Part shown: positions 1-64,000 of the stretch, piece after piece | Layout: every line of letters begins with the position of its first letter | Numbering within the stretch: position 1 is the first letter of the stretch | NCBI RefSeq assembly: GCF_900112305.1 | Contig: NZ_FOKT01000004.1 | Span: 62,001-126,000, forward strand | Source of the DNA: Microbulbifer thermotolerans | GTDB lineage: Bacteria; Pseudomonadota; Gammaproteobacteria; Pseudomonadales; Cellvibrionaceae | DNA: 64,000 bases | Reading direction: 5' to 3' | Notes under the pieces: generated by a model | Database searches by the model: none | The model's input: the letters and a program-made list of their open reading frames with translations, nothing else | Told to the model about the DNA's origin: nothing | Program-made: the position numbers and the translations under genes

Positions 1-1515
1 CACTTTCTCGTTGCTGGCGTTTTGGCTGAGCCAGCCGGCGTAGTCGATATCGTCCAGCATTTCCCGCAGTGCGGCATCCGGACTCTTTTCGCGGCAGTTG
101 CGGCGTACCCCTTCCAGCCACAGGGCAAAACGGTTCAGACGCTCGTAACCCTGCTCGTTCAGGAATTCTTTCAGACCCAGTTCTGTGGAGGCACTGAACA
201 TGGAGATTTCGCGCCCTTTGGCATAGTTGCCCAGTGCCTCCAGGGTGCTGGTGCCTATCTGCCGGCGCGGGGTATTGATGATGCGCAGAAAGGCGTTGTC
301 GTCATCCGGGTTCACCAGCAGGCGCAGGTAGGCCATCACGTCCTTGATTTCCGCGCGGGCGAAAAAGCTGGTGCCGCCGGACATCTGGTAGGGGATCTGG
401 TGTTCCTGCAGTTTCATCTCGATAAGGCGCGCCTGGTGGTTGCCGCGGTAGAGCACGGCGAAATCCATAAATTTGCAGCCCCGGCGCACCTTCTGCAGAA
501 AGATCTCGTTGGCCACCCGCTCCGCTTCCTCGTTCTCGTTGGCGACTTTGATGACCCGTATTTCCTCCCCCAGGCCCCGGTCGGACCAGAGCGCCTTGTC
601 AAATTCGTGGGGGTTGTGGGCGATCAGGTGGTTGGCCACTTTCAGAATGCGGCTGGTAGAGCGATAGTTTTGCTCCAGTTTGATCAGCTTCAGGTTGGGG
701 AAATCGACTTTCAGCTGACTCATATTTTCCGGGCGGGCGCCGCGCCAGGCATAGATGGACTGGTCGTCGTCGCCGACTACTGTCAGCCCGCCGCGTCCAC
801 CGACCAATTGTTTGACCAGCAGGTACTGGGCGTTGTTGGTGTCCTGATATTCGTCCACCAGTAGATAGCGGATTTTTTTACGCCAGCGCTGCAGCAGCTC
901 CGGGTCCGAGTCGAACAGCTGTACGGGCAGCAGGATCAGATCGTCGAAATCCACGGCGTTGTAGGCCTTGAGCGCGTCGCAGTAGCGGCCATAGGCGATG
1001 GCCATGGCCTGCTCCCCGGCACTTTGCGCCAGTTCCAGGGCGCGCCTGGGGGCCAGCATGTCGTTCTTCCAGTTGGAGATCTGGTGCTGTACCCGGTCGA
1101 GCAGGTCGGTGTCCAAGTCGCCATCGCGCAGCATCAGTTCCTTGATCAGGGCGCGGGCGTCCTCGGCATCGAAGATGGAAAAACCCGGCTTGAAGCCGGC
1201 AGCCCGGTACTCCTTGCGCAGTATGTTCAGCCCCAGGTTGTGGAAGGTGGAAACGGTCAGTCCTCGGCCGGCTGCGGACTTGCCGCCGCCGGGCGCGCTG
1301 AGCAGCTTGCCCACCCGCTCTTTCATTTCCCGCGCGGCCTTGTTGGTAAAAGTTAATGCGGCGATATTGCGCGCGCTGTAGCCGCACTCCTCAATCAGGT
1401 AGGCGATCTTGCGCGTGATCACGCTGGTTTTTCCGGAGCCGGCACCGGCGAGGACCAGGCAGGGGCCGTCGACGTATTTCACCGCCTCCGCCTGGCGGGG
1501 GTTCAGCTTGGTCAT
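1..1515 (-). CDS. rep: ATP-dependent DNA helicase Rep (3' end outside window)
   Basis: Superfamily 1A 3'-to-5' helicase that clears protein roadblocks ahead of replication forks. The 505 codons present begin at ATG 1513-1515 (reverse strand). They show the Q-motif and Walker A (GAGSGKT, residues 24-30), the motif Ia TFTNKAAREM, Walker B DEYQDT (residues 221-226), GDDDQSIYAWRGA, and the EQNYRS motif. The detailed match (for example NPHEFDKALWS and SGGTSFFARAEIKD) is to Rep rather than UvrD. E. coli Rep has 673 residues, so about 165 C-terminal residues lie beyond base 1. The reading frame is intact to the edge. It is transcribed divergently from the DUF3565 gene. Confidence 0.95.
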   Translation of the reverse strand, partial: MTKLNPRQAEAVKYVDGPCLVLAGAGSGKTSVITRKIAYLIEECGYSARNIAALTFTNKAAREMKERVGKLLSAPGGGKSAAGRGLTVSTFHNLGLNILRKEYRAAGFKPGFSIFDAEDARALIKELMLRDGDLDTDLLDRVQHQISNWKNDMLAPRRALELAQSAGEQAMAIAYGRYCDALKAYNAVDFDDLILLPVQLFDSDPELLQRWRKKIRYLLVDEYQDTNNAQYLLVKQLVGGRGGLTVVGDDDQSIYAWRGARPENMSQLKVDFPNLKLIKLEQNYRSTSRILKVANHLIAHNPHEFDKALWSDRGLGEEIRVIKVANENEEAERVANEIFLQKVRRGCKFMDFAVLYRGNHQARLIEMKLQEHQIPYQMSGGTSFFARAEIKDVMAYLRLLVNPDDDNAFLRIINTPRRQIGTSTLEALGNYAKGREISMFSASTELGLKEFLNEQGYERLNRFALWLEGVRRNCREKSPDAALREMLDDIDYAGWLSQNASNEKV

Positions 1516-1657
1516 TCTGGGTTGATATCTTCGGTTGGCGTTGAGGCGGGGATTCTACCAGTGTTGAAGGCCGAAGCTTGCGGTTGCCGTATTTCGTGTA
1601 CATATCGGCGTCCTTTGGCTATAACAGCGCCAGAGCATTCAGGGCGGAGCCCACTTC

Positions 1658-1897
1658 ATGCAACAGCCCATCTGCGGTTACCACCGCGACGAAGAAGACC
1701 ATTGGGTCGCCGAATTGACCTGTGGCCACAACCAGCATGTGCGCCACGATCCGCCCTGGCAGAATCGCCCCTGGGTCACGAGTAGAGCCGGGCGCGATTC
1801 CATGCTCGGCCATCTGCTGAACTGCAAGAAGTGCGATGAGGGTGCTCCTCGGGACTGGTTCGACGGGGCGCGCACCGAAGAGGGAAAAGATCAATGA
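1658..1897 (+). CDS. DUF3565 domain-containing small protein
   Basis: A 79-residue cytosolic protein of the DUF3565 family; function unknown. It carries the family's pattern of a Cys/His-rich core ([12 protein letters not shown], then CKKC near the end), suggesting a small metal-binding fold; that is inference. The start ATG 1658 has GGAG about 9 bases upstream. The last codons overlap the next gene by an ATGA junction (1894-1897), so the two are probably translationally coupled. No signal peptide or membrane segment is seen. Confidence 0.8.
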
Positions 1898-2352
1898 CGA
1901 AAATCTGGGTCGATGCGGATGCCTGCCCGGTGGCCATCAAGGAAATCCTCTTCCGCGCCGCTGAGCGCACCCATACCGAAATGACCCTGGTGGCCAATCA
2001 GCCGTTGCGGGTGCCGCCGTCGCGCTTTATCCGGTCGATGCAGGTGACTGCCGGTTTCGACGTGGCCGACAACGAAATCGTTAAACGCTGTGCCGCCGGT
2101 GATCTGGTGATCACCAGCGATATTCCCCTGGCGTCTGAGGTGATCGATAAAGGCGCCGATGCGCTGAATCCCCGCGGCGAGCGCTACACAAAGGCAAATA
2201 TCCGCGCGCGCCTGAATATGCGCGACTTTATGGATACCATGCGCGCCAGCGGCCTGCACACCGGCGGTCCGCCGCCACTGGGGCAGCAGGAGCGCAAAGC
2301 CTTCGCCGATCAGTTGGATCGCTGGCTGGTGGCGGCGCGCAGAAAACGGTGA
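1894..2352 (+). CDS. yaiI: YaiI/YqxD (UPF0178, DUF188) family protein
   Basis: 152 residues, the usual length for the UPF0178 family, a PIN-like fold of unknown function. Family landmarks are the N-terminal [10 protein letters not shown] with its acidic pair, the VANQPLRVP segment, the VITSDIPLA acidic motif and the NPRGERYT stretch. The cluster of acidic residues resembles a PIN nuclease metal site, but no activity is established for the family. The start codon overlaps the stop of the DUF3565 gene, so the pair forms a two-gene operon. A dispersed inverted-repeat element follows. Confidence 0.88.
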
Positions 2353-2401
2353 ATGGGGCCAGGCAGGTGAGATAGCCGGCGAAGCGCGAGCAGCAGGGCG
2401 C

Positions 2402-2604
2402 CTCTCTGATTAACTTGGGGCAGCCATTGATTCCGGATGCTCGGCAATGGGGGCTATTTCGAAAATGCACCAGTACTTCTCTGCAGCTCTGCCGGATACG
2501 TCCATGTATCTGACGATTTCGAACGATCCATTCCATCGCCTGAGTCCCTCAATTTAGGGGCGGTATCTCTTTGTCGTCAGGCCGTGAATTAATCAGAGGT
2601 TTCC
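2402..2604. repeat. Dispersed inverted-repeat element, copy 1 (MITE-like)
   Basis: About 200 bases with one good terminal repeat (TTAATCAGAGGTTTCC at 2589-2604) and a weaker partner (CTCTGATTAA at 2404-2413). Its interior (2449-2532) holds TATTTCGAAAATGCAC and, near the far end, GACGATTTCGAA. These match the reverse complement of the element at 21972-22192 along its whole length. It therefore sits in the opposite orientation to that copy. It has no coding capacity of its own and fills most of the gap after yaiI. Confidence 0.7.
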
Positions 2605-2676
2605 TGAGCGCCCGGAACGTTGTAGGTGACGGTAGCGATATGATCGCGCCGACGAGAAATATTATGGTGGTGGAGA

Positions 2677-3246
2677 TTGGTTAGGATTATTCAACCGCAG
2701 ACAGAGCGTCTGCGACTGCGCCAGTGGCGCGATGAAGACAGTGCACCATTTGCCGCGCTCAATGCAGATCCCCGGGTGATGGAATACTTTCCGGAAACCC
2801 TGGACCGGGCCGCCAGTGATGCGGCAATGCGTCGCAACCGCACACATATTGCCGAACGCGGATGGGGGTTCTGGGCGGTAGAGCGCAAGGAGGGCGGCGA
2901 GTTTATCGGCTTTGTCGGTATCAAACAGGCGCCCGAAGTGCTGCCCTTTGCTCCCTGTGTTGAAATCGGCTGGCGCCTCGCGGCGGAATTCTGGGGCTGT
3001 GGTTATGCCAGTGAAGCGGCACGGGCTTCGTTGGAGGTTGCGTTCGAGATATTGCGCTTATCTGAAATCGTCTCCTTTACTGCGCTACAAAATTACCGTT
3101 CACAGCGGGTGATGCAGCGCCTGGGCATGTGCGCGGAACCGCACGCTTTCGATCACCCGCTGCTGCCGGAGAGCAGCCCACTGCGGCGCCACTGCCTCTA
3201 CCGACTGTCCGCTGCCCAGTGGCGATGCAACAGTGAGCCGGGTTGA
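2677..3246 (+). CDS. GNAT family N-acetyltransferase (RimJ/RimL-like)
   Basis: 189-residue acetyltransferase-3 domain protein, similar to RimJ/RimL and other GNAT enzymes that transfer acetyl from acetyl-CoA to an amine. Visible landmarks are TERLRLRQWRDED at the N terminus, the GWRLAAEFWGCGYASEA acetyl-CoA-binding region (about residues 97-113), and the C-terminal TALQNYRSQRVMQRLGM motif. Substrate cannot be predicted. The only reasonable start is TTG 2677, because ATG 2664 runs straight into a stop. The Shine-Dalgarno sequence (GGAG, one base away) is poorly spaced, so the start is uncertain. It is a single gene between two repeat elements. Confidence 0.82.
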   Translation: MVRIIQPQTERLRLRQWRDEDSAPFAALNADPRVMEYFPETLDRAASDAAMRRNRTHIAERGWGFWAVERKEGGEFIGFVGIKQAPEVLPFAPCVEIGWRLAAEFWGCGYASEAARASLEVAFEILRLSEIVSFTALQNYRSQRVMQRLGMCAEPHAFDHPLLPESSPLRRHCLYRLSAAQWRCNSEPG

Positions 3247-3316
3247 AACAACATTAATGGCGTCTAACCGTGTCTTTGATGCATTCGTGTGGGTGCTGTG
3301 CGAATTCTGGGGGCTC

Positions 3317-3402
3317 AGGCAGCGGGGTGGACATTTCGAAACCACACGAGTAGTCCCTCGCTCCCGTTGGTTTTGAAATGTCCATCTCACCAGCTGAGTG
3401 CT
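3317..3402. repeat. Palindromic core related to the dispersed element (copy 3, partial)
   Basis: An imperfect palindrome with outer arms CTCAGG/CTGAG and inner arms GGACATTTCGAAACCA / TGGTTTTGAAATGTCC around a roughly 25-base centre. The TTTCGAAA-containing arms and flanking CTCAGG/CTGAG match the core architecture of the elements at 2.4-2.6 and 22.0-22.2 kb. The terminal TTAATCAGAGGTTCC repeats are missing here. It lies between the acetyltransferase and comM, which converge, so it may also serve as a transcription barrier. Confidence 0.5.
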
Positions 3403-3456
3403 GCATCCAGGGGTGGAAAAGCATTAAATTTTTGGCGCGAACTAAACCGAGTTTCC

Positions 3457-4950
3457 CTAGATTTCTGCGGTGAGTTGTCGCCGATCTAGATTTCGGTAGG
3501 CCAGCGCTTCGGCAATTTGGCCTGCGCCGATGTGCGCCTCTCCAGCGAGATCTGCCAGGGTGCGCGCGACTCTTAATACCCGGTGGTAACTGCGCGCGGA
3601 CAGCCCCAGTCTTTCCACCGAGTGCCGCAGCAGTGCTTGCTCGCTTTGTCCCAGTGCACAGAAGCGGTCCAGCTCGGACCCGTTGAGCTGCGCGTTGATT
3701 TTTCCCTGTCTGTGCAGCTGCCGCTCCCGGGCGGCAATCACCCGTTTGCGCACCGCCGCCGAGCATTCGCCGGGCGGACTGTCCTGCAGCTGACTGGCCG
3801 ACATCGCCGCCACTTCCACCTGCATATCGATGCGGTCGAGCAGAGGGCCGGAGAGCTTGTTGCGGTAGCGGTCTATCTGGTCCGGGGTACAGCGGCAGCG
3901 GGGCTCGCCCAGGTAGCCGCAGGGACAGGGGTTCATGGCGGCCACCAGCTGAAAGTTGGCGGGATAGGTGACCTGGGCACGGGCGCGGGCGATATGCACC
4001 TGCCCGGTTTCCAGCGGTTCGCGCAAGATTTCCAGCGCGTGGCGGGGGAACTCCGGCATTTCGTCCAGAAACAATACCCCGCGATGGGCTAGGGAAATTT
4101 CCCCCGGTTTCGGCTGAGTGCCGCCCCCGGCCAGAGCGGTTGCCGAGGCGCTGTGATGGGGCGCGCGGAAAGGGCGCTGTTGTGGCCGCGCCAGACCGGC
4201 GCTGGAGTAGACGGCGGCCACTTCGATCAGCTCGTCACCGCCGGGCGGCGGCAGTATGCCCGGCAGGCGGCTGGCGAGCATGGTTTTGCCGGTGCCGGGT
4301 GGACCGTAAAAAAGCAAATGGTGGCCGCCGGCCGCGGCCACTTCCAGGGCGCGCCGCGCCTTGAGCTGGCCGCGCACATCGGCGAGATCAGCACAGGCTG
4401 GTGCATTGTCTTCCGCCTCGCGCTGCGCTTCCGAGAGCTGTTCGCGCCCGTGCAATTCGGCACAGACCTGTAGCAGGGAGGCGGCGACCTTTACATCTGT
4501 TTCCGCCAGCGCCGCCTCGCCGCCGGACTCCCGCGGCAATACCAGCCGGCGCCCGGCGGCACCGCAAGCGATGGCTGCAGGCAGGGCGCCGGGGACTTCC
4601 CGCAGTGCCCCGGTGAGTGCCAGTTCGCCGATGAACTCATAGTTATCCAGGGGATCGCGGGGGATTTGGCCGGATGCGGCGAGAATGCCCACGGCGATGG
4701 CGAGGTCGTAGCGGCCGCCTTCCTTGGGCAGGTCCGCGGGGGCCAGGTTGACGGTGATGCGCCGCTGGGGAAATTCGAAGTGGCTGTTGATCAGTGCGCT
4801 GCGGACCCGGTCGCGGCTTTCGCGCACCGCGGCCTCGGGCAGGCCTACGATATGAAAGGCCGGTAGGCCGTTGGCCAAATGGGTTTCGACGGTGACCAGT
4901 GGTGCGGAGACGCCCAGTTGCGCGCGGCTGTAGGTGATCGAGAGGCTCAA
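3457..4950 (-). CDS. comM: YifB/ComM family hexameric AAA+ helicase
   Basis: 497 residues. ComM is a hexameric branch-migration helicase that extends integration of incoming single-stranded DNA during natural transformation; E. coli YifB is the same family. Domain order: N-terminal Lon-S16-like/ChlI domain (1-165, VNLAPADLPKEGGRYDL), AAA+ Mg-chelatase domain with Walker A GPPGTGKT (216-223), FRAPHHSAS, Walker B VLFLDEMPEF, and the C-terminal Mg_chelatase_C domain (YHRVLRVARTLADL). The start is TTG 4950 with AAGGA 8 bases upstream; the in-frame MSLSI start matches the family. The nearby ATG is followed by a stop. Type IV pilus genes in the window fit a competence role. Confidence 0.95.
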   Translation of the reverse strand: MSLSITYSRAQLGVSAPLVTVETHLANGLPAFHIVGLPEAAVRESRDRVRSALINSHFEFPQRRITVNLAPADLPKEGGRYDLAIAVGILAASGQIPRDPLDNYEFIGELALTGALREVPGALPAAIACGAAGRRLVLPRESGGEAALAETDVKVAASLLQVCAELHGREQLSEAQREAEDNAPACADLADVRGQLKARRALEVAAAGGHHLLFYGPPGTGKTMLASRLPGILPPPGGDELIEVAAVYSSAGLARPQQRPFRAPHHSASATALAGGGTQPKPGEISLAHRGVLFLDEMPEFPRHALEILREPLETGQVHIARARAQVTYPANFQLVAAMNPCPCGYLGEPRCRCTPDQIDRYRNKLSGPLLDRIDMQVEVAAMSASQLQDSPPGECSAAVRKRVIAARERQLHRQGKINAQLNGSELDRFCALGQSEQALLRHSVERLGLSARSYHRVLRVARTLADLAGEAHIGAGQIAEALAYRNLDRRQLTAEI

Positions 4951-4977
4951 AATTTCATCCTTGAAATTCTGTTTGTT

Positions 4978-5229
4978 CTATTGGCGAGAAGTGGGGCTGT
5001 CTTTTTCCTGTTCCGCCAGCTTTTGCTCCAGGAGTTCAACCTGTGCCTCGAGGCGCGCCAGTTTTTCCCTGGTGCGCTTCAAAATTTCCGCCTGCGTATC
5101 GAATTCGCGCTGGGACACCAGCGGCAGCTTGCCCAGCGCCACGGCCAGCGCATCGCGCAGGTCTCCGGTGATCACTGTGCCCTGCTGTTGCAGCTCCGCG
5201 AGCAGCTTTTGCAATTTGTCTTCGCCCAA
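4978..5229 (-). CDS. ubiK: UbiK accessory factor (BMFP domain)
   Basis: 83-residue alpha-helical protein of the UbiK (YqiC) family, an accessory factor that binds UbiJ and helps ubiquinone biosynthesis. The central VSQREFDTQAEILKRTREKLARLE segment is the family signature, followed by a leucine-heptad coiled coil (LEAQVELLEQKL). The start is TTG 5229 behind a strong AGGAG with 7-base spacing; the N terminus is a little shorter than usual. It lies 27 bases upstream of comM on the same strand and is probably cotranscribed. Confidence 0.85.
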   Translation of the reverse strand: MGEDKLQKLLAELQQQGTVITGDLRDALAVALGKLPLVSQREFDTQAEILKRTREKLARLEAQVELLEQKLAEQEKDSPTSRQ

Positions 5230-5322
5230 GGGCCTTCTCCTGTGATCAGATGACTAAAAATGCCCCTTTTGATAGCACCGGATTGTAACCCAGCCCTTTG
5301 GCCGGCAAAAGCGTGCGGCCTT

Positions 5323-5400
5323 TGCGCCACCTTGGTTCAGTAGCGCCCGCCAGTTCACCACTTCTGTGCGTTTGCGCTCCGCGGGCGCCATTAAGGTGCA
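5323..5400 (+). promoter_or_regulatory. Two candidate NtrC enhancer sites
   Basis: Two dyads resemble the enterobacterial NtrC consensus TGCACC-N5-GGTGCA. They are TGCGCC-ACCTT-GGTTCA (5323-5339) and GGCGCC-ATTAA-GGTGCA (5384-5400). They are 61 bases apart and lie about 90-165 bases upstream of a sigma-54-type promoter, the usual arrangement for NtrC activation. Gene context (glnK-amtB downstream) supports the reading. Assignment is by eye only. Confidence 0.5.
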
Positions 5401-5486
5401 CACGCTTTTCTCCCCTCGCTGCTATACCGCCCCGCTACTGGCGCAAATCTCCTCTAACTGCTTGATTTTCAGTGCAAATGCGAAAT

Positions 5487-5502
5487 TGGCATTAAGACTG
5501 CA
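5487..5502 (+). promoter_or_regulatory. Candidate sigma-54 (RpoN) promoter
   Basis: TGGCATTAAGACTGCA has the invariant GG-N10-GC spacing and matches the -24/-12 consensus TGGCAC-N5-TTGC at TGGCA and TGC. Transcription would start near 5513, leaving a leader of about 185 bases before the porin gene. It stands downstream of two NtrC-like dyads and upstream of the porin-glnK-amtB-glnK cluster. The region 5230-5698 has no gene; these sites are what it holds. Confidence 0.55.
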
Positions 5503-5698
5503 AAAAGCTCAATTGCGGAGAGTACTGCAGGAGTGCAGATGTTCCACCGCAGACCACTCACTGCGGCCGGAACGAAAAAGAAAGCTCACGAGGCGAATAA
5601 AAAAAGACACCGCCGTCGCCAAACCCACCGCGGCGCACATGATGCATTCAATAACAAATCACCGACGAGACATTCACAGAGTTTTGAGGAGAACCAAC

Positions 5699-6412
5699 GT
5701 GGGCACAGCAATTAATAAATTCGCCGCCGTATTGACTTTGGGCGCCCTTGGAGGCATTGCCGCGCAAGCTCAGGCCGAAGCCAGCTTCAGCGCCAACCTG
5801 GGGGTGGTCAGCGACTACAAGTTTCGCGGCATCTCGCAGACCGATGGCAGCCCCGCGCTGCAGGGCGGCATAGACCTGGAGTTTGACAATGGGTTTTACC
5901 TGGGCACCTGGGCCTCGCAGGTCGATTTCGCCTACGGCGAGGATGAAACCGACTACGAGCATGATTTTTATGGCGGCTACGCCGGCGAGATCAGCGAAAC
6001 CGTCAGTTACGACATTGGCTACGCCTATTACGCCTACCACGGAAGCGACTGGGATGAGGATTACCAGGAGTTTTTCGGCAGCCTCAGCATTTCCGATCTG
6101 ACCCTGGGTTTTGTCTACAGCGACGACTACTGGGCCGGGACGGGCACCTTTTACTACCCCTATGCCGAATACAGCTTCGCCCTGCCGGCGGATGTCAGCC
6201 TGGACTTTCACCTGGGCGTAAACCTCTTTGATGAGGAGGGCTTTTTGTATGAGGCGGACTCCTATATCGACTACTCAGTAACCGTGGCGAAGGAGTTTGG
6301 TGGTCTGAGCCTGAGTGCGTCTCTGGTTGGCACGGACATCAGCGACAGCGAGTGCTACGAAACGGACTGGTGCGAGCCTTCGGTAATCGCCGGAGCCACC
6401 TACAGCTGGTAA
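5699..6412 (+). CDS. TorF family putative porin (Gcw_chp)
   Basis: 237-residue predicted outer-membrane beta-barrel of the TorF/Gcw_chp family. A signal peptide is clear (KFAAVLTLGALGGIAAQAQA, cleavage likely after AQAQA). The mature protein begins with the family motif SFSANLGVVSDYKFRGISQT and has alternating aromatic-rich strands (Tyr, Trp and Asp abundant), ending in TYSW with the terminal aromatic typical of barrel proteins. I chose GTG 5699 because GAGGAG lies about 7 bases upstream and it gives a normal signal peptide; longer in-frame starts only add a charged leader. It heads the glnK-amtB-glnK cluster, so uptake of small nitrogen compounds is a reasonable guess, not shown. Confidence 0.8.
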   Translation: MGTAINKFAAVLTLGALGGIAAQAQAEASFSANLGVVSDYKFRGISQTDGSPALQGGIDLEFDNGFYLGTWASQVDFAYGEDETDYEHDFYGGYAGEISETVSYDIGYAYYAYHGSDWDEDYQEFFGSLSISDLTLGFVYSDDYWAGTGTFYYPYAEYSFALPADVSLDFHLGVNLFDEEGFLYEADSYIDYSVTVAKEFGGLSLSASLVGTDISDSECYETDWCEPSVIAGATYSW

Positions 6413-6462
6413 TGCATTCGGGCCGGCTCCAACGGGCCGGCCAACAACCCCGGGGGGGAGAC

Positions 6463-6801
6463 ATGAAACTGGTTACAGCAATCATCAAGCCCTTCAAGCT
6501 GGACGCGGTGCGCGACGCGCTGGCGGAAGCGGGCGTGAATGGCCTCACGGTTACCGAAGTGAAGGGATTCGGCCGACAGAAAGGCCACACGGAACTCTAT
6601 CGTGGTGCCGAATATGTTGTGGACTTTCTGCCCAAGACAATGCTGCAGATCGCGGTGGACGACAGCCTTCTGGACGCAGTTTTGGACGCGGTGGGGAGCG
6701 CCGCGCAAAGCGGCAAGATCGGCGATGGAAAGATCTTTGTGTCCAATCTGGAGCAAGTTGTACGCATCCGCACCGGAGAGACGGGCGCCGAGGCGATTTA
6801 A
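6463..6801 (+). CDS. glnK: Nitrogen regulatory protein P-II (first copy)
   Basis: 112-residue P-II signal protein that binds ATP/ADP and 2-oxoglutarate and blocks AmtB by inserting its T-loop. The signature is intact: KPFKLDAVRDAL, the T-loop with the uridylylation tyrosine Y51 ([11 protein letters not shown]), the B-loop [10 protein letters not shown] equivalent ([11 protein letters not shown]), and the C-terminal [15 protein letters not shown] 6463 follows a G-rich GGGGGGGAG ribosome site. It sits 50 bases after the porin gene and 71 bases before amtB. A second P-II gene follows amtB; both are complete. Confidence 0.95.
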   Translation: MKLVTAIIKPFKLDAVRDALAEAGVNGLTVTEVKGFGRQKGHTELYRGAEYVVDFLPKTMLQIAVDDSLLDAVLDAVGSAAQSGKIGDGKIFVSNLEQVVRIRTGETGAEAI

Positions 6802-6872
6802 ATCTCGCGTAAACACGAATTTATTTTTCGGAAAAGATTTTTTAGAAATTCTCGGGATTAACGGAGCTAAAG

Positions 6873-8132
6873 ATGGAAAATCAAATTTTTCAATTGCAGT
6901 ATGCAATTGATACTTTTTATTTCGTCGTATGCGGCGCACTAGTGATGTGGATGGCAGCGGGTTTTGCCATGCTGGAAGCTGGCCTGGTGCGCTCGAAAAA
7001 TACCACCGAAATTCTTACCAAGAACGTGGCGTTGTTCGCCATTGCCTGCATTATGTACCTGCTGACCGGCTACGCCATTATGTACGACGGCAGCTTTATG
7101 CTGAGTGGAATAGAATCCTTCAGTCTGGAAACCGTGCTGGCGGACTCGGCGGAAAACGGCTTTGATGGCGACTCCGTATACTCCGGCGCCGCCGACTTCT
7201 TTTTCCAGGTGGTCTTCGTGGCTACCGCCATGTCCATTGTCTCCGGCGCAGTGGCAGAGCGCATGAAGCTGTGGAGCTTCCTGGCTTTCGCGGTGGTCCT
7301 GACCGGATTTATCTATCCGCTTGAAGGCTCCTGGACCTGGGGTGGCGCCGACGTATTTGGCCTCTATAACCTGGGCGACCTGGGCTTCTCAGACTTTGCC
7401 GGCTCCGGCATCGTGCATATGGCGGGTGCTTCCGCCGCCTTGGCCGGCGTACTGCTCCTGGGACCGCGCAAAGGCAAGTACGGTGCCAATGGAGAGGTCT
7501 ACGCAATCCCCGGTGCTAACCTGCCCCTGGCGACGCTGGGTACCTTTATCCTGTGGATGGGTTGGTTCGGCTTTAACGGCGGTTCCGTGCTAAAGCTGGG
7601 CGATGCGGCCAATGCCCACTCGGTGGCAATGGTGTTCCTGAATACCAACACTGCGGCGGCAGGCGGTGCGGTGGCCGCGCTGATTACCGCGCGTATCCTG
7701 TTCGGCAAAGCCGATCTGACTATGCTGTTGAACGGTGCTTTGGCGGGCCTGGTGGCAATCACTGCCGAGCCCTCCACTCCGACCGCGCTGCAGGCAACAC
7801 TGTTCGGCGCGATTGGTGGCGTGCTGGTGGTTTTCTCCATCGTTACACTGGACAAAATGAAGATCGATGATCCGGTGGGCGCGATTTCCGTGCACGGTGT
7901 GGTCGGCCTGCTGGGACTCTTGCTGGTACCGTTCACCAACGACGATTCGACTTTCAGCGGGCAGCTGATCGGTGCCGTTACCATCTTCGCTTGGGTCTTC
8001 ATCTCCTGCTTTGCCGTGTGGTTCCTGCTCAAGGTCATCACCGGTATCCGCGTCACCGAGGAAGAGGAGCAAGAAGGTGTTGACTTGGTGGAATGCGGAA
8101 TGGAAGCTTACCCGGAATTTATGAGCAAGTAA
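6873..8132 (+). CDS. amtB: Ammonium transporter AmtB
   Basis: 419-residue Amt/Mep/Rh channel for ammonium in the inner membrane, with about eleven hydrophobic helices. Landmarks are the N-terminal WMAAGFAMLEAGLVRSKN motif, DFAGSGIVHMAGASAALAG with the first pore histidine, LGTFILWMGWFGFNGGS, and GAISVHGVVGLLGLLLVP with the second pore histidine. There is no cleaved signal peptide; like many marine Amt proteins it starts directly with the first helix. It lies between two P-II genes that presumably gate it under nitrogen sufficiency. Confidence 0.96.
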   Translation: MENQIFQLQYAIDTFYFVVCGALVMWMAAGFAMLEAGLVRSKNTTEILTKNVALFAIACIMYLLTGYAIMYDGSFMLSGIESFSLETVLADSAENGFDGDSVYSGAADFFFQVVFVATAMSIVSGAVAERMKLWSFLAFAVVLTGFIYPLEGSWTWGGADVFGLYNLGDLGFSDFAGSGIVHMAGASAALAGVLLLGPRKGKYGANGEVYAIPGANLPLATLGTFILWMGWFGFNGGSVLKLGDAANAHSVAMVFLNTNTAAAGGAVAALITARILFGKADLTMLLNGALAGLVAITAEPSTPTALQATLFGAIGGVLVVFSIVTLDKMKIDDPVGAISVHGVVGLLGLLLVPFTNDDSTFSGQLIGAVTIFAWVFISCFAVWFLLKVITGIRVTEEEEQEGVDLVECGMEAYPEFMSK

Positions 8133-8211
8133 GATTGCCCATTGCAAGGGAGCTCGCCCCGCCGCTGAGCGGGGCCCGCTTCCACAAGACCGCGGAAAAA
8201 CCAGGGGATAA

Positions 8212-8556
<345 letters not shown>

Positions 8557-8611
8557 TCGAGGCCGGTTGCGGTCTCACAGGTATGTGGATGTATTATCCG
8601 CCACATGCCCG

Positions 8612-8640
8612 AAAGCCCCCTCTGTGGGGCTTTTTCTTTT
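8612..8640 (+). terminator. Intrinsic terminator after the glnK-amtB-glnK cluster
   Basis: The stem AAAGCCCC / GGGGCTTT with a short CTCTGT loop is followed by TTTTTCTTTT. It is a classic intrinsic terminator 55 bases after the second glnK stop codon. Confidence 0.88.
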
Positions 8641-8958
8641 TATGGCCCACGTAAAAACGCAATCCGGATTCAATGAAACCGCATAAGTTGGCATTGTTGG
8701 TAGGTGGTGATTTGGCGCCGAAACCAGCATAACCAACGGCAATAACCCGTACTGCTGCCGCAACAAAAAAAACTACTGACTGCTCCAATCGCAGCTGGCG
8801 CCCCCAGCAGTGAGTGCCTATATATTATTCGCCGCGGTTAAGCGGGTGCTGAAGGCTGATCACCGCCTGCGGTTGATTGAAGCGAGTCGGCCCCACTGTA
8901 ATCCGCGGCACAGAGGTACATCCTTTGTAACAGAAGTAGCAGTTACAGGGTTTCAACT
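8641..8958. other. Gene-free stretch between the nitrogen cluster and sutA
   Basis: No coding region, tRNA or repeat is recognised in these 318 bases. Just before sutA there is a dyad TGTAAC-N10-GTTACA (8926-8931 and 8942-8947) that could be an operator or a leader hairpin. The sutA promoter must lie here but no confident -35/-10 pair is seen. Confidence 0.4.
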
Positions 8959-9183
8959 ATGAACGATGTATTCGAAGATCCGGGCAACAACTACAGGGGC
9001 AAGGATACCGAGGAGTGCGCTGAGGAGCGCAGTGTGACTTCCCGTGAGCGGGCCAGATCGCAACTAAATACAGATATAGAGGAATTTCTCGCCCGCGGCG
9101 GTGCCATCAACGAAATCGATCCAGATGTTACCGCTGATCCTCCCCGCAAGCCGCAACCTAAATACGGCAGCCGTCCGATCTAG
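8959..9183 (+). CDS. sutA: SutA-like RNA polymerase-associated small regulator
   Basis: 74-residue acidic protein. Its C-terminal half (EEFLARGGAINEIDPDV, then ADPPRKPQPKYGSRPI at the very end) matches the conserved C-terminal part of SutA. In Pseudomonas aeruginosa SutA is an intrinsically disordered factor that binds RNA polymerase and supports slow-growth transcription. The N-terminal acidic tail is much shorter here (P. aeruginosa SutA is about 105 residues), so the activity may differ. It is a lone gene between the nitrogen cluster and convergent xerC. The family assignment is from memory of the C-terminal motif. Confidence 0.72.
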   Translation: MNDVFEDPGNNYRGKDTEECAEERSVTSRERARSQLNTDIEEFLARGGAINEIDPDVTADPPRKPQPKYGSRPI

Positions 9184-9197
9184 CAAGTCCCAAAGTC

Positions 9198-9224
9198 GGG
9201 GAGCGGGCCTTGTGTTCGCTCCCC
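9198..9224. terminator. Hairpin between sutA and xerC
   Basis: GGGGAGCG / CGCTCCCC form a perfect 8-bp stem with an 11-base loop 14 bases after the sutA stop. No U-tract follows on the plus strand; it lies between convergent genes and may be a weak bidirectional terminator. Confidence 0.5.
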
Positions 9225-9286
9225 GCGCTACCCCCCCCTTTCAGTGAGCTTCGGCATCCGGCGTTTCTCACCTGCAAAGGAGGGTT

Positions 9287-10174
9287 TTATTTTTTCTCTT
9301 TTGCGCGTGGGTGCGCCCTATCGTAGACGCGTGATAAGTGCTGGAAATCCAGATGGGTGTAGATCTGGGTAGTACTGATATCGGCGTGGCCGAGCAGTTC
9401 CTGCACTGCGCGCAGGTCACCGCTGGACTCAAGCAGATGGCTGGCGAAGGAATGGCGCAGCATATGTGGATGTACGCGCTGCTCCGATCCCCCGGTGCGG
9501 GCCCAGTGAGCCAGGCGCTTCTGCACAGCCCGGTTGCCGAGCCGTTGCCCCTTCATCGAGGTAAAGATGGCGCCGTCTTTTCCACCCGGTGCGGCCCGGC
9601 GCCAGGCTTTCAGGGCTGCCAGCGCGTGGCGCCCTACCGGTAGCAGGCGGACTTTGTTGCCCTTTCCGATAACCCGCACTTCGCCGCTGTGCAAATCCAG
9701 ATCGCTCCAGTTCAATGCGGTCAGTTCAGATAGGCGTAAACCGCTGCTGTAAAAGAGTTCCAGCATCGCCCGGTCGCGCAGGCCGAGGGGGGAATCGTCG
9801 GGGAACTCCACAAACTCTGATGCCGCGTCGGCGTCTAGTAGTTTCGGCAGTTTTTTTTCGCTCTTGGGCGCGCGCAGTCCATCCGCGGGATTGGCCTGGA
9901 GCCAGCCTTCGCCCAGGGCCCAGTGACACAGGCTGCGCACCGCAGAAAGCCAGCGCTGCAGGCTTTTGGCGCCCAGTCCGCCCCGGTGCAGTTGCGCCAG
10001 CCACCCCTGGATTATTGCGGGCCGCAGTTGCTCGATGTGCGTTACGCCGTCCGCGGTCGCCAGCTGCTGTGTTTTGCCGAGATCGCGGCGGTAGGCTGTG
10101 AGTGTGTGGGGGGACAGCCGGCGCTCGGTTTGCAGCTGTTGCAGGAAGCGGGCGGTGGCATCTTCCAGGAGCAC
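9287..10174 (-). CDS. xerC: Tyrosine recombinase XerC
   Basis: 295-residue site-specific recombinase that, with XerD, resolves chromosome dimers at dif. It has an N-terminal SAM-like core-binding domain (about 1-90) and a C-terminal catalytic domain with all active residues visible: R147 (GLRLSEL), K171 (GKGNK), H237 and R240 (HPHMLRHSF), H263 ([10 protein letters not shown]) and nucleophile Y272 (IYTH). The assigned start is GTG 10174, 14 bases after the DUF484 stop; no good ribosome site is seen, so coupling to the upstream gene is likely. It is the last gene of the lptM-lysA-dapF-DUF484-xerC operon. Confidence 0.95.
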
Positions 10175-10188
10175 GTCGAGGTCGCTGT

Positions 10189-10923
10189 CTAGGGAGCGAG
10201 GAGACGGGGCAGCAGCCGCTCGAGTACTTCGCCGATATAGGACAAAAAGAGAGTGCCGAGGCTGGAGCGGTAGTGCTGCGGGTCGCTGGAACCCACTGTC
10301 AGCACGCCCAGCTGGTTGGCCAGGGGTACTACCGCGGCGGAGGCCACCTGGGCGCCGTCATCGTCGAACAGGTATTCCCGCTCCGCCGGGCGCAGTACGC
10401 CGCACACGGTGCGGCCATTGCGTAGGATTGCGCCGATGGCGGCTTCCGCCGCGGCGCGGGAGCTGGTGCGCACTTCGCCAAGGATATGGCGCCCTTGGGG
10501 CAACGGGCCGAACAAGATCAGGCGGGTGTACTCTACTTTGAAATCTTCCGCGAAGCTCGTGTACAGGGCCTCGGTGGCCTCGCCGACGTTCTCCGCTTCC
10601 AGTAGTGCCAGTATCAGGCGGCGGCTGTGACGGAATAACTGGTCGTTCTCGCGGGCGTTGTGTAGAAGTTGGTCGAGGCGCTGTCGCATCTCGATATTGC
10701 GTTCCCGCAGCAGGTTGGTCTGGTGTGTCATCAGCGACACTGTTTTACCGTTTTCCCGCGGCAGCCGGATATTCTCCAGCAGTTCCAGATGTTCGGTGAA
10801 AAAATCCGGGTTCTGGATCAGATAGCGGGCCACTTGGCGCGCAAGCAGCTTTTTGCTGCGCGCTTTCTGTTCGTCGCCGGTGGCGTTTTGCAGGGCGCGG
10901 GTGGCGTCGCTTTGTTCCGTCAT
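10189..10923 (-). CDS. DUF484 family protein
   Basis: 244 residues. DUF484 proteins have an N-terminal helical part (VARYLIQNPDFFTEHLELL) with a coiled coil (about 65-95) and a C-terminal GAF-like domain (about 95-240). Their role is unknown, but the gene is almost always placed between dapF and xerC in gammaproteobacteria, as here. The GAF-like half suggests ligand sensing; that is inference. It is cytosolic with no membrane segment. Confidence 0.9.
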   Translation of the reverse strand: MTEQSDATRALQNATGDEQKARSKKLLARQVARYLIQNPDFFTEHLELLENIRLPRENGKTVSLMTHQTNLLRERNIEMRQRLDQLLHNARENDQLFRHSRRLILALLEAENVGEATEALYTSFAEDFKVEYTRLILFGPLPQGRHILGEVRTSSRAAAEAAIGAILRNGRTVCGVLRPAEREYLFDDDGAQVASAAVVPLANQLGVLTVGSSDPQHYRSSLGTLFLSYIGEVLERLLPRLLAP

Positions 10924-11035
10924 TGCTAAATCGATGTACCGGGTAGGTGAAGGGAAGAGCGTAGAATAACCGCTCCGGGCATTTTCTGCATTCCCGCCGC
11001 CGCGTGAGCCGGACGCAGCCCCGGCGTAGGGCTGG

Positions 11036-11866
11036 TTACAGTGTGATCTGCCCCTGGTACACAGTGGTGGCGGGTCCCGTCATGGTAACCGCTTGTTCGG
11101 GGCCGCCCCAGTGGATTGTGAGTGTGCCGCCGGGCAGTTGTATTTGCAGGCTGTCGTCCACCAGGCCGCGCAGGTGTGCGGAAACCATGGCGGCACAGGC
11201 GCCGGTGCCGCAGGCGCGAGTCTCACCGACGCCGCGCTCAAAGACCCGCAGGCGCGCTTTTTGACGTGATTGAATCTGCAAAAAGCCCACGTTGACCCGC
11301 TGCGGAAAGCGCTCGTGGCATTCGATTTTCGGCCCCAGGGTGTCGACCGGTGCGGAATCCACATTGTCCACCAACAGCACCGCGTGGGGGTTGCCCATGG
11401 AGACGGCACCGATGGTATACACCTCGCCGTCCACCTCCAGCGGATAGGTTTCGGCGCGTCTGTCGGCGCAGAAAGGGATTTGCTCCGGCTCCAGTACCGG
11501 CGCGCCCATGTCGACACTGACTTCACCGCTGTCGAGCAGTGACAGTTTCAGCGGGCCGGCCGCGGTTTCCACCGTGAGCTGTTTTTTTCCCGTCAGGCGG
11601 CGTTCGCGCACAAACTTGGCAAAGCAGCGGGCGCCGTTACCGCAGTTTTCCACCTCGCCGCCGTCCGCGTTGAAGATGCGGTAACGGAAGTCGGCATCCG
11701 GAGAGCGCGGGGCTTCAACTACCAGAACCTGGTCACAACCGATACCGAAATGGCGGTCGGCCAGGCGGCGGATCTTTTCCGGCGACAGCCTGATGCGTTG
11801 GCTGATGCCATCGAGCATCACGAAGTCGTTGCCGAGGCCGTGCATTTTGGTGAATTTTAAGCGCAT
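11036..11866 (-). CDS. dapF: Diaminopimelate epimerase
   Basis: 276-residue enzyme that converts LL- to meso-diaminopimelate in lysine and peptidoglycan synthesis by a two-cysteine mechanism. Both catalytic cysteines are present: C75 in [10 protein letters not shown] and C219 in [11 protein letters not shown]. The N-terminal [13 protein letters not shown] motif and MGNPHAV confirm the family. The gene follows lysA with 11 bases between them and precedes the DUF484 gene, matching the conserved operon. ATG 11866 is the natural start. Confidence 0.97.
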
Positions 11867-11877
11867 TCCTTTATCCG

Positions 11878-13149
11878 TCAGTCTTCTTCCCGTGTGGTCA
11901 GTCGCGCTGGTACCAGGCTTTCGCCACGCACCAGGTCCGCCAGCGTTTCGCGAGCGCGCACCAGATAGGTTTTATCGCCGTCCACCAGTACTTCGGCGGC
12001 GCGCGGGCGCGTATTGTAATTGGAGCTCATGGTAAAGCCGTAGGCGCCAGCGGACAGCATGGCGAGCAGTTGTCCGGCCTGCAAGGCCAGGGTGCGGTGC
12101 TTGCCGAGAAAGTCGCCCGTTTCACATACCGGACCCACGATGTCCCAGAGTTCGGCCTCGCCGTCGGCAGGTGTCACCGGCACTATGTCTTGCCAGGCCT
12201 GGTAAAGCGCTGGTCGCAGGTTGTCGTTCATGGCTGCGTCGACAATGGCGAAATTGTGCTCTTCAGTGCGCTTGAGGAATTCTACCCTGGTCAGTAGCAG
12301 GCCGCCGTTGGCGGCGATGGAACGACCGGGCTCGAGAATCAACCCCAGCTGGCGTTCGCCGAGCCTTTCCATGACCGCGGCGAGGTAGTCTCCGGCCTGT
12401 GGCGGCTCTTCGCCGCGGTAGCGCACACCCAAGCCGCCGCCCAGATCCAGGTGTTCCAACTGAATGCCCTGGTCTGCGAGTTTGTCCACCAGGATCAGCA
12501 GGCGGTCCAGCGCGTCGAGGAAGGGGGCGATTTCAGTGAGTTGAGAGCCGATGTGGCAGTCGACGCCTATTACCTTGATATGTGGCGAGGCCGCCGCTCG
12601 GCGGTAGACCTCGGGTGCGATCTCGATGTCGATGCCGAATTTGTTTTCTTTCAGCCCGGTGGAAATATAGGGGTGGGTCCCGGCGTCCACATCGGGGTTT
12701 ACCCGCAGGGAGACGGGTGCTTTCGCCCCGCATTCGGCGGCAACGGCCTCGAGCCGTCCCAGTTCCGCCTCGGACTCCACGTTGAAGCAGTGCACGCCCA
12801 CTTCGAGCGCGCGCCGCATTTCCTCGGCGGTTTTGCCCACACCGGAAAAAACGATCCGCGATGGATCGCCACCGGCCAGCAGTACCCGCTCCAGTTCGCC
12901 GCCCGAGACGATATCGAAACCGGCCCCCAGCTGCGCCAGCAGTGACAAAACCCCCAGGTTGCTGTTGGCTTTGACCGCGTAGCAAATCAGACCCGGATGA
13001 TCTCCCAGGGCGTCGGCGTAGATTTGATACTGCTTTTCAAAATGTGCGCGGCTGTAGATGTAAGTGGGGGTGCCGAACTGTTCGGCAATTTTTTCCAGAG
13101 AAACTTCTTCCGCCCAGAGTGTGCCGTTACGGTAGTTGAATTCGCTCAT
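11878..13149 (-). CDS. lysA: Diaminopimelate decarboxylase
   Basis: 423-residue fold-III PLP enzyme that decarboxylates meso-diaminopimelate to L-lysine. The PLP lysine is K60 in [14 protein letters not shown], the GGGLGVRY phosphate loop and the EPGRS motif follow, and the C-terminal barrel has [11 protein letters not shown] with the catalytic cysteine and [12 protein letters not shown]. Its start ATG (13147-13149) overlaps the lptM stop by an ATGA junction. It shares an operon with lptM, dapF, the DUF484 gene and xerC. Confidence 0.97.
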
Positions 13150-13358
13150 TTTTCTGCCGCCGGCTCCGGAGTTGTCGCTGTGGCTTCACTGTCGCGCGGG
13201 GAGGTTTCTTCTTCCTCTGGCGCGGCGGAAACAGGCGCGGAAGCGGCAGTGGCTTGCGCCGGTACAGCAGGGTCCTGCGGCAGGTACAGAGGGCCCTTTT
13301 GCCCGCATGCGGCGAGGAGCAGGGTAAGGGGGAGGAGGTACTTATACTTATGCGGCAT
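13146..13358 (-). CDS. lptM: LptM (YifL) small lipoprotein
   Basis: 70-residue lipoprotein. The signal peptide ends in a lipobox LLAAC, and the mature N terminus CGQKGPLYLP is the LptM signature. In E. coli, LptM assists assembly of the LptD/LptE translocon. The rest is a low-complexity Ala/Glu/Pro tail. It is placed divergently from cyaY and upstream of lysA, as in pseudomonads. Confidence 0.9.
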   Translation of the reverse strand: MPHKYKYLLPLTLLLAACGQKGPLYLPQDPAVPAQATAASAPVSAAPEEEETSPRDSEATATTPEPAAEK

Positions 13359-13447
13359 CGAGGGCTTCCTACAGCGTAGAATTCGGAAAAGCCTGCTAGT
13401 ATAGCCAGCTGTTTAGTTCAGCACATCCGTAACAGAAGTAACCAAGT

Positions 13448-13777
13448 ATGAGTCAAGCGGAATACGATGCGGCCATTGAGCGCACCCTGATGGCGGTGGA
13501 AGATGCTCTGGATAATTGCGAGTGGGATATCGACTATGAACGCGCCGGTGCTGTTCTGACTTTGACGTTGGAAGACAACGGCACCCAGGTGATTCTGTCA
13601 CGCCAGTCCGCTAACCGCGAACTCTGGGTGGCGGCCAAATCCGGCGGTTACCACCTCGCGTTCGAGAATCCCGGCTGGAAATGCTCCACTACTGGCGAGG
13701 ATCTGCCGGCGCTGCTCGATCGCGTTCTGACCGAGCAGCAGGGCGAGCCGGTGTCTCTAGAACTCGAGGGCGTCTGA
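13448..13777 (+). CDS. cyaY: Iron donor protein CyaY (frataxin)
   Basis: 109-residue bacterial frataxin, which binds iron and modulates IscS in Fe-S cluster assembly. It has the acidic first helix (MAVEDALDNCEWDIDYE), strand residues VILSRQSANRELWVAAKSGGYHLAF and the C-terminal helix. Divergent orientation to lptM-lysA is the conserved arrangement. It converges on argH with only 16 bases between the stop codons. Confidence 0.93.
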   Translation: MSQAEYDAAIERTLMAVEDALDNCEWDIDYERAGAVLTLTLEDNGTQVILSRQSANRELWVAAKSGGYHLAFENPGWKCSTTGEDLPALLDRVLTEQQGEPVSLELEGV

Positions 13778-13793
13778 TTATACGCCTGCGCCC

Positions 13794-15203
13794 TCAGCGT
13801 GCCTCGAGGGCTTTTCTGGCCCGTGCGCAGGCGGCGCGCACCTGATTCGGCGCTGTGCCGCCGATATGGTCCCGCGCCGCTACCGATCCCTCCAGGGTCA
13901 ACACTTCGAAGACATCTTCTCCGATCACATTGGAGAACTGCCGCAGCTGTTCCAGGCTGAGTTCCGCCAGATCTTTGTTCTGCGCGATGGCAAATGACAC
14001 CGACTGGCCGACAATTTCGTGGGCATCGCGGAAGGCCACCCCCTTGCGCACCAGATAGTCCGCAAGGTCGGTAGCGGTGGAAAAGCCTTTTGCCGCGGCG
14101 GCGAGCATATTTTCTTTCTTCGGCTTCAGTGCCGGCACCATATCGGCGAAAGCGCGCAGGCAGTCGAGGGCTGTGTCGGCGGCGTCGTACAGTGGTTCTT
14201 TGTCTTCCTGATTGTCTTTGTTGTAGGCCAGTGGCTGACTCTTCATCAGTGTGAGTAGGGCGATCAGGTGGCCGTTGACGCGACCGGTTTTTCCACGCAC
14301 CAGTTCCGGTACGTCGGGGTTTTTCTTCTGCGGCATAATGGAAGAGCCGGTGCAGAATCGGTCTGGCAGGTCGATAAAGTCAAACTGGCTCGAAGTCCAC
14401 AGTACCAGCTCTTCGCTGGCGCGGCTGAGATGGGTGAGCAGCAGTGCGGCGAAAGCACAGAATTCAATGGCGAAGTCGCGGTCGCTGACTGAATCGAGAG
14501 AGTTTTCTGTCGGCGCTTCAAAGCCCAGCAGCTCAGCGGTGCGGGCGCGGTTGATGGGGTAGGTGGTTCCGGCGAGGGCGGCGGCGCCCAGCGGCGAACG
14601 GTTGACCCGCTTGCGGCAGTCCATCAGCCGCTCGTAGTCGCGGTTGAGCATCTCATTCCAGGCCAACAGGTGGTGGCCGAAAGTCACCGGTTGCGCTGAC
14701 TGTAGATGGGTAAAGCCGGGCATAATGGTGTCCGCCTCACGCTCTGCCAGATCCACCAGGCCGCCTTGCAGTCGGGTCAGTTCTGCGGCGATCAGATCGA
14801 TGCGGTTGCGCAGCCACAGGCGGATATCGGTTGCCACCTGATCGTTGCGGGAGCGGCCAGTATGCAGTTTCTTGCCGGTGTCGCCGATGCGCTCGGTCAG
14901 GCGCGCCTCGATGTTCATGTGCACATCTTCGAGACCGACTTCCCAGGGAAATTCACCGGCTTCGATCTCCGCGGCGATGGCTTTCAGGCCCGCGGCGATT
15001 TTGCTGTATTCCTCGTTCGTGAGAACGCCTACTTCCGCCAGCATCTGCGCGTGGGCCAGGGAGCCCTCTATATCCTCCCGCGCCATGCGTTGGTCGAAGG
15101 TGACCGAGGCGGTAAATCTTTCCACAAAGGCGTCGGTGGCTTCTGAGAAGCGGCCGCCCCAGAGTTTGGCGGCGGGGTTGGAGGAGGGATTGTCTTTGCT
15201 CAT
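13794..15203 (-). CDS. argH: Argininosuccinate lyase
   Basis: 469 residues, fumarase/aspartase superfamily. It splits argininosuccinate into arginine and fumarate, the last step of arginine synthesis. The signature [12 protein letters not shown], with the catalytic serine loop, is intact. [13 protein letters not shown] and [17 protein letters not shown] are also present. It diverges from algZ-algR, the same arrangement as in Pseudomonas. Confidence 0.97.
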
Positions 15204-15293
15204 GGTGTCCCTGACAACTGGTTGGATGAAAGGCCGTGGCGCTGGTGGTATCTTCCCGCTTGGACTATGGAACCAGGAAGAATAATAAGTGGC

Positions 15294-16424
15294 ATGTCTT
15301 ATCCCAGGCCGGCCGGCATTATAGCGCAGCAGAATCGCGAAATTGCCGGCGGCGGTAAAGATTCTGCGCCTCTCACCCGCCCTCCCTTTCTGCCCGACCT
15401 GTGCGGCATTTCCGCCCTGGCGGCACTGGTATTGATGGGGGAATTGCTGGCCCTGGTGCTGGTGCTGGCCGTGGATGGCCTGCGCGCATTCAGCTGGGAG
15501 CGCCTGGGACTGTTGTCACTGGTGGTGCAGTGGGTGATATTACCTTCAGCCGCGCTGCTGTGCCGGTTGCGCCCGCGTCTGTCGGCATTGCCCCACAAGT
15601 TGGCCGGCGCCTTCAGCTTTGCCGTGGTGCTGGCGGTCCTGCTTACGGTAATGGTTGCCCAGCATTGCTGGCGGGCGCTCCTGTCTCAGGCTCCTTTCGA
15701 CTACTGGCGTTTTCTCAGCGACTGCCTGATCGGCGCCATTTGCGCCGGGGTGGTGCTGCGCTACGCCTATGTGCAGCAGCAGTTATACAACCAACAGCAG
15801 GCGGAGCTGGGAGCGCGGATAGACGCGCTGCAAGCGCGCATACGCCCGCATTTTTTATTTAACAGCATGAACAGTCTCGCCAGCCTGATCGCTGTCGATC
15901 CGGACAGGGCCGAGCGGCTGGTGGAGGACCTCTCCGCGCTTTTCCGCGCCAGCCTGGCGGAATCCCGCCTGGTGCCTCTCGGGCAGGAGCTGGCGCTGGC
16001 ACGGCGCTACCTGGAGATCGAGGGGCTGCGCCTCGGCGATCGCCTGCGCACCCGCTGGGAAGTTGCCGCGGGGCTGGAAGATCTGCAGGTGCCCAGCCTG
16101 CTGCTGCAACCGCTGCTGGAAAACGCCGTACTGCACGGGGTGGCGCGGTTGCGCCAGGGCGGCGAAATTCGCATACAGCTCGTGTCGGCCCAGGGGAATT
16201 TACAGGTGAGCATCGACAATCCGGTACCGGAGAACTCGGAGGCGGTGCGGCATGGCGGCAACGGATTGGCACTGGATAACATCCGCCAGCGGTTGGCGGC
16301 CTATTACGGTAACCGTTTCAAATTTTCCGCCGCTCGCGAGGGAGGGGACTACCGGGTACGCCTGCAATTGCCGGTCACTGCGGGTGTTCCGGGACAGAGG
16401 CAGGAGAAGGAGGCGGTGGCGTGA
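15294..16424 (+). CDS. algZ: AlgZ/FimS-like sensor histidine kinase (LytS type)
   Basis: 376 residues from ATG 15294 (ribosome site weak; upstream in-frame ATGs are possible). About four membrane helices lie between residues 40 and 155. They are followed by the His_kinase domain with [13 protein letters not shown], in which H186 is the conserved histidine, and a HATPase_c domain ([24 protein letters not shown]). In Pseudomonas, AlgZ/FimS acts with AlgR to control twitching motility, fimU-pilVWXYE and alginate genes. The stop overlaps the algR start by GTGA, and argH lies divergently upstream. Confidence 0.88.
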
Positions 16425-17161
16425 ACCCGTTGAAAGTTCTGATCGTTGATGATGAACCCCTGGCACGCGGGCGCCTGGCCCGGCAGCTGCGGTCACTGGA
16501 TGATTGCGAACTGGTGGGAGAGGCGGGCGATGCTCTGGATGCGCTCGCACAGGTGGACGGGCTGGACCCGGACCTAGTGCTGCTGGATATTGAAATGCCC
16601 GGAGACAGCGGCTTGGAGCTGGCGCGTCGCCTGTCGGCACGGGACACGCCCCCGGCGCTGATTTTTTGCACTGCCCACGCCGAGTTTGCCCTGCCGGCGT
16701 TCGCCACAGCCGCGGTCGGTTATCTACTGAAACCGGTTAGCGCAGCACAGCTGGCGGAGGCCATTGCCAAGGTGCGAAGGCTCAGCAAGCCACAGCGCAA
16801 GCTGGTTGAGAGTGATGAGGCACCGCAGGGGCGCAGTCGTATCAAGGCGGTCAGCCGCCGCGGCGTGGAGCTGGTGGAGGTGGATTCCATCCGCTGTTTT
16901 ATCGCCGACAGTAAATATGTCGTCGCTCACCACAGCGACGGTGAGACCATTTTGGATGAGTCTTTGAAGGACCTGGAGGCCGAGTTCGCCGGGCGCTTTG
17001 TGCGTGTGCACCGCAATGCACTGGTGGCGGTGCAGCATATTCTCGGTCTGCGCAAGGACGGCAACCACTATCGTGTAACGCTGCAGGGGGTCGCCGAGCA
17101 GCCGCTGGTCAGCCGCAGAATGCTGGCCGGGGTCAAGGCGCTGCTTCAGGAGCTGGCCTGA
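16421..17161 (+). CDS. algR: AlgR-like LytTR response regulator
   Basis: 246 residues: receiver domain (VLIVDDEPLAR, phosphoacceptor D56 in LLDIEMPGDSG, K in YLLKPV) and a C-terminal LytTR DNA-binding domain (about 145-245, with FVRVHRNALVAVQHI). The start is GTG 16421, overlapping the algZ stop, with AGGAGG just upstream. Partner of the adjacent kinase. In pseudomonads the hemC-hemD genes follow directly; here they are 25 kb away and pilU follows convergently. Confidence 0.9.
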   Translation: MNPLKVLIVDDEPLARGRLARQLRSLDDCELVGEAGDALDALAQVDGLDPDLVLLDIEMPGDSGLELARRLSARDTPPALIFCTAHAEFALPAFATAAVGYLLKPVSAAQLAEAIAKVRRLSKPQRKLVESDEAPQGRSRIKAVSRRGVELVEVDSIRCFIADSKYVVAHHSDGETILDESLKDLEAEFAGRFVRVHRNALVAVQHILGLRKDGNHYRVTLQGVAEQPLVSRRMLAGVKALLQELA

Positions 17162-17247
17162 GCCCGCCTGCCAGCGTCGGCGGCCATTACAGCGCCATGA
17201 TCGGCTTGCACCAATATCCGCGGCCGCGCAAAAGGTGCCGCAATCTC

Positions 17248-18399
17248 TCAGTACAATTGCGGCCCGCCATCTCCGTATTCGGAATCGTTTTGCAGGCTCA
17301 ACCCTCCCGCCGCGCTGTTTAAGTACTCGGCGTCCGATTCGGATTTGAGTTTGATCATCAGGCGCAGATCGTTGGCGGAATCGGCGTGGGCGAGGGCGTC
17401 TTCGTAGGTGATTTCGCCGCGGTCGTAGAGCTCGTACAGAGCCTGGTCAAAGGTCTGCATACCCTGCTCATTGGAGCGGCTCATCAGCTCTTTCATTTTG
17501 TGCACTTCGCCTTTGCGGATCAGATCAGCCATCAGTGGCGTATTGATCATGATCTCGAGACAAGCGCGGCGGCCATCGCCGTCGGGAGTCGGCACCAGTT
17601 GTTGTGCCACCATGGCTTTCAGGTTGAGCGACAGGTCCATCCACAATTGTTGATGGCGGTCCGCCGGGAAGAAGTGAATGATGCGGTCCAGGGCCTGGTT
17701 GGCGTTGTTGGCGTGCAGAGTGCAGAGGCACAGGTGGCCGGTTTCGGCGAAGGCGATGGCGTGTTCCATGGTTTCACGGGAGCGCACCTCACCGATCAGT
17801 ATGACGTCGGGTGCCTGCCGCAGGGTGTTTTTCAGAGCCACCTCGAAAGACTCGGTATCCAGGCCCACTTCGCGCTGCGTAACGATACAGCCGCGGTGCG
17901 GGTGGATGAATTCGATCGGGTCTTCGATGGTGATGATGTGCCCTTTGGCGTTTTCATTGCGGTGGCCGATCATCGAGGCCAGGGAGGTGGATTTACCAGT
18001 ACCGGTGGCGCCGACGAAAATAATCAGGCCGCGCTTGGTCATCGCCAGATCCTTGAGCACATCCGGCAGACCCAGGTCATCGATGGTGGGGATTTTTGTC
18101 TCGATACGGCGCAGCACCATGCCCACCAGGTTGCGCTGGAAGAAGGCCGAGACCCGGAAACGGCCTACATTGCGCACGGCGATGGCGAAGTTGAGTTCTT
18201 TTTTGTCTGCGAACTCCTTGCGCTGTTTGGCATTCATAATGCCGACCACCAGCTCCCGCGCCTTTTCCGGTGTCAGCGAAGTGCTGCTGGCGGGCACTAC
18301 CCGGCCGTGAACTTTGATGGAAGGAGGCACACCGGCGGTGACGAAGAGGTCGGAAGCCCCTTTTTCTACAACCAGTTGCAAAAGTCTTTCAATATCCAT
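17248..18399 (-). CDS. pilU: Type IV pilus retraction ATPase PilU
   Basis: 383-residue secretion-type ATPase. Walker A GATGTGKST, Asp box ITIEDPIEFIHPH, Walker B VILIGEVRSRETMEHA and His box ETGHLCLCTLHANN are all visible. The C-terminal tail is longer than in PilT, as expected for PilU, which assists PilT during high-force retraction. It lies 144 bases downstream of pilT on the same strand. Confidence 0.95.
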   Translation of the reverse strand: MDIERLLQLVVEKGASDLFVTAGVPPSIKVHGRVVPASSTSLTPEKARELVVGIMNAKQRKEFADKKELNFAIAVRNVGRFRVSAFFQRNLVGMVLRRIETKIPTIDDLGLPDVLKDLAMTKRGLIIFVGATGTGKSTSLASMIGHRNENAKGHIITIEDPIEFIHPHRGCIVTQREVGLDTESFEVALKNTLRQAPDVILIGEVRSRETMEHAIAFAETGHLCLCTLHANNANQALDRIIHFFPADRHQQLWMDLSLNLKAMVAQQLVPTPDGDGRRACLEIMINTPLMADLIRKGEVHKMKELMSRSNEQGMQTFDQALYELYDRGEITYEDALAHADSANDLRLMIKLKSESDAEYLNSAAGGLSLQNDSEYGDGGPQLY

Positions 18400-18543
18400 T
18401 GTGTTGTAACCGCTTTAGGTTTATGTCGGCCGGCGGCTGAGGGGCGAGGCCCCGGCTCTGGGCCGGCTGCAGTGCATCTGCGATTCGTCCTATTATCCGA
18501 GCTGCTCACACGGGCCCGCGGGAGCGAATGAGTCGGAAGTTCC

Positions 18544-19578
18544 TTAGAAATTTTCCGGCATTTTGGCCTTCTCGCGCGCGGCCTCTCGACTGATGATGCG
18601 CTTGCCCACCAGGTCTTGGAGGCACTGGTCCATGGTCTGCATGCCGACGTTGGCACCGGTTTGAATGGCGGAGTACATCTGTGCGACCTTGTCCTCGCGG
18701 ATCAGGTTCCGGATCGCCGGCGTGCCGCGCATGATTTCGTGGGCGGCCACGCGGCCGCCGCCGTTTCTTTTCAGCAGTGTTTGCGAGATGACCGCCTGCA
18801 GGGATTCCGACAGCATGGAGCGCACCATGTCCTTTTCTTCCGCCGGGAAAACGTCCACGACGCGGTCGATGGTCTTGGCGGCGGAGGTGGTGTGCAGGGT
18901 GCCGAATACCAAGTGGCCGGTTTCGGCGGCGGTGAGCGCCAGGCGGATGGTTTCCAGGTCCCGCATCTCACCCACCAGAATAATGTCCGGGTCCTCCCGC
19001 AGGGCCGAGCGCAGGGCTTCGGCGAAACCGTGGGTGTCCCGGTGCACCTCGCGCTGGTTGACCAGACACTTTTTGGATTCGTGCACAAATTCGATCGGGT
19101 CCTCAATGGTGAGGATGTGTTCGTATTTGTTGTCGTTGATGTAGTCGATCATTGCCGCCAGGGTGGTGGACTTACCGGAGCCGGTGGGGCCGGTTACCAG
19201 AACCAGGCCGCGGGGCGTGTCGCAGATCTGACGGAATACCGTGCCCATCCCCAGGTCATCCATGGTCAGGACCTTGGACGGAATGGTCCGAAAAACCGCG
19301 CCGGCACCGCGGTTGTGGTTGAAGGCGTTGACACGGAAGCGCGCCACACCGGGCACCTCGAAGGAGAAGTCGGTCTCCAGGAACTCCTCGTAATCCTTGC
19401 GCTGTTTGTCGTTCATGATCTCGTAGATCAGAGAGTGCACCTGCTTGTGCTCCATAGGCGGCAGGTTGATGCGGCGCACGTCACCGTCCACACGGATCAT
19501 GGGCGGCAGTCCCGCGGACAGGTGCAGGTCGGAGGCGTTTTGTTTGGCGCTGAAGGCGAGGAGTTCTGTAATGTCCAT
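18544..19578 (-). CDS. pilT: Type IV pilus retraction ATPase PilT
   Basis: 344-residue hexameric motor that depolymerises the pilus and drives twitching motility and DNA uptake. Walker A GPTGSGKST, ILTIEDPIEFVHES, Walker B DIILVGEMRDLETI, ETGHLVFGTLHT, and the conserved C-terminal AIRNLIRE motif are present. Its promoter lies in the 109-base gap shared with divergent yggS, a conserved arrangement. Confidence 0.97.
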   Translation of the reverse strand: MDITELLAFSAKQNASDLHLSAGLPPMIRVDGDVRRINLPPMEHKQVHSLIYEIMNDKQRKDYEEFLETDFSFEVPGVARFRVNAFNHNRGAGAVFRTIPSKVLTMDDLGMGTVFRQICDTPRGLVLVTGPTGSGKSTTLAAMIDYINDNKYEHILTIEDPIEFVHESKKCLVNQREVHRDTHGFAEALRSALREDPDIILVGEMRDLETIRLALTAAETGHLVFGTLHTTSAAKTIDRVVDVFPAEEKDMVRSMLSESLQAVISQTLLKRNGGGRVAAHEIMRGTPAIRNLIREDKVAQMYSAIQTGANVGMQTMDQCLQDLVGKRIISREAAREKAKMPENF

Positions 19579-19687
19579 ACTGCTACCTTATTGTTCTCTC
19601 AAGCCTGGGGTATCTGTCGGGCTGTTTTGTGGTTCTTGCGGGGGCCTCGGTTAGAATTGCCCGCCTCGCGGATAAGGGGCCCAGTAT

Positions 19688-20383
19688 ATGCGCAAAGAGA
19701 CTATCGTCGAAAACTTGAATCGCGTGCGTGAGCGCATCGTCACAACTTGCGCCGCCTGCGGCCGCGATCCGGGCGCGGTGAGCCTGTTGGCGGTATCCAA
19801 GACGCGCCCGGCGGAAGACCTGCGCGCGGCCTATGTGGCGGGTCAGCGCCATTTCGGTGAGAACTATTTGCAGGAGGCGCAGGAGAAGCGACAGCAGTTG
19901 GCGGACCTGGATATCTGTTGGCACTTCATCGGGCCGCTGCAGTCGAATAAAACCCGCGCGGTGGCAGAGGGCTTCCACTGGCTGCATACGGTGGATCGCT
20001 TGAAGATTGCCCGGCGTTTGTCCGCGCAGCGGCCGCCGGAGATGCCGCCTTTGAACATCTGTCTGCAAGTGAATGTTGACGCGGAAGAAAGTAAGTCCGG
20101 CGTGTCTGTGCAAGCGCTGCCGGCATTGGCTGCGGCGGTGGCGGAGCTACCGAATCTGCGCCTGCGGGGACTGATGGCTATCCCCGCACCGAGAGAAAGC
20201 GCCGCCCGACAACGGGAGCCCTTCGCGCAGTTGGCACAGCTGCTGCGCCAACTGCGGAATCAATTGCCGGGGCAACCGCTGGACACCCTCTCCATGGGCA
20301 TGTCTGGCGATATGGAAGCGGCCATCGCCTGCGGCGCGACCATTGTGCGAATCGGTACTGATATCTTCGGTGCCCGCAATTAA
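19688..20383 (+). CDS. yggS: YggS/PLPBP pyridoxal phosphate homeostasis protein
   Basis: 231 residues, fold-III PLP-binding protein without known enzyme activity that buffers PLP and affects amino-acid pools. The PLP lysine is K38 (LLAVSKTRP). HFGENYLQEA, WHFIGPLQSNK and SMGMSGDMEAAI with the phosphate-binding RIGTDIFG end are typical. It heads the yggS-proC-yggT operon, with proC starting 16 bases after its stop. Confidence 0.95.
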   Translation: MRKETIVENLNRVRERIVTTCAACGRDPGAVSLLAVSKTRPAEDLRAAYVAGQRHFGENYLQEAQEKRQQLADLDICWHFIGPLQSNKTRAVAEGFHWLHTVDRLKIARRLSAQRPPEMPPLNICLQVNVDAEESKSGVSVQALPALAAAVAELPNLRLRGLMAIPAPRESAARQREPFAQLAQLLRQLRNQLPGQPLDTLSMGMSGDMEAAIACGATIVRIGTDIFGARN

Positions 20384-20399
20384 TAAAGAGGAGGCCAGT

Positions 20400-21227
20400 G
20401 TGACAGAACCCAAAATGGTATTTATCGGCGGTGCCGGCAATATGGCCGGGGCGGTAATCGAGGGCCTCCTGGCCAGCGGCTATCCGGCGGAGCGAATTAT
20501 TGCCACTGGTGTCAATGAACGGAAGCTGGCGGATTTTTCCGCGCGGACCGGAGTGCGGGTGACAACCGACAACAGTGCCGCGGTGGCCGAGGCCGATGTT
20601 TTGGTGTTGTCGGTGAAACCGCAAGTTATGAAGGATGTGTGCCTGTCTGTGGCCGAAGCGGTAAGCGCCCGCGCACCTCTGGTGATTACCCTCGCCGCCG
20701 GTATTCCCCTCGCCGCTTACCGCCGCTGGCTGGGTACCGGCGTGCCCCTGGTGCGGGCCATGCCGAATACGCCGGCGTTGGTTGGAACTGGCGTCACCGG
20801 CCTCTATGCGGCGGAGGACGTGTCGGCGGAACAGCGGCGGATCGCCGAGCAGTTGGCGGAAGCGGTGGGTATCGCTCACTGGGTCGATGACGAGTCGGGG
20901 ATAGATCAGGTGATCGCCGTATCCGGTTCTGGTCCCGCCTATTATTTCCAGTTTATGGAGTCGATGATCGATGCGGCGGAAAAGGCCGGCATGCGGCGCG
21001 AGGATGCGGAGCGGCTGACCTTGCAAACCGCCCTGGGGGCGGCGAAACTGGCGGTTGCCAGCGATGTGGACGTGGCTCAGTTGAAACGGAATGTTATGTC
21101 TCCGAAAGGCACTACCGAGCGCGCAATACAACGTTTCCTGAACGGCGGCCTGCCGGACCTGGTCGAGCGGGCCATGGGTGACTGTGCCGCGCGCGCGGCG
21201 GAGATGGCAAAAGAGCTGGATAACTGA
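20400..21227 (+). CDS. proC: Pyrroline-5-carboxylate reductase
   Basis: 275-residue NAD(P)H-dependent enzyme for the last step of proline synthesis. The Rossmann motif FIGGAGNMAGA, VLSVKPQ, VRAMPNTPALVG and the C-terminal helical domain (VSGSGPAYYF, SPKGTTERAI) are present. I chose GTG 20400 because AGGAGG lies about 5 bases upstream, just after the yggS stop. The glycine-rich loop is GGAGNM, against the common GCGNM in other ProC proteins. Confidence 0.95.
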   Translation: MTEPKMVFIGGAGNMAGAVIEGLLASGYPAERIIATGVNERKLADFSARTGVRVTTDNSAAVAEADVLVLSVKPQVMKDVCLSVAEAVSARAPLVITLAAGIPLAAYRRWLGTGVPLVRAMPNTPALVGTGVTGLYAAEDVSAEQRRIAEQLAEAVGIAHWVDDESGIDQVIAVSGSGPAYYFQFMESMIDAAEKAGMRREDAERLTLQTALGAAKLAVASDVDVAQLKRNVMSPKGTTERAIQRFLNGGLPDLVERAMGDCAARAAEMAKELDN

Positions 21228-21366
21228 GGCGCTTCCAGCGCCCTGGGGAACTAACACAGCGCGTACGCGAATTAATCAGCCGCTCCTGAGCACTGCCGGC
21301 CCCTTGCTCCGGATTTTTTTCGCTCCGACAATTTTTGCGGCTGCTTCCACTAAACAAGGATTTTCG

Positions 21367-21975
21367 ATGGTCAACACTTTCAGCAATATCGGTGTCTTTC
21401 TGCTCGCCTCACTGGGCATTCTCTATCTCTTCGCGGTGCTACTGCGCTTCCTGCTGCAGTTGGCCCGGGCGGATTTCTACAATCCCATTTCCCAGGGCAT
21501 AGTGAAGGTCACCAACCCGGTGTTGCTGCCGCTGCGCAAGGTGGTGCCGGGGCTGTTTGGCGTGGATATGGCGTCGGTGGTGCTGGCGCTGCTGGTGGGC
21601 TGGGTGATGATTCTCGGTTGCGGCCTGCTGGCGAGTGGAGGCCTGTACAACCCGGCTTCGGCACTGCTGTGGTCGCTGATCGGCTGCGCGATGACAGTGA
21701 TTGCCATCGCCTTTGTCGGTTTGTTGATTTCCATTGTTTTCAGCTGGATAGCGCCGCATAGCGGCCATCCCGCGCTGCTGTTGCTGCACCAGCTGCTGGA
21801 GCCCTTTTGCGGTCCGGTACGCAAGTTGATACCGCCGCTGGGTATGATCGATATCAGCCCCATATTCGTGTTTATTTTGCTGACGGTGGCGGACAAGCTA
21901 CTGTTGGGGTTTGCGCAGATGGCCAATATGCCCGCGTTTGTCTACAGCCTCTTTTGGCATATCCCCGGCTTTTAA
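21367..21975 (+). CDS. yggT: YggT family integral membrane protein
   Basis: 202-residue inner-membrane protein with two YggT repeats, each with two hydrophobic helices and the motif PxxxxLRKVVP (LLPLRKVVPGLFG and CGPVRKLIPPLGMID). Function is not firmly known; the family has been linked to osmotic tolerance and placed near proC across proteobacteria. ATG 21367 has AAGGA 7 bases upstream. The stop TAA (21973-21975) lies inside the terminal repeat of the element that follows, so the insertion defines the present C terminus. Confidence 0.9.
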   Translation: MVNTFSNIGVFLLASLGILYLFAVLLRFLLQLARADFYNPISQGIVKVTNPVLLPLRKVVPGLFGVDMASVVLALLVGWVMILGCGLLASGGLYNPASALLWSLIGCAMTVIAIAFVGLLISIVFSWIAPHSGHPALLLLHQLLEPFCGPVRKLIPPLGMIDISPIFVFILLTVADKLLLGFAQMANMPAFVYSLFWHIPGF

Positions 21976-22192
21976 GGAACCTCTGATTAAATCACTTTCT
22001 GGTGGCAGAAGTTCTTCAGGGGCGGATATGAAGCTCAGGTGATAGGACGGATATTTCGAAACCGTCGGATACAGGGATGTATCCGTCGGAGCTACAGGGA
22101 AGCACTCGTGCGTTTTCGAAATGGCCATCCTATTGCCTGAGCGCCCCGGAAGCTACCATAGTGTTCACGCGAATTAATCAGAGGTTCCTTAA
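21972..22192. repeat. Dispersed inverted-repeat element, copy 2 (MITE-like, complete)
   Basis: A 221-base element bounded by perfect 19-bp inverted repeats: TTAAGGAACCTCTGATTAA at 21972-21990 and its reverse complement at 22174-22192. Inside, 22046-22130 forms a large palindrome with TTTCGAAA-containing arms (ATATTTCGAAACCG / CGTTTTCGAAATGGCC) and a smaller hairpin CGGATACA / TGTATCCG. It has no open frame of note. The 5' end overlaps the yggT stop codon. A homologous copy lies in the opposite orientation at 2402-2604. It fills most of the 329-base gap between yggT and the dynamin-like gene. Confidence 0.82.
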
Positions 22193-22304
22193 TTCAATTT
22201 CCCGCGTACTAGGTCGCAAAACTGTGCTTCAGGCGCTTCTATAATCTGTCGGTCGGCTGTCAGGGCCGACCCCGAACGGCAGTAATAAGAAGAACACGGA
22301 TTAC

Positions 22305-24275
22305 ATGGAAGACGCCATCTTGCGCCAGCACATCGCCGATTACGACCGCTGGAAAAAGGCCCTGGACCACCAGTTTGCCAGTTTCAACACTTGGCTCCGG
22401 GAGCATTTCCCCAATTCCGCCGGGGCGCGCCAAGTGGTGCAGCAGGCGCGCGCGCTGCTGGCCGAGGATCAATTCACCCTTGCGCTGGTGGGCGAATTCT
22501 CCCGCGGCAAGACAGAACTCATCAACGCCCTGTTGTCGGATACCTACGGCAAGCGGTTGTTGCCATCCAAGCCCGGGCGCACCACCATGTGCCCGACGGA
22601 GATTTTCAGCGATGGCGGCGAGCGGGCGAGTCTGCGCCTGTTGCCAATAGAGACGCTGGCCACCAACACCAGCCTGGAAAGCTTTCGCCGCATACCGCAG
22701 AAATGGGTCACGCACGAATTTGATGCCGATGACCCAGATGCCACCCGCGAGGCTCTGGCCAAAGTCGCAGCGAGCAAGTCGGTGACGCCGGAAGAAGCCG
22801 CCCGCTACGGATTTGATCGCCGCCACCTGGACAGCAAGGGCAAGCTGGTTGAAATTCCCGCCTGGCGCTACGCCCTTATCTGCCTGCCACACCCGCTGCT
22901 GGCCCAGGGGTTGCGGATTATCGACACCCCCGGATTGAACGCCCTCGGCAATGAGCCGGAATTGACGCTCAGCACCCTGCCCAGCGCTCAGGCGGTCGCC
23001 TTTTTGCTGGCCGCTGATGCGGGTGTCAGCGGCACCGATTTGAATATGTGGGAGACCCACCTGGTGCCCCTGCGCGAACACCGAGACACAACGGTGATGG
23101 CGCTGCTGAATAAAGTCGATGTGCTCTGGGACGATCCGGATGAAGACGCGGAGATGCTGCTGCGGCGCATGCGGGCCCAGGTGGCCAAGTTGCTGGCACT
23201 GCCGCAGGAGAGCGTCGTCGGCGTGTCCGCCAAAAAGGCGCTTTTGGCGCGTTCGCAGGGGGACCAGGAGCTGCTGCAGGCGAGTCGCTTTCCCGAATTC
23301 GAGAGTTTGCTGGTACAGCGGCTAATGGAGCACCGCCAGAAAATGGCCGAGAACCGCTCCCTCCACCAGGCTTTGACCCTGATGGCGGATACTCGTGACT
23401 TGCTCAAGCGCCGGCTCAACAGTGGGCGGGCGGCGCTCGGTCACCTACAGCGCAATAGTGCTGCCAATGGCGATCAGCTTGCGGAACTGGCGCAGCTGCA
23501 GCAAACGGTGCGTGAGCAGCACAAAGTCTGCCATCAGGAGCTGCTGACGCTAAAATCCAGCCAGCGCATGCTCTCCCGCCAGCGGGCATCACTGTTGGCT
23601 CCTATTTCCAGCCAGCAGCTGCAGTCCCTGATTGATGACACCAGCCGCGCGTTGCATCAGCGCTGGACACCGCTGGGGCTGGCTAAGGCCATCGACGGTT
23701 TTATGGAGGGGGTTGATCACCAGTTGTCCAACCTGGAGCGGGAGGTGGCCCAGGTCAATCGCTTGCTGGACGCCATTTTTGAACGGGCCAATCTCGGAGA
23801 GAAAGAAGCCCGGGAGCAGCATTTCAGTATTCACAAATTCCGCATCGCGCTGCGTGGCCTGCATCGCCAGGCTGCACAGTTGCGGCGTTCACCGCAACTG
23901 TTGCTGGCGCGCCGCAACCGTCTCACGGAGCGTTTTATCGCCACACTCGCCAGTGAGGTGGGCCGCCTCTACAGTCAGCTTATTTCCACCGCCGACGGCT
24001 GGCTCGACCAGGCCCTGGAACCGCTGAAGCAGCATGTGCAGTATCAGAAGCACCTTCTCAACCGGCACCTGATTAAGTTGACAGAGCTTAAACAGAAGAC
24101 GCGTAACAAGCGCAGCGACTTGCGCACGCTGGAGGAGGAAGTGCTGCGCAATGAAAGTGCCCTGGCAGCACTCGAGGAACTTTTGCGCCAGAGTAGCGCC
24201 GCCCCGCAACCGCTGGCACCGGCACCAAAACCGCATAACGTCACGCCGCTGAAGAAGGTGCCGGCTGTGCACTAA
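22305..24275 (+). CDS. Dynamin-like GTPase
   Basis: 656 residues. The GTPase signatures are G1 GEFSRGKTEL (about 62-71), G2 threonines in GRTTMCPTE, G3 DTPGLN (from residue 207) and G4 NKVD (from residue 269). The rest is a long alpha-helical region with coiled coils (about 350-430 and 580-630). It looks like a cytosolic bacterial dynamin-family protein; I see no clear membrane helix or paddle, and the C terminus is a basic Pro-rich tail. Targets are unknown; membrane remodelling or stress roles are known for other bacterial dynamins. ATG 22305 starts after the inverted-repeat element; metX follows. Confidence 0.85.
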   Translation: MEDAILRQHIADYDRWKKALDHQFASFNTWLREHFPNSAGARQVVQQARALLAEDQFTLALVGEFSRGKTELINALLSDTYGKRLLPSKPGRTTMCPTEIFSDGGERASLRLLPIETLATNTSLESFRRIPQKWVTHEFDADDPDATREALAKVAASKSVTPEEAARYGFDRRHLDSKGKLVEIPAWRYALICLPHPLLAQGLRIIDTPGLNALGNEPELTLSTLPSAQAVAFLLAADAGVSGTDLNMWETHLVPLREHRDTTVMALLNKVDVLWDDPDEDAEMLLRRMRAQVAKLLALPQESVVGVSAKKALLARSQGDQELLQASRFPEFESLLVQRLMEHRQKMAENRSLHQALTLMADTRDLLKRRLNSGRAALGHLQRNSAANGDQLAELAQLQQTVREQHKVCHQELLTLKSSQRMLSRQRASLLAPISSQQLQSLIDDTSRALHQRWTPLGLAKAIDGFMEGVDHQLSNLEREVAQVNRLLDAIFERANLGEKEAREQHFSIHKFRIALRGLHRQAAQLRRSPQLLLARRNRLTERFIATLASEVGRLYSQLISTADGWLDQALEPLKQHVQYQKHLLNRHLIKLTELKQKTRNKRSDLRTLEEEVLRNESALAALEELLRQSSAAPQPLAPAPKPHNVTPLKKVPAVH

Positions 24276-24289
24276 AGTACGGGTCCTTT

Positions 24290-24320
24290 CCACCGGCGGT
24301 GCGTGGCCGTCCGCCGGTGG
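24290..24320 (+). terminator. Hairpin after the dynamin-like gene
   Basis: CCACCGGCGG / CCGCCGGTGG form a perfect 10-bp GC-rich stem 15 bases after the stop codon. Only a weak T-rich stretch follows (GTGTCATTTG), so termination efficiency is uncertain. Confidence 0.6.
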
Positions 24321-24408
24321 GTGTCATTTGTCTTCTACTGTCCTAGTCCCGTAAACTCCCCGAATCCCTATCCGTTTACATCCGCCAACTCCGGAAGTTA
24401 CGACAGCC

Positions 24409-25608
24409 TTGTCCACCGAAAAACTTTCACCGCCTTTCGAGCGCGACACTGCTGAACCCGGCTCCGTCGGTATCGTAGTGCCGCAGAGCCACACTTTCAG
24501 TGAGCCACTGACGCTTGCCTGTGGGCGCACGCTGAAGGAATACACCCTGGTCTATGAGACCTATGGAAAGCTGAACGCGGACAGAAGCAACGCGGTGCTG
24601 ATTTGCCACGCACTGTCCGGTCACCACCATGCCGCCGGTCGCCATACGCCGGAAGACAAGCGCCCGGGGTGGTGGGATCACTACATAGGCCCAGGCAAGC
24701 CGATCGACACCGACAAGTTCTTTGTGGTGTCTTTGAACAATTTGGGGGGCTGTCACGGTTCTACCGGTCCTGCCTCCGTCAATCCGGAAACCGGCAAACC
24801 TTGGGGGCCGGATTTCCCTCCCCTGCGCGTGCGCGACTGGGTGCACAGCCAGGCGCGCCTGGCGGATCTGCTCGGCATAGAGCAGTGGGCCGCAGTGGTG
24901 GGCGGCAGCCTCGGCGGTATGCAGGCAATGCGCTGGTCACTGGAATATCCCGAACGCTTGCGCCACTGTGTGGTGATCGCCTCGGCGATGAAACTGTCCG
25001 CGCAGAATATTGCCTTCAATGAGACCGCCCGGCAGGCGATTATTTCGGACCCGGATTTTTGCGGCGGCCGCTATCTGGAGCAGGGAAAACTGCCGCGCCG
25101 GGGTTTGGCAGTGGCGCGAATGATAGGTCACATCACCTATCTGTCCGACGACGGCCTGGGGCGGAAATTCGGCCGCGAGCTGCGCTCCGGTTCCTTCCAG
25201 CTGGGGGTGGAGGAAGAAGTGGAATTCCAGGTGCAGAGTTACCTGCGCTATCAGGGCGACACCTTCTCCAACAGTTTTGATCCCAATACCTATATCCTGA
25301 TGACACGCGCACTGGATTATTTCGATTTGGCAAGAGAATACAGCGACGACCCGGTGCAGGCCTTCTCCCACGCCAAATGCAAATTCCTGTTGATTTCCTT
25401 CACATCTGATTGGCGCTTCGCCCCGCAGCGTTCACGTGAGATTGCGGATGCACTGATGCACGCCAATGTGCCGGTCAGCTACGCCGAGATTGAGTCTCCC
25501 ATGGGGCACGATGCCTTTCTGTTGCCGAACGAGCGCTATCAACGCGTGTTCGCGACATATATGCACGGTGTGGCCGCGGCACTGACAAAAGCAGGGGAGG
25601 CGAACTGA
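24409..25608 (+). CDS. metX: Homoserine O-acyltransferase MetX
   Basis: 399-residue alpha/beta hydrolase-fold enzyme that acylates L-homoserine at the start of methionine synthesis. The catalytic triad is S167 (GGSLGGMQ), D334 (TSDWRF) and H367 (GHDAF). The closest remembered sequences are pseudomonad MetX proteins paired with MetW. Several of these have been shown to use succinyl-CoA, so succinyl- rather than acetyltransferase activity is likely; the sequence alone does not settle it. The only in-frame start is TTG 24409, with a distant GGAAG ribosome site. metW starts on the base after its stop codon. Confidence 0.93.
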
Positions 25609-26199
25609 ATGCGCATAGATCTGGATGTCATCCAGGACTGGATAGCACCGCGAACCCGGGTGCTTGATTTGGGTTGCGGCGATGGTGAGCTATTGGAGCA
25701 ATTGAGTCGCAACAAGCAGGTCAGCGGCTATGGCCTCGAAATCGATCCGGCGCAGATAGAGCGTTGCATGGCGCGCGGTGTGAGCGTGGTGGAGCAGAAT
25801 CTGGACAAGGGGCTTGGCAATTTTGCCGACGGCAGCTTTGATACCGTTGTTATGACCCAGGCGCTGCAGACCCTGCGCTACCCCCACTTGGTGGTGCGGG
25901 AAATGCTCAGGGTGGGGCGCCAATGCATCATTACCTTTCCCAACTTTGGGCAGTGGAAGGCGCGCTGGCACCTGGCTTTTTCCGGACGTATGCCGGTATC
26001 GGATTTATTACCCTACGAATGGTATGACACACCCAATATTCACTTTTGTACTTTTCGTGATTTTGAGGTCCTCTGCCGCGAGAATCATTGGACGATTTTA
26101 CACCGCCAAGTAGTATCCGAATCCAGGGTGGGAGCCGCTCTTAAGGATTTTCTGCCCAATCTGTTTGGCGAGACGGCCATCTACCATCTGACGCGCTAA
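25609..26199 (+). CDS. metW: MetW methionine biosynthesis methyltransferase-like protein
   Basis: 196 residues, class I SAM methyltransferase fold with motif I VLDLGCGDGELL, followed by YGLEIDPAQIERC and ALQTLRYPHLVVREMLRVG. MetW is required together with MetX for homoserine acylation in several proteobacteria; its own reaction is not settled. ATG 25609 abuts the metX stop, so the pair is surely translated from one transcript. Confidence 0.94.
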   Translation: MRIDLDVIQDWIAPRTRVLDLGCGDGELLEQLSRNKQVSGYGLEIDPAQIERCMARGVSVVEQNLDKGLGNFADGSFDTVVMTQALQTLRYPHLVVREMLRVGRQCIITFPNFGQWKARWHLAFSGRMPVSDLLPYEWYDTPNIHFCTFRDFEVLCRENHWTILHRQVVSESRVGAALKDFLPNLFGETAIYHLTR

Positions 26200-26381
26200 A
26201 CTTTTTCTTTGGGACATGCAGTTCCCGCGCCCGGTCGCCGCCTTATTCGCGGTGCTTGGTTTTTTGCGGAATGACGTGCCGGTAAACTGCTACCGGACAG
26301 GCGGCTTGCTCCGGCCGGCAGTCATAGGTGATTCATCCGCGTGCCGATTCGGTATCCACTGATAACGATTGGAGGTAAATA

Positions 26382-26828
26382 GTGAAACAGATTCTAGCCG
26401 CCGCATCGCTGCTGCTTATGTGGGCCGCCGGCGCCGCCGCGCAAGAGGCCAAGGTTATCAAGAGTCACGAGGATTTCGGTGACTACCGGGTAATCTTTAC
26501 GGTGTTCAACAGTGAATTTATCAAGCCGGCAATTGCGCAGAACTACCAATTGGTACGCGCCAAGGACCGGGCCTTTGTCAACGTATCAGTGGTGGAAAAG
26601 GTGGGGGGCAAGCGCGGGCTCAGTACAGAGCTGTCTGGGACCGCTACCAACCTGATCCAGCAGTCGAGGCAACTGAAGTTTCTTGAAATCCGCGAGGGTG
26701 ATGCCGTTTACTACTTGGCGCCGCTGCGCTTCGAAGACGAGGAAACTCTCACCTTTGACATAAAGGTCAAGCTGCCCAACGGCAGGACCGAGACCATTAC
26801 ATTCCGCCGCAAATTGGAAAAAGACTGA
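26382..26828 (+). CDS. DUF4426 domain-containing periplasmic protein
   Basis: 148 residues with a signal peptide (KQILAAASLLLMWAAGAAAQ). The mature part matches the DUF4426 pattern: SHEDFGDYRVIFTVFNSEFI, then NVSVVEK and a C-terminal beta strand run. Function unknown. The gene is conserved between metW and rdgB in pseudomonads. The start is GTG 26382 with GGAGG 7 bases upstream. A terminator follows. Confidence 0.88.
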   Translation: MKQILAAASLLLMWAAGAAAQEAKVIKSHEDFGDYRVIFTVFNSEFIKPAIAQNYQLVRAKDRAFVNVSVVEKVGGKRGLSTELSGTATNLIQQSRQLKFLEIREGDAVYYLAPLRFEDEETLTFDIKVKLPNGRTETITFRRKLEKD

Positions 26829-26859
26829 CATTTTCCCTGCGATATCCGTATAAGCTGCC

Positions 26860-26883
26860 GCGGGCCTGGCGCCCGCTTTTTTT
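26860..26883 (+). terminator. Intrinsic terminator after the DUF4426 gene
   Basis: GCGGGC / GCCCGC stem followed by seven T residues, 32 bases after the stop codon and 12 bases before rdgB. It may also act as an attenuator for rdgB-hemW. Confidence 0.85.
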
Positions 26884-26894
26884 ATTGAACCGAG

Positions 26895-27515
26895 ATGCTA
26901 CAAAAAATCGTGCTGGCCAGTGGAAATGCTGGCAAACTCCGCGAGTTTTCCCAGTTGTTCGCCAGCTGGGATATCGAAGTTGTGCCCCAGTCGGCGTTCA
27001 AAACCCCGGATGTCGAGGAGTCGGGCCTGAGTTTTATCGAAAATGCATTAATCAAGGCGCGCCATGCCAGCCGTGTCAGCGGCCTGCCGGCGCTAGCAGA
27101 TGACTCTGGCCTGGCGGTAGACGCCCTTGGTGGCGCCCCGGGCATCTACTCCGCTCGCTACGCGGGCCCCGGTGCCAGCGACGAGGAAAACAACCGCAAG
27201 TTGCTCGATGCTATGGAAAGTGTCGGGGACAGTCAGCGCCATGCCAGTTTTCACTGTGCTCTGGCGTTTGTGCGCCGCCACGACGATCCGGTTCCGCTGG
27301 TGTGCAGCGCTCAGTGGCGCGGCAGTATTTTGCAATCGCCGCTGGGCGAGCAGGGGTTCGGTTACGATCCCCTGTTTTACGTTGAGTCCCATAAAATGAC
27401 TTCGGCACAGTTGCCGCGGGAAGTGAAAAACCGCATCAGTCACCGAGCCCGGGCGGTGAGGCTGTTTGAAGCCATGTGGCGGGAACAGATGCAGGATGAC
27501 AACCGGCTTGAATGA
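26895..27515 (+). CDS. rdgB: XTP/dITP diphosphatase (non-canonical purine NTP pyrophosphatase)
   Basis: 206-residue Ham1/RdgB enzyme that hydrolyses dITP and XTP to prevent their incorporation in DNA. SGNAGKLREF (substrate loop), the ADDSGLAVDALGGAPGIYSARYAG core, GFGYDPLFY and the C-terminal NRISHRARA motif are present. The 3' end overlaps the hemW start by 20 bases. ATG 26895 follows a terminator, so a nearby promoter or read-through is needed. Confidence 0.96.
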   Translation: MLQKIVLASGNAGKLREFSQLFASWDIEVVPQSAFKTPDVEESGLSFIENALIKARHASRVSGLPALADDSGLAVDALGGAPGIYSARYAGPGASDEENNRKLLDAMESVGDSQRHASFHCALAFVRRHDDPVPLVCSAQWRGSILQSPLGEQGFGYDPLFYVESHKMTSAQLPREVKNRISHRARAVRLFEAMWREQMQDDNRLE

Positions 27516-28731
27516 TTCCGCCTTGCGGCTGCCTCCGCTCAGCCTGTATGTACATATTCCCTGGTGTGTGCGCAAGTGCCCATACTGCGATTTCAATTCA
27601 CATGCGGTAGCTACAGGCGCTGGCAGTCGGGAGGCGGATGGCGGCCGCAGCGCTTACGGTTTGCCCGAAGCTGCCTACGTTGAGCAGTTGCGGCGCGATT
27701 TGCAGAGCCAATTGCCCTGGGTACAGGGGCGCAGGCTGTGCTCTATATTTTTCGGTGGCGGCACCCCGAGCCTGTTTTCTCCGGCGTCCATTGGTGAGAT
27801 TCTCGAGACAGCGGAGAAAATGGTGGGCTTCGCCCAAGATATTGAAATTACCCTGGAGGCCAATCCCGGCACTTTCGAGCAGGAAAAGTTTTCCGGCTAC
27901 CGGGCCGTTGGGGTCAACCGCCTGTCCATCGGTGTGCAGAGTTTCGACCAGCGCCAGCTGAAGAACCTGGGGCGTATTCACACCGGGGAGGAGGCCGAGG
28001 CTGCGCTGGGGATGGCGCGTCGCGCGGGCTTCGATAATATCAATCTGGATCTGATGCACGCCCTGCCGGGGCAGACGGAAGCGCAAGCGCTCGCCGATCT
28101 TGAGCGCGCTGTATCCCTGGGACCGGAACATATTTCCTGGTATCAGCTGACCATAGAACCGAATACGGCTTTTTACAGTGCGCCGCCGACTGTACCTGGA
28201 TCTGGCCTGGTTGCGGCCATGCAGGCCAGTGGGCGGGAATATCTGGCCGCGCAGGGTTATGCGCGCTATGAAGTGTCCGCATACAGTCGCGCCGGTATGG
28301 CGTCGCGTCACAACCTGAACTACTGGTCTTTTGGCGACTACCTGGGCATCGGCGCCGGCGCCCACGGCAAGGTGACACTGCCGGACCAAGAGCGGATATT
28401 GCGCAGCCGTCGCACCCGCGCGCCGCATCATTATCTGACAGCGGCTTCGCCTGATCTGATCGCCACCGGGCTGGCCCCACCACAGAGCGATCCGGTGGCG
28501 CCGGAGGATCTGCCGCTGGAGTTTTTGATGAATGCCTTGAGACTGGTGGGTGGGGTACCGTCGGACAGTTTCAGCCGCTACACGGGGCTGCCGCTGACGG
28601 CGTTGAAACGCCAGTGGCCGCTGTTGCAGGCGATGGATCTGGTGCAGCCGTTGGAAGGGCATATAGCCGCGACGCCTTTCGGTTTTGACTATCTTGATGA
28701 GATATTGCAGCGCTTTCTCGAACAGTGCTGA
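27496..28731 (+). CDS. hemW: Radical SAM heme chaperone HemW
   Basis: 411 residues. HemW resembles coproporphyrinogen oxidase HemN but is a heme chaperone. The radical SAM cluster motif is C24-x3-C28-x2-C31 (WCVRKCPYC). FFGGGTPSLF, EANPGTFEQEKFSGYRAVGVNRLSIGVQSF in pieces, and ISWYQLTIEPNT support the call. The C-terminal HemN_C domain is present. It starts inside the end of rdgB, giving a coupled pair. Confidence 0.93.
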   Translation: MTTGLNDSALRLPPLSLYVHIPWCVRKCPYCDFNSHAVATGAGSREADGGRSAYGLPEAAYVEQLRRDLQSQLPWVQGRRLCSIFFGGGTPSLFSPASIGEILETAEKMVGFAQDIEITLEANPGTFEQEKFSGYRAVGVNRLSIGVQSFDQRQLKNLGRIHTGEEAEAALGMARRAGFDNINLDLMHALPGQTEAQALADLERAVSLGPEHISWYQLTIEPNTAFYSAPPTVPGSGLVAAMQASGREYLAAQGYARYEVSAYSRAGMASRHNLNYWSFGDYLGIGAGAHGKVTLPDQERILRSRRTRAPHHYLTAASPDLIATGLAPPQSDPVAPEDLPLEFLMNALRLVGGVPSDSFSRYTGLPLTALKRQWPLLQAMDLVQPLEGHIAATPFGFDYLDEILQRFLEQC

Positions 28732-28889
28732 GGGGCCTTGAAAGCTTCGCCTGCGTCCCCATTTAGCGGAAAACGCCCCGCGGAATGACAGCGGCACCCA
28801 CAATATCGTGTATCATGTCGCCCACCTCCGCGGAGACCGCGAGGCCGGTAACGGCCCAACAATGAACGAGCAAAGAACAGGTAAGCAAT

Positions 28890-29213
28890 ATGAGCGAGAT
28901 CGTCAACGTATCTGACGCCGAATTCGAAGCCGAAGTCCTGAAGGCCGAGGGCCCGGTATTGGTGGATTTCTGGGCTCAGTGGTGTGGCCCCTGCAAGATG
29001 ATCGCGCCGGTACTGGAAGATTTGGCCAAGCACTATGGCGACAAGCTGAAGATCGTCAAAGTTGATGTGGACGCGAATAAAGAGGCTCCGGCCAAGTACA
29101 ATGTGCGCGGTATTCCCACTCTGCTGCTGTTCAAAGGCGGCAATGTGGAAGGAACCAAGGTCGGCGCGCTTTCCCGCGCTCAGCTGACTGAGTTCATCGA
29201 CAGCCAACTGTAA
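28890..29213 (+). CDS. trxA: Thioredoxin 1
   Basis: 107-residue cytosolic disulfide reductase with active-site WCGPCK (C32 and C35), preceded by VLVDFWAQ, the cis-proline RGIPT, and the usual length. It is reduced by thioredoxin reductase and serves ribonucleotide reductase and others. It lies upstream of rho, a conserved gammaproteobacterial pairing. Confidence 0.97.
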   Translation: MSEIVNVSDAEFEAEVLKAEGPVLVDFWAQWCGPCKMIAPVLEDLAKHYGDKLKIVKVDVDANKEAPAKYNVRGIPTLLLFKGGNVEGTKVGALSRAQLTEFIDSQL

Positions 29214-29225
29214 AGTGTGGCGCCA

Positions 29226-29258
29226 ATCCTGCATGGGGGAAAATCCCCTTTGCAGGAT
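29226..29258 (+). terminator. Hairpin after trxA
   Basis: ATCCTGCA / TGCAGGAT outer arms with inner GGGGA / TCCCC form a strong stem 12 bases after the trxA stop. No T-tract follows. The right arm overlaps the -35 box of the putative rho promoter. Confidence 0.6.
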
Positions 29259-29277
29259 GGGAAACAGCCGTTATACT
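29250..29277 (+). promoter_or_regulatory. Putative sigma-70 promoter of rho
   Basis: TTGCAG-N16-TATACT is a good -35/-10 pair about 325 bases upstream of the rho start. The long leader (29285-29605) is gene-free apart from a 7-codon frame starting at ATG 29518 (MSKFSNP). Long leaders are expected for rho, which limits its own expression by early termination. Confidence 0.6.
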
Positions 29278-29605
29278 GTTCGTTAATCTGTAATTATTCA
29301 GACGAGTCGCAAATCAGAGAACTGACGACGAGCTGACGAAGACGCCCCTCCGTAAGGTCGCTGACCATCCCCGGCGCGAATACTCCTTAGAGTCGAACTC
29401 GAAGAGCTGAATTAATCCGGTCAAAGCTGCTCCTCCCATTGTGGAATCAGGGTAGACGGTGAGTTCCCTTGAGGTTTTCGTTTGGCAGGCAACGGCGTTG
29501 CGATATTTCGGGTAACAATGAGCAAATTTTCAAACCCCTAACCCCTCCTCAATGTTTCCGGCGCGTCCGCGCCAACTGGTATGAAACCTTAATAAAGCAA
29601 TTGGT

Positions 29606-30865
29606 ATGAATCTCTCCGAACTTAAAACCAAACCCATTGAAGAACTGATTGAAATTGCCAAGGGCATGGGCCTGGAAAATCTGGCCCGATCGCGTAAGCA
29701 GGACATTATTTTCAATATCCTCAAGCGCCACGCGAAAAGCGGTGAAGATATTTACGGCGACGGCGTATTGGAAATTCTTCAGGATGGTTTTGGTTTTTTG
29801 CGCTCCGCCGATTCCTCATACTTGGCGGGCCCGGATGATATCTATGTTTCGCCCAGTCAGATCCGTCGATTCAACTTGCGCACTGGCGACTCCATATCTG
29901 GCAAAATACGTCCGCCGAAAGAGGGTGAACGCTACTTTGCACTGCTGAAAGTCAGTGAAATTAATTTTGACAAGCCCGAAAACGCCCGCAACAAAATCCT
30001 GTTTGAAAACCTCACCCCACTCTTCCCCAACGAACGCCTGACTCTGGAATGCGGAAACGGTTCCTCCGAGGACCTGATCGGCCGCATCATTGATCTGGTG
30101 GCTCCTATTGGCAAGGGACAGCGCGGGCTGATTGTGGCGCCGCCTAAGGCCGGTAAGACCATTATGTTGCAGAACATGGCGCAGGCCATTACCCGCAACA
30201 ACCCCGAATGTCACCTGATCGTGCTCCTGATTGACGAGCGACCCGAAGAGGTGACAGAGATGCAGCGCTCCGTGCGCGGTGAAGTGGTGGCTTCCACCTT
30301 TGATGAACCGCCGGCCCGCCACGTACAGGTGGCCGAGATGGTGATCGAGAAGGCCAAGCGGCTGGTGGAGCACAAGAAAGACGTAGTGATCCTGCTGGAC
30401 TCTATCACCCGCCTGGCACGTGCCTACAACACCACTGTGCCCTCGTCCGGCAAGGTGCTGACCGGCGGCGTGGACGCACATGCGCTGGAGCGCCCCAAGC
30501 GTTTCTTTGGTGCGGCGCGCAATATCGAGGAGGGCGGCAGCCTGTCCATTATCGCGACTGCGCTGGTAGACACCGGCTCAAAAATGGATGAAGTGATCTT
30601 CGAGGAGTTTAAGGGCACCGGCAATATGGAGCTGCAGCTCGACCGCAAGATCGCTGAAAAGCGTGTCTACCCTGCCATTAATGTCCGTCGCTCCGGCACT
30701 CGCCGCGAGGAATTGTTGATGCCAGAGGGCGAACTGCAGCGGGTGTGGATTTTGCGCAAGCTGCTGCACGACATGGAAGACTTGGCCGCCACTGAATTCC
30801 TGATTGATAAATTGAAGGATTTCAAGACCAACGACGAATTCTTCTTGTCCATGAAACGGAAATAA
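29606..30865 (+). CDS. rho: Transcription termination factor Rho
   Basis: 419-residue hexameric RNA helicase that ends transcription at rut sites. The RNA-binding domain has RNP1-like GFGFLR (61-66). The Walker A is APPKAGKT (178-185). Walker [17 protein letters not shown], the Q/R loops and [20 protein letters not shown] are present. ATG 29606 is the family start (MNLSELK). Length equals that of E. coli Rho. Confidence 0.98.
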
Positions 30866-30874
30866 TCATGGTTT

Positions 30875-30906
30875 ATAACCGGTGTCGCTTGCGCGGCGTC
30901 GGTTAT
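30875..30906 (+). terminator. Hairpin after rho
   Basis: ATAACCGGTGTCGC / GCGGCGTCGGTTAT (three non-Watson-Crick or wobble positions) form a long stem 9 bases after the rho stop. No U-tract follows. Confidence 0.5.
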
Positions 30907-31016
30907 GGACAGCTGTGGAATAAGACAGCCATTTGCGCCAATTTCAGTTGAAAAGGTGCGCCTTTAGGCATATAAGTTCCACATTGTGGCGCTGGAAGTG
31001 TACGACGCCCAACCGA

Positions 31017-31099
31017 ATTGACCCTGGAGTTCCCAATTGGGGAGTCTCTATATGGGGTCAATCTCAAATGGATGATCTGGTGGAGCTGGTTATCCATTT
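31017..31099 (+). promoter_or_regulatory. Structured leader of the RRM protein gene
   Basis: Two stem-loops stand just before the RRM gene. The first has ATTGACCC (31017-31024) pairing with GGGTCAAT (31055-31062) and a nested CCCAATTGGGG core. The second has AAATGGAT (31066-31073) pairing with ATCCATTT (31092-31099). Both have perfect 8-bp outer arms. A temperature-responsive or autoregulatory leader is possible for this family; that is inference. Confidence 0.5.
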
Positions 31100-31139
31100 G
31101 TGACTGCACGACAGCCCACGTATCTAGTGAGACTTTTTT

Positions 31140-31409
31140 GTGAATATCTATATTGGAAATCTGGCCTACGGCGTTACCTCTGACGAACTGCACGAAGCTT
31201 TTGGTGCTTTTGGAGAAATCTCCCGGGCTACTGTGATCACCGACCGGGAGACAGGCCGCTCCAAAGGCTTCGGGTTTGTAGAAATGCCGAATGACGACGA
31301 AGCGCGCAAAGCGATTGAGGAGATGAACGACAAGCCGCTGTCTGGCCGTAACATCCGTGTCAACGAAGCCAAGCCGCGAGAAGATCGTCCGCGTCGTCCC
31401 CGCTTCTAA
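31140..31409 (+). CDS. RRM-type RNA-binding protein
   Basis: 89-residue single RNA-recognition-motif protein with RNP2 IYIGNL (3-8) and RNP1 KGFGFVEM (42-49), followed by a short Arg/Pro-rich basic tail (PREDRPRRPRF). Such glycine-poor single-RRM proteins in proteobacteria and cyanobacteria are often cold-induced, binding structured RNA. The start is GTG 31140; the Shine-Dalgarno is weak. It has its own long leader and terminator and so is probably monocistronic. Confidence 0.92.
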   Translation: MNIYIGNLAYGVTSDELHEAFGAFGEISRATVITDRETGRSKGFGFVEMPNDDEARKAIEEMNDKPLSGRNIRVNEAKPREDRPRRPRF

Positions 31410-31418
31410 GAACTCCGT

Positions 31419-31440
31419 TCTTTCGCGGTCCCGCGAAAGA
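31419..31440 (+). other. Perfect hairpin downstream of the RRM gene
   Basis: TCTTTCGCGG / CCGCGAAAGA, a perfect 10-bp stem with a 2-base loop (probably opening by a pair), lies between the stop codon and the intrinsic terminator. It may stabilise the 3' end of the transcript. Confidence 0.5.
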
Positions 31441-31457
31441 GCTGCTTAATCGCCCCT

Positions 31458-31487
31458 GGTCCGCAGCGTTTGCTGCGGGCCGTTTTT
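31458..31487 (+). terminator. Intrinsic terminator of the RRM gene
   Basis: GGTCCGCAGC / GCTGCGGGCC stem with a short GTTT loop, followed by GTTTTTG. Confidence 0.85.
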
Positions 31488-31570
31488 GCTCCTTGTTCCA
31501 AGGGGCCGTTCCCTATTTTGCTCCCGCTGTTTTAAACTGGCGCGAATGACTATTCGGTGCCAGAAACCAG

Positions 31571-33034
31571 ATGAAATACAAAGACCTCCGCGACTTTATC
31601 CAGCTGCTGGAAAAACGCGGCCTTCTCAAGCGCATTCAATACCCCGTAAACCCCAAGTTGGAAATGACGGAAATAGCCGACCGTGTGCTGCGTTCCGGTG
31701 GCCCTGCGTTACTGTTTGAAAACCCGGTAGGTTTCAATATCCCGGTATTGGCCAACCTGTTCGGTACCCCTGAGCGGGTGGCGCTGGGGATGGGCCGCGA
31801 ACGGGTAAGCGAACTGCGAGAGGTGGGGGAGCTGCTCGCATTCTTGAAAGAGCCCCAGCCCCCGGAAAATCTGCGCGATGCCTGGGAGAAACTGCCGGTA
31901 TTCAAGCAGGTGATGAATATGGGCCCGCGGGTAGTAAACAAGGCTCCCTGTCAGCAGGTGGAAATCAGCGGAGGGGGTGTGGACCTGACCAAATTGCCGA
32001 TCCAGACCTGCTGGCCGGGCGATGCGGCGCCACTGGTCACCTGGCCATTGGTGATTACCCGTGGCCCCGAGAAAAAACGCCAGAACCTGGGTATCTACCG
32101 CATGCAGCTACTGGGTCGCAATCGTCTGATTATGCGCTGGCTTTCCCATCGGGGGGGAGCTCAGGATTTCCGCGACTGGTGTAAGCGCCATCCCGGTGAG
32201 CCCTATCCGGTAGCGGTTGCCTTGGGGGCAGATCCCGCCACCATTCTCGGCGCGGTAACACCAGTGCCGGATACCCTGTCGGAATATGCGTTTGCCGGTC
32301 TGCTGAGAAGCGATAAAACTGAAGTGGTCAAGGCCAAATTGAGCGACCTGCAGGTGCCCGCCAGTGCAGAATTCGTATTGGAGGGCTTTATACACCCCGA
32401 TGAGATGGCCGATGAGGGACCTTACGGTGATCACACCGGATACTACAACGAAGTGGATCGCTTCCCCGTATTCACCGTGGAAAAAATCACCCACCGCAAA
32501 GATCCGATCTATCACAGCACCTACACTGGTCGGCCGCCGGATGAGCCGGCGGTACTGGGCGAGGCTCTAAACGAAGTTTTCGTGCCGATATTGCGGAAAC
32601 AATTCCCGGAAATTGTCGACTTCTATCTGCCGCCGGAGGGATGCTCCTACCGTCTCGCGGTAGTGACCATGAAAAAACAGTATCCCGGTCATGCCAAGCG
32701 GGTGATGATGGGAGTTTGGTCCTTTCTTCGACAGTTCATGTATACGAAATTTGTGATCGTTACCGATGATGATGTCAATGCCCGTGATTGGAAGGACGTT
32801 ATCTGGGCCATAACTACCCGTATGGATCCCGCACGGGACACTGTAATGGTGGAAAACACACCCATCGATTACCTCGATTTCGCTTCTCCGGTTTCCGGTC
32901 TTGGTTCCAAGATCGGCTTTGATGCCACAAACAAATGGCAGGGAGAAACCGCCCGGGAGTGGGGCAGACCAATTGAAAGAGATCCCAGAGTGGTTAAAAA
33001 AGTAGATGAAATATGGGCCGAGCTCGGCCTGTAA
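31571..33034 (+). CDS. ubiD: 4-hydroxy-3-polyprenylbenzoate decarboxylase UbiD
   Basis: 487-residue prenylated-FMN-dependent decarboxylase of ubiquinone biosynthesis. Characteristic segments are the N-terminal [44 protein letters not shown], the PFMN-binding middle ([23 protein letters not shown] in pieces), [29 protein letters not shown] and the C-terminal [11 protein letters not shown]. It is co-directional with rho, as in pseudomonads. It is the last core gene before the accessory insert. Confidence 0.97.
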
Positions 33035-33073
33035 AAAGCACCCAAGTTACCCTTCAGCCTTCAACGATTCTCG

Positions 33074-33102
33074 TGTGCACCTTAGCGGATGCGGGGTGCA
33101 CA
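33074..33102 (+). terminator. Hairpin after ubiD
   Basis: TGTGCACC / GGTGCACA perfect 8-bp stem with a 13-base loop, 40 bases after the ubiD stop. There is no T-run, so it may be a Rho-dependent end or a processing signal. Confidence 0.45.
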
Positions 33103-33270
33103 ACTCTCTCCCCCTCTTATCCGCAAAGAATCTAATCCCTCGGGCGTAATCTGTTAAGCGCTCCTGCGAATGTTAAATCAACCTGTATTTCCTCTGTATC
33201 AGAACAATTTATTGTTTTTATATTGTCTTCTAGAAGCCAAATCTGTAATAGCGCATAAATTAAAATAATA

Positions 33271-33302
33271 ATATTGTTCGACAAATATGGCTTTGCTAGC
33301 AT
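33271..33302 (+). promoter_or_regulatory. Candidate GntR operator overlapping the alginate-lyase promoter
   Basis: ATATTGTTCGACAAATAT (33271-33288) is a near-perfect dyad with TTGT-N3-ACAA at its heart. This fits the T-x-GT-N3-AC-x-A pattern typical of FadR-subfamily GntR operators. It overlaps a candidate -35 (TTGTTC, 33274) spaced 17 bases from TAGCAT (33297-33302). The rest of the AT-rich gap 33103-33373 shows nothing else. Confidence 0.5.
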
Positions 33303-33373
33303 GCTGTGGCCCCGCTCGGTCCGTGCGATGGGCGCAACAATAAAACAGATAAATGCGAGATGAGGGAATCACA

Positions 33374-35986
33374 GTGCATATCAAATACCTGCTCGGAGTG
33401 CTGGTATTGCTCTCCTTTCTCCCCGGATGTGGAGGCAACTCCAATAGCGACGCTAAAACTAACTTCAATGGGATCGTATCTACGGAACCCGCCCCAGAAC
33501 CTGATCCCGAACCCGATTCAGAACCCGATCCAGATCCCGAACCCGATCCCGAACCCGATCCCGAAGGTCCAAATTTTGCTCGCGGTAGCCTGGGAGATAA
33601 CGATACCGTTCCAGCAATCCATTGCACGGAGACGGTCGCAAGCATTGGGGCCCTGGAAGATGCTGTCAGTTACGATATGGCACCGGGGACTACTGTATGT
33701 CTCGCCGCGGGTGAATACAGAAATCTTGAGTTGCAATTCGGTGGTGTTGGAAGCCCCGAAGCGCCGATAACCGTCGCCGCCGAGCGTTCAGGTACTGTTA
33801 CTGTAACAGGTGAAGTGAGCGTCAATATGAGCGGGGAATACGTTGTCTTGCAGGGATTGATTTTCAAAGACGGCTATGCGGCCAATAGCGATGTCATTCA
33901 AACCCGCGGCAACGGCAATATACCTTGCAATTACTGCCGGATTACGGAAATTTCCATCATTGATTTCGATGTGGACAGCACGGAATCGAGCAAGTGGATC
34001 AATATTTACGGTTCAAATAATCGCGTGGATCACAGCTGGTTCGCTGGAAAGAATAACCGTGGTGCTTTGCTGGTGGTTGACCGCTGGTTGGACTCAGAAA
34101 ATGGAATGACCGTGGATACCATGGAGCAGGATAGGGCAACAATCGATCATAACTATTTCGGAGATCGCCCTCCTGTCAATGGCAAGGCTTATGCCGACAG
34201 TAGTGACAATGAGTATGAGGCGATACGCTTGGGGACAAGCGATTCTCATACCGGCGATTCTTTCTCCGTGATTGAATACAACTACTTTGAAAGAATTCAG
34301 GGAGAAGCGGAGATTATTTCCAATAAATCTGGAAATAATACTATTCGCAATAATACAGTTCGGGATAGTCATGGATCGATAACAACCCGGCACGGCTCCA
34401 GCGCAACGATCAGCGGTAACTTTATTCTCGGTGACGATCACCCCTTTGCTGGAGGGCTGCGGATTGTCGATGATGGACACACCATCATAAACAACTATAT
34501 TCAGGGTGCTCGCTACCTGGATACCCTTCACCACGGTGGAATTGTCTTGTTGGGAGCCGATGGAAACGATACCAACGGATACCAGCAAGTGGAAAATGTA
34601 TATATTGCGCACAATACCATAGTTGACAGCGTCAACAGTCTCAACGTAGATGGTGGAGGCAAGTCGACAAATCCACGGAATATCTACCTGCACAATAATA
34701 TTATTGCCTCAGGCATTGGTCCGGTTATTGTTCAGGCAGAAGATGGAATGCCAGTGAATTCAGTCATTGGTGGGAATATCTTTTACGGTGGAACATTTTC
34801 CGACAGTGAGCTTCTGTCCTCAGTAGAGGGAATACGTTTTGAGGATGCCAGCCTGGTAGAGGATTCAAAGGGTATTTACCGGCCTGATGGAAGTGTTGAT
34901 TTGTCGGCGGTGGATGGCCTCGAGCGGGGGGACTTTGATGGTGTTGTAAATGATATGGATGGGCAGGTGCGCTTAGGGAATACACTTGCCGGCGCGGACG
35001 ACATATCCACTGATCCAGTGACCAGCGGTTTGTTGAGCGCCGAAGATGTCGGTCCAATCAACTACCGGCCACCAATGAGCCGTGGATTCGTAAAAAAAGT
35101 CGCCATTGTGAATCACGACTTTGATAGTGGGCTGGATGGATGGATCAATAACGGCGCGATACTGACAACAGATGTGGGAGAAGTATTCTCTCGTGGTAGA
35201 AGTGTGAGGTTGGACTCCCCCGCGGCCAGTGTTTCCCGGAGCGTGAGCCTCAATCAGAATACCAATTACACCCTATCAGCCTTTGTAAAGGGGCATGCGA
35301 CTTTACTAGTTGATCTTGGCACAGAAATCTACCGTAGTGACTTGAGTAGTACCGATAAATACAAGTTGTCTACATTGAGCTTCAATTCTGGTACTGCAAA
35401 CAGCGCGCAGATTTTCGCCTTAATCGATGACTATATTGCCGAAGAGGCGGAAATTATTAATGCGGATTTCACAGACGGACAGTATGGTTGGGACGTCTAC
35501 GAGGGCGTGGGAATCGGTCAGGTGCAGGATTCCAGTAACTCCGCCAGCGGTGCCGATGGATCGATTAAATTCAAATACAATGCAGAGGACTCGGGCTCAC
35601 CCAGTGAGCCCCGAATTTCTCAAACTGTGAATGTTGTGGCCTACACGGACTATACGCTGTCAATGTACATCCTTGAGAAGAATGGCAGTGACGCAAAAGT
35701 AAAATTTGGTGTCCTGAGCAGTGATGGATCAACGGTAGTTGCAGAAAAACTATCTGACTACAGCACGCTGTCCGGAGCTCCAAAGGGGGACGACAGCTTT
35801 AGACAGGATTTGATTACATTCAACAGCGGCAACAATACCTCACTGACAATTTTTGCCGAGTATCAAGGAAGTGGCAGTGAAGTTCGGGTGGATGATTTCA
35901 GGCTGACGTATTTAGGCCAGCCGCCGGCCGATACTGTGACTTTGTTTGACAGTTTTAGGCTTGTGTCTCACAAAGGCTCCGAATAA
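33374..35986 (+). CDS. PL6 family alginate lyase, multidomain lipoprotein
   Basis: 870 residues from GTG 33374 (GAGGGAA 6-7 bases upstream; the earlier ATG has no ribosome site). The lipoprotein signal ends in LPGC. An acidic Pro linker of EPDP repeats follows. Then comes a chondroitinase-B-like right-handed beta-helix (about 75-570) whose catalytic pair is K318 (ISNKS) and R339 (TTRHG), the 21-residue spacing seen in PL6 alginate lyases. The C terminus has two similar beta-sandwich modules (NHDFDSGLDGW and NADFTDGQYGW), probably carbohydrate-binding. It likely degrades alginate at the cell surface. Base composition is lower in GC than neighbours, which suggests acquisition. Confidence 0.87.
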   Translation: MHIKYLLGVLVLLSFLPGCGGNSNSDAKTNFNGIVSTEPAPEPDPEPDSEPDPDPEPDPEPDPEGPNFARGSLGDNDTVPAIHCTETVASIGALEDAVSYDMAPGTTVCLAAGEYRNLELQFGGVGSPEAPITVAAERSGTVTVTGEVSVNMSGEYVVLQGLIFKDGYAANSDVIQTRGNGNIPCNYCRITEISIIDFDVDSTESSKWINIYGSNNRVDHSWFAGKNNRGALLVVDRWLDSENGMTVDTMEQDRATIDHNYFGDRPPVNGKAYADSSDNEYEAIRLGTSDSHTGDSFSVIEYNYFERIQGEAEIISNKSGNNTIRNNTVRDSHGSITTRHGSSATISGNFILGDDHPFAGGLRIVDDGHTIINNYIQGARYLDTLHHGGIVLLGADGNDTNGYQQVENVYIAHNTIVDSVNSLNVDGGGKSTNPRNIYLHNNIIASGIGPVIVQAEDGMPVNSVIGGNIFYGGTFSDSELLSSVEGIRFEDASLVEDSKGIYRPDGSVDLSAVDGLERGDFDGVVNDMDGQVRLGNTLAGADDISTDPVTSGLLSAEDVGPINYRPPMSRGFVKKVAIVNHDFDSGLDGWINNGAILTTDVGEVFSRGRSVRLDSPAASVSRSVSLNQNTNYTLSAFVKGHATLLVDLGTEIYRSDLSSTDKYKLSTLSFNSGTANSAQIFALIDDYIAEEAEIINADFTDGQYGWDVYEGVGIGQVQDSSNSASGADGSIKFKYNAEDSGSPSEPRISQTVNVVAYTDYTLSMYILEKNGSDAKVKFGVLSSDGSTVVAEKLSDYSTLSGAPKGDDSFRQDLITFNSGNNTSLTIFAEYQGSGSEVRVDDFRLTYLGQPPADTVTLFDSFRLVSHKGSE

Positions 35987-36030
35987 TTCGGAGATTGGGT
36001 TTTGTACGTTATCAGTACAAAACCCAATCT
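35977..36030 (+). terminator. Double hairpin at the end of the alginate lyase gene
   Basis: CTCCGAA / TTCGGAG (35977-35993) spans the stop codon. It is followed directly by a perfect 16-bp stem AGATTGGGTTTTGTAC (35992-36007) with its complement (36015-36030) around a 7-base loop. The long arm is AT-rich and lacks a separate T-tract. Confidence 0.6.
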
Positions 36031-36070
36031 GATGCTCATAATAAGAAAAGGCTTGCTTCAGGAGGCGGAT

Positions 36071-36160
36071 ATGAAGTTTTTGACAAATGGACAACTGGAT
36101 ATTGTCTGGTTGTGGGTAGGATTGTGGTTGGTGGCCTTTATCCTCGATGTGGTTCTGTAA
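36071..36160 (+). CDS. 29-residue predicted membrane microprotein
   Basis: A 30-codon frame, ATG 36071 to TAA 36160, behind a perfect AGGAGG with 5-base spacing, one of the strongest ribosome sites in the window. The product starts MKFLTNGQLDIV and continues as a Trp/Leu/Val-rich hydrophobic helix with charged residues only at the ends (KF near the start, one Asp near the end), so it should insert in the membrane. It lies between the alginate lyase terminator and the convergent GntR regulator. I recognise no family. Expression is not proven. Confidence 0.55.
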   Translation: MKFLTNGQLDIVWLWVGLWLVAFILDVVL

Positions 36161-36288
36161 CTTTAAGCTAGGTAAGATTTTCCTGGAGCTTGCAAGTTAC
36201 CTATTGGTGGCGTGTCCCAAAAACAACGACAGCGACCGGGTTAATTAATCAGAATTCCCGAAGCTGGCAGAAAATACCGCCGGCACTC

Positions 36289-37014
36289 TTATATTGGTAC
36301 AGATTGCGGTTCGCTGAGACGGTGATTGTGGTTTTCCATCAGCGACATGCTGGCCTGCATCGCACGTACTGGATCTCGGTCCATAATGGCTTCATAAATC
36401 TGGCGGTGTTCCTCGATACATACACCGCCATCCTTGGATGAAAAGCGGATAAACCATTTAAGCATGGTCGCCATTACATTGCCGAAGGGCCTGTAGAAGC
36501 TATTATCGGTGGCGAGGAAAATCAGGTGGTGAAACTGGGTGTCCACTTCGGTCCAGGCTTGTTGATCAAAATCTTTGGCAATGGCTTTCATTTGCTGAAA
36601 AATAGTGGTGAGCTCAGTGCGTTGCTCTTCAGTTGCGCGGACGGCAGCCAGCGCCGTCGCCTGGGGCTCGATGGCGCGACGTAGTTCCAGGAATTGCAGG
36701 TATACATCTTCGGGTGTTTCAACTTCGGTCATCCATTCCAGCAGTTGCGCATCGAGGAAGTTCCAGCGCGTTTTACAGCAAACGCGGGTCCCCACTTTGG
36801 GTTTGGACTCGAGCATGCCTTTGGATTTAAGCAGCTTGATCGCTTCACGGAGAACTGTGCGACTGACGCCGAACTGGGAGCACAGGTACACCTCACCGGG
36901 AATAATGCTTCCTTGAGCCAGGGTTCCGGAAAGTATCTTCTGGGCAATTTCCCGTGCAATCTGGATATTTAGATTTCTGTTAGATTCTGCAATTGCCTGA
37001 AATTGCGTTGGCAT
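36289..37014 (-). CDS. FadR-subfamily GntR transcriptional regulator
   Basis: 241 residues: N-terminal winged helix (about 15-80, with LCSQFGVSRTVLREAIKLLKSKGMLESKPKVGTRV in pieces) and a C-terminal FCD effector domain (about 95-230). The FCD domain keeps metal-ligand-type residues (D/H in EVDTQFHHLIF and HRQIYEAI). NFLDAQLLEWM is typical of regulators of sugar-acid catabolism (UxuR/ExuR/DgoR-like). Placed beside the alginate lyase, it probably responds to an alginate breakdown product; that is inference. It is convergent with the lyase and microprotein. Confidence 0.9.
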   Translation of the reverse strand: MPTQFQAIAESNRNLNIQIAREIAQKILSGTLAQGSIIPGEVYLCSQFGVSRTVLREAIKLLKSKGMLESKPKVGTRVCCKTRWNFLDAQLLEWMTEVETPEDVYLQFLELRRAIEPQATALAAVRATEEQRTELTTIFQQMKAIAKDFDQQAWTEVDTQFHHLIFLATDNSFYRPFGNVMATMLKWFIRFSSKDGGVCIEEHRQIYEAIMDRDPVRAMQASMSLMENHNHRLSEPQSVPI

Positions 37015-37499
37015 TACGGTCTCATGGCTTGCGATATGTTGGTGGGTTAGTGTATCGGCTATCAGCCAATAAGTGAATTTGCCTTTTTCTTCTACCCAGA
37101 GGGAGGGAGAAAATCATAATACTGTAACAGTTTACGGTTTGCTGAGTTTTAGAAACATTGCTGAGTAGCGAATGGCAATTGCGATGCCACGCAGGGAAAG
37201 TGATGTATTGAGAGATGCATCACAATAGTTTGCGGATCGTTATTCATCGTTCGCCCTCCGCAACAGGGTTTTTGGGAACACTGAAGGCGCTGTTTGTTTT
37301 ATTCGCCCGGTTGCAAAGATTTGTTGTGTTACAAAAGCAATGTGGCTAAAGATTTCCCCAGTCTTTATATTCTATAGGTAATTGTTTTCAAATGCTTACT
37401 GGATGATTGTTAAAGGGTTTGGGTGATTACATGCGCGTAGGAAGCGGCCGGACAAGATTCAGGGAATTTAGAATAGGGGCGCAGAGCCCCCATTGGCCA
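37015..37499. other. Gene-free stretch upstream of the GntR regulator
   Basis: 485 bases without a credible coding frame. It contains the regulator's promoter region and a second TTGT-N3-ACAA dyad (TTGTGTTACAA, 37324-37334) similar to the one before the alginate lyase. The dyad GGCT-ATC-AGCC (near 37058) and a terminator of the hydrolase on the minus strand (37476-37490) are the other items seen. Confidence 0.4.
37476..37490 (-). terminator. Terminator of the hydrolase/hem operon
   Basis: On the minus strand, GGGGC-TCTGC-GCCCC is followed by TATTCTAAATT, 9 bases after the hydrolase stop codon. The T-tract is imperfect. Confidence 0.55.
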
Positions 37500-38504
37500 C
37501 TATGATTTTTGTAAAAATTCAAGAAACGCGCGCATATAGCGGTCAAAGGCTTCGTATTGCGGTACGTGGCCGACACCTTCCAGCTCCACTAGAGTGCCAT
37601 TGGGAATGGCGTTGGCGGTTTTCTTACCCAGCTGATCATAACGCCCCAATTTGTCCTTGAGCGCTTGCGGTGCGCGGTCTCTGCCGATGGCGGTTCGATC
37701 GCGGGTTCCGATGATCAGCAAGGTGGGAGCTTTAAGATCGGGGAACTCATAAACGACCGGCTGAGTGAAGATCATATCCGTGGTCAGAGCATCTACCACG
37801 GCAATGGTTTTTGCGTCTGGGCCAATGGTCCATCCCCCCTGGATATCCACCAGTGGGTTGTAGGACGGGCGCCACTTGCCGTCAAAGTAGGCGCGTGTCA
37901 TATAGCGTTTGACGGCGTCCGGTGTCTGAGCCTCCTCCCGTGTTATGGATTTATCGAGAGGAAGATAGGGCACGTAGCGCTTGTAGTCCTCCAGGCCGAT
38001 CGGGTTGATCATAACCAGTTTTTCCACCCGCTCTGGATACATAAGCGTAAAGCGTGTGGCGAGCATACCGCCCATGGAATGGCCGGCGACAGTCACCTTG
38101 TCGGCATCGAGCTGATCGAGTAGTGCGCGGGTGGTGTCGGCGAGGGCGTGAAAGCTGTATTGAAAGTTGAGTGGTTTGCTGGATTTGCCGAAGCCGATCT
38201 GGTCCGGCACTATGAGCCTGTAGCCCGCACTACTCAAGGCGTCGATAGTGTCCTTCCAATAGGCGCCGGAAAAATTTTTGCCGTGTAAAAGCAATACTGT
38301 GCCCTGGGCTTTTTTCCCCGCTGCTGGCGGTATGTCCATGTAGGCCATGGTGAGCGGCTGTTGTTGGGCTTGCAGATCAAACTGTTTGACGGGGTAGGGG
38401 TAAGAGTAGCCGCTCAGCATGGCATCTTGCGGTTGCACCTCGGCGATGGCGCCGGTGGCGAGCAGTGTGCTGCATATCAAAAGCAAAACCGCAGGGAGGC
38501 GCAT
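37500..38504 (-). CDS. Secreted alpha/beta hydrolase
   Basis: 334 residues with a signal peptide (LPAVLLLICSTLLATGAIA). The alpha/beta-hydrolase core has the oxyanion motif LLLHGKNFSG, nucleophile elbow GHSMGG, acid IIGTRDRTA and catalytic histidine GVGHVPQ. It is probably a periplasmic esterase or lipase-like enzyme; substrate unknown. It sits 14 bases after hemY on the same strand, so it may be cotranscribed with the heme genes, though no functional link is known. Confidence 0.88.
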   Translation of the reverse strand: MRLPAVLLLICSTLLATGAIAEVQPQDAMLSGYSYPYPVKQFDLQAQQQPLTMAYMDIPPAAGKKAQGTVLLLHGKNFSGAYWKDTIDALSSAGYRLIVPDQIGFGKSSKPLNFQYSFHALADTTRALLDQLDADKVTVAGHSMGGMLATRFTLMYPERVEKLVMINPIGLEDYKRYVPYLPLDKSITREEAQTPDAVKRYMTRAYFDGKWRPSYNPLVDIQGGWTIGPDAKTIAVVDALTTDMIFTQPVVYEFPDLKAPTLLIIGTRDRTAIGRDRAPQALKDKLGRYDQLGKKTANAIPNGTLVELEGVGHVPQYEAFDRYMRAFLEFLQKS

Positions 38505-38518
38505 ACTTTTCTCCTTGT

Positions 38519-39793
38519 CTATGCGGGGTTGTGATTGTCGAATTTGGTAGTGGATCCCAAGAGCGCGCGCTCTTCACTCGGAAGCGGCAATGAAGGCAGG
38601 TCGCTTACCGCCTGCATCAAGCCTTCTTTGTAGCGTTCGGCGGCCTCATCAGTTTCGCCCAGGGCGTATAGCAGTCGCGCCAGTTCCGCGGAAGTGGCGG
38701 GTTCTGATCTGAGCAATAGGCTTTTTTCAAAGTATTGCCGAGCCTTGCCCCAGAGTTCATTGCGGAGACACAGGCGGCCGATACAGGTGAGCAGGTCGGC
38801 GTTTTCGCCGTATTCCTTGAGCCATCCGTCGGCAACAGTGAGTTGGGTACTGGCATCGGCACCGGTCAGGCAGCCGTACAAGCGGGCCAGCTCCGGTTGC
38901 CATTCGCGGTTGAGCAGCCAGCGCAGGTGCTTTTCCGCTTCTACGTCTTCGCCAACCTGATGAAGTAATCTGGCGTAAAGGCCGCGCAGTTCCATATTGC
39001 GCTGCCAGCGGCCGCTGAGGCTTTGCCACAGTTCGCGCAATTTGGTTTTGTCGCGGCGATCGGCGGCATCTGTAAGCAGGTGTTGGTAAACCTCAAGTTC
39101 TAACTGTTGCAGCTCTTCCTCGCGCATATTGGCGTGTTTTTCAAGCTGGGGCAGCAGCTCCCGCAGACTGTTCCAGTCGCCCAGACGGTAGTAAGCCTGT
39201 TTGAGTAGTTGCAGCAGTGCCGGGTGTTTGGGCTCCACCTGCTTCGCGCGCTCGAGACTGGCAATGCACTGTTCGTAGTGTTTGTCCAACAGTTGCATGC
39301 GCGCTTGGCTGAGAGCGACGGCGAGCCGGGTATCTTCTCCGCTGGCTTCGGCCCGGGCCAGCAGCTCGTTTGCCTCGTCGCGATAACCGAGCTCGAAGGC
39401 ACTGCGTGCGGCGGCCAGATAATTGATCAACGGGGCCTCGGAGCGTGGGGCGCTTTTAAGTAGCTGGCGCCGCGCACGGGCCCAGTTGCCTTCCATAAAT
39501 TCCACCAAACCATTGGTGAGGCGTCGGCGCGCCACTCGCTGGCGGCCAAAGCGGATACGGCTGACGCTACCGCCGACTGCGCGCAGCAGGCTGCGCGCGA
39601 GCCACAGGACGACGAAGAGGGCGAGCACACCCAACATTAGTGCGATGATGGCGACCCAAAGGTTCAACTCTATACGCTTGTCGATACCGCCACCAATGGC
39701 AATCAGCAGATAGCCGGGATAGGTACGGATTGCCTCCACGAGGAAGGCACCGAACAACAGCAGTGCGAGAGCGGCGAACAGGAAACGTTTCAC
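38519..39793 (-). CDS. hemY: HemY, heme biosynthesis-associated TPR membrane protein
   Basis: 424 residues. Two N-terminal membrane helices (about 1-65) bracket a short loop, then TPR-like repeats fill the rest (for example YDGL-type ALLQLLKQAYYRLGDWNSL). This is the proteobacterial HemY_N protein, not protoporphyrinogen oxidase. It interacts with heme-pathway enzymes at the inner membrane. The start overlaps the hemX stop by four bases, the conserved hemC-hemD-hemX-hemY order. Confidence 0.92.
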   Translation of the reverse strand: MKRFLFAALALLLFGAFLVEAIRTYPGYLLIAIGGGIDKRIELNLWVAIIALMLGVLALFVVLWLARSLLRAVGGSVSRIRFGRQRVARRRLTNGLVEFMEGNWARARRQLLKSAPRSEAPLINYLAAARSAFELGYRDEANELLARAEASGEDTRLAVALSQARMQLLDKHYEQCIASLERAKQVEPKHPALLQLLKQAYYRLGDWNSLRELLPQLEKHANMREEELQQLELEVYQHLLTDAADRRDKTKLRELWQSLSGRWQRNMELRGLYARLLHQVGEDVEAEKHLRWLLNREWQPELARLYGCLTGADASTQLTVADGWLKEYGENADLLTCIGRLCLRNELWGKARQYFEKSLLLRSEPATSAELARLLYALGETDEAAERYKEGLMQAVSDLPSLPLPSEERALLGSTTKFDNHNPA

Positions 39794-41076
39794 TGGCTGT
39801 CGCCTCCCGGCACGTCAGTGCTCTGAGAGGTGGTTTTGTGTAACCGTTCGATATAGTCGTGCAGTGCCCGTTGCGAAGCGGCAAGGCTCGGTAGGTCGGC
39901 CTTGATGGTCACTTGGCTGAGTTGCCGCAGCTCCTCCATCAGGGCATCCCGCCGCTTACCGGGAACAGCGTATTCCAACAGCAACTGTCGGTTGCGATTG
40001 AGGGAGTCCCGATACACATTGGTGTCTTCGCGTAGCAGGGCCAGTTCGGCTTGCTCCATATTGAGACGCAGGCTCTGGCGGAAGCGCGCTTCACTTTGCG
40101 GGGAAAGCAATACCGGGTCTATATTGCCATCGCGGATACGCACCGATTCATGCAGGAATTGTGTGAAGCTATCCCAGCCGCGCTGCAAAGGGGATGAATC
40201 CGCGTCGCTTTCGACCTGGGTATCAACGGTGCCCTGGGTGGTGATGTCAAATTCCGGCTGGATATTGACTCTGATCAGCTGATCTTCCAAGGCGCGTAGT
40301 TGTGCATAGAGCCCCTCGCGATCGATGTTCTCCACCAGTTTCAATGCCGTGATGTCATTGGCCAGCTGTTGGCGTACGCCGTAGAGGTCCGGCTGATCGA
40401 GCCGGCGGAGGATTTTGTCCACTTCTTCCAGCAGTCCGAGAGCGGCGCGGCTGTCGCGTTCCAGCAGCAGCCGTTGGTTGGCCAGGCGCAGCAGATAGTC
40501 GGCTTCGGCCAGTTGCCAGTCGCTGCGGTTGACATTGCCCAATTCGCTGAGGCGATTGGCCTGGGAGGTCATTTCCCGTTGTAGGGCCGCCAGTTGCTGT
40601 TGCAGCAGCGCGATGGTGCGACTTTGTTGTTGTACCTGGTTGCGCAAGGCGCTTTCGGCTTGACGCTGTTCCTGCGCGGCGGTATCAGCGTCTCTAGAGG
40701 GAGCCGGTGCTTCCGGTGCCTGTGCACCGGAGGGTGGCTGCGGTGTTGCCGGCTGCCGGGGTTGTCCGGCGGGTTGCGGGGCCTGGACACTTTCTGTAGG
40801 AGAGGCGGAATCTTGCGTCAAAGGGGTGAGGCGGAGGTGGCTGCTTACGTGGCTCCGCAGTTGTGGCCAGCTGAGCCAGCCCCAGGCGCCGAGGCCGCCG
40901 ATGGCGGCGAACACAAACAGCCACAGCCAGCCCTTTCCGCCCTTGGCCCGCCTTTTTCCTTTGCGGTCTCCTGTTTGCGTGGATTTTTCCTGCGTGGCTT
41001 TGGCGAAGTTACTTTTTTTCTCCCCTTCAGGTGGGGTGGATGCCTGAGCGGTGTCTTTAGATGTTTCGTCAGTCAT
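39790..41076 (-). CDS. hemX: HemX, uroporphyrinogen-III C-methyltransferase-like membrane protein
   Basis: 428 residues. A charged N-terminal segment precedes a single membrane helix (about 50-68, LWLFVFAAIGGLGAWGW) and a Pro/Gln-rich linker, then a long coiled coil (about 135-175) and the HemX domain (LAEADYLLRLANQRLLLERD). No SAM-methyltransferase motifs are present despite the family name. It probably scaffolds heme synthesis with HemY. The 119 bases between it and hemD may hold a promoter. Confidence 0.92.
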   Translation of the reverse strand: MTDETSKDTAQASTPPEGEKKSNFAKATQEKSTQTGDRKGKRRAKGGKGWLWLFVFAAIGGLGAWGWLSWPQLRSHVSSHLRLTPLTQDSASPTESVQAPQPAGQPRQPATPQPPSGAQAPEAPAPSRDADTAAQEQRQAESALRNQVQQQSRTIALLQQQLAALQREMTSQANRLSELGNVNRSDWQLAEADYLLRLANQRLLLERDSRAALGLLEEVDKILRRLDQPDLYGVRQQLANDITALKLVENIDREGLYAQLRALEDQLIRVNIQPEFDITTQGTVDTQVESDADSSPLQRGWDSFTQFLHESVRIRDGNIDPVLLSPQSEARFRQSLRLNMEQAELALLREDTNVYRDSLNRNRQLLLEYAVPGKRRDALMEELRQLSQVTIKADLPSLAASQRALHDYIERLHKTTSQSTDVPGGDSQ

Positions 41077-41195
41077 AGGCGTGGCTGGCGCGGAAGATGG
41101 AAAATGTCGTCAGATTATAGCGAGTGCAGGCACGCTTGATACGAAGTCTGGCGTGCTTTTGAAATATTTTGTCTGCGGTTTGTAGCGAAATCGCC

Positions 41196-41981
41196 TCAGT
41201 CATTCGCAAGTAACGCTTGCAGTGCCGCCAGCATGGCGGCGTCGCCGGCATTGCGCGCGGCGGTGGCACGCTGAAAGCCAAGTTCGCCGGCCAGGCCGGC
41301 GACGCGGACACTAGGGCAGACCACGGGAACCTCAAACAATGCGGGGCGGGTTGCCTGCTGTATACAGTGCGCCAGGTTGGTGAGAGTTTCGCCACTGTGC
41401 ACACTGATGGCATCCGGCTGCACATTGTATTGTTGCAGCTGCGGGAGGGCGTCTGCGGGCAGTACTCGTCGGTAAAGCTCACAGTAGTCGACACGCGCGC
41501 CGCGCGCGCGCAGGGTGTCTCCCATCAAGGTGCGTCCGCCGCTGCCGCGAAAGATCAAAACCCGCTGGCCGGTCACATTTTGCAGTGAAGGCAGGGATAA
41601 CAGGGCCTCGCTGTCCATGGTATCGGGTATAGATTCACTAGTGACGCACTCAATGCCGCGGCTGCGCAAAGCGCTCGTGGTTGCAGCACCTATGGCGTAG
41701 TAGCGGGGGCCCTGAGGCAGTTGCGGCCAGTAGTCCTCCAGCCAGTCGCAGCCTAGCTGCACGGCGTTGCGGGATACAAAAATAGCGTGATCTACCTGAT
41801 CGAAGTCGAGCACTTGCGCTTTGAGTACCTGCCACCCCGGTCCTTTCTCGATAGGCTCTATGGCGAGCATCGGAATACTGTCCACCCGCGCGCCGGCAGA
41901 TTGCAGCAACGCGAGCCAGTCGCCGCACTGGTGTTCCGGGCGGGTGATCAGTATGCGCTTGCCCTGCAGTACCTTGTTCAC
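41196..41981 (-). CDS. hemD: Uroporphyrinogen-III synthase
   Basis: 261 residues from GTG 41981, 5 bases after the hemC stop. It closes hydroxymethylbilane to uroporphyrinogen III with inversion of ring D. Sequence is weakly conserved in the family, but ILITRPEHQC at the N terminus, FVSRNAVQLGC, YYAIGAATTSALRSRG and the VHSGETLTNL region fit. Longer in-frame extensions overlapping hemC are low-complexity and implausible. Position after hemC is diagnostic. Confidence 0.9.
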   Translation of the reverse strand: MNKVLQGKRILITRPEHQCGDWLALLQSAGARVDSIPMLAIEPIEKGPGWQVLKAQVLDFDQVDHAIFVSRNAVQLGCDWLEDYWPQLPQGPRYYAIGAATTSALRSRGIECVTSESIPDTMDSEALLSLPSLQNVTGQRVLIFRGSGGRTLMGDTLRARGARVDYCELYRRVLPADALPQLQQYNVQPDAISVHSGETLTNLAHCIQQATRPALFEVPVVCPSVRVAGLAGELGFQRATAARNAGDAAMLAALQALLAND

Positions 41982-41986
41982 GGGGG

Positions 41987-42904
41987 TCAGAGTGCTGCGA
42001 GTATCTTGTCTGCGCCGGCCGAAAGCAGTGCTTCCGCCAGGCCCTTGCCCAGCGCCTCGGCTTCGGCGGCGGCCCCGCGCCGTTCTGCGCGGATCAGGCT
42101 GCGACCGTCGGGGCTGCCAACCAGTCCGCGCAGCCACAGCTGGTCCTTTTCAAGCTCGGCGTAGCAGCCGATGGGTATCTGGCAACCGCCGTTAAGGCGT
42201 TTGACCACCGCGCGCTCCGCAGCCAGGCGGGTGGCGGTGGCCTCGCAGTGCAGTGGCTGTAGCAGTGCTTCCAGCTCCCTATCTGCGCGGCATTCGATAC
42301 CTACTGCCCCCTGGCCGCCCGCTGGCAGGGATACGTCCACCGGCAGGAACTGGCGGATGCGCTCACGCATTTCCAAGCGCAGCAAGCCGGCAGAAGCGAG
42401 CACAATGGCGTCAAACTCACCAGCGTCCAGCTTGGCTAGACGAGTGTTGACGTTGCCGCGCAGGAATTTCACTTCGAGATCGGGGCGGTGTGCGAGTATC
42501 TGGCACTGTCGGCGCAGACTGGATGTACCCACAATTGCGCCTTCGGGAAGTTCGTCCAGGGATGCGTAGTTGTTGCTGACAAAGGCATCCCGCGGGTCTT
42601 CCCGCTCGCAGATCACGGGCAGGTGCAGGCCTTCGGGGAATGCCATCGGCACGTCTTTCATGGAGTGCACGGCGATGTCGGCGCGGCCCTCGAGCATGGC
42701 TACTTCCAGTTCCTTTACGAACAGTCCCTTGCCCCCCACTTTCGTCAGGGGGATATCCAGCAACTTGTCGCCGCGGCTGGTGAGTGGCAGCAATTCAATG
42801 TGCAATTCGGGATGTTGCTGCTGCAGGCGTTCTTTCACATAGTTGGCCTGCCAGAGTGCTAGCGCGCTCTCGCGGGTGGCGATGCGGATGCGGTCAATGG
42901 ACAT
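41987..42904 (-). CDS. hemC: Porphobilinogen deaminase (hydroxymethylbilane synthase)
   Basis: 305 residues. It assembles four porphobilinogens into hydroxymethylbilane on a dipyrromethane cofactor attached to C241 (NGGCQIPIG). The catalytic D84 (HSMKDVP), [14 protein letters not shown] and the [10 protein letters not shown] arginines are present. It is the first gene of hemC-hemD-hemX-hemY. In pseudomonads this operon abuts algR, but here it is preceded by ruvX. Confidence 0.97.
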
Positions 42905-42970
42905 GCGGTTTGTTCACTCGGGAAATGGGTGGGGCATTCTATCAGAGTGGGCCGGCTGGCGGCGCGCCAT

Positions 42971-43399
42971 TCATGAGCGGGCGCGCAACCAGTCTTCCAG
43001 AATGATGCGCGCGGCGATGGAGTCGACAGGATCGCGCGCATAGTTGCCTTTGTGGCCGCGCTCGAAGGCTTCCTGTTTGGCGGCGCGGGTGGACAGCCGT
43101 TCATCGACATAGTCCACCGGCAGGCCGGTTCGCCCGTGCAGCCGCTGCCCAAATTTGCGCGCGCGGTTGCCAAACTCACTCTCGCTGCCATCCATATTCA
43201 ACGGCAAGCCTACCAGTAATCTTTGTGGCTGCCATTCTCGGATCAGTTTTTGCACCGCCTCCCAGTCGGGCGTGCCGTCTTTCGCTGCCAGCGGTTGCAA
43301 TTCGCGGGCGCTACCCGTCAAGCTCTGGCCGAAGGCGACACCGATAGAGCGGGTGCCGAAGTCAAAGGCGAGAGCGGTTATGGGCTTGTTGGTGTTCAC
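42971..43399 (-). CDS. ruvX: Holliday-junction resolvase-like RuvX (YqgF)
   Basis: 142-residue RNase H-like nuclease of the YqgF family with ALAFDFGTRSIGVAFGQ, LVGLPLNMDGSES and the C-terminal DSIAARIILEDWL acidic motif. The family is linked to 16S rRNA maturation and possibly junction resolution. The start is GTG 43399, immediately next to the yqgE stop; the pair is coupled. Confidence 0.94.
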   Translation of the reverse strand: MNTNKPITALAFDFGTRSIGVAFGQSLTGSARELQPLAAKDGTPDWEAVQKLIREWQPQRLLVGLPLNMDGSESEFGNRARKFGQRLHGRTGLPVDYVDERLSTRAAKQEAFERGHKGNYARDPVDSIAARIILEDWLRARS

Positions 43400-43984
43400 T
43401 TATGCGTGTCCTGCCTGGGAGCCGAGACCGCTCATATCGATACCGTGGCGTGCGGCAGCCGTCTGCCAGCGTTTCTGCCAAGGCGTGGCGAAGAGGATTT
43501 CTGGCTCGGCCGGCAGCGTCAGCCAAGCGTTTTGAGCCAACTCTCCCTCAAGTTGACCCGGTCCCCAACCCGCATAGCCCAGGGCCAAGAGTATGTCGTC
43601 GGGGCCGCGGCCGGCGGCGAGAGATTCGAGGATGTCCTTAGAGGCGGTGAGGCTGATGTCATCACTGACCTCCAGGGTTGAGTCAAATGTCACTCCAGCG
43701 CCGTGCAACACGAAACCTTGCTCCGGGGACAAGGGGCCGCCCAGCAGCACGGTTTCGTCCCCCCGCTGGCTGTTGTCGTCCAGAGATAGCTGTTCAAAAA
43801 CTTCTTTCCAGGTCACCTTGCTGGGCGCGTTGATAACAATGCCCATGGCGCCCTCGTCGGTGTGTTCCACCATAAAGGTGATGGTCTGTTTGAATCGCGG
43901 GTCCTGCATGCCGGGCATGGCCAGCAGGAACTGGCCGCGCAGGCTGCCGGACGTCAGGTCGCTGTCGATATTGGTGTTATGCAT
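43400..43984 (-). CDS. yqgE: YqgE/AlgH family protein
   Basis: 194 residues, DUF179 family. GQFLLAMPGMQDPRFKQTITFMVEH, GAMGIVINAP, LLGGPLSPEQGFVLH and LGYAGWGPGQLEGEL are conserved landmarks. Function is unresolved; the Pseudomonas homologue AlgH was named for an effect on alginate regulation. It precedes ruvX, in conserved order with tonB-like and gshB. Confidence 0.95.
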   Translation of the reverse strand: MHNTNIDSDLTSGSLRGQFLLAMPGMQDPRFKQTITFMVEHTDEGAMGIVINAPSKVTWKEVFEQLSLDDNSQRGDETVLLGGPLSPEQGFVLHGAGVTFDSTLEVSDDISLTASKDILESLAAGRGPDDILLALGYAGWGPGQLEGELAQNAWLTLPAEPEILFATPWQKRWQTAAARHGIDMSGLGSQAGHA

Positions 43985-44023
43985 GGTACCAGTGTAATCG
44001 TATTGCGAGCGCGAAATTGAAGT

Positions 44024-44932
44024 TTAGCCGCGCTTGGGGTCCCGTCCTGCGGCAGTGGAGAATCCAGTCATCTCAAAGCGCCAAGTACGGATGATTTCCA
44101 AGCGGTCCGCCTCTTTGCGGATTTCCGGTGGGAAAGGCGCGAAGGGGGCGGCCAGGCGCACGATTTGCTGGGCGGCATCATCGAGAATAGGCTCGCCAGA
44201 TGACTCCAGTATCACCACTTTCTCCACCGCGCCGGTGGGAAGCAGGCGCACCATCATGCGCAGGCTGCCGGTAATCTGTTTGCGCAGTGCTTCCTCGGGG
44301 AAGTTGTCGTTGCCCACAGTTTCCACTTTTTGGCGCCAGTCGTGCAAATAGGCGGCATCGGTGGAGGCCTTGGTGGCCACTGAAGTCAGGCGGCGTACGC
44401 GGGGGCGCTGTGCGATGGTTTGGCGGATTTTGTCCAGGCGTGCCTGCAGGCTGGCGATTTCCGGATTGGTGAGCGGCAGGTCACTGGGCGAGTCGCCACG
44501 CTTTTCTTTGGAGGGCTTGTCTTCCGCGGGGAGCTCCGGTGCCTGCTGCGGGCTTTCGCCGACAGTGGTAACCAGCTGACGGCGCTGCTCCGCAGGGCGA
44601 GCGGCCTGCTGTTGCGGCAGCGGATTGACCGCGCGGATAACGGTGTCGGCGATGTCGGCGCGGCGGTTGCTGGACAGCTCTCTCGGGTCTTCCGCCGTGC
44701 CGCTGGCCTGCTGGTTATGCTGGGCCAGATAATCAGCATTCTCGGGCGTCTCCATCTCGCGGTGTTGCGCCAGTGTCACCTCCAGGGTGGGCGGTGTCTG
44801 TCTGGCTTCCGGTATGGTAAATGAGACGCCGAAGATAAGCAGCGCGTGCAAGGCGCAGGCGAGGAACAGGGCGAACGCAAAGCGATCCTGTTGAGCGGCC
44901 TGGAATTGCATGGTGTCGGCGGTGGAATTCAT
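44024..44932 (-). CDS. TonB-like energy transducer (pilus-linked type)
   Basis: 302 residues: one N-terminal membrane helix (about 19-41), a long polar periplasmic linker, and a C-terminal TonB domain (about 205-300, GSLRMMVRLLPTGAVEKVVILESSGEPILDDAAQQIV in parts). Its place between gshB and yqgE matches the Pseudomonas tonB3 gene, which is needed for twitching motility and pilus assembly. No exbB or exbD is nearby. A role in pili is inferred from position. Confidence 0.85.
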   Translation of the reverse strand: MNSTADTMQFQAAQQDRFAFALFLACALHALLIFGVSFTIPEARQTPPTLEVTLAQHREMETPENADYLAQHNQQASGTAEDPRELSSNRRADIADTVIRAVNPLPQQQAARPAEQRRQLVTTVGESPQQAPELPAEDKPSKEKRGDSPSDLPLTNPEIASLQARLDKIRQTIAQRPRVRRLTSVATKASTDAAYLHDWRQKVETVGNDNFPEEALRKQITGSLRMMVRLLPTGAVEKVVILESSGEPILDDAAQQIVRLAAPFAPFPPEIRKEADRLEIIRTWRFEMTGFSTAAGRDPKRG

Positions 44933-44981
44933 TGTCGCTTATTTAGTTACTGCTCAGCTTCCCGCAAAGTGGGGCGCGAGT

Positions 44982-45938
44982 TTACTCTTTTTTCTTTAAT
45001 CGGTCTGTGATCGCGCGCATCAGCAGCCCGCCGATATCGGTACCGTAGGCAGCGTCTATTTCACGCACACAGGTGGGGCTGGTGACATTGATCTCGGTCA
45101 GATATTCGCCGATTACATCCAGGCCGACAAACAGCAGCCCTTTCTCTTTTAGCGTCGGCGCTACTTGCTCGACAATCCAGCGGTCGCGATCGGAAAGTGG
45201 GCGGGCCTCACCCCGTCCGCCAGCGGCCAGATTGCCCCGGGTTTCGCCGGCCTCGGGAATGCGTGCGAGACAGTAGGGTACCGCCTGTCCATCCACCACC
45301 AGAATGCGTTTGTCACCGTTAGTGATTTCCGGAATATAGCGCTGGCCCATAATTTGTCTGCGGCCATTATCGGTCAGCATCTCTAGAATGGTGCCGAGAT
45401 TAGCTCCGTCCGGCTTGCAGTGAAAGATACCGCTGCCCCCCATGCCGTCCAGCGGTTTAAAAATGACGTCTTTGTGACTTTTGTGAAATTCGCGCAGTCT
45501 CTGCATGTCGCGACTGACAATAAGTGGTGGGCAGCACTGAGGAAAAGTGGTGGCGAATATTTTTTCATTGCAATCGCGCAGCGCCTGTGGTTTGTTCACT
45601 ACCAGTGCGCCTTCGCGCTCTGCGGCTTCAAGGATATAAGTGGAGTAGATGTATTCGTTGTCGAAGGGGGGATCGACACGCATTAACAGTACATCGATTG
45701 TTCCCAGCGGCATGTCGGCGACATCCCCGGTTTCGAACCAGCGCGCGGGATCATTGAAAACGCGCAGGGGGCGGCCGCGACCCATGGCGCGGCCGCGATC
45801 CAGATAAAGATCGCTCTGTTCGAAATAGTAGAGATCGAAACCTTCGCGCTGTGCGGCCTGCAACAGTGCCAGGGTGGTATCTTTTTTAAAATGTATCTCA
45901 GTGATGGGATCCATCACGACGCCGAGGGAATAACTCAT
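44982..45938 (-). CDS. gshB: Glutathione synthetase
   Basis: 318-residue ATP-grasp ligase joining gamma-glutamylcysteine and glycine. Landmarks include GVVMDPI at the N terminus, VNKPQALRDCNEK, IFKPLDGMGGSGIF, QRYIPEITNGDKRIL, and the C-terminal DVIGEYLTEINVTSPTCVREID. It is divergent from the pilG operon, as in Pseudomonas. Confidence 0.96.
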   Translation of the reverse strand: MSYSLGVVMDPITEIHFKKDTTLALLQAAQREGFDLYYFEQSDLYLDRGRAMGRGRPLRVFNDPARWFETGDVADMPLGTIDVLLMRVDPPFDNEYIYSTYILEAAEREGALVVNKPQALRDCNEKIFATTFPQCCPPLIVSRDMQRLREFHKSHKDVIFKPLDGMGGSGIFHCKPDGANLGTILEMLTDNGRRQIMGQRYIPEITNGDKRILVVDGQAVPYCLARIPEAGETRGNLAAGGRGEARPLSDRDRWIVEQVAPTLKEKGLLFVGLDVIGEYLTEINVTSPTCVREIDAAYGTDIGGLLMRAITDRLKKKE

Positions 45939-46073
45939 GCCGGTATCCGTAGGGTGGAAAGTCTTTGGTGTCTAAGTTAAGAGCTGGCAGCTGTCTGTGC
46001 AACTGTTGCTACCGCTGTTTCAGTCTGGTGATAATTTGCTTTAGCAGGCGGTGGGCAGCGCCTCATGTAGATT

Positions 46074-46110
46074 CACATAGTCTTATGTGGTAAAAGTTTC
46101 CACCTATGTG
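46074..46110. promoter_or_regulatory. Inverted repeats upstream of pilG
   Basis: CACATAG (46074-46080), TATGTG (46084-46089) and CTATGTG (46104-46110) can form alternative dyads in the 284-base gap between gshB and pilG. They may be an operator for the pil-chp operon. They do not match a CRP/Vfr site. Confidence 0.35.
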
Positions 46111-46222
46111 CGGCCTCAACCCAACGAGGCGCCCAGACCCTGCTAGTGGTTGGACGAGGGGCATTCCCGACAACGCTTTCAGGCGTGCCCGAAAATAAGT
46201 AATCAGGGGATTCGATAACACT

Positions 46223-46618
46223 ATGGAGCTCAACTGGGAAAGCCTGACGGTGATGGTGATCGACGACAGCAAGACGATTCGTCGCACCGCGGAAACTCTG
46301 TTGCAAAAAGCGGGTTGTACGGTCGTTACCGCAACAGACGGATTCGATGCGCTGGCCAAAATCGCCGACTCCCGCCCGGATATCATCTTTGTCGATATCA
46401 TGATGCCACGCCTGGATGGCTATCAGACATGTGCATTGATCAAGAATAACAGTGAATTTCGCTCCACGCCGGTGGTGATGCTTTCGAGTAAGGATGGCTT
46501 GTTTGACAAAGCCAAGGGGCGTGTTGTCGGCTGTGATCAGTATTTAACCAAGCCGTTCAGTAAAAGTGAGTTGCTCGGGGCTATTTCCGCGCATGCCAAG
46601 CCGCATCATGCAGCTTAA
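46223..46618 (+). CDS. pilG: Twitching motility response regulator PilG
   Basis: 131-residue stand-alone CheY-like receiver. Acidic pocket VIDDSK, phosphoacceptor D58 (FVDIMMPRLDG), T/S in VVMLSSKDG and K in YLTKPFSKSELL. In the Chp system PilG is phosphorylated by ChpA and promotes pilus extension and cAMP production via FimL/CyaB. It heads the pil-chp operon, divergent from gshB; 237 bases separate it from pilH, so pilH may have its own promoter. Confidence 0.94.
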   Translation: MELNWESLTVMVIDDSKTIRRTAETLLQKAGCTVVTATDGFDALAKIADSRPDIIFVDIMMPRLDGYQTCALIKNNSEFRSTPVVMLSSKDGLFDKAKGRVVGCDQYLTKPFSKSELLGAISAHAKPHHAA

Positions 46619-46855
46619 AATTTGAGTATGCACAGTGCTGTGACTTTGGCCCCAATACTGGCGTAAAATGTTTTTTTACAGCCTGTAATAGGCAAAATAA
46701 ATTGAATAAGGTGCCCTTCGGGGTTTGCCGGAAAATCAATCAAGGGGGGAGCGAAAAGGGCCGCAGGCACATCGCTCACCTATAACGACAACAATTCTCG
46801 CAGTGCCCGCACGTGGCGGTATATCTGCGAGTTGCCAATAAATTGCGGGGGAATA

Positions 46856-47218
46856 ATGGCAAGAGTATTAATCGTTGACGATTCGCCGACGGAAACACAC
46901 AAACTGACCACCGTTCTGGAGAAAAACGGCCATGCTGTTATTGTGGCCACCAATGGTGAAAGTGGTGTGGAGGTGGCGCGAGCGCAGCGTCCCGACGTAA
47001 TTTTGATGGATATAGTGATGCCTGGTCTGAACGGATTTCAGGCCACCCGTCAGCTGAGCAAAGACGACAGCACGGCGAATATCCCGATTATTATAGTGAC
47101 TACTAAAGATCAGGATACCGATCGCGTCTGGGGAATGCGCCAGGGGGCTCGCGCCTATCTGACCAAGCCGGTGGATGAGAGCCAGTTGTTGGGCACCATC
47201 GAGGAGGTGTTGGCTTAG
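46856..47218 (+). CDS. pilH: Twitching motility response regulator PilH
   Basis: 120-residue CheY-like receiver from ATG 46856 (GCGGGGGAAT upstream). VLIVDDSPTETHKL, phosphoacceptor D52 (LMDIVMPGLNG), VTTKDQDTD and YLTKPVDESQLL identify PilH. It acts against PilG, favouring retraction through PilT, or as a phosphate sink. The stop is 16 bases before the pilI start. Confidence 0.93.
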   Translation: MARVLIVDDSPTETHKLTTVLEKNGHAVIVATNGESGVEVARAQRPDVILMDIVMPGLNGFQATRQLSKDDSTANIPIIIVTTKDQDTDRVWGMRQGARAYLTKPVDESQLLGTIEEVLA

Positions 47219-47234
47219 GCCAGCTGCAAGTCGA

Positions 47235-47774
47235 GTGCAGTCACATAGTCCTTATCTCGCACTGGTCGATATCGCAAAGCGCGCCAAAGCGCAGGCGGCG
47301 GGTTTGCCCGGCCGCCAAGAGGTGAAGCCTTATTGGACCGGTATCGGATTTTCTCTTTTGGGGCACCGTTTCGTCGCGTCGATGGATGACGTGACGGAAT
47401 TGCTTGAAGTGCCCCAGTACACATTTGTTCCCGGTGTCCAGCCCTGGGTGCGCGGCGTAGCCAATGTGCGTGGCCGTCTTCTGCCGTTGTTTGATCTGGC
47501 GGCCTTTTTCGGCGGGCAGCTCACTAGTCAGCGCCATCGGCGAAGGGTCTTGGTGGTGGAGCAAGAAAAGGTCTATGCGGGACTGATAGTCGATGAGTTG
47601 CACGGCATGCAGCACTTGGCGTTGGAGTATGCCAAGAGTGCACCCAGCGGCCTGATGGAACCCTTCGCGCCCATGGTAAACGGCCAGTTTGTTCTGCAGC
47701 AGGACCGCTGGCTGGTTTTCGATATACAGGCACTGGTTAGCGATTTTCAGTTTATGGATGCCGCGGCTCAGTAA
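47235..47774 (+). CDS. pilI: CheW-like adaptor PilI
   Basis: 179 residues from GTG 47235, which gives the length of Pseudomonas PilI (178). The CheW domain has YTFVPGVQPWVRGVANVRGRLLPLFDLAAF in pieces, RRVLVVEQEKVYAGLIVDELHGMQH, and WLVFDIQAL. It couples PilJ to ChpA. No better start codon is visible between the pilH stop and this GTG; the ribosome site is weak, so coupling is likely. Confidence 0.9.
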   Translation: MQSHSPYLALVDIAKRAKAQAAGLPGRQEVKPYWTGIGFSLLGHRFVASMDDVTELLEVPQYTFVPGVQPWVRGVANVRGRLLPLFDLAAFFGGQLTSQRHRRRVLVVEQEKVYAGLIVDELHGMQHLALEYAKSAPSGLMEPFAPMVNGQFVLQQDRWLVFDIQALVSDFQFMDAAAQ

Positions 47775-47938
47775 GACCGCGGCATTCTGTTTTCCCGCAG
47801 GGGGAGGATTCCGGGGGGCTTTCGCCGCTCCGTGATCAAGTGTCACGAGTGGATTTGAGGGCTGTTCCGGAAAAAGCGTTGGATAAACGTGGTAATAAGA
47901 AAAATTGGCCTAATGCACAGGTCCGCCAGGAGTAAATT

Positions 47939-50083
47939 ATGAAAACAGGCTCCCAGAGTTCCTTTTCCGCGCTGCGCAGTAACCCCGCAGCGTTGTTTAT
48001 GGGCCTGCTGGTGCTCGCCGCACTGGCGGGGCTGATTGTCAGTATCTACCTGGTGCAAACCCAGGGCGACCGAGACAAGCAGTATCTGCAGCAGGTTGCT
48101 GAGCTGCGGGCTCTCTCGTACCAGGTGGTGTCACACGCGCCTGCGGCTACCGCCGGTGACGAAGAAGCCTTTGCCGAGCTGGAAAAGGTGATTGGCCAGA
48201 TGGCTAGCACCTGGAACCAGCTGCAGGGGGCAGACCCGGGCACCCGCCGCGCGCTGGAGTCGGAGTTGACGGAGTTCGGCCTGGTGTGGCGTCAAGTGCG
48301 GGAGCAGGCGGACACCATTATCGGCAACAAGGACTCGATCATATTCCTGAACGATGTGGCCAGCACTTTGAATGACTCTCTGCCGGAGCTGCAGGCGGAG
48401 CACAACAACATCGTGGAAATCCTGCTCGCCAACAATGCACCCGCCAACCAGGTGGAGCAGGCACAGCTGCAGGTGTGGCGGGCTGAGCGTATCGGCCGGA
48501 ACATCGACAAAATGCTGCAGGGTGGCGACGACGCCGAGGCCGCCGCGGACCAGTTCAATACCGACGCCAGCCTCTTCGGTAAAGTGGTTGAGGGTATGAA
48601 GAATGGCGACGTGGTTATGGGCATCTCTCGGGTGACCGATGAGGAGGCGCGCCAGTCGCTGGAAGAAATCACCGAGCTGTTTGAGTTTGTAAGTTCCTCG
48701 GTGCGGGAAATTTTCGAAGCCACTCCGGCACTGTTTGCCACCCGGCAGGCGGCGGACGGTATTCTGGCGTCTTCACCGGAGCTACTGGAATCGCTCTCCA
48801 AACTGAACGACCGCATCGTAAGCTTGTCCGGTGAGCGCCAGCCCAACAACCAGACAATCGCGATCTTTGCCGGTATTTTCGTGATGCTGATTTTCGGCAT
48901 GATGATCGTGGCCTTCTCCGGTACCCGCCGCAGCCTGCGCGAGGAATCCGAGACCAACGAGCGCAACCAGCAGGCAATTATGCAGCTGCTCGATGAGTTG
49001 GCCGACCTCGCGGATGGTGACCTCACCACTCAGGCAACGGTGACCGAGGCCTTTACCGGTGCCATCGCGGACTCTATCAACTACACCATTGACCAGCTGC
49101 GTGTGCTGGTATCTCGAATCACTACTGCGGCGCAGGAAGTGTCCACCCTGTCGCAGGAAACCCAGCAGACCGCGTTGCACCTGGCCGAGGCCTCCGAGCA
49201 CCAGGCGCAGGAGATCGCCGGCGCCTCGGCGGCGGTAAACGAGATGGCGGTAACCATTGACCAGGTATCTGCCAACGCCGCGGAGTCCGCTCAGGTGGCG
49301 GAGCGCTCGGTGCAAATCGCGAGTAACGGCGCCAAGGTGGTGCAGAACACCATCAAGGGCATGGATAACATCCGCGAACAGATTCAGGACACCTCCAAGC
49401 GTATCAAGCGTCTGGGTGAATCCTCCCAGGAGATTGGCGATATCGTGAGCTTGATTAACGATATTGCCGACCAGACCAACATTCTTGCATTGAACGCGGC
49501 CATTCAGGCGAGCATGGCCGGTGAGGCGGGCCGCGGCTTCGCGGTGGTAGCGGACGAGGTACAGCGGCTGGCGGAAAGATCTGCTGCTGCGACCAAGCAG
49601 ATTGAAGGCCTGGTAAAAGCTATTCAGTCCGACACCAACGAGGCGGTGATCTCGATGGAGCAAACCACCACCGAGGTGGTGCGCGGTGCCCGTCTGGCAC
49701 AGGACGCGGGTGTTGCCCTGGAAGAGATCGAGAGCGTATCTACCAACTTGGCGACATTGATTCAGAACATCTCCAATGCGGCGCGCCAGCAAGCGTCGTC
49801 TGCGGGTCACATCTCGAATACGATGAACGTGATTCAGGAGATTACCTCCCAGACCTCCGCCGGTACCCAAGCTACTGCTCAATCGATTGGTAACCTGGCC
49901 AAAACTGCGCAGACACTGCGTGAATCTGTTGCCGGCTTCAAGCTGCCCAGTGAAGAGAGCGCTGAGGAGAGCGGCGATCTGTACGATGTGGAATTGCCGG
50001 AAGTCGGTAATGAAGACTTCCCGCTGCTCGATACCGAGGACAGCCAAGCCATGGAAGCCCGTGAAGACCGGGCTCTGGCCTGA
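47939..50083 (+). CDS. pilJ: Pilus chemoreceptor PilJ
   Basis: 714 residues. Transmembrane helices lie near 18-42 and 303-325 and enclose a helical periplasmic PilJ-type sensor. HAMP follows, then a methyl-accepting signalling coiled coil with the hairpin tip EIGDIVSLINDIADQTNILALNAAIQASMAGEAGRGFAV (in parts). In Pseudomonas it responds to surface contact via PilA. The C terminus has an acidic tail (SEESAEESGD). No methyltransferase (pilK) or methylesterase (chpB) gene is found in this operon. Confidence 0.94.
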   Translation: MKTGSQSSFSALRSNPAALFMGLLVLAALAGLIVSIYLVQTQGDRDKQYLQQVAELRALSYQVVSHAPAATAGDEEAFAELEKVIGQMASTWNQLQGADPGTRRALESELTEFGLVWRQVREQADTIIGNKDSIIFLNDVASTLNDSLPELQAEHNNIVEILLANNAPANQVEQAQLQVWRAERIGRNIDKMLQGGDDAEAAADQFNTDASLFGKVVEGMKNGDVVMGISRVTDEEARQSLEEITELFEFVSSSVREIFEATPALFATRQAADGILASSPELLESLSKLNDRIVSLSGERQPNNQTIAIFAGIFVMLIFGMMIVAFSGTRRSLREESETNERNQQAIMQLLDELADLADGDLTTQATVTEAFTGAIADSINYTIDQLRVLVSRITTAAQEVSTLSQETQQTALHLAEASEHQAQEIAGASAAVNEMAVTIDQVSANAAESAQVAERSVQIASNGAKVVQNTIKGMDNIREQIQDTSKRIKRLGESSQEIGDIVSLINDIADQTNILALNAAIQASMAGEAGRGFAVVADEVQRLAERSAAATKQIEGLVKAIQSDTNEAVISMEQTTTEVVRGARLAQDAGVALEEIESVSTNLATLIQNISNAARQQASSAGHISNTMNVIQEITSQTSAGTQATAQSIGNLAKTAQTLRESVAGFKLPSEESAEESGDLYDVELPEVGNEDFPLLDTEDSQAMEAREDRALA

Positions 50084-50103
50084 GCCCCGTAACCGAGTGC
50101 TAT

Positions 50104-50164
50104 GTCCGGTTCCACCGAGTGCAAAAAGAAGGTGGGTAAGAGGGAAATATCCCTCTTACCGGAC
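50104..50164 (+). other. Nested hairpin between pilJ and chpA
   Basis: A perfect 10-bp stem GGTAAGAGGG / CCCTCTTACC (50135-50160) is enclosed by GTCCGGT (50104) and ACCGGAC (50158-50164), which would compete with its end. No U-tract follows. It may be a partial terminator or RNA-processing site that lowers chpA relative to pilJ. Confidence 0.5.
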
Positions 50165-50217
50165 GGAGTTCCGGGCGCGTTGCGCTCGCGTACAGATTGA
50201 ATTACTGAGGACTTGGC

Positions 50218-53200
50218 GTGAGTCACGACAATCCGAACTTTCTCGCCCTAGGCTGGCTGACTGGTGAAATCAATGACACGCTGGCGCAGGCGCGCCAGCA
50301 ACTGGAAGCTTTCGCCTCAGCCTCCACTGAGGGAGCGTCAGCCGCGGACAATGGTCTGCTGAAGCACTGCCTGGAATTGATCCACCAGGTGCACGGCAGC
50401 CTCCATATGGCCGAATTAAGCGGCGCCGCTATGCTCGCCGAGGAAATGGAGCAGCTGGTTCAGGCGCTGGCTGGCGGTGAGGTGGAAAATAGTGACGAGA
50501 CGCGCGAATTTCTCATGCGCGCCCTGCTCGAACTTCCCCTGTACCTGGAAAAAGTATCCTTTCAACGGCGCGATAACCCCATACTTCTGCTCCCTTTATT
50601 GAACGACCTGCGAGCAGTGCGCCGTGAGCGCCTGATTACCGAGGGGGCTCTCTTCGCTCCGGACTTGTCGCCACTGGAACAGGTGCGCGGTAAACGGCAG
50701 GCCCTTACTGGAAACAACGCCAAGTTGCAGGAGCTGGTTGGCAAGCTGCGCAAGATGTATCACGTGGCGGGCGCAGGACTAATCCGCGATGTCAACAGTA
50801 AAGAGAGCCTCGCTTACCTGGTAAAGGTCGCGGAGAAGATGTCACTGCTGTACAGCGGCAGTGTGCGTCGGCCGTTATGGGAGATCTTGCTCGGCATTTT
50901 CGAGGCGGTTGCTGAGCACCGTATCAGCGTAATGCCCGCTCTGCGCCAGTTATTGCGGCGCATCGACGTGGAATTCCGCCTGCTCGCCGGGCGCGGAGCC
51001 AAGGTGCTCGACGCGCGCCTGGACCGCGACCTGGTGCGTAATCTGTTGTTTTATGTGTACCTCGCTGGCCCCAACGGCCCGCGTTGCCAAGCGCTTTATC
51101 AAACATACGCACTCGATAAGGCGGTGCCCGGTACACCGCGTCCGGATACTGAAAATGCTCTGGCCATGGGGCCAGAGGCCCTGGGCACGGCAGTGGAAGC
51201 ACTGCGCGAAGAGTTGCGGCTAGTGCGCGAGGCACTGGAACCCGAAACCGCCAGCACCGAACGGCCGCCCCTGTCCGATACTGCCGCCATCGCCAAACGA
51301 GTGGCGGATACACTCGGTGTGTTGGGCCTGGAAAACCAGCGGGCCCGTGCCCGTACCGTGTACGAATGTCTTCGTGACGCCGCGCGCGGTCAGGATGTTG
51401 ACGAGCTGTTACTGCGCGCCGCGGGCGATCTGGTGCAATTAGATACTGCCCTGGCATCTACTGCCGCGCGCAATAAGCAAGTCAACGACGATCAGCCGCT
51501 GATGGGCGATGCCACCAACACAGTGTTGCGCGAGGCGCGCCTCGCCCTGGAGGTGGTCAAGGAGGCGGTGGTGGAATACATCGCCAGTCACTGGGATATC
51601 AGCTATTTGAGCCGGGTGCCGGAGCGCTTGCAGGAGGTCTGCGGCGGTCTGGAGATGGTCGGTTATCAGCGCGCCGGAAAAATAGTCGATGCTTGCAAAC
51701 GCTATGTGAGCGAGCGGCTGATCGAGGCTGAGGAGCAACCTGAGTGGAAGCTGCTCGACACACTGGCAGATGCGATTACCAGTGTCGAATACTACTTGGA
51801 GCGCCGCTCTGATGGTATTGAAGATGCCGACATGCTGCTCGCGCTGGCCGAAGATAGTGTAGCGACTCTCGGCTTCGCGGTGACTGACGAAGCTCTTGAG
51901 ATTGAGGCCGAGCCCCTGTCCGTCGGGGACGCCGCTACCGCCGATGAAACCGAGGCAACAGCGGACTTCATTGCGGAATTGCCCGATGAGCCAGTTCAGG
52001 AGCCGATTTCCGCTGCAGAAACTACCGCGGTAGAAGAGGGTGACTACACTGCTGAGCTGCAATTGGCGGGCACGCAGCCGACCGCGGTTGAGACTGTGGA
52101 GTTCGAGTCCGAGTCCGAGCCCGACACGACTTTATCCGCCGACGCTGATGCGCATGCCGAGCCGGTTGAAACTGCACCGGCTGCGAGTCTCGATGACGAC
52201 GACAACCTGATCGACGATGAGATTGTCGAGATATTTTTGGAAGAGAGTGCCGAGGTACTCGAAACTATCGGTCAATACTTCCCCCAGTGGGCTGCCAACT
52301 TCGGTAATCGCGACGCGCTGGTAGAGTTCCGCCGTGGCTTCCATACGCTCAAAGGCTCCGGCCGTATGGTCGAGGCCGTGGAAGTCGGCGAGCTGGCCTG
52401 GGCTGTCGAGAATATGCTCAATCGGGTGATTGACGACACGGTGCAACCCACCCGTGCCCATGTGGAGCTCGTGGAACAGGTTCGCCGCAAATTGCCATCG
52501 ATGATCGAAGGCTTCCGGTTGCGCACCGGAGATCCGGATCCGCAGCGCACTGCACAGTTGGAGGCTTGGGCCCAACAACTGGCCAATGGAGAAGAACCGG
52601 AAGATTTGTTGGCCGCCTCCGAATCGCAAATGCCGGAAATCCCGGCTGCGGAAGAGGCGGCAGATGCGGGCGAGGATATTGATCAGCTGTGGGAAATTTT
52701 CGCTCAAGAAGCGGAGACCCACTTGGCAGTGGTGGATGAATTCCTCGCCGAGATGAGGGATGCCGCGCCCCTGTATGACGTGCCGTCCGATCCAATGCAT
52801 CGCGCTCTGCACACCCTCAAGGGGTCAGCGCATATGGCCGAGGTAACGGCCGTGGCGCAGCTTGTTGCCCCCCTGGAACGGTTTGCCAAGGAGCTGCGCA
52901 CCTACCAGGTATCCATTGATGCGGACATATTCGAACTGTTCAGCGATGGCGCGGACTATGTCCGCCGTGCACTCGAACAGATCCGCGCCGGAGAAGCGCC
53001 GGTAATCGAAAAGTCTGAACAGTTCCTCGCTCGTGTGGCTGAGCTGCAGGAACGGTCCGTCGGTCAGATGATCCGCGAGCGCGAGGCCAATCAACCCAAA
53101 TCGGTGGATCCCCAGCTGCTGGCGGTCATTATGGCCGATGGCATGAAAGTACTGCTGGACGCGGACCAAATGCTGAAGCAGTGGCGCTCAAATCCCGCTG

Positions 53201-56200
53201 ACAAGTCGCTGTTGGCTCCGGTTGCCGAAGAGCTGCAAGTACTGGAAGAAGCCGCCAGTCGTGCACAACTACCGACATTAGCCGAATTGTCGCGGCTACT
53301 GCTGAATGTCTATCGCAAGGTGATCGATGGCCGCCTTGAGGTGGAGCCCGCGCTTTGGTCCGCCCTGGAGGAGGGGCATAGTGAGCTGCTAGATCTCGTC
53401 GATGCTGTAGCGGCGGCCCAGGACCTGCCTGAGGTCAGCGAAGCGGTTGGGGAGGCACTGCGTTATCTCGCTCAAGGAGACAATGTATCGTCCGAAGAGG
53501 ACGATTACGACTTGGCTGAGCTGGGCATCGACAGCACCGATATTCCCGTTGCCCAGGCAGAAGAAGAGGCCCCCGTCGCAAGTGTCGCAGCTAGTGACGA
53601 CAGCGGCGACTGGGGGCTCGATGGACTGCTAGCGGCTGAAGCGGACCACATGCCCGCCACCGAAGATGAGCAACGGACAACGCCAGCGGCGGAAGAAAAC
53701 GCTCTTGTACCGCCTGTTGCGGAAGCAGTCGAGCCTGCTGCGGTTATTACTACCGAAGAAGTGGGTGGTCTGGATACGGATGGCCGCGACGAGGCCGGCG
53801 TATTCGGTGACCTGAGCTTTGATGATTTGTTGATTGCCGATGGGCAGTCGTCTGCCCCCAGTGCAGTTGAAGGGAGTGAAACGCCCCTCGAGGAGCAGGT
53901 CACTCCGGCTGCGCCGATGGCGGAGGAACCGGCGAGTACTGTCGCCGAGGTGCGACAGCCAGTGGCAGATACGTCGCCGTCGGACGACGAACTGCAAAAG
54001 CTGCTCGCGGATATTGATCCCGACGTCGTCGAAGTGTTTTTGGAAGAAGCCGGCGACCTGGTCGATGAGCTGGAGGAACTGATCCAGGAGTGGGAGCAGG
54101 CGCCAGCTGACCAAAGCCAGGCCGAAGCGTTGAAGCGGGTACTGCACACCTTCAAGGGCGGTGCGCGTATGGCCGGTGTCATGGGACTGGGTGAAGTGGC
54201 GCACCGCTTCGAGACAGTTATTGAGGGCATGCAGGGCAAAGCAGAGCCTTCAATGGAATTCTTTGCCGATGCTCACGCCATCTATGACCGCATTGCAGCC
54301 GGTGTGGAAACCGTGCGTGCCTGGATGGGGGGTGAACAGTTGGACGCATTTGCCCAGTTGCTCAGCACTACCTGGGCCGATGCGCAAATGGCGGAGGACA
54401 CGGCCCCGGCGGGTTATCAAGAGACACCCGAGGTGACCCCCGTATTGGATGAACCGAGGCAGGCCGCCGAAATAACGGATACAACCCCGGAACCGCCGGC
54501 TGAGCAGCCTCCGCAGGCCGTGCCGGCGCCCAGGGATGAACCACCGAGCAATGTGCTGCCGTTTATCCGCAAGAAAGCGGGTGTCAGCGAACGCGAATCC
54601 GGCGCTGGGGTGAGGAACCAGCCGCAAGAGATGGTGCGGGTGGCTGCGGAGCTCTTGGAGGAACTGGTTAACCTGGCGGGTGAAACCTCCATTTCGCGCA
54701 GCCGGCTGGAAGAGCAGATCAGCGAGTTTGGCCTGGCTCTGGATGAAATGGATTCCACCCTGCAACGCTTGAACGAACAGTTGCGGCGCCTGGATATGGA
54801 AACCGAGGCGCAAATCTTGTTCCGCCAGGAGCAGTTGGCTGAGCAGGACGATGATTTCGATCCGTTGGAGATGGACCGCTACTCATCCATTCAGCAACTG
54901 TCCCGCTCTCTTCTCGAATCCACATCGGACTTGATGGAGCTGCGCGCGACGCTTGGCAACAAAGCGCGAGATACCGAGACATTGTTGTTGCAGCAGTCCC
55001 GGGTGAATACGGAGCTGCAGGAGGGACTCATGCGCAGCCGCATGGTGCCCTTCTCTCGCCTGGTGCCGCGCCTGCGTCGCATTGTGCGACAAGTCAGTGC
55101 CGAGCTTGGTAAGCAGGTTGATCTGGTGTTCTCCAACGTCGAGGGTGAGCTGGACAGATCCATGCTCGAACGCATGGTGGCTCCGCTCGAGCATATGTTG
55201 CGCAACGCGGTGGATCACGGGATTGAAGCGCCGGAGGTACGCGCCGCAGCGGGCAAGCCGGAGCGCGGTCGTATCAGTGTGGCGCTGGAGCGTGAGGGCA
55301 GTGAGGTAGTGCTCTCTATCAGCGACGACGGCGCTGGTATCAATTTGATGAAAGTCCGGGAGAAGGCCATAGAGAGAGGTCTGATGCGCCCGGATGCGGA
55401 GTTGTCCAATAACGAGATCCTGCAGTTTATTCTTCAGGCGGGCTTTAGTACCGCGGACAAAGTTACGCAGATCTCCGGACGTGGCGTTGGTATGGACGTG
55501 GTGTCGGCGGAAATCAAACAGATCGGCGGCACCGTGCATATCAACTCCCAGGCGGGCCAGGGCACGGAGTTTATTGTCCGATTGCCGTTTACGGTGTCGG
55601 TGAACCGCGCCTTGATGGTCAAGATCGGCGAAGATCTTTTCGCTCTGCCGTTGAATACCATTGAAGGGATAGTGCGGCTCAGTCCCTTTGAGTTGGAACA
55701 CTACTACCGCACTGAGGGTGCACACTTCGAATACGCTGGTGAGCCCTATGAGGTGAGCTATTTCGGTACTCTGCTGAAGTCAGGGGCCCGTCCGAAGCTC
55801 GACGGGCGGGACATGCAGCTGCCGGTGTTGTTGGTGCGCTCCGAGGGCCACGCCATGGCACTGCAGGTCGATGCCATCATGGGGAGTCGGGAAATCGTGG
55901 TGAAAAGCCTGGGCCCCCAATTTGCCGGTGTGCAAGGGGTTTCCGGTGCAACGGTAACCGGTGACGGTACCGTGGTGGTGATTCTCGATCCCCACGCCCT
56001 GCTTCGCCGCCAGGCGGCGCAGTTGGCGCGGCCCGATGTGGCGAAGCTGGAATCAAAACCCCAGGTGCTCCCGGAGCCGGAGGAGCGGCAGCTTAAGGTC
56101 ATGGTAGTGGACGACTCCGTGACGGTGCGCAAAGTGACTTCCCGCTTCCTGGAGCGTGAAGGCTATCTGGTTACCACTGCCAAAGATGGTCAGGACGCGG

Positions 56201-56469
56201 TAATTCAGCTGCAGGATCAAATTCCCGACCTGATACTGCTCGATATTGAAATGCCGCGCATGGATGGCTTTGAGGTGGCGCGGCATATCCGTGGAAACCA
56301 GCGGCTGAGAGATATTCCGATCGTGATGATCACTTCCCGAACAGGCAGTAAACACCGCGACTACGCCTTGTCGTTAGGCGTAAATCATTATTTGGGTAAG
56401 CCCTATCAGGAAGAGGTCTTATTGGAAACGATCCGGGAATATACCGGCGAGGCGGCGGCCAGCGGCTGA
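50218..56469 (+). CDS. chpA: Hybrid histidine kinase/phosphorelay ChpA (PilL)
   Basis: 2083 residues from GTG 50218 (TGAGGA upstream). CheA-like core kinase of the Chp system. An N-terminal helical region includes a degenerate Hpt-like site at H56 (HQVHGS). Three canonical Hpt domains follow, with H709 (HTLKGSGRM), H865 (HTLKGSAHM) and H1310 (HTFKGGARM), separated by acidic linkers. Then come a CheA dimerisation helix pair (about 1470-1600), HATPase (NAVDHGIEAPEVR), CheW domain and a C-terminal receiver with D2009 (LLDIEMPRMDG). Pseudomonas ChpA is about 2470 residues with more transfer domains, so this is a reduced version. Confidence 0.93.
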   Translation: MSHDNPNFLALGWLTGEINDTLAQARQQLEAFASASTEGASAADNGLLKHCLELIHQVHGSLHMAELSGAAMLAEEMEQLVQALAGGEVENSDETREFLMRALLELPLYLEKVSFQRRDNPILLLPLLNDLRAVRRERLITEGALFAPDLSPLEQVRGKRQALTGNNAKLQELVGKLRKMYHVAGAGLIRDVNSKESLAYLVKVAEKMSLLYSGSVRRPLWEILLGIFEAVAEHRISVMPALRQLLRRIDVEFRLLAGRGAKVLDARLDRDLVRNLLFYVYLAGPNGPRCQALYQTYALDKAVPGTPRPDTENALAMGPEALGTAVEALREELRLVREALEPETASTERPPLSDTAAIAKRVADTLGVLGLENQRARARTVYECLRDAARGQDVDELLLRAAGDLVQLDTALASTAARNKQVNDDQPLMGDATNTVLREARLALEVVKEAVVEYIASHWDISYLSRVPERLQEVCGGLEMVGYQRAGKIVDACKRYVSERLIEAEEQPEWKLLDTLADAITSVEYYLERRSDGIEDADMLLALAEDSVATLGFAVTDEALEIEAEPLSVGDAATADETEATADFIAELPDEPVQEPISAAETTAVEEGDYTAELQLAGTQPTAVETVEFESESEPDTTLSADADAHAEPVETAPAASLDDDDNLIDDEIVEIFLEESAEVLETIGQYFPQWAANFGNRDALVEFRRGFHTLKGSGRMVEAVEVGELAWAVENMLNRVIDDTVQPTRAHVELVEQVRRKLPSMIEGFRLRTGDPDPQRTAQLEAWAQQLANGEEPEDLLAASESQMPEIPAAEEAADAGEDIDQLWEIFAQEAETHLAVVDEFLAEMRDAAPLYDVPSDPMHRALHTLKGSAHMAEVTAVAQLVAPLERFAKELRTYQVSIDADIFELFSDGADYVRRALEQIRAGEAPVIEKSEQFLARVAELQERSVGQMIREREANQPKSVDPQLLAVIMADGMKVLLDADQMLKQWRSNPADKSLLAPVAEELQVLEEAASRAQLPTLAELSRLLLNVYRKVIDGRLEVEPALWSALEEGHSELLDLVDAVAAAQDLPEVSEAVGEALRYLAQGDNVSSEEDDYDLAELGIDSTDIPVAQAEEEAPVASVAASDDSGDWGLDGLLAAEADHMPATEDEQRTTPAAEENALVPPVAEAVEPAAVITTEEVGGLDTDGRDEAGVFGDLSFDDLLIADGQSSAPSAVEGSETPLEEQVTPAAPMAEEPASTVAEVRQPVADTSPSDDELQKLLADIDPDVVEVFLEEAGDLVDELEELIQEWEQAPADQSQAEALKRVLHTFKGGARMAGVMGLGEVAHRFETVIEGMQGKAEPSMEFFADAHAIYDRIAAGVETVRAWMGGEQLDAFAQLLSTTWADAQMAEDTAPAGYQETPEVTPVLDEPRQAAEITDTTPEPPAEQPPQAVPAPRDEPPSNVLPFIRKKAGVSERESGAGVRNQPQEMVRVAAELLEELVNLAGETSISRSRLEEQISEFGLALDEMDSTLQRLNEQLRRLDMETEAQILFRQEQLAEQDDDFDPLEMDRYSSIQQLSRSLLESTSDLMELRATLGNKARDTETLLLQQSRVNTELQEGLMRSRMVPFSRLVPRLRRIVRQVSAELGKQVDLVFSNVEGELDRSMLERMVAPLEHMLRNAVDHGIEAPEVRAAAGKPERGRISVALEREGSEVVLSISDDGAGINLMKVREKAIERGLMRPDAELSNNEILQFILQAGFSTADKVTQISGRGVGMDVVSAEIKQIGGTVHINSQAGQGTEFIVRLPFTVSVNRALMVKIGEDLFALPLNTIEGIVRLSPFELEHYYRTEGAHFEYAGEPYEVSYFGTLLKSGARPKLDGRDMQLPVLLVRSEGHAMALQVDAIMGSREIVVKSLGPQFAGVQGVSGATVTGDGTVVVILDPHALLRRQAAQLARPDVAKLESKPQVLPEPEERQLKVMVVDDSVTVRKVTSRFLEREGYLVTTAKDGQDAVIQLQDQIPDLILLDIEMPRMDGFEVARHIRGNQRLRDIPIVMITSRTGSKHRDYALSLGVNHYLGKPYQEEVLLETIREYTGEAAASG

Positions 56470-56501
56470 CAGCCCATCAGTAAACGGAAAAGAGATTGGC
56501 G

Positions 56502-56984
56502 ATGAGTGAAGTGAAAGCGCTGTCGGTGGATGTGCCCCAGGAGCTGAGCAGTCTGTTGCTGCCGTTGGCGGATGGCCAGCTGCTGGTGCCTGTGGACACC
56601 TTGTCGGAAGTCATTGCCATGCAGACGCCAGTGGCAGCCTACGACGCTCCGGCTTGGTATCTGGGGGAGCTCAACTGGCGCGAGCAGCGGCTGCCACTGT
56701 TGTCCTTCGAAGTAATGCGGGGAGGGTCATTGGCGGCTGTCAGTGAAAGTGGGCGTATCGCTGTATTGAACAGCGGCAATCCCGGAGGTGACCTGCCGTT
56801 TCTTGCCCTGGTGCTCGCGGGTACGCCGCGTTTGGTGCGGGTAACTCCGGAAGAATTGGCGCGCCGCGATCAACCTTGTCACCAGGGAGAGCTGATGCAT
56901 GTGGCTCTATCTGGAGAAGAAGCCGTGATTCCAGATCTGACTGGACTCGAACGGGCTTGTCTGCAGTATCGCAATAATCGTTGA
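56502..56984 (+). CDS. chpC: CheW-like protein ChpC
   Basis: 160 residues from ATG 56502 (an in-frame TTG lies two codons earlier). A CheW domain with LLLPLADGQLLVPVDTLSEVIAM, WYLGELNWREQRLPLLSFE and a C-terminal PDLTGLERACL. ChpC is the accessory CheW of the Chp system and links extra receptors to ChpA. It closes the pil-chp operon in this genome; chpB between chpA and chpC is missing. Confidence 0.85.
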   Translation: MSEVKALSVDVPQELSSLLLPLADGQLLVPVDTLSEVIAMQTPVAAYDAPAWYLGELNWREQRLPLLSFEVMRGGSLAAVSESGRIAVLNSGNPGGDLPFLALVLAGTPRLVRVTPEELARRDQPCHQGELMHVALSGEEAVIPDLTGLERACLQYRNNR

Positions 56985-57073
56985 CCCCCCTTAACACCGT
57001 TCAATTTCGGTACCTGATTCGCGAATGCCCTCTCCACGCAGGGCACTGAGCCCGCAAAGAACTGCACGGGCGG

Positions 57074-57104
57074 GTCGGAGAGGTGGGTAGCTCTGCTCTC
57101 CGAC
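57074..57104. terminator. Hairpin between chpC and the PBP1A gene
   Basis: GTCGGAGAG / CTCTCCGAC form a perfect 9-bp stem with a 13-base loop directly next to the PBP1A stop codon. It lies between convergent genes and probably ends both transcripts; plus-strand sequence continues TTAAAA without a T-run. Confidence 0.6.
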
Positions 57105-59750
57105 TTAAAACAGCTCTTCCGGTAATGCTTTTTCCTGTTGCTCGTCGTTAGCTGCGTCCTTGTCATCACCGTTATAAATCGGCTGATAGGCGCTGTAGGT
57201 CTCGCGGCCCGGTATCCGGTCAGCGCGGAAGATCTCGAACATGCCACCGCGGGAAGTGCGCAGGCCGGTTTTCGGATTGATGCGAACAGTAACAATGTCG
57301 TCCGGCTGAGGTAGGTGCCGCTCCGGCAGCCCCTCCAGTGCGGCACTCATAAAGTCGATCCAGATGGGGAGAGCCGCCGAGCCGCCGTACTCATTTTTGC
57401 CCAGCTCGCCATTGGAGTCGAAGCCGACCCAGGTGCTAGTGACCAAGTAGGGGCTGTAGCCGGAGAACCAGGCATCGCGCGGGCCGTTGGTGGTGCCGGT
57501 TTTGCCGGCGATATCGCCCCGTTTCATCACCAATGCGCGACGACCGGTGCCCTTCTTAATGACGTCCTTCAGGATTGAATCCATGATGTAGGCCGTTTGT
57601 GGTGATATCGCTCGGGGCGCACGGGGGCGCGCCTGTTCCCTGGCTGGATCAAGTGGTGCCGTTGGCAGGGTACGCAATTCAATCGGTTCTTCGTCCGTTG
57701 ACGAGACGTCGCGCTCGAGCTGTGCTTCCAACAGATCCACGGGTTCAAGCGGAAGCTGCTCGCTTCCGGGCTCGGGACAGTTGCGGCACACCGTCAGCGG
57801 CAATGCCTGGTAGGCCAGCTGCCCGTGGACGTCCAACACTTTGTCCACCAGATAGGGTTCGATACGGTAGCCGCCGTTGGCGAAGGTGGCGTAGCCTCGG
57901 GCCACCTCGAGTGGCGTCAGCGCAGAGCTACCCAGGGCGATAGTCAGATTGCGGGCCAGCTTGCTGCGTTCGAACCCAAAGCGCTCGACAAAGCCCAGTG
58001 CATAATCGATACCCAGGGCCTGTAACAGGCGGATGGATACCAAGTTGCGCGATCGGTACAGCGCTTCGCGCAAGCGGATGGGGCCAAGAAAGCGACCGCT
58101 GTCGTTTTCGGGGCGCCACACGTCTTGCAGATTGGTTTCTTCGAAGATAATGGGCGCGTCGTTGATAATGCTGGCGGCGGTATAGCCTTTCTCGATTGCA
58201 GAAGCGTAGATAAACGGCTTGAAGTTGGAGCCGGGCTGGCGCGCCGCCTGGGTAACGCGGTTGAAATGGCTTTGATGGAAATCGTAGCCTCCAACCAGGG
58301 CGCGGATGGCGCCGTCCTCAGGATCTAAAGAAACCAGCGCGCCCTGTGCTTCCGGCACTTGTGCCAAGAGCCATTCCTCGCGCGGCTGAGCGGTTTCCTG
58401 CTCTGCAGAGGCGGGCTCATCACCGACTTCAAAGGGGTCTTCTGCGCCCGCTTCATTCCCAGCTTTCGCCGTTTCGGAGTTCGGCTCGGGTTTTATCTCC
58501 ACACGGCGCAGGCGCACTACATCTCCAGGGGCGAACATTTCCTCGGCTGAGCGCAGGCGTGGCCCTCGGGCGTTTTCGGAAAGGTAAGGGCGGATGCTGT
58601 CCAGGCCGTTTTCCCAGGGTATTTCAACGACACGGCGATCCCGCAGCTGCACCTGCAGCCGCTGTGGCTCAACAGCGGTAACCACTGCAGGTTCAAGTCC
58701 TCCAAGTACTGGGATTTCATTGAGCAGATCAACCAGGAGGTCACTATCTTCCAATAATGCCGCATCCAGGCGCTGTTCCGGGCCGCGGTAGCCGTGACGG
58801 GTGTCGTATGCTTCCAGACCGCGTTGCAGCGCCTTGCGAGCCGTGTCCTGCAGGCGGCTGTCGACGGTGGTGATTATTTGATAGCCATCGGTATAGGCGT
58901 TATCGCCGAAGAGTTCTACCGCTTTCTTGCGCGCCATTTCGGCAACGTAGGGGGCGTCGAGGTCGAGGTCGCGGCCGTGATAGCTAGCGGTAACAGGAGC
59001 TGTAATGGAATTCTTGTAGTCATCCTGATCGATGTATCCCAGCTCCAGCATCCGTTTCAGAATCCAGTTGCGGCGCACCAGGGCCCGGGTGGGGTTGGCA
59101 ATGGGATTATAGGTGGACGGGGCTTTGGGCAGCCCCGCCATCATGGCCCACTGGGCGAGATTGAGTTCATTGATATCACGCCCGTAATACACATGGGCCG
59201 CAGCCTGAAAACCGTAGGCGCGGTTGCCGAGAAAAATTTTATTGATGTAGAGCTCGAGAATTTCGTCTTTACTGAGTTCCTGCTCAATCTGCAACGACAG
59301 TAGTATTTCATTGAACTTGCGCAGGAACCGCTGTTCGCGGCTGAGGAAGAAGTTTCTTGCCACCTGCATGGTCAGCGTGCTGCCGCCGGACTGGATGGAG
59401 CCCGTTTGCAATAATTGTGATGCAGCTCTCACTAAACCTTTAATAGAGACGCCGTTATGGGAGTAAAATCCTGAGTCCTCGGCGGCGAGTACGGCTTTGA
59501 TAAACAATTCAGGTGTTTGCTCGATCGTGATCGGGTTGCGCCGTTTCTCGCCGAATTCCCCAATCAGCTTCATGTCCTGTGAGTAGATTCGCAACGGTGT
59601 CTGCAGGCGGATATCGCGCAGGCTCTCCACCGATGGCAATCCCGGCTTGAGGTAGAGATAGATACTGGCAAAGGCCATGGCTGTTGCTGCAGCGCCTGCC
59701 AAACAGAGCCAGAGTAGGGACAGCAGGCGATTGCGGGCTTTTTCGGTCAT
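57105..59750 (-). CDS. mrcA: Penicillin-binding protein 1A
   Basis: 881-residue bifunctional class A PBP anchored by one N-terminal helix. The glycosyltransferase domain has the catalytic glutamate E91 (AAEDSGFYSHNG), GGSTLTMQVARNFFL and LNLAQWAMMAGLPKAPS. An OB-like insertion domain precedes the transpeptidase, with nucleophile S508 (GSNFKPF), SRN and K750-T-G-T (GKTGTTNGPRDAWFSGY). It makes and crosslinks peptidoglycan. It faces pilMNOPQ across a shared promoter region, the conserved ponA-pilM arrangement. Confidence 0.96.
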   Translation of the reverse strand: MTEKARNRLLSLLWLCLAGAAATAMAFASIYLYLKPGLPSVESLRDIRLQTPLRIYSQDMKLIGEFGEKRRNPITIEQTPELFIKAVLAAEDSGFYSHNGVSIKGLVRAASQLLQTGSIQSGGSTLTMQVARNFFLSREQRFLRKFNEILLSLQIEQELSKDEILELYINKIFLGNRAYGFQAAAHVYYGRDINELNLAQWAMMAGLPKAPSTYNPIANPTRALVRRNWILKRMLELGYIDQDDYKNSITAPVTASYHGRDLDLDAPYVAEMARKKAVELFGDNAYTDGYQIITTVDSRLQDTARKALQRGLEAYDTRHGYRGPEQRLDAALLEDSDLLVDLLNEIPVLGGLEPAVVTAVEPQRLQVQLRDRRVVEIPWENGLDSIRPYLSENARGPRLRSAEEMFAPGDVVRLRRVEIKPEPNSETAKAGNEAGAEDPFEVGDEPASAEQETAQPREEWLLAQVPEAQGALVSLDPEDGAIRALVGGYDFHQSHFNRVTQAARQPGSNFKPFIYASAIEKGYTAASIINDAPIIFEETNLQDVWRPENDSGRFLGPIRLREALYRSRNLVSIRLLQALGIDYALGFVERFGFERSKLARNLTIALGSSALTPLEVARGYATFANGGYRIEPYLVDKVLDVHGQLAYQALPLTVCRNCPEPGSEQLPLEPVDLLEAQLERDVSSTDEEPIELRTLPTAPLDPAREQARPRAPRAISPQTAYIMDSILKDVIKKGTGRRALVMKRGDIAGKTGTTNGPRDAWFSGYSPYLVTSTWVGFDSNGELGKNEYGGSAALPIWIDFMSAALEGLPERHLPQPDDIVTVRINPKTGLRTSRGGMFEIFRADRIPGRETYSAYQPIYNGDDKDAANDEQQEKALPEELF

Positions 59751-59875
59751 GGAAACGCTTCTGTTGTGGGATCTGCCCCGCGGGCGGCTGCACGGGCGGG
59801 GCTCTTCTGAACTTTTTCGGATAATACAATGTTGATTATACGAATATTGTGCGCTGTTACCTATGCAATTGATGG

Positions 59876-59903
59876 TTGCGGCGGTAATTTAAAGTGCTAT
59901 AAC
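59876..59903 (+). promoter_or_regulatory. Putative sigma-70 promoter of pilMNOPQ
   Basis: TTGCGG-N16-TATAAC stands 37 bases before the pilM start in the divergent PBP1A-pilM gap. Spacing and -10 match are good, but it is judged by eye. Confidence 0.5.
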
Positions 59904-59918
59904 ATCAAATTCTCATAA

Positions 59919-61016
<1,098 letters not shown>

Positions 61017-61017
61017 G

Positions 61018-61593
61018 ATGGCGAAGATCAACCTACTCCCCTGGCGTCAGGAATATCGGGCGCAAAAACAGAAAGAGTTCCAACAGGTAGCCGTGTTGGT
61101 GGTAATGGCAGCCGGCTTTTCCCTGTTTCTGTGGATGAAGACCGTCGACGGTCAAATTGCCAATCAAAATGAGCGCAATCAGATACTGCAAACGGAAATC
61201 AATACGCTGAACAAGCAGGTGCGCGAAATCAAGGAGTTGAAGAAGCGCCGGCAGGAGTTGATTGATCGCATGCGCGTGATCCAAGAGTTGCAGGGCAACC
61301 GGCCGCTGGCCGTGCGCTATTTCGATGAGATGGTCCGGGCGGCACCGGAAGGGCTTTGGCTGACCAGCCTGGCGCGCAAAGGTAATGCGGTGCAAATCGC
61401 CGGGGTGGCGGAATCCAACAACCGGGTTTCCTCCTTTATGCGCAATCTGGATCAGTCCGACTGGTATGAAAACCCCAACCTCACGGGAGTGACCGCCAGG
61501 CCTGAATTCGGCGAACAGGCCAGCGCTTTCCAGATGACTGTCAATGTCAGCGGGCGCAAAAAAGACGAAGAACAAGCTGACGCGGGAAATTAA
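61018..61593 (+). CDS. pilN: Type IV pilus assembly protein PilN
   Basis: 191 residues. The N-terminal INLLPWRQEYRAQKQKEF is the conserved PilM-binding motif, followed by one membrane helix (about 21-40), a coiled coil and a periplasmic ferredoxin-like domain. ATG 61018 is one base after the pilM stop, with GGAG just upstream. Confidence 0.95.
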   Translation: MAKINLLPWRQEYRAQKQKEFQQVAVLVVMAAGFSLFLWMKTVDGQIANQNERNQILQTEINTLNKQVREIKELKKRRQELIDRMRVIQELQGNRPLAVRYFDEMVRAAPEGLWLTSLARKGNAVQIAGVAESNNRVSSFMRNLDQSDWYENPNLTGVTARPEFGEQASAFQMTVNVSGRKKDEEQADAGN

Positions 61594-61605
61594 AGGGGCC
61601 CGACC

Positions 61606-62226
61606 ATGGCATTGGAGGATACGCTCAAAAAACTTAACGAGCTCGATATCAACGATATCGATTTCTCGCGCGTGGGAGTCTGGCCTCTGGCCGGGCGCGT
61701 GGCATTGCTGATCGTAATCGCTGCCGTATTGATTGCCGGAGGTTATTACGTCTTGATCAGCGATCGCTATCAACAGCTGGAGCTGGCCGCCAACAAGGAA
61801 CAGGAACTGTTTACACAGTTCGAGCGCAAGTCGTTCGAGGCGGCCAACCTGGATGCCTATCGCGAACAGCTGGCGGAAATGGAAGATATCTTTGGCGCTC
61901 TGTTGAAACAGCTTCCCAAGGACACAGAGGTACCGGGGCTGCTGGAGGATATCGACGAGTATGGCCGCGGCAGTGGGCTCACTATTAAAAAGGTGCAGCT
62001 GGAGAATGAGCAGGTCGGCGAATTTTATGTTGAGCTGCCCATCCGCATCGAGGTGGAAGGCGGTTATCACGAATTTGGGGCTTTCGTCAGCGGTATCGCA
62101 GGTATGCCGCGCATCGTCACCCTGCATGATTTTGATATCAAGACAAGTAAAGACAGCGGTGCATTGCTGAGTATGGTCATCAATGCCAAGACCTATCGCT
62201 ACAAGGATCAGGGGGAAGAGGGATGA
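61606..62226 (+). CDS. pilO: Type IV pilus assembly protein PilO
   Basis: 206 residues: short cytoplasmic N terminus, one membrane helix (about 26-48), a coiled coil, and a periplasmic domain (GLTIKKVQLENEQVGEFYVELPIRIEVEGGYHEFGAFV in parts). It pairs with PilN and contacts PilP in the alignment complex. The stop overlaps the pilP start by ATGA. Confidence 0.95.
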   Translation: MALEDTLKKLNELDINDIDFSRVGVWPLAGRVALLIVIAAVLIAGGYYVLISDRYQQLELAANKEQELFTQFERKSFEAANLDAYREQLAEMEDIFGALLKQLPKDTEVPGLLEDIDEYGRGSGLTIKKVQLENEQVGEFYVELPIRIEVEGGYHEFGAFVSGIAGMPRIVTLHDFDIKTSKDSGALLSMVINAKTYRYKDQGEEG

Positions 62227-62750
62227 TGAAACGCATTGCCCTTGTCTCGGTCCTGCTGACTCTGGCCGGCTGCGCGCTCGACGGCGACCACAGTGACCTG
62301 CGGCAGAAAATGGCCGCGGTTAAACACAAGCCGAAGGGGCAGATAGAACCGATACCTACCTTCACGCCATACAGCCCCTATGTCTACAGTGCGGCCGCTC
62401 AGCGCAGTCCGTTCAGCCGTCCGGTGCTGGAGTCTGAACAGCGGTTGGTGGGGCGCAAGCTCGATGTGGCACCAGACTTAAACCGCCAGCGGGAACTGCT
62501 AGAACGCTTCAATTTTGATGCCTTGTCCATGGTGGGAACCCTGTCCAGGGGCGGCCAGCTCTGGGCGCTGATCGACGACGGCGAGGGTGGTATTCACCGA
62601 ATCACCGTCGGCAATTATCTGGGCAAGAACCACGGGCGGGTGGTCAACGCCTCAGAAACCCAGATTGATGTTTTGGAAATCGTACCGGATGGCACCGGTG
62701 GCTGGATCGAAAGGCCGCGGGCGCTGACTTTGGAAGAGAAGGACAACTGA
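62223..62750 (+). CDS. pilP: Type IV pilus lipoprotein PilP
   Basis: 175-residue inner-membrane lipoprotein with lipobox LAGC (C17), a disordered segment that wraps PilN/PilO, and a beta-sandwich HR domain (MVGTLSRGGQLWALIDDGEGGIHRITVGNYLGKNHGRV in parts) that binds PilQ. It overlaps pilO and is 2 bases before pilQ. Confidence 0.95.
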   Translation: MMKRIALVSVLLTLAGCALDGDHSDLRQKMAAVKHKPKGQIEPIPTFTPYSPYVYSAAAQRSPFSRPVLESEQRLVGRKLDVAPDLNRQRELLERFNFDALSMVGTLSRGGQLWALIDDGEGGIHRITVGNYLGKNHGRVVNASETQIDVLEIVPDGTGGWIERPRALTLEEKDN

Positions 62751-62752
62751 TA

Positions 62753-64000
62753 ATGATCAACACGCAACTCGCCAGGTTAATGGCTCTCTTTCGGGTTCTG
62801 TTGCTCAGTTTGGCGCTGATCCCAGCGGTTTCGTCGGCTCAGGTCAACCAGCTAAACGACATCCAGTTTTCCGAGCTGCCCGGAGGCCGTGTACAGTTGC
62901 GGCTCACGTTCAGTGATCTGCCGCCGGAACCCACCGGATACACTATTGAGCAGCCGGCCCGCATAGTGATGGATTTTGCCGGTGTGGAGAGCGCGCTGCC
63001 AGAGAAAAAGTATTCTTTGGGTATCGGCAGTGCGCGCAGCGCCGTGGTGGTCTCCAGTGAAGACCGCACTCGCCTGATCGTCAATCTGGATCAACTGCCG
63101 GTCTATACCAGCGAACGCAAAGGTAACCAAGTTATCATGGAGATAGGTGCGGACTCCGCGACAACGGCTTCCGTGGCCGCAGCTCCGGTAACGCCAAGCC
63201 ATGATCAGGGCTTGAATCTCGGTGGACAGAAGCAGTTCCGGGCCGCGGGGGATGTGGCCATCCGCAATGTGGATTTCCGCCGCGGTGAAGCGGGTGAAGG
63301 CAAGCTGATAGTGAGTCTTACGGACCCGGCGGTGAATATCGATGTCGAGCGTACCCGCGGCAAGATTATGCTGACTTTTCTCGGCGCGGATTTGCCGGAG
63401 TCTCTGCGCCAGCGTCTGGATGTCACCGATTTTGCGACTCCGGTCAAAACCATCACCGTCGATTATGACGGCCGCAACTCTGTGATTTCGGTGGAGCCCT
63501 CAGGCAGCGATTACGATTACCTGGCCTATCAGGCGGACGGTGAGTATGTGCTGAGCGTCAAACCGCTCACGGTGGCGGAAATACGCGAGAAACAGAAAGA
63601 GTTCCAGTTCACTGGCGAGAAGCTGTCGCTGAACTTCCAAGATATTGAAGTGCGTTCCGTACTGCAGCTGATCGCGGACTTCACTGACCTCAACTTGGTG
63701 GCCAGCGATACAGTCAGTGGCCGAATCACCCTGCGTCTCGACGGTGTACCCTGGGATCAGGCGCTGGATCTGATCCTGAAAGCCAAGGGGCTGGACAAAC
63801 GTCAGGAGGGCAATGTGATTATGGTGGCGCCGGCGGCGGAAATTGCTGAGCGCGAGCGCCAGGAGCTGGAAACTCGCAAGCAGCTTGAAGAGCTGGCTCC
63901 GCTGCATACCGAGTATATCCACGTGCGTTACGCCGACGCGCGCGAACTGTTTACGCTCTTCTCTGGTCAACAGCAGGGTGGTGGATTTAATCAGGGCAAT
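62753..64000 (+). CDS. pilQ: Type IV pilus secretin PilQ (3' end outside window)
   Basis: The first 416 codons of the outer-membrane secretin. A signal peptide ends near VSSAQ. Two AMIN domains (about 35-125 and 160-260) bind peptidoglycan. The secretin N0 domain (FTGEKLSLNFQDIEVRSVLQLIADFTDLNLV in parts, about 280-355) and the start of the N1 domain (LHTEYIHVRYADARELF) follow. Pseudomonas PilQ has 714 residues, so the gate and barrel are beyond the window. ATG 62753 is 2 bases after the pilP stop. Confidence 0.96.
   Translation, partial: MINTQLARLMALFRVLLLSLALIPAVSSAQVNQLNDIQFSELPGGRVQLRLTFSDLPPEPTGYTIEQPARIVMDFAGVESALPEKKYSLGIGSARSAVVVSSEDRTRLIVNLDQLPVYTSERKGNQVIMEIGADSATTASVAAAPVTPSHDQGLNLGGQKQFRAAGDVAIRNVDFRRGEAGEGKLIVSLTDPAVNIDVERTRGKIMLTFLGADLPESLRQRLDVTDFATPVKTITVDYDGRNSVISVEPSGSDYDYLAYQADGEYVLSVKPLTVAEIREKQKEFQFTGEKLSLNFQDIEVRSVLQLIADFTDLNLVASDTVSGRITLRLDGVPWDQALDLILKAKGLDKRQEGNVIMVAPAAEIAERERQELETRKQLEELAPLHTEYIHVRYADARELFTLFSGQQQGGGFNQGN

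Follow-up and report, generated by a model that had tools for sequence, protein, structure and literature searches.

A predicted 29-residue membrane microprotein encoded between a PL6 alginate lyase and a GntR-family regulator in three Microbulbifer species

The window analysed here is a 64 kb stretch of the Microbulbifer thermotolerans genome. At positions 36071-36160 of its forward strand lies a small gene for a 29-residue product (MKFLTNGQLDIVWLWVGLWLVAFILDVVL), recognised as a microprotein gene by its orthologues, its coding conservation and the one hydrophobic segment of its product. Genes so short usually escape annotation. A ribosome-binding site, AGGAGG, is found at 36060-36065 on the same strand, 5 nt before the ATG at 36071. 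A prior sequence-only reading of the window had described a perfect AGGAGG at ideal spacing ahead of a 29-residue frame, and its sequence, coordinates and 5-nt spacer all proved exact. It had also held the site to be strong for a random short frame, and the counts agree. Only one ATG frame of 20-60 aa in the 64 kb follows AGGAGG, namely the microprotein frame, and this is also the sole frame of that size with a 19-residue Kyte-Doolittle mean (KD19) of at least 1.6 after AGGAGG, AGGAG or GGAGG. The chance expectation for such hydrophobic frames, taken from first-order Markov simulations of windows with the same dinucleotide make-up, is 0.01 per 64 kb for AGGAGG and 0.11 for AGGAG/GGAGG. An alternative in-frame ATG at 36032 would give a 42 aa product. 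In the uncultured Microbulbifer isolate 4-994-1-3Z (hereafter 4-994), the mechanical open reading frame, taken from the first ATG, GTG or TTG to follow the preceding stop, coincides exactly with the 29-aa frame, and ATG 36071 is therefore the likely start.

Upstream of the small gene, at 33353-35986 on the forward strand, is a PL6 alginate lyase and predicted lipoprotein (Pfam Chondroitinas_B, 4.9e-69; lipobox LPGCGG). Its best PDB match is the alginate lyase AlyGC, and besides the fold domain it carries the AlyGC motifs SNKSG and RHG, present as IISNKSG and TTRHGSS. We take these motifs to hold the catalytic Lys and Arg, a view with which the R241A mutant structure (entry 5gkq) agrees. Since the orthologous frames begin at an aligned TTG, the lyase is predicted to start probably at GTG 33374, not at ATG 33353. 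Among 48 genomes of the genus, full-length lyase orthologues (75-76% identical) are found, outside the window's own genome, in Microbulbifer sp. HZ11 and 4-994 only. The HZ11 copy (L064:5230-7860) is the second PL6-type lyase of that genome, for which the published genome description names gene0081 as the one PL6 gene (PMC11678492); it is apparently a PL6 locus separate from gene0081. Convergent with the lyase and the small gene, at 36289-37014 on the reverse strand, is a GntR-family regulator with an FCD domain, a likely repressor by prediction. Within NCBIfam it is nearest to LldR, PdhR, GlcC and NanR, but it falls far below their cut-offs. HZ11 has an orthologue with 76% identity, and 4-994 also has one. 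An alginate lyase and a sugar-acid type regulator had both been proposed from the sequence; the PL6 assignment with its AlyGC match bears out the former and the GntR/FCD family matches the latter. Further out, the locus is bordered by rho and ubiD and, in the opposite direction, by an alpha/beta hydrolase gene, hemY, hemX and hemD.

HZ11 and 4-994 each encode a 29-residue orthologue of the microprotein (MNLWKSGQLDILWLWGGMLLTSYAWDCFQ and MNLWKRGELDILWVWGALLLATSAWEAFQ, respectively) free of indels and, as in the window, placed between the PL6 lyase and the convergent GntR/FCD regulator. Residues M1, G7, L9, D10, I11, W13, W15 and L20 are invariant in all three sequences, position 17 is always Gly or Ala, an acid (Asp or Glu) occupies position 26 throughout, and the core motif G[QE]LDI[LV]W[LV]W is kept. 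The ribosome sites (AGGAGG, AGGAG and GGGAG) share one register, and the start is kept as well. The microprotein gene aligns at 7.9 to 13.8 SD over shuffles, against -0.8 to 5.0 for both flanking spacers, where the value of 5.0 comes from a terminator common to HZ11 and 4-994. The BLOSUM sum is 217 in frame, compared with 107 and 67 for the two alternative frames, and 1 of 5000 column shuffles reached 217. Between HZ11 and 4-994 the gene has a dN of 0.23 and a dS of 2.06, which are rough values with dS so high on 28 codons; pairs with the window copy are milder (dN/dS of 0.41/0.73 and 0.51/0.86). All of these conservation statistics rest on three sequences. Taken together, the conserved frame, the hardly alignable spacers and a dN of 0.23 against a dS of 2.1 for HZ11 and 4-994 indicate that the gene is selected as a protein. 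The small gene also changes faster than the lyase, since HZ11 and 4-994 share 19/29 residues of the microprotein and 86% of the lyase.

That the microprotein gene is genuine, in its frame and in its membership of the cassette, is thus well supported on sequence comparison. The sequence-only reading had argued for a real gene, had looked to relatives for synonymous-biased changes and had stated that it would be refuted if the frame or the ribosome site were not conserved there. The 29 codons, the start and a purine-rich ribosome site are kept in both other cassette genomes while the neighbouring spacers are not, and the synonymous bias is seen for HZ11 versus 4-994. Its expectation of conservation across Microbulbifer held in part, namely for the genomes with the lyase cassette (3 of the 48 at species level) and not for the rest. 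It knew no named family with this sequence, and in our searches neither the three microproteins nor their profile matched Pfam, NCBIfam or PDB at E ≤10.

Searches for further copies returned the same three loci. A single-sequence search of 97 relatives gave one credible match, that in 4-994 (E 0.009), with the others at E 0.03-0.95; one of the latter, in genome G072, sits in a longer frame and was rejected. The three-sequence profile was run against samples of the order (391) and the class (369) and against the family in full (144), and found only the three true loci. Its six best weak or partial matches were set aside as chance, being short and in frames unrelated to any lyase or regulator, most of them within or overlapped by longer frames. 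A DNA scan for the core motif across approximately 85,000 species gave, besides the window, only HZ11 and 4-994 as real occurrences, a match in a Magasanikbacteria MAG being an unrelated 18-codon frame. No match was found in viral contigs or in plasmids. On these searches, the microprotein is lineage-restricted to three Microbulbifer species and belongs to no family of the libraries searched.

The product is probably a single-span inner-membrane peptide, with insertion predicted. In all three sequences a single hydrophobic stretch begins at residue 11 and covers residues 11-25 or 11-29. Octanol-scale sums over 15 residues are all negative, at -14.95 for the window copy (residues 11-25) and -10.3 and -9.5 for the orthologues. 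The KD19 is 2.47 for the window copy, and those of the orthologues (0.86 and 1.23) lie under the usual membrane threshold, so that the case for their insertion rests on Trp/Leu content; both are Trp-rich. In size, in its one hydrophobic segment and in being conserved as a protein, the product is consistent with a single-span bacterial membrane microprotein (<~50 aa). Lys and Arg are confined to its N-terminus and an acidic residue lies near its C-terminus, from which the N-terminus is predicted to be inside. D10, W13, [GA]17 and L20 (spacing 3-4-3) share one face of the helix, suggesting packing against another membrane helix.

With regard to transcription, a putative operator of the FadR-subfamily GntR type (ATATTGTTCGACAAATA, with the core TTGT-N3-ACAA) is located at 33271-33287 on the forward strand and is conserved before the lyase, where alignment of the three genomes shows it within the conserved block AATAATATTGTYCRACAAATA. 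The core fits the FadR-subfamily consensus, TNGTNNNACNA (PMC2230225). The regulator's GntR helix-turn-helix and FCD domain, together with this candidate operator, would place it in that subfamily. Each genome of the three has a single perfect copy of the 17-bp motif ATATTGTNNNACAAATA, which precedes the lyase every time, and the regulator may therefore have a single target. No wider regulon was found for the motif at 0 mismatches, and at 2 mismatches the counts equalled those of a reversed-pattern control. The operator overlaps TTGTTC, a possible -35 that is followed 17 nt on by an extended -10 (TGCTAGCAT), both hexamers having been read by eye; such an overlap fits repression by the GntR protein. 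As a separate observation, further TTGT-N3-ACAA sites occur in the window at 46499-46509 and 55082-55092, making four with those at 33274 and 37324, versus 0.6 by chance.

No promoter-like site was found on the forward strand at 35800-36071. In HZ11 and 4-994, a strong intrinsic terminator begins within ~10-20 bases of the microprotein stop codon, whereas the window shows no classic terminator after the gene. Given the operator before the lyase, the absence of a promoter-like site just ahead of the small gene and the terminators behind it in HZ11 and 4-994, the small gene would be the last of the lyase operon. Between the two genes, at 35992-36030 on the forward strand, there is a perfect 16-bp inverted repeat (AGATTGGGTTTTGTAC / GTACAAAACCCAATCT) with no U-run after it, and its hairpin scores z -6.8 against shuffles. 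Hairpins occupy this gap in the relatives too, strong ones in 4-994 and one that is weaker in HZ11, but the sequence of the repeat is not conserved. Stabilisation of the lyase mRNA, or partial termination, are possible roles of the hairpin in the window.

These features can be joined into one explanation, in which the small gene encodes a co-expressed, single-span membrane microprotein of a GntR-repressed lyase operon that adjusts a larger membrane protein. We consider the case for this explanation to be evenly balanced. The operon would read operator, PL6 lipoprotein lyase, 29-aa protein, with co-transcription predicted. The convergent GntR/FCD regulator is predicted to repress it and would presumably be released by a uronate breakdown product. 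Through the conserved face D10-W13-[GA]17-L20, and W15 in addition, the helix would pack against the larger protein within the membrane. The partner would most likely be a transporter or sensor in alginate-oligomer uptake, adjusted when the lyase is made, although we infer both partner and role. According to PMC11539335, known small membrane proteins are mostly regulators of transporters and sensors. Against the explanation, the cassette has no transporter or sensor gene inside it, and the hairpins could uncouple the lyase from the small gene.

A different target would be the lyase lipoprotein itself, with the microprotein acting on its export, sorting or envelope retention. The lyase, with its lipobox, and the regulator are indeed the only fixed partners of the small gene. 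However, the stretch read directly behind five full-length lyase homologues of other genera (L170-L174, 50-62% identical and also lipoprotein-like) contains neither the small gene nor gntR. Neither was found behind two shorter Microbulbifer paralogues (L066, L067), and all seven are followed by other genes or a terminator. The lyase therefore does not generally need the small gene, and we regard a direct action upon it as rather unlikely.

It is improbable that the gene encodes a free-standing small hydrophobic type I toxin controlled by an antisense RNA, or a membrane-stress peptide. A length of ~29 aa, hydrophobicity and a strong ribosome site do resemble type I toxins, and read-through from gntR in the window could run antisense to the small gene. 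However, a scan of the window, albeit crude, found no promoter-like (sigma-70-like) site on the reverse strand over or near the gene, and a strong bidirectional terminator lies between it and gntR in HZ11 and 4-994. Its fixed place in a catabolic cassette and its conserved acidic residues also speak against a toxin, as does the absence of any Rfam match at 35700-36500, which likewise sets aside a known RNA element at the locus.

With hairpins on one side and the terminator on the other, the frame occupies the 3′ end of the lyase transcript, and it could act in cis if ribosomes there protected or terminated the lyase mRNA and the peptide was a by-product. We think this very improbable, as it is amino acids (G7, L9, D10, I11, W13, W15 and L20) and not merely an open frame that have been kept, and dS is high. 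A leader peptide was ruled out by the position of the gene downstream, not upstream, of the lyase. Finally, the shortness of the frame and the few sequences might suggest a chance opening, or a conserved RNA or DNA element merely resembling coding sequence, to which we give next to no credence in view of codon-level conservation without indels in three genomes, flanks that are poorly alignable or not alignable, and no Rfam family.

For the preferred explanation, a modulator of a larger membrane protein, the closest parallels are single-span regulatory membrane proteins of enterobacteria such as AcrZ, MgtS and KdpF, which share the range of ~30-50 aa and the one hydrophobic helix (PMC7267776, PMC11539335). 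A strong ribosome site and a gene encoded near, or co-expressed with, its target are further likenesses. In contrast to these proteins, the microprotein has no sequence similarity in Pfam, NCBIfam or PDB, is coupled to a lyase and a GntR regulator, and is confined to three Microbulbifer species. The PL6 genes for alginate use that accompany GntR regulators in marine bacteria, for instance the alginate polysaccharide-utilisation locus of HZ11 (PMC11678492), are alike in pairing a PL6 lyase with a nearby GntR-type regulator, whereas the present cassette is apparently a separate PL6 locus and has the additional 29-aa gene. With protein-level selection, a portable cassette and a predicted single-target repressor, the microprotein offers a handy case for the study of membrane microproteins in polysaccharide use.

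The portability is seen from the chromosomal places of the lyase-microprotein-gntR trio. In the window genome it sits between ubiD and hemY, whereas in HZ11 and 4-994 its neighbours are a MOSC-domain gene and, at the opposite end, genes of the questin-oxidase-like and the branched-chain/urea-type ABC transporter kinds. The ubiD genes of HZ11 and 4-994 are elsewhere, and the ubiD side of those loci is without lyase or gntR. By ubiD identity, the window species is nearer to genomes G041 and G034 than to HZ11 or 4-994. Among the 48 genus genomes the small gene occurs in the same two others as the lyase orthologue and in no more. The trio has thus moved, whether it was transferred or rearranged, without losing the small gene, and it therefore behaves as a cassette. 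The narrow distribution (3/48 genus genomes, and absent behind the lyases of other genera) makes the microprotein gene a candidate for a recently arisen gene. A bolder form of the explanation is possible and is advanced tentatively. In it, an orphan microprotein born in the genus accompanies the lyase-GntR cassette on its moves and acts as a switch on an envelope sensor or on a transporter of alginate oligomers, so that a polysaccharide-utilisation cassette would bring along a membrane-embedded modulator of its own. The ubiD-hemY interval (31571-41076 in the window) varies in content and length among Microbulbifer genomes, and for this reason has the look of a variable site at which this genome acquired the lyase cassette.
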